Assembly (NCBI GenBank): GCA_017613485.1
Contig: JAGADS010000208.1
Span: 1 to 6,693, forward strand
Direction: 5' to 3'
DNA length: 6,693 bases
DNA from: Treponema sp.
Lineage (GTDB): Bacteria > Spirochaetota > Spirochaetia > Treponematales > Treponemataceae
A program made the translations under genes and the position numbers. The notes beneath the pieces were generated by a model. The model did no database searches. It had not been told where the DNA came from and was given only the letters and a program-made list of their open reading frames with translations. The stretch's first letter is position 1, and every line of letters begins with the position of its first letter. This document shows, piece after piece, positions 1 through 6,693 of this stretch.

Positions 1-1
1 C

Positions 2-436
2 AAGCAGATGGCATTTGCCAAGCTTCAGGATTTTAAAGGCGAGATAGATCTTACATTCTTTCCTGATGACTGGACAAAATTCAAGCCGATAATAAAAAAC
101 GAGGGAGTATATGCCTTTAAGGGAAGGGTAGACGGAACCAGGGAATCTCCGTCATTTATTGTTTCCTCAATAGAAGATCCCAAGACACTGGAGGAAAGGT
201 CAATAACTGCCGTTCACATTCAGCTGGAAAATAATTTTGGTACACTTCAGGAAATTAACCCCCTTAGGGATTTTTTATTTGGCGGTCAGGGCAATTGTTT
301 AGTATATTTTCATATAGAGGTAGAAGGTTCAGACTATGTGGTCAAGGCAAATACGCAGATGACAGTTAGTGCGGATCCTGCTTCTGTTCAGGCGATAAAA
401 GACCTTCCGCTGGTCAAAGACGTCTGGTGTGACTAA
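2..436 (+). CDS. dnaE: DNA polymerase III alpha subunit, C-terminal fragment (5' end outside window)
   Basis: This is the tail of the replicative polymerase catalytic subunit, which copies DNA at the fork with the beta clamp and the clamp-loader tau subunit. The frame is open to the left edge (Lys-Gln precede the first Met), so the ATG at 8 is an internal codon. Seen: an OB-fold segment opening MAFAKLQDFKGEIDLTFFP and continuing through a KGRVD motif, the typical nucleic-acid-binding OB domain near the end of DnaE. It is followed by the small C-terminal domain, with an AVHIQL strand, a leucine-rich helix, a VYFHIEV strand and a final VKDVW. This order matches the last 140 or so residues of bacterial DnaE. 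The polymerase and PHP domains lie outside the window. The gene ends in TAA, 17 bp before the next gene, which probably shares its transcript. Confidence 0.88.
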   Translation, partial: KQMAFAKLQDFKGEIDLTFFPDDWTKFKPIIKNEGVYAFKGRVDGTRESPSFIVSSIEDPKTLEERSITAVHIQLENNFGTLQEINPLRDFLFGGQGNCLVYFHIEVEGSDYVVKANTQMTVSADPASVQAIKDLPLVKDVWCD

Positions 437-440
437 AGTA

Positions 441-446
441 AAGGAG
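441..446 (+). promoter_or_regulatory. Ribosome binding site of the YggT-family gene
   Basis: AAGGAG lies 7 nt before the ATG at 454, inside the 17-bp gap after dnaE. It fixes the start of the membrane protein and shows that this gene can initiate independently of dnaE translation. Confidence 0.8.
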
Positions 447-453
447 TTATATA

Positions 454-1041
454 ATGCGTATTGTTTTTTCTATTTTGAGTTCTCTGGTTTCAATCTATGC
501 ACTTCTGTGCCTGATCCGTGTCATTCTTACGTGGATTCCGAATATCGGGAACACTAAATTTGCTACGGTTCTTGCTCAGATCTGTGATCCATACCTGAAT
601 GTTTTCCGCGGTAAAAAGATCCTGACTTTTGGCAGTTTTGATTTTGGTCCTGCTGTTGCACTCTGTATCCTCGGTGGAATTGCTACGATTCTGGCATCTT
701 TCTCACGGGGTGGTTTTTCTGTGGGTCATCTACTTGCGGTAATCATCGGGGTTGTGTGGAACATCATAGCCGCAGTCCTTGGCTTTATCATTCTTATTCT
801 CATCATCAGGCTGATTATCTTTCTTGTCAATAAGAGCTCTGGAAGCACTCCTTTTACAGATGCCATTGACCGTACAGTTACCAGTTTTGTCTCCAACATT
901 ACGCGTACTTTTACCGGCGGCAAGGCTGTCTCTTACAAGGCCCAGCTGATTACTGCCATTGTTGCCCTTGTTGTTGTCAATATCGTGGGCTGGCTTGTTT
1001 TCAGCGGAATAAGTTCTCTGTTTGAGATGATTCCATTCTAA
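454..1041 (+). CDS. YggT-family integral membrane protein (two YggT units)
   Basis: This is a 195-residue, very hydrophobic protein of the YggT family, small inner-membrane proteins whose biochemical role is poorly defined. Seen: two repeats of the family architecture. The first has a membrane segment at about residues 5-25 with R22, then TWIP and the signature-like DPYLNVFR at 45-52, then a second membrane segment at about 62-83. The second repeat has long hydrophobic stretches at about 92-125 and 163-187 around a polar loop (about 126-160). That loop carries TPFTDAIDR and ITRTFTGG, a degenerate counterpart of the DPYL region. The length is close to that of the E. coli double-domain YggT. 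There is no cleavable signal peptide; the first helix is probably an anchor. It sits between dnaE and recG with minimal spacing, which suggests co-transcription but not a shared function. Confidence 0.82.
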   Translation: MRIVFSILSSLVSIYALLCLIRVILTWIPNIGNTKFATVLAQICDPYLNVFRGKKILTFGSFDFGPAVALCILGGIATILASFSRGGFSVGHLLAVIIGVVWNIIAAVLGFIILILIIRLIIFLVNKSSGSTPFTDAIDRTVTSFVSNITRTFTGGKAVSYKAQLITAIVALVVVNIVGWLVFSGISSLFEMIPF

Positions 1042-1047
1042 GACCGC

Positions 1048-3237
1048 ATGAAGCTTAAAGACCTTGGAACCGCAGTTGAACAGATTTCGGGTGTAGGCCC
1101 TTCCACCGCAAAGTGTCTGGCAAAGCTGAACATTTTTTCGGTGGCGGATTTGCTTTCGTTTTATCCGCGTGATTATGAGGACAGGACAAAGCGCAGGGCT
1201 CTTGCTGATTATACCGGAGGAAAAGTCCATACGGTTGCTAAGGTGATGGCACATGACTGGTTCGGTTACGGCCGTACTAAGACGCTTAAAATAGCTGTCA
1301 CCGACGGAACTGCATCGGCATGGCTTGTGGCATTCGGGCGTGCATTTCTGGAACGTTCAATTCCTGAGGGATGCATCATTCAGATTGACGGAAAATTCGA
1401 GGTAAAATACAACAGCCTTCAGTCCACGGCATTTGAGGTTCAGAAGCTTTCTGATGACGGTGAGTTAAAGGACTTGATGGATGCACCTGTTCCAGGAAGC
1501 CTTGTTCTGCCTGTCTATCCCTTGACCGAGGGCTTGAGTCAAAAAAACATACGCAAGGCTGTGGCATCTTCCTTAAATCAATATGGCAAAGGAATAGAGG
1601 ATGAAATACCCCGTGATATAATTGAAAGGCGTTCACTATTGTCTAAATCACAGGCACTGGAGCTTATTCACAGGCCCAAGACCATGGACGATGTGATAAA
1701 GGCAAGGCATACGCTTATTTACGAGGAGCTTTACCAGTTTGAGTATAAGCTTGCTTCCCGAACAATGGAACACAGAGGTTCTTTACCTGACGTTTCTGAG
1801 ACACAGGTATTTGAGCATTCATCCCAAAGCACAACTCCTAATGCGGCTCCGTATTTTTCAACTCCAGAAATAACAGAGGATGAATTCAAGAAGCAGCTTT
1901 CGCCCAGTCAGAAAAAACTCTATGAGCGATTGCCTTTTGCCCTTACACAGGGACAGATGAATGCCATAAGAGAGATGAACCGTGACATAGACAGAAGCCA
2001 GGATGAATACAGGACTATGCTTGAAAATCCCTCCAAGTTGAACGGCTCTCCATTTTCCATGCAGAGGCTTTTGCAGGGTGATGTAGGATCCGGAAAGACA
2101 CTCACTGCATTTTTCATGTGCCTACGTACAATCGACTACAAGGGACAGTGTGCTTTTCTTGCCCCGACGGAACTGCTTTCACGTCAACATGCGGAGAATG
2201 CGGCGGCAATGCTAGGACCATTGGGCATAAGGGTTGCATTTTTGACAGGAAACATAAAGGCTCAAGGCAGACAGAATCTTCTTGAGGCATTGAAAAAGGG
2301 AGACATAGACATTGTTGTCGGGACACATGCTCTTTTCAGCAGGAATGTAAGCTATAAAAACCTTCAGCTTGCGGTGATTGACGAGCAGCACAGGTTTGGT
2401 GTGGCACAGAGGGAATCAATTGTTGCAAAGGGACGTGTCACTTCCGGAGACAAGACTCACAGCCCGGATGTTCTTATGATGAGCGCGACACCCATTCCGC
2501 AGACTCTTGCGCTTACGGTATTCGGTGATCTGGATGTAACTGTAATACGGACAATGCCGGTTGGGCGTAAAAGCGTAAAGACATATCTTAGTGTCATGGG
2601 ACATGAGGAGAATGTCTACAGTGCGGTAAGAAAAGAGATAGAAAAGGGACACCAGGCATATTTTGTCTACCCCCGCATAGCAGAGCAGGTTGAAGGAGCA
2701 CTTAAATCAGCGGAGGAAATGCACGGTTTTTTAAGCCAGAAAGTTTTCCCGAATCATAAAGTTGCCCTTATCCACAGTAAGGTTGATGAGGAAGAGCAGA
2801 ATCAGATTCTAAGGGAATTCCGCGATGGAAAGATTGATGTCCTTGTAGCCACCACGGTTGTTGAGGTAGGCGTTGACGTACCCAATGCCACATGTATCGT
2901 AATTGAGCACGCTGACAGATTTGGGCTTGCAGAACTGCACCAGCTTAGGGGCAGGGTAGGCCGCGGAACGGAGCAGTCATATTGCTTCCTGATTTACGGT
3001 AAGAATATCAGTGAGGACGGAATACAGAGGATGAAAGCCCTGCACGAAAGTACTGACGGATTTGTTATTGCAGAGGAGGACCTTAAGCTGAGGGGACCCG
3101 GACAGATGACAGGCACCATGCAGTCCGGTTATCTTTCTCTTGGTATTGCAGACCTTGTGCGGGACAAAGACCTGTTGAATCTTGCCCGCTATGATGCTTT
3201 TACAGAGTGCCGTAAGACTTTCTCATGCAACGTATGA
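1048..3237 (+). CDS. recG: ATP-dependent DNA helicase RecG
   Basis: RecG is a cytosolic superfamily 2 translocase that remodels stalled forks, R-loops and Holliday junctions. Seen in order in 729 residues: a helix-hairpin-like start (ISGVGPSTAKCLAKL, about 13-27), a wedge OB domain (about 58-150), and Walker A GDVGSGKT at 344-351 with K350. Then come the RecG-typical DEQH at 445-448, SAT at 479-481, ATTVVEVGVDVP at about 601-612, QLRGRVGRG at 632-640, and the translocation-motif region RGPG through QSG at 682-694. All catalytic motifs are intact. Two polar insertions relative to E. coli RecG precede Walker A, at about 245-282 and 315-335. After the translocation region only a short tail remains, roughly 15-25 residues shorter than in the E. 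coli or Bacillus proteins. The last 15 bp overlap the converging sigma gene. The ATG lies 6 bp after the upstream stop with no clear ribosome binding site, suggesting coupled translation; the N-terminal match supports this start. Confidence 0.95.
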   Translation: MKLKDLGTAVEQISGVGPSTAKCLAKLNIFSVADLLSFYPRDYEDRTKRRALADYTGGKVHTVAKVMAHDWFGYGRTKTLKIAVTDGTASAWLVAFGRAFLERSIPEGCIIQIDGKFEVKYNSLQSTAFEVQKLSDDGELKDLMDAPVPGSLVLPVYPLTEGLSQKNIRKAVASSLNQYGKGIEDEIPRDIIERRSLLSKSQALELIHRPKTMDDVIKARHTLIYEELYQFEYKLASRTMEHRGSLPDVSETQVFEHSSQSTTPNAAPYFSTPEITEDEFKKQLSPSQKKLYERLPFALTQGQMNAIREMNRDIDRSQDEYRTMLENPSKLNGSPFSMQRLLQGDVGSGKTLTAFFMCLRTIDYKGQCAFLAPTELLSRQHAENAAAMLGPLGIRVAFLTGNIKAQGRQNLLEALKKGDIDIVVGTHALFSRNVSYKNLQLAVIDEQHRFGVAQRESIVAKGRVTSGDKTHSPDVLMMSATPIPQTLALTVFGDLDVTVIRTMPVGRKSVKTYLSVMGHEENVYSAVRKEIEKGHQAYFVYPRIAEQVEGALKSAEEMHGFLSQKVFPNHKVALIHSKVDEEEQNQILREFRDGKIDVLVATTVVEVGVDVPNATCIVIEHADRFGLAELHQLRGRVGRGTEQSYCFLIYGKNISEDGIQRMKALHESTDGFVIAEEDLKLRGPGQMTGTMQSGYLSLGIADLVRDKDLLNLARYDAFTECRKTFSCNV

Positions 3238-4062
3238 TGCAAGGCGCTCCATGCGTGCGGGATGCTGCATTCTTACGATTGCCTTTTTCTCTATCTGGCG
3301 TATTCTTTCTTTTGTAAGGTTGCATACGGCTCCGACTTCCTTGAGTGACATAGGCTTGTCTCCGTTAAGACCGTAGCGCAGGCGAAGAACCCTTGCCTCA
3401 TTTGGCCTTAATGTATCCAGTATGCGGGAAATGTCATCCTTCATGGATTCGTTAATTGCATGTTCCTCTGGTGAGACAGAAGTTGTATCCTCCAGGAGTT
3501 CTCCTACAGACCTTGTTCTTTCTCCATTGCCGGAAACCTCTGCATCAAGGCTTATCATCTCACGTGAAAGGTTTATCATCTCGCGGATGTGTGCATCGTC
3601 CATACCCAGCATCTTGCCGATTTCCATTACTTCCTCTTCCTCGGATTTTTTGCTTCCGATTATCTTGCGTGCCTTGTCAATCTGTACAAGCTCGTTGCAT
3701 CTGTTTAATGGAATGCGTATCATGCGGCTTTTCTCGCAGATGGCCTTGAGGATTGCCTGCCTGATCCACCATACGGCATAAGAGATAAAGTGAAAACCTT
3801 TGCTAACATCGTAGCGTTCAATAGCGTTAAGAAGTCCTATGTTGCCCTCGCTGATTAAGTCAAGGAGGTCCAGTCCCTGATTCTGGTAGTTTTTTGCCAC
3901 CTTTACGACAAAACGCAGGTTAGCGTTGATAATCTTCTGCTTTGCCTCTTCATCACCGGCTGCGGCTTTTGCGGCAAGTTCAATTTCCTCTTCACGTGTC
4001 AACAGAGGAATGCGGTTGATTTCCTTAAGATACATGTTCAGGGTTTCTTTGTCGTTAATCAT
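3223..4062 (-). CDS. Sigma-70-family RNA polymerase sigma factor (group 2-like, no region 1.1)
   Basis: This is a promoter-recognition subunit of RNA polymerase, 279 residues from the ATG at 4062. Seen: region 1.2 (MYLKEINRIPLLTREEE, residues 10-26) and region 2 from NLRFVVKVAKNY (48-59) through DLISEGNIGLLNAIERYD (68-85). The -10-binding stretch is FHFISYAVWWIRQAI (90-104), then region 3 begins RMIRIPLNR. Region 4.2 has a helix-turn-helix at about 239-261 (SLKEVGAVCNLTKERIRQIE). It has no acidic region 1.1 or long non-conserved insert, so it is shorter than a housekeeping RpoD. The usual KFSTYATWWIRQAI is altered to HFISYAVWWIRQAI, which suggests an alternative factor. The start is set by AAGGAG 8 nt upstream; the longer TTG start at 4119 falls inside a sigma-54 promoter. 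Spirochaete annotations may call such genes rpoD, sigA or rpoS-like, so I give no symbol. The 3' end overlaps recG. Confidence 0.93.
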   Translation of the reverse strand: MINDKETLNMYLKEINRIPLLTREEEIELAAKAAAGDEEAKQKIINANLRFVVKVAKNYQNQGLDLLDLISEGNIGLLNAIERYDVSKGFHFISYAVWWIRQAILKAICEKSRMIRIPLNRCNELVQIDKARKIIGSKKSEEEEVMEIGKMLGMDDAHIREMINLSREMISLDAEVSGNGERTRSVGELLEDTTSVSPEEHAINESMKDDISRILDTLRPNEARVLRLRYGLNGDKPMSLKEVGAVCNLTKERIRQIEKKAIVRMQHPARMERLASYVA

Positions 4063-4070
4063 ATTGTACG

Positions 4071-4076
4071 CTCCTT
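4071..4076 (-). promoter_or_regulatory. Ribosome binding site deciding the sigma factor start
   Basis: On the minus strand AAGGAG ends 8 nt before the ATG at 4062. Its position supports a 279-residue product rather than a 298-residue one starting at the TTG at 4119. Confidence 0.82.
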
Positions 4077-4102
4077 GCGGTTTTCTCTCTTGATTATTTA
4101 AC

Positions 4103-4119
4103 AGCAAGTAGCGTGCCAA
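4103..4119 (-). promoter_or_regulatory. Sigma-54 (RpoN) promoter of the sigma factor gene
   Basis: The minus strand reads TTGGCACGCTACTTGCT. This matches the sigma-54 consensus YTGGCACG-N4-TTGCW at every specified position, with the invariant GG (4117-4116) and GC (4105-4104) separated by the required 10 nt. The predicted transcription start is near 4092, giving a leader of about 30 nt that contains the AAGGAG site. Under equal base frequencies, such a match is expected well under once per hundred windows of this size. Known of the class: transcription from it would need RpoN plus an ATP-hydrolysing enhancer-binding activator, neither of which is encoded in this window. Confidence 0.85.
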
Positions 4120-4133
4120 GTGCAGAAATATGC

Positions 4134-4180
4134 CTGAAATTTAATAAAAATTGCTGAAATCAATGAAAATTGAATGATTT
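4134..4180. repeat. AT-rich segment with paired CTGAAAT direct repeats and an imperfect dyad
   Basis: On the plus strand CTGAAAT occurs at 4134-4140 and again at 4154-4160, exactly 20 bp apart (two helical turns). It runs into an imperfect dyad, AAATCAAT (4157-4164), GAAA, ATTGA and then TGATTT (4175-4180). The block lies roughly 40-90 bp upstream of the predicted sigma-54 start, where DNA-bending or activator sites may lie. The repeats are short and AT-rich, so chance is a real alternative. Confidence 0.3.
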
Positions 4181-4287
4181 TCCGTGTTTTTTGAGGACAA
4201 TCATGCTTTAGGAGAGGTTATAAGAGGCATTTTGATACAGCAGTTATTTTTTGTTGAAAGATTTGGGTCAATTTGACGCAGTGAATG

Positions 4288-4314
4288 CCATTACCGGATC
4301 AAGTCCGGCAATGG
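4288..4314. repeat. REP-like palindrome in the groES-sigma gap
   Basis: The arms CCATTACCGGA and TCCGGCAATGG flank a 5-nt loop. As minus-strand RNA the one mismatch becomes a G-U pair, so all 11 stem positions pair. It starts 15 bp after the groES stop codon. Neither strand has a T-run after the stem, so it is not a standard intrinsic terminator. It could be a dispersed REP-type palindrome, a 3'-end stabiliser of groES mRNA, or a binding site about 195-220 bp upstream of the predicted sigma-54 start. The CCGGACTTGATCCGG core resembles repeated palindromes I recall from other bacterial genomes, but I could not check copy number. Confidence 0.6.
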
Positions 4315-4329
4315 TACAGGATCCTGTCC

Positions 4330-4602
4330 TTATTCTATGGTGGCAATGATATCTGAGTTTTTAAGAATCAAATAATCCTCGCCGTCGATTTTGATGGCTG
4401 TTCCGGAATATTTGTCATACAAAACCTTGTCACCTGGCTTTACGGTGATTTTTTCCTTTTCTGTTCCAGGTCCTACGGCTTCAACAACTGCCTGCTGGGT
4501 TTTTTCCTGGGCTGTCTCTGGGATAAAAAGACCGCCTGCTGTCTTTGTCTCTGCTGCGGCCTGCTTTACTAGTACACGGTCTGCCAAAGGTTTTACTTTC
4601 AT
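4330..4602 (-). CDS. groES: Co-chaperonin GroES (Hsp10)
   Basis: GroES is the heptameric lid that caps GroEL and closes the ATP-driven folding chamber in the cytosol. Seen in 90 residues: the family start MKVKPLADRVLVKQ, a mobile loop at about 15-36 whose GroEL-contacting tip is GGLFIP (23-28; E. coli has GGIVLT), AVVEAVGPG (38-46), VKPGDKVLYDKYSG, and the closing DYLILKNSDIIATIE. It is slightly shorter than E. coli GroES (97). The missing residues fall after GPG, in the roof hairpin region. No groEL adjoins it, unlike the usual groESL operon; I recall the same separation in T. pallidum. GGAGG lies 6 nt upstream of the ATG. No CIRCE operator (TTAGCACTC-N9-GAGTGCTAA) is present upstream, so HrcA control is not indicated. 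Confidence 0.97.
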   Translation of the reverse strand: MKVKPLADRVLVKQAAAETKTAGGLFIPETAQEKTQQAVVEAVGPGTEKEKITVKPGDKVLYDKYSGTAIKIDGEDYLILKNSDIIATIE

Positions 4603-4608
4603 ATTTTT

Positions 4609-4613
4609 CCTCC
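4609..4613 (-). promoter_or_regulatory. Strong ribosome binding site of groES
   Basis: GGAGG on the minus strand, within TGGAGGAA, lies 6 nt before the groES ATG. It is the strongest Shine-Dalgarno site in the window, in keeping with an abundant protein. Confidence 0.85.
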
Positions 4614-4656
4614 ATAAAAATCACAGGGATACATGGAATTGCACCTGCTTATCTAT

Positions 4657-4685
4657 AATATAATAAAAAATTCATGTTTCGGCAA
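4657..4685 (-). promoter_or_regulatory. groES: Likely sigma-70 promoter of groES
   Basis: In the 93-bp gap between the TPR gene and groES, the minus strand has TTGCCG (4685-4680, four of six to TTGACA), a 17-bp AT-rich spacer and TATATT (4662-4657, five of six to TATAAT). The leader to the ATG would be about 50 nt. The surrounding A/T-rich run offers alternative -10 registers, so the exact box is uncertain. Confidence 0.5.
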
Positions 4686-4695
4686 ATTTTTCTTT

Positions 4696-6642
4696 TTATT
4701 TGCGGTTTTCCTCTTCCTGGACTTGCTGAAGAATGAACCTTGCCTTGTTGTGCGAGGGGTTGAGCTTTATGGCATACTGAAGTGAGCGTACTGCACTGTG
4801 GAAGTCATGCAGGTAGTAGCTTTCTTTTCCCATGCGGTACAGGATTTCTGCCTTGACAAGAGGATCTGTAGAGCGTGAGGATGCCTTGTTCAGATAATCA
4901 ACTGCAACGGCTCCCTGTTTTGTTCCAGCGTAGATGTTGCCCATGTTTATATAGGAATTAACCACAGCCTCGTTCTGTCCTGTAGAATTCATTACAGGGC
5001 TGCGGTCTGAGTAAGAGTCGATGATATACTGGTAAATCGGTATGGCTTTGTCATATCTTCCGTCGTAAACACAGAACCATGCGGAAATCTCATTTTCCCA
5101 TAGAGAAAGCTCCTCTGGATGATCCCATGGAACAAAGGTCTCTGCCTTTTTCTTCTTCTTTTTTGAATCATCAGCAGGCTGCCTTGAGGCATTCTCATAA
5201 CGTGTGAACAAATCACGTGCTTCCTCGACATAATTGCTTTCAAGTAAAGTGACGATTGCGTAGTGAACGATTTCTGCCGGGTAGAGTGAAGTTCCCTGCT
5301 CGTTCTTTTCCAATAGAGGCCATACTCTTGCGGCTCTTTGGGCGGGTTCCGTAAGAGAAGCGGCTTCTGCCTCAAGTATTTCCTGAAGGACGATTAAATC
5401 TGCCGACGGATTTTTCTCCTTTGCGGCCTGAATGAGAACTATTGCATCCTGAACAGTAATGTCGGGTATAGAGTTTTCCTTCTCCATTTTTATGGTTGCA
5501 AGTCCCGATGCCCTGATGTGTGCTGTCATTTTGTCATCCGGAGGACGGCGCATCTGCTGGATTGCAAATTCTCCATAGGCGGCAAGACCAGGCCTGTAGT
5601 CCGGGAAACGGGTTACAAGATCATGGAGCCTGTCGTATTCTGTAACGTGGTCATCGGTTGTGCGTGAATAAAGAGCACTGTTTACATAGAGAATCGGGAG
5701 TATCTTGGAGTTTTTAACTTTGTCTTCTTTTCCCTTTATCTGAGCAAGAATCTCATCCCTTGTCTTTTCTGAATCACTGTCCATGCCCAGAATGTACTGG
5801 TTGTCGGATTTCAGAGCCATGAACTCAAGGCTGGTTGCAAGGTCATTAAAGTCCGGGGCATGTGCGTTAAGTGCCTCAAGGCTTTCTGCATAGCGTCCGC
5901 AGTCGAACATGACAAGTGCCCAGAAAAGCGAATCCTTTGCATCTTCCAGCGTGGAGGGATATTTGGCGGCTGCCGAACCGTAGTTTCCTGCCCTCATGTC
6001 AAGAACAGCAGCATTCCAGTTCCATTTTGGCCTTTTAGATCCTCTGAATGCATCCTGATATACTGTGGCAAACCTGCTGTCATAGAAAATCTCGTTGAAT
6101 CTGGAGGAATCTTTTTTCCATTCCTTGTCTTCTTTGCTTGCCCTTCCACCGAAAATCTCGTTTGCACTGAGGTGTTCGTTTATTGCTCTCCTGAATACAG
6201 CTTCCGCATATATAGATCCGTATTTTGTTCCTGAAAGGCTCTTTGATTTTTTCAGTGCCTCTTTAAATCTTCCCTGATTAAGCAGGAAATTTGAATATAC
6301 GGCAATCAGCTCAATTGAAGAACGGTCTTTTTTAATTGCCTTTTTGAGTGTTTTCTCCGCAAGATTCGAATCGCCAAGGGTCTCGTAGCGCTTAAAGACA
6401 CCAAGACGGTCCAGAGTTGTGCCTGCCTGCTTTGATGCCTGATTAAGGTAACCAAGTGCCTGTTTAGTATCCCCGATTGAAATAGCCTGATCCGCCATGT
6501 CCAGAAGTGAAGTAATGGATCCTCCCTCTGAATGGGTAGTACACGAAAGTGCCAGACATGACAAAACCACCGAGGCCGCAATTAGCATCAGTGGTCTTAA
6601 AAGCGTATGTAATCCTGATTTACTTTTCTTTTTAATATTCAA
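4696..6642 (-). CDS. Large TPR-repeat lipoprotein, function unknown
   Basis: This 648-residue predicted lipoprotein has tetratricopeptide-type helical repeats. Seen: a basic N-terminus (KKKSK), a hydrophobic stretch at about 17-33, and a spirochaete-style lipobox ending at C34 (ALSC; VLSC at C29 is the alternative), so a lipid-anchored envelope protein is likely. TPR-like helix pairs occupy about 40-125 (for example DTKQALGYLNQASKQ and LAEKTLKKAIKKD). The clearest are near the C-terminus from about 559 (INMGNIYAGTKQGAVAVDYLNKA; YYLHDFHSAVRSLQYAIKLNP). The middle is less regular helical repeats, with a six-lysine run at 494-499. The TTG start is chosen because it gives the signal peptide its charged end and overlaps the nusB stop as TTGA, suggesting coupling. 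The next Met (19) would remove the n-region. No enzymatic motif was recognised; a scaffold or partner-binding role is inferred from the TPRs only. Confidence 0.85.
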   Translation of the reverse strand: MNIKKKSKSGLHTLLRPLMLIAASVVLSCLALSCTTHSEGGSITSLLDMADQAISIGDTKQALGYLNQASKQAGTTLDRLGVFKRYETLGDSNLAEKTLKKAIKKDRSSIELIAVYSNFLLNQGRFKEALKKSKSLSGTKYGSIYAEAVFRRAINEHLSANEIFGGRASKEDKEWKKDSSRFNEIFYDSRFATVYQDAFRGSKRPKWNWNAAVLDMRAGNYGSAAAKYPSTLEDAKDSLFWALVMFDCGRYAESLEALNAHAPDFNDLATSLEFMALKSDNQYILGMDSDSEKTRDEILAQIKGKEDKVKNSKILPILYVNSALYSRTTDDHVTEYDRLHDLVTRFPDYRPGLAAYGEFAIQQMRRPPDDKMTAHIRASGLATIKMEKENSIPDITVQDAIVLIQAAKEKNPSADLIVLQEILEAEAASLTEPAQRAARVWPLLEKNEQGTSLYPAEIVHYAIVTLLESNYVEEARDLFTRYENASRQPADDSKKKKKKAETFVPWDHPEELSLWENEISAWFCVYDGRYDKAIPIYQYIIDSYSDRSPVMNSTGQNEAVVNSYINMGNIYAGTKQGAVAVDYLNKASSRSTDPLVKAEILYRMGKESYYLHDFHSAVRSLQYAIKLNPSHNKARFILQQVQEEENRK

Positions 6643-6692
6643 CTTTCTTTCTCTTTCCTGATATTGTCCAGAACCGCATTTATAAACTTATA
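6639..6692 (-). CDS. nusB: Transcription antitermination factor NusB, extreme C-terminus (partial)
   Basis: The last 17 codons before a TGA at 6641-6639 read YKFINAVLDNIRKEKES. This resembles the conserved NusB ending (KFVNGVLDK in E. coli), the last helix of the all-alpha antitermination factor that acts with NusE (S10) on rRNA transcripts. Only this tail lies in the window, so the call rests on a short motif. Its stop overlaps the TTG start of the TPR lipoprotein by two bases, which fits a nusB-lipoprotein operon reading leftward. Confidence 0.75.
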   Translation of the reverse strand, partial: YKFINAVLDNIRKEKES

Positions 6693-6693
6693 G

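Follow-up and report, generated by a model that had tools for sequence, protein, structure and literature searches.

A conserved sigma-54-type promoter and an enhancer-like upstream palindrome precede sigX, a sigma-70-family gene of Treponema and related spirochaetes

The window analysed here, meaning the whole stretch of 6,693 nucleotides of Treponema sp. DNA, carries a gene for a sigma-70-family factor, here called sigX, which lies tail to tail with recG and has groES as its upstream neighbour on the same strand (Table 1). The recG (plus strand) and sigX (minus strand) genes overlap by 15 bases (3223-3237), and past groES there is a gene for a 648-amino-acid TPR-repeat protein (4696-6642, minus strand), the N-terminus of which reads as lipoprotein-like. 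A Pfam scan matched regions 1.2, 2, 3 and 4 of SigX, as expected of a member of the sigma-70 family, and returned no match to region 1.1. The sigX frame begins at TTG 4119 in the list of open reading frames (298 amino acids); the ATG at 4062 is favoured as the start because the ten closest relatives, which are 92 to 87% identical to SigX, are 277-281 amino acids in length. The source names for two of these ten both read RpoD/SigA of Treponema sp. No Rfam match was found anywhere in the window, and no terminator-like site between 3950 and 4800.

Table 1. Features of the sigX locus, in window coordinates
Feature	Position	Strand	Basis and remarks
sigX, sigma-70-family factor, 279 aa	3223..4062	-	Pfam and model scans; tree
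Ribosome-binding site AAGGAG	4071..4076	-	Sequence; 8 nt before ATG
Predicted transcription start	4092..4093	-	Predicted from promoter geometry, about 12 nt past GC
Sigma-54-type -24/-12 promoter TGGCACGCTACTTGCT	4103..4118	-	0 mismatches, unique in window; GG 4117-4116, GC 4105-4104
Weak second palindrome copy	4223..4239		3 of 12 mismatches; 41 bp from first
Candidate enhancer (UAS), exact TGNGTCA-N3-TGACNCA	4264..4280		Exact match; centre 167 bp upstream of -12
groES, upstream neighbour	4330..4602	-	Pfam and model scans; candidate UAS sits in groES-sigX gap

The minus-strand sequence TTGGCACGCTACTTGCTGTTAAATAATCAAGAGAGAAAACCGCAAGGAGCGTACAATATG holds a full sigma-54 core and the ATG at 4062 together with a good ribosome-binding site; counted from the predicted start, the leader is about 30 nt long. 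Nothing in the window apart from this core, TGGCACG-N4-TTGCT, matches the sigma-54 consensus exactly; the GG and GC of the core are 10 nt apart, which is the sigma-54 -24/-12 geometry, and 42 nt separate the GC of the -12 element from the sigX ATG. The first-pass annotation, made from the sequence alone, had described a full-match core with this GG to GC distance about 40 bp upstream of the ATG of a sigma-70-family gene lacking region 1.1, a start near 4092, a leader of about 30 nt and a correctly spaced AAGGAG, and on all of these points the present analysis agrees with it. Matches with up to three mismatches number 13 in the window against 9.57 expected, which is chance level, so that the exact match alone carries weight; about 0.002 exact matches would be expected in 6,693 bases, assuming even base use and counting both strands.

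The sigma-54 consensus, set in advance from general knowledge, was then scanned for in the sequence 5' of the eighth codon of each sigX orthologue, in the window and at 162 further loci, these being the best match listed per genome for a list of 198 genomes plus six second copies. Conservation of the -24/-12 elements before orthologous genes had been put forward as a check by the first-pass annotation, and a site with at most two mismatches was found in 143 of the 163 upstream regions (no mismatch in 52, one in 62, two in 29); the exact matches include that of locus L009 from Breznakiella homolactica. The regions belong to species related to one another and do not represent independent events. 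The controls were almost empty: the site occurred in 0.5% of shuffles (20 per region, 3,260 in total), in 1/163 regions on the reverse strand, in 1/489 windows inside the gene, in 1/474 windows further upstream and before none of 24 rpoD genes, three of which had less than 300 nt upstream (45, 132 and 222). The scored letters hold across these 143 sites (the GG and GC being demanded by the scan) whilst all four positions of the spacer are variable, and the site is kept in sigX loci down to 46% protein identity.

Three of the 20 regions without a site are outgroups (L016, L017 and L052, which stand inside the 163 and outside the 160 considered below), and in five others TGGCACG-N4-TTG is kept and the TTGCW half differs by a single letter. 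Neither the site nor the palindrome described below was found at sigX copies L168, L169, L173, L185 and L227, which belong to G052 (two), G140, G198 and G156; G052, G140 and G198 each hold another sigX copy with the site (L224, L225 and L226). The count leaves out one truncated locus (L012), three duplicates (L085, L092 and L093), G124, in which the match lies 47 bases from the contig start, and G184, and the sigX loci of G051, G085 and G098, which ranked below the matches listed and are outside the 163, have the site in 3/3 cases.

A feature which the first-pass annotation had missed lies further upstream. Short words strongly enriched upstream of the sigX promoters assemble into the palindrome TGNGTCA-N3-TGACNCA, and the words from one half of the loci turn up again in the other half. 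With up to 2 of 12 mismatches allowed, 137 of 160 sigX regions have the palindrome, as against 0.9% of shuffles, the former figure being counted in the same regions that yielded the element and hence not an independent count; its spacing and the hsp20 test given below are independent of its discovery. A spacer of exactly 3 occurs at 79 loci, compared with 0 or 1 for other spacers, the median position is 129 bp before the -12 element, and pairs of copies with up to three mismatches lie at exactly 40 bp in 108 cases, at 41 bp in 10 and at 80 bp in 14. This is the layout of NtrC-type enhancers, that is, a palindrome 80-200 bp upstream which is often paired in helical phase. At chance level when taken by itself, the weak second copy in the window draws its support from its distance to the first, the spacing in relatives being 40-41 bp.

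The palindrome is absent within two mismatches from 23 of the 160 regions, that of G183 included; in the two close relatives G183 and G165 the copy before sigX has 3 and 2 mismatches, respectively. Genome-wide counts with at most one mismatch exceeded those of a reversed control in G001 (8 vs 1) and G072 (5 vs 3), and were not above it in G183 (1 vs 1) and G165 (0 vs 3). We regard the palindrome, which is new here, as a conserved enhancer-like element, its binding by a regulator being a prediction.

Both proteins which a relay of this type would need, RpoN and an enhancer-binding protein, had been named by the first-pass annotation as things to look for, and both are found in the relatives. 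An RpoN DNA-binding domain was present in 17/17 genomes of the first sigX loci and RpoN in 193 of the 198 genomes of the class, whilst 20 of the 21 genomes scanned had at least one sigma-54 activator match (PF00158) above 150 bits; weaker PF00158 matches are unspecific, because the control gave them in 14/14 genomes. Ten of the genomes scanned for activators are small (at most 1.8 Mb) and have SigX; in seven of these ten a single activator match exceeds 150 bits, and all seven carry the palindrome before sigX with one or two mismatches. As for the remaining three, G069 has three strong activators, G098 two and G132 none, G132 keeping the sigX palindrome despite this; larger relatives have between 2 and 5 or more. 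The small genomes which have one strong activator match and keep the palindrome provide the strongest link between the palindrome and its predicted reader.

In the activator tree, 19 of 29 activators fall in an Rrp2-like group (support 91/89, below the program's star level) which takes in the Borrelia-like activator and all seven single ones, two of the latter reading GAFTNA instead of GAFTGA. Three Rrp2-like proteins were scanned with Pfam, and each has a receiver, a sigma-54 AAA+ and a Fis-type HTH domain; a kinase-like ORF lies directly upstream of the Rrp2-like gene in the six cases read (confirmed by Pfam for L375). In the 11 genomes where murG and the activator gene were both located on one contig, among them the Borrelia-like G058, the two are on the same strand, with murG some 4 kb upstream.

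A pattern search across G072, one of the genomes with a single strong activator match, pointed to sigX, hsp20 and murG. For hsp20, 30 genomes were searched, 26 of which had a match, and 30 of the 45 matches were fetched and 29 read (L418 was left out). The sigma-54 site was found at 26 of these 29 loci, two of which (in G072 and G001) had prompted the test, and the site together with the palindrome at 24; counted by genome, the figures are 24/25 for the site and 22/25 for both elements. A later set of 20 fetched matches came from genomes without SigX. In those that are not Borrelia-like, the sigma-54 site precedes hsp20 in 9/9 and the palindrome in 8/9; in the Borrelia-like genomes the site was found in 6/11 and the palindrome, with up to three mismatches within 600 nt, in 0/11. 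The idea that Borrelia-like genomes have lost Hsp20 together with SigX does not hold in general, as 15/20 keep Hsp20; at the 11 hsp20 loci read there it is the palindrome that is missing. Three Borrelia-like hsp20 loci, L496 (G164), L499 (G036) and L495 (G211), have no sigma-54 site, and the other eight keep one with 1-3 mismatches; the RpoN match is absent in G164 and weak in G036 and G211, so that the decay of RpoN and the loss of the hsp20 site seem to go together in these genomes. Since a sigma-54 promoter and an enhancer-like palindrome also stand before hsp20, the evidence of that one gene suggests that the input is likely to be protein-folding or a related stress.

The palindrome lies just before the murG start in 6/25 genomes, and was accordingly rejected as a general rule for this gene; no sigma-54 site was seen at the murG palindrome in the two loci looked at. 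At the murG loci in question (L401, L402, L446, L447, L449, L454, L455 and L457), the palindrome is some 4 kb away from the kinase-activator pair, on its upstream side, wherever that pair was located, and it may be autoregulatory.

We propose, with a probability of roughly three in four, that the sigma-54-type promoter and the palindrome together enable sigX to be switched on by RpoN with an Rrp2-like enhancer-binding protein. What is observed is the set of elements with their conservation and spacing, along with the gene families and the phylogeny, and the proposal builds on this. A histidine kinase would phosphorylate the Rrp2-like activator, which would occupy TGNGTCA-N3-TGACNCA at a median distance of about 130 bp upstream, in many cases as a pair of dimers spaced by 40 bp; looping of the DNA would carry the ATPase of the activator to the RpoN polymerase at -24/-12, sigX would then be transcribed, and SigX would redirect the polymerase to its own promoters. 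By the same route, RpoN and the Rrp2-like activator on the palindrome would switch on Hsp20 as well as SigX. Binding, activation, the identity of the activator, the signal, the SigX targets and the role in stress are in this scheme what we infer. There is the alternative that the sigma-54 promoter is real and the palindrome is bound by another regulator, either a repressor or an activator outside the Rrp2-like group, which drives the relay. More than one strong activator match is seen in several relatives and none in one small palindrome-bearing genome, and the murG palindrome, which at two loci overlaps the start of the gene and has no sigma-54 site with it, looks operator-like rather than enhancer-like; however, the seven small genomes in which the sigX palindrome accompanies one strong activator speak for an Rrp2-like protein, and a distance of about 130 bp with 40 bp pairing fits an enhancer. 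We consider another regulator unlikely.

A second question is which sigma factor the relay would switch on. Were sigX the housekeeping sigma gene, as the source names RpoD/SigA would have it, the -24/-12 element would be one of several promoters, and the nearest relatives outside its clade, the Leptospira-type and Bacteroidota sigma factors, are in keeping with such a role. However, relatives have a separate long RpoD (579-733 amino acids in the 24 read), and SigX, which also shows no match to region 1.1, reached no RpoD or RpoS model cut-off within the top 25 of 60 families, scoring 239.6 of the 354 bits required by the RpoD model TIGR02393 and 251.7 of the 378.7 bits required by the proteobacterial RpoS model TIGR02394. 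Furthermore, a scan of 3950-4800 shows no sigma-70-like promoter between groES and sigX, one being located upstream of groES. A housekeeping role is thus very improbable, and the database name is called into question, as the gene is likely to encode an inducible stress sigma factor.

The sigma trees, which were thinned from 75 to 52 rows with long branches among those dropped, resolve a SigX clade (support 100/97), an RpoD clade (100/99) and a clade in which Borrelia-like RpoS is joined by the third sigma factors of other spirochaetes (100/99). SigX groups with the Leptospira-type and Bacteroidota sigma factors, and FISYAVWW is common to them. The first-pass annotation had taken FHFISYAVWW for an altered -10-binding stretch suggestive of a distinct regulon; the stretch is indeed present, but instead of being peculiar to this gene it is the family norm, the Bacteroidota sigma factor L027 reading FKFISYAVWW and the two spirochaete RpoD proteins compared reading FKFSTYATWW. 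Judged by these sequences, the region 2.4 stretch of SigX is inherited within the family. An odd sigma factor of the small genome G192 (L228) is near both SigX and the RpoS-like proteins, its tree position being unsure, and is preceded by an exact sigma-54 site.

It might also be argued that the sigma factor in the window is the treponemal RpoS and the relay the RpoN-RpoS cascade of Borrelia itself, since the wiring is alike in outline and 19/20 Borrelia-like rpoS genes have a sigma-54 site. In the RpoS-like clade as a whole the site precedes 71 of the 81 loci read (72 with a slightly longer window). However, the two sigma factors fall in separate clades, and forcing SigX and Borrelia-like RpoS into one clade costs 50.6 log units and is rejected (p-AU 0.0002), as is placing E. 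coli RpoS with the SigX clade (25.9 log units, p-AU 0.005). Counting matches with a best E below 1e-90, 160 of the 198 genomes have SigX and 119 have an RpoS-like protein, with 89 holding both families, 71 SigX only, 30 RpoS-like only and 8 neither. Moreover, the palindrome occurs within two mismatches in 0/72 RpoS-like promoters, and in one within three. SigX is therefore ruled out as the orthologue of Borrelia RpoS, and the idea that the two cascades are one and the same is very improbable; of the Borrelia-like relay proposed by the first-pass annotation, the analogy stands and the orthology of the sigma genes does not.

An enriched word at the RpoS-like loci, AGCATATC, was considered as a second enhancer for that branch and rejected, as it appears to lie where the coding sequence of the gene upstream ends, a stretch that is conserved. 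Its 33 occurrences are common to a part of the RpoS-like loci (L296-L363 and L239-L246) with the same kind of upstream gene, and in Borrelia-like genomes too it occupies this position. The upstream gene resembles a flagellar rod gene, which would support the orthology of the RpoS-like loci.

Lastly, that the sites before sigX are chance or inherited sequence without function is scarcely credible, for although the motif is short, it is conserved down to 46% protein identity whilst its spacer letters are free, and it is nearly absent from the controls.

The enhancers of NtrC, NorR and PspF are paired palindromes located 100-200 bp upstream of -24/-12, and the NorR core is GT-N7-AC. The element before sigX resembles them in consisting of paired palindromes, and its inner GTCA-N3-TGAC agrees with the NorR core; it differs in its full sequence, in the 40 bp pairing and in having a binding protein that is a predicted one. 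TP1012 of T. pallidum is presumably the groES neighbour in that species, and would on this basis be a likely member of the SigX family; it is named 'RNA polymerase sigma factor' in the part of the source available (PMC5015957). The available passages of a survey of sigma-54 (PMC12316311) place COG0568 sigma genes under sigma-54, and likewise chaperones in Planctomycetota and Bacteroidota; they make no mention of Treponema or Borrelia, and those on Spirochaetia are without the pairing of sigX and hsp20. As far as titles and the openings of abstracts go, this promoter, the palindrome and the link to hsp20 are each unreported in Treponema, and papers on T. denticola may mention sigma-54 sites.

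The closest parallel is the Hk2-Rrp2-RpoN-RpoS pathway of Borrelia, in which a short sigma-70-family gene likewise has an RpoN promoter; a further common trait, seen here in the relatives, is a response regulator of NtrC type that is directly preceded by a kinase-like gene and lies in the murG neighbourhood. The sigma gene, by contrast, is a different paralogue, and the relay proposed here resembles that of the Lyme bacterium whilst running via another sigma gene. The two also differ in the enhancer-like palindrome: in the passages available of one study, purified Rrp2 of Borrelia burgdorferi bound no DNA near rpoS, on which it acts independently of an enhancer, and has a potential DNA-binding domain (PMC1976401), and Rrp2 is given as the only activator of this species in those of another (PMC11109971). 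In line with this, no palindrome was found before the 19 Borrelia-like rpoS genes with a sigma-54 site. The conservation of the element suggests that an RpoN-to-sigma relay goes far back and is general across the class, and the enhancer-like element before sigX and hsp20 offers a concrete candidate DNA target; we predict that the enhancer read by the Rrp2-like protein would be TGNGTCA-N3-TGACNCA. Tentatively, and at somewhat under even odds, we suggest an ancient, class-wide hub in which one Hk2-Rrp2 pair acting on a palindromic enhancer would drive a protein-stress regulon of SigX and Hsp20 via RpoN, beside an enhancer-free RpoN branch leading to RpoS, the Borrelia switch being the remnant left after the loss of SigX and of the enhancers. 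Such a history, if true, would explain why Rrp2 of Borrelia keeps a DNA-binding domain without a known site at rpoS.
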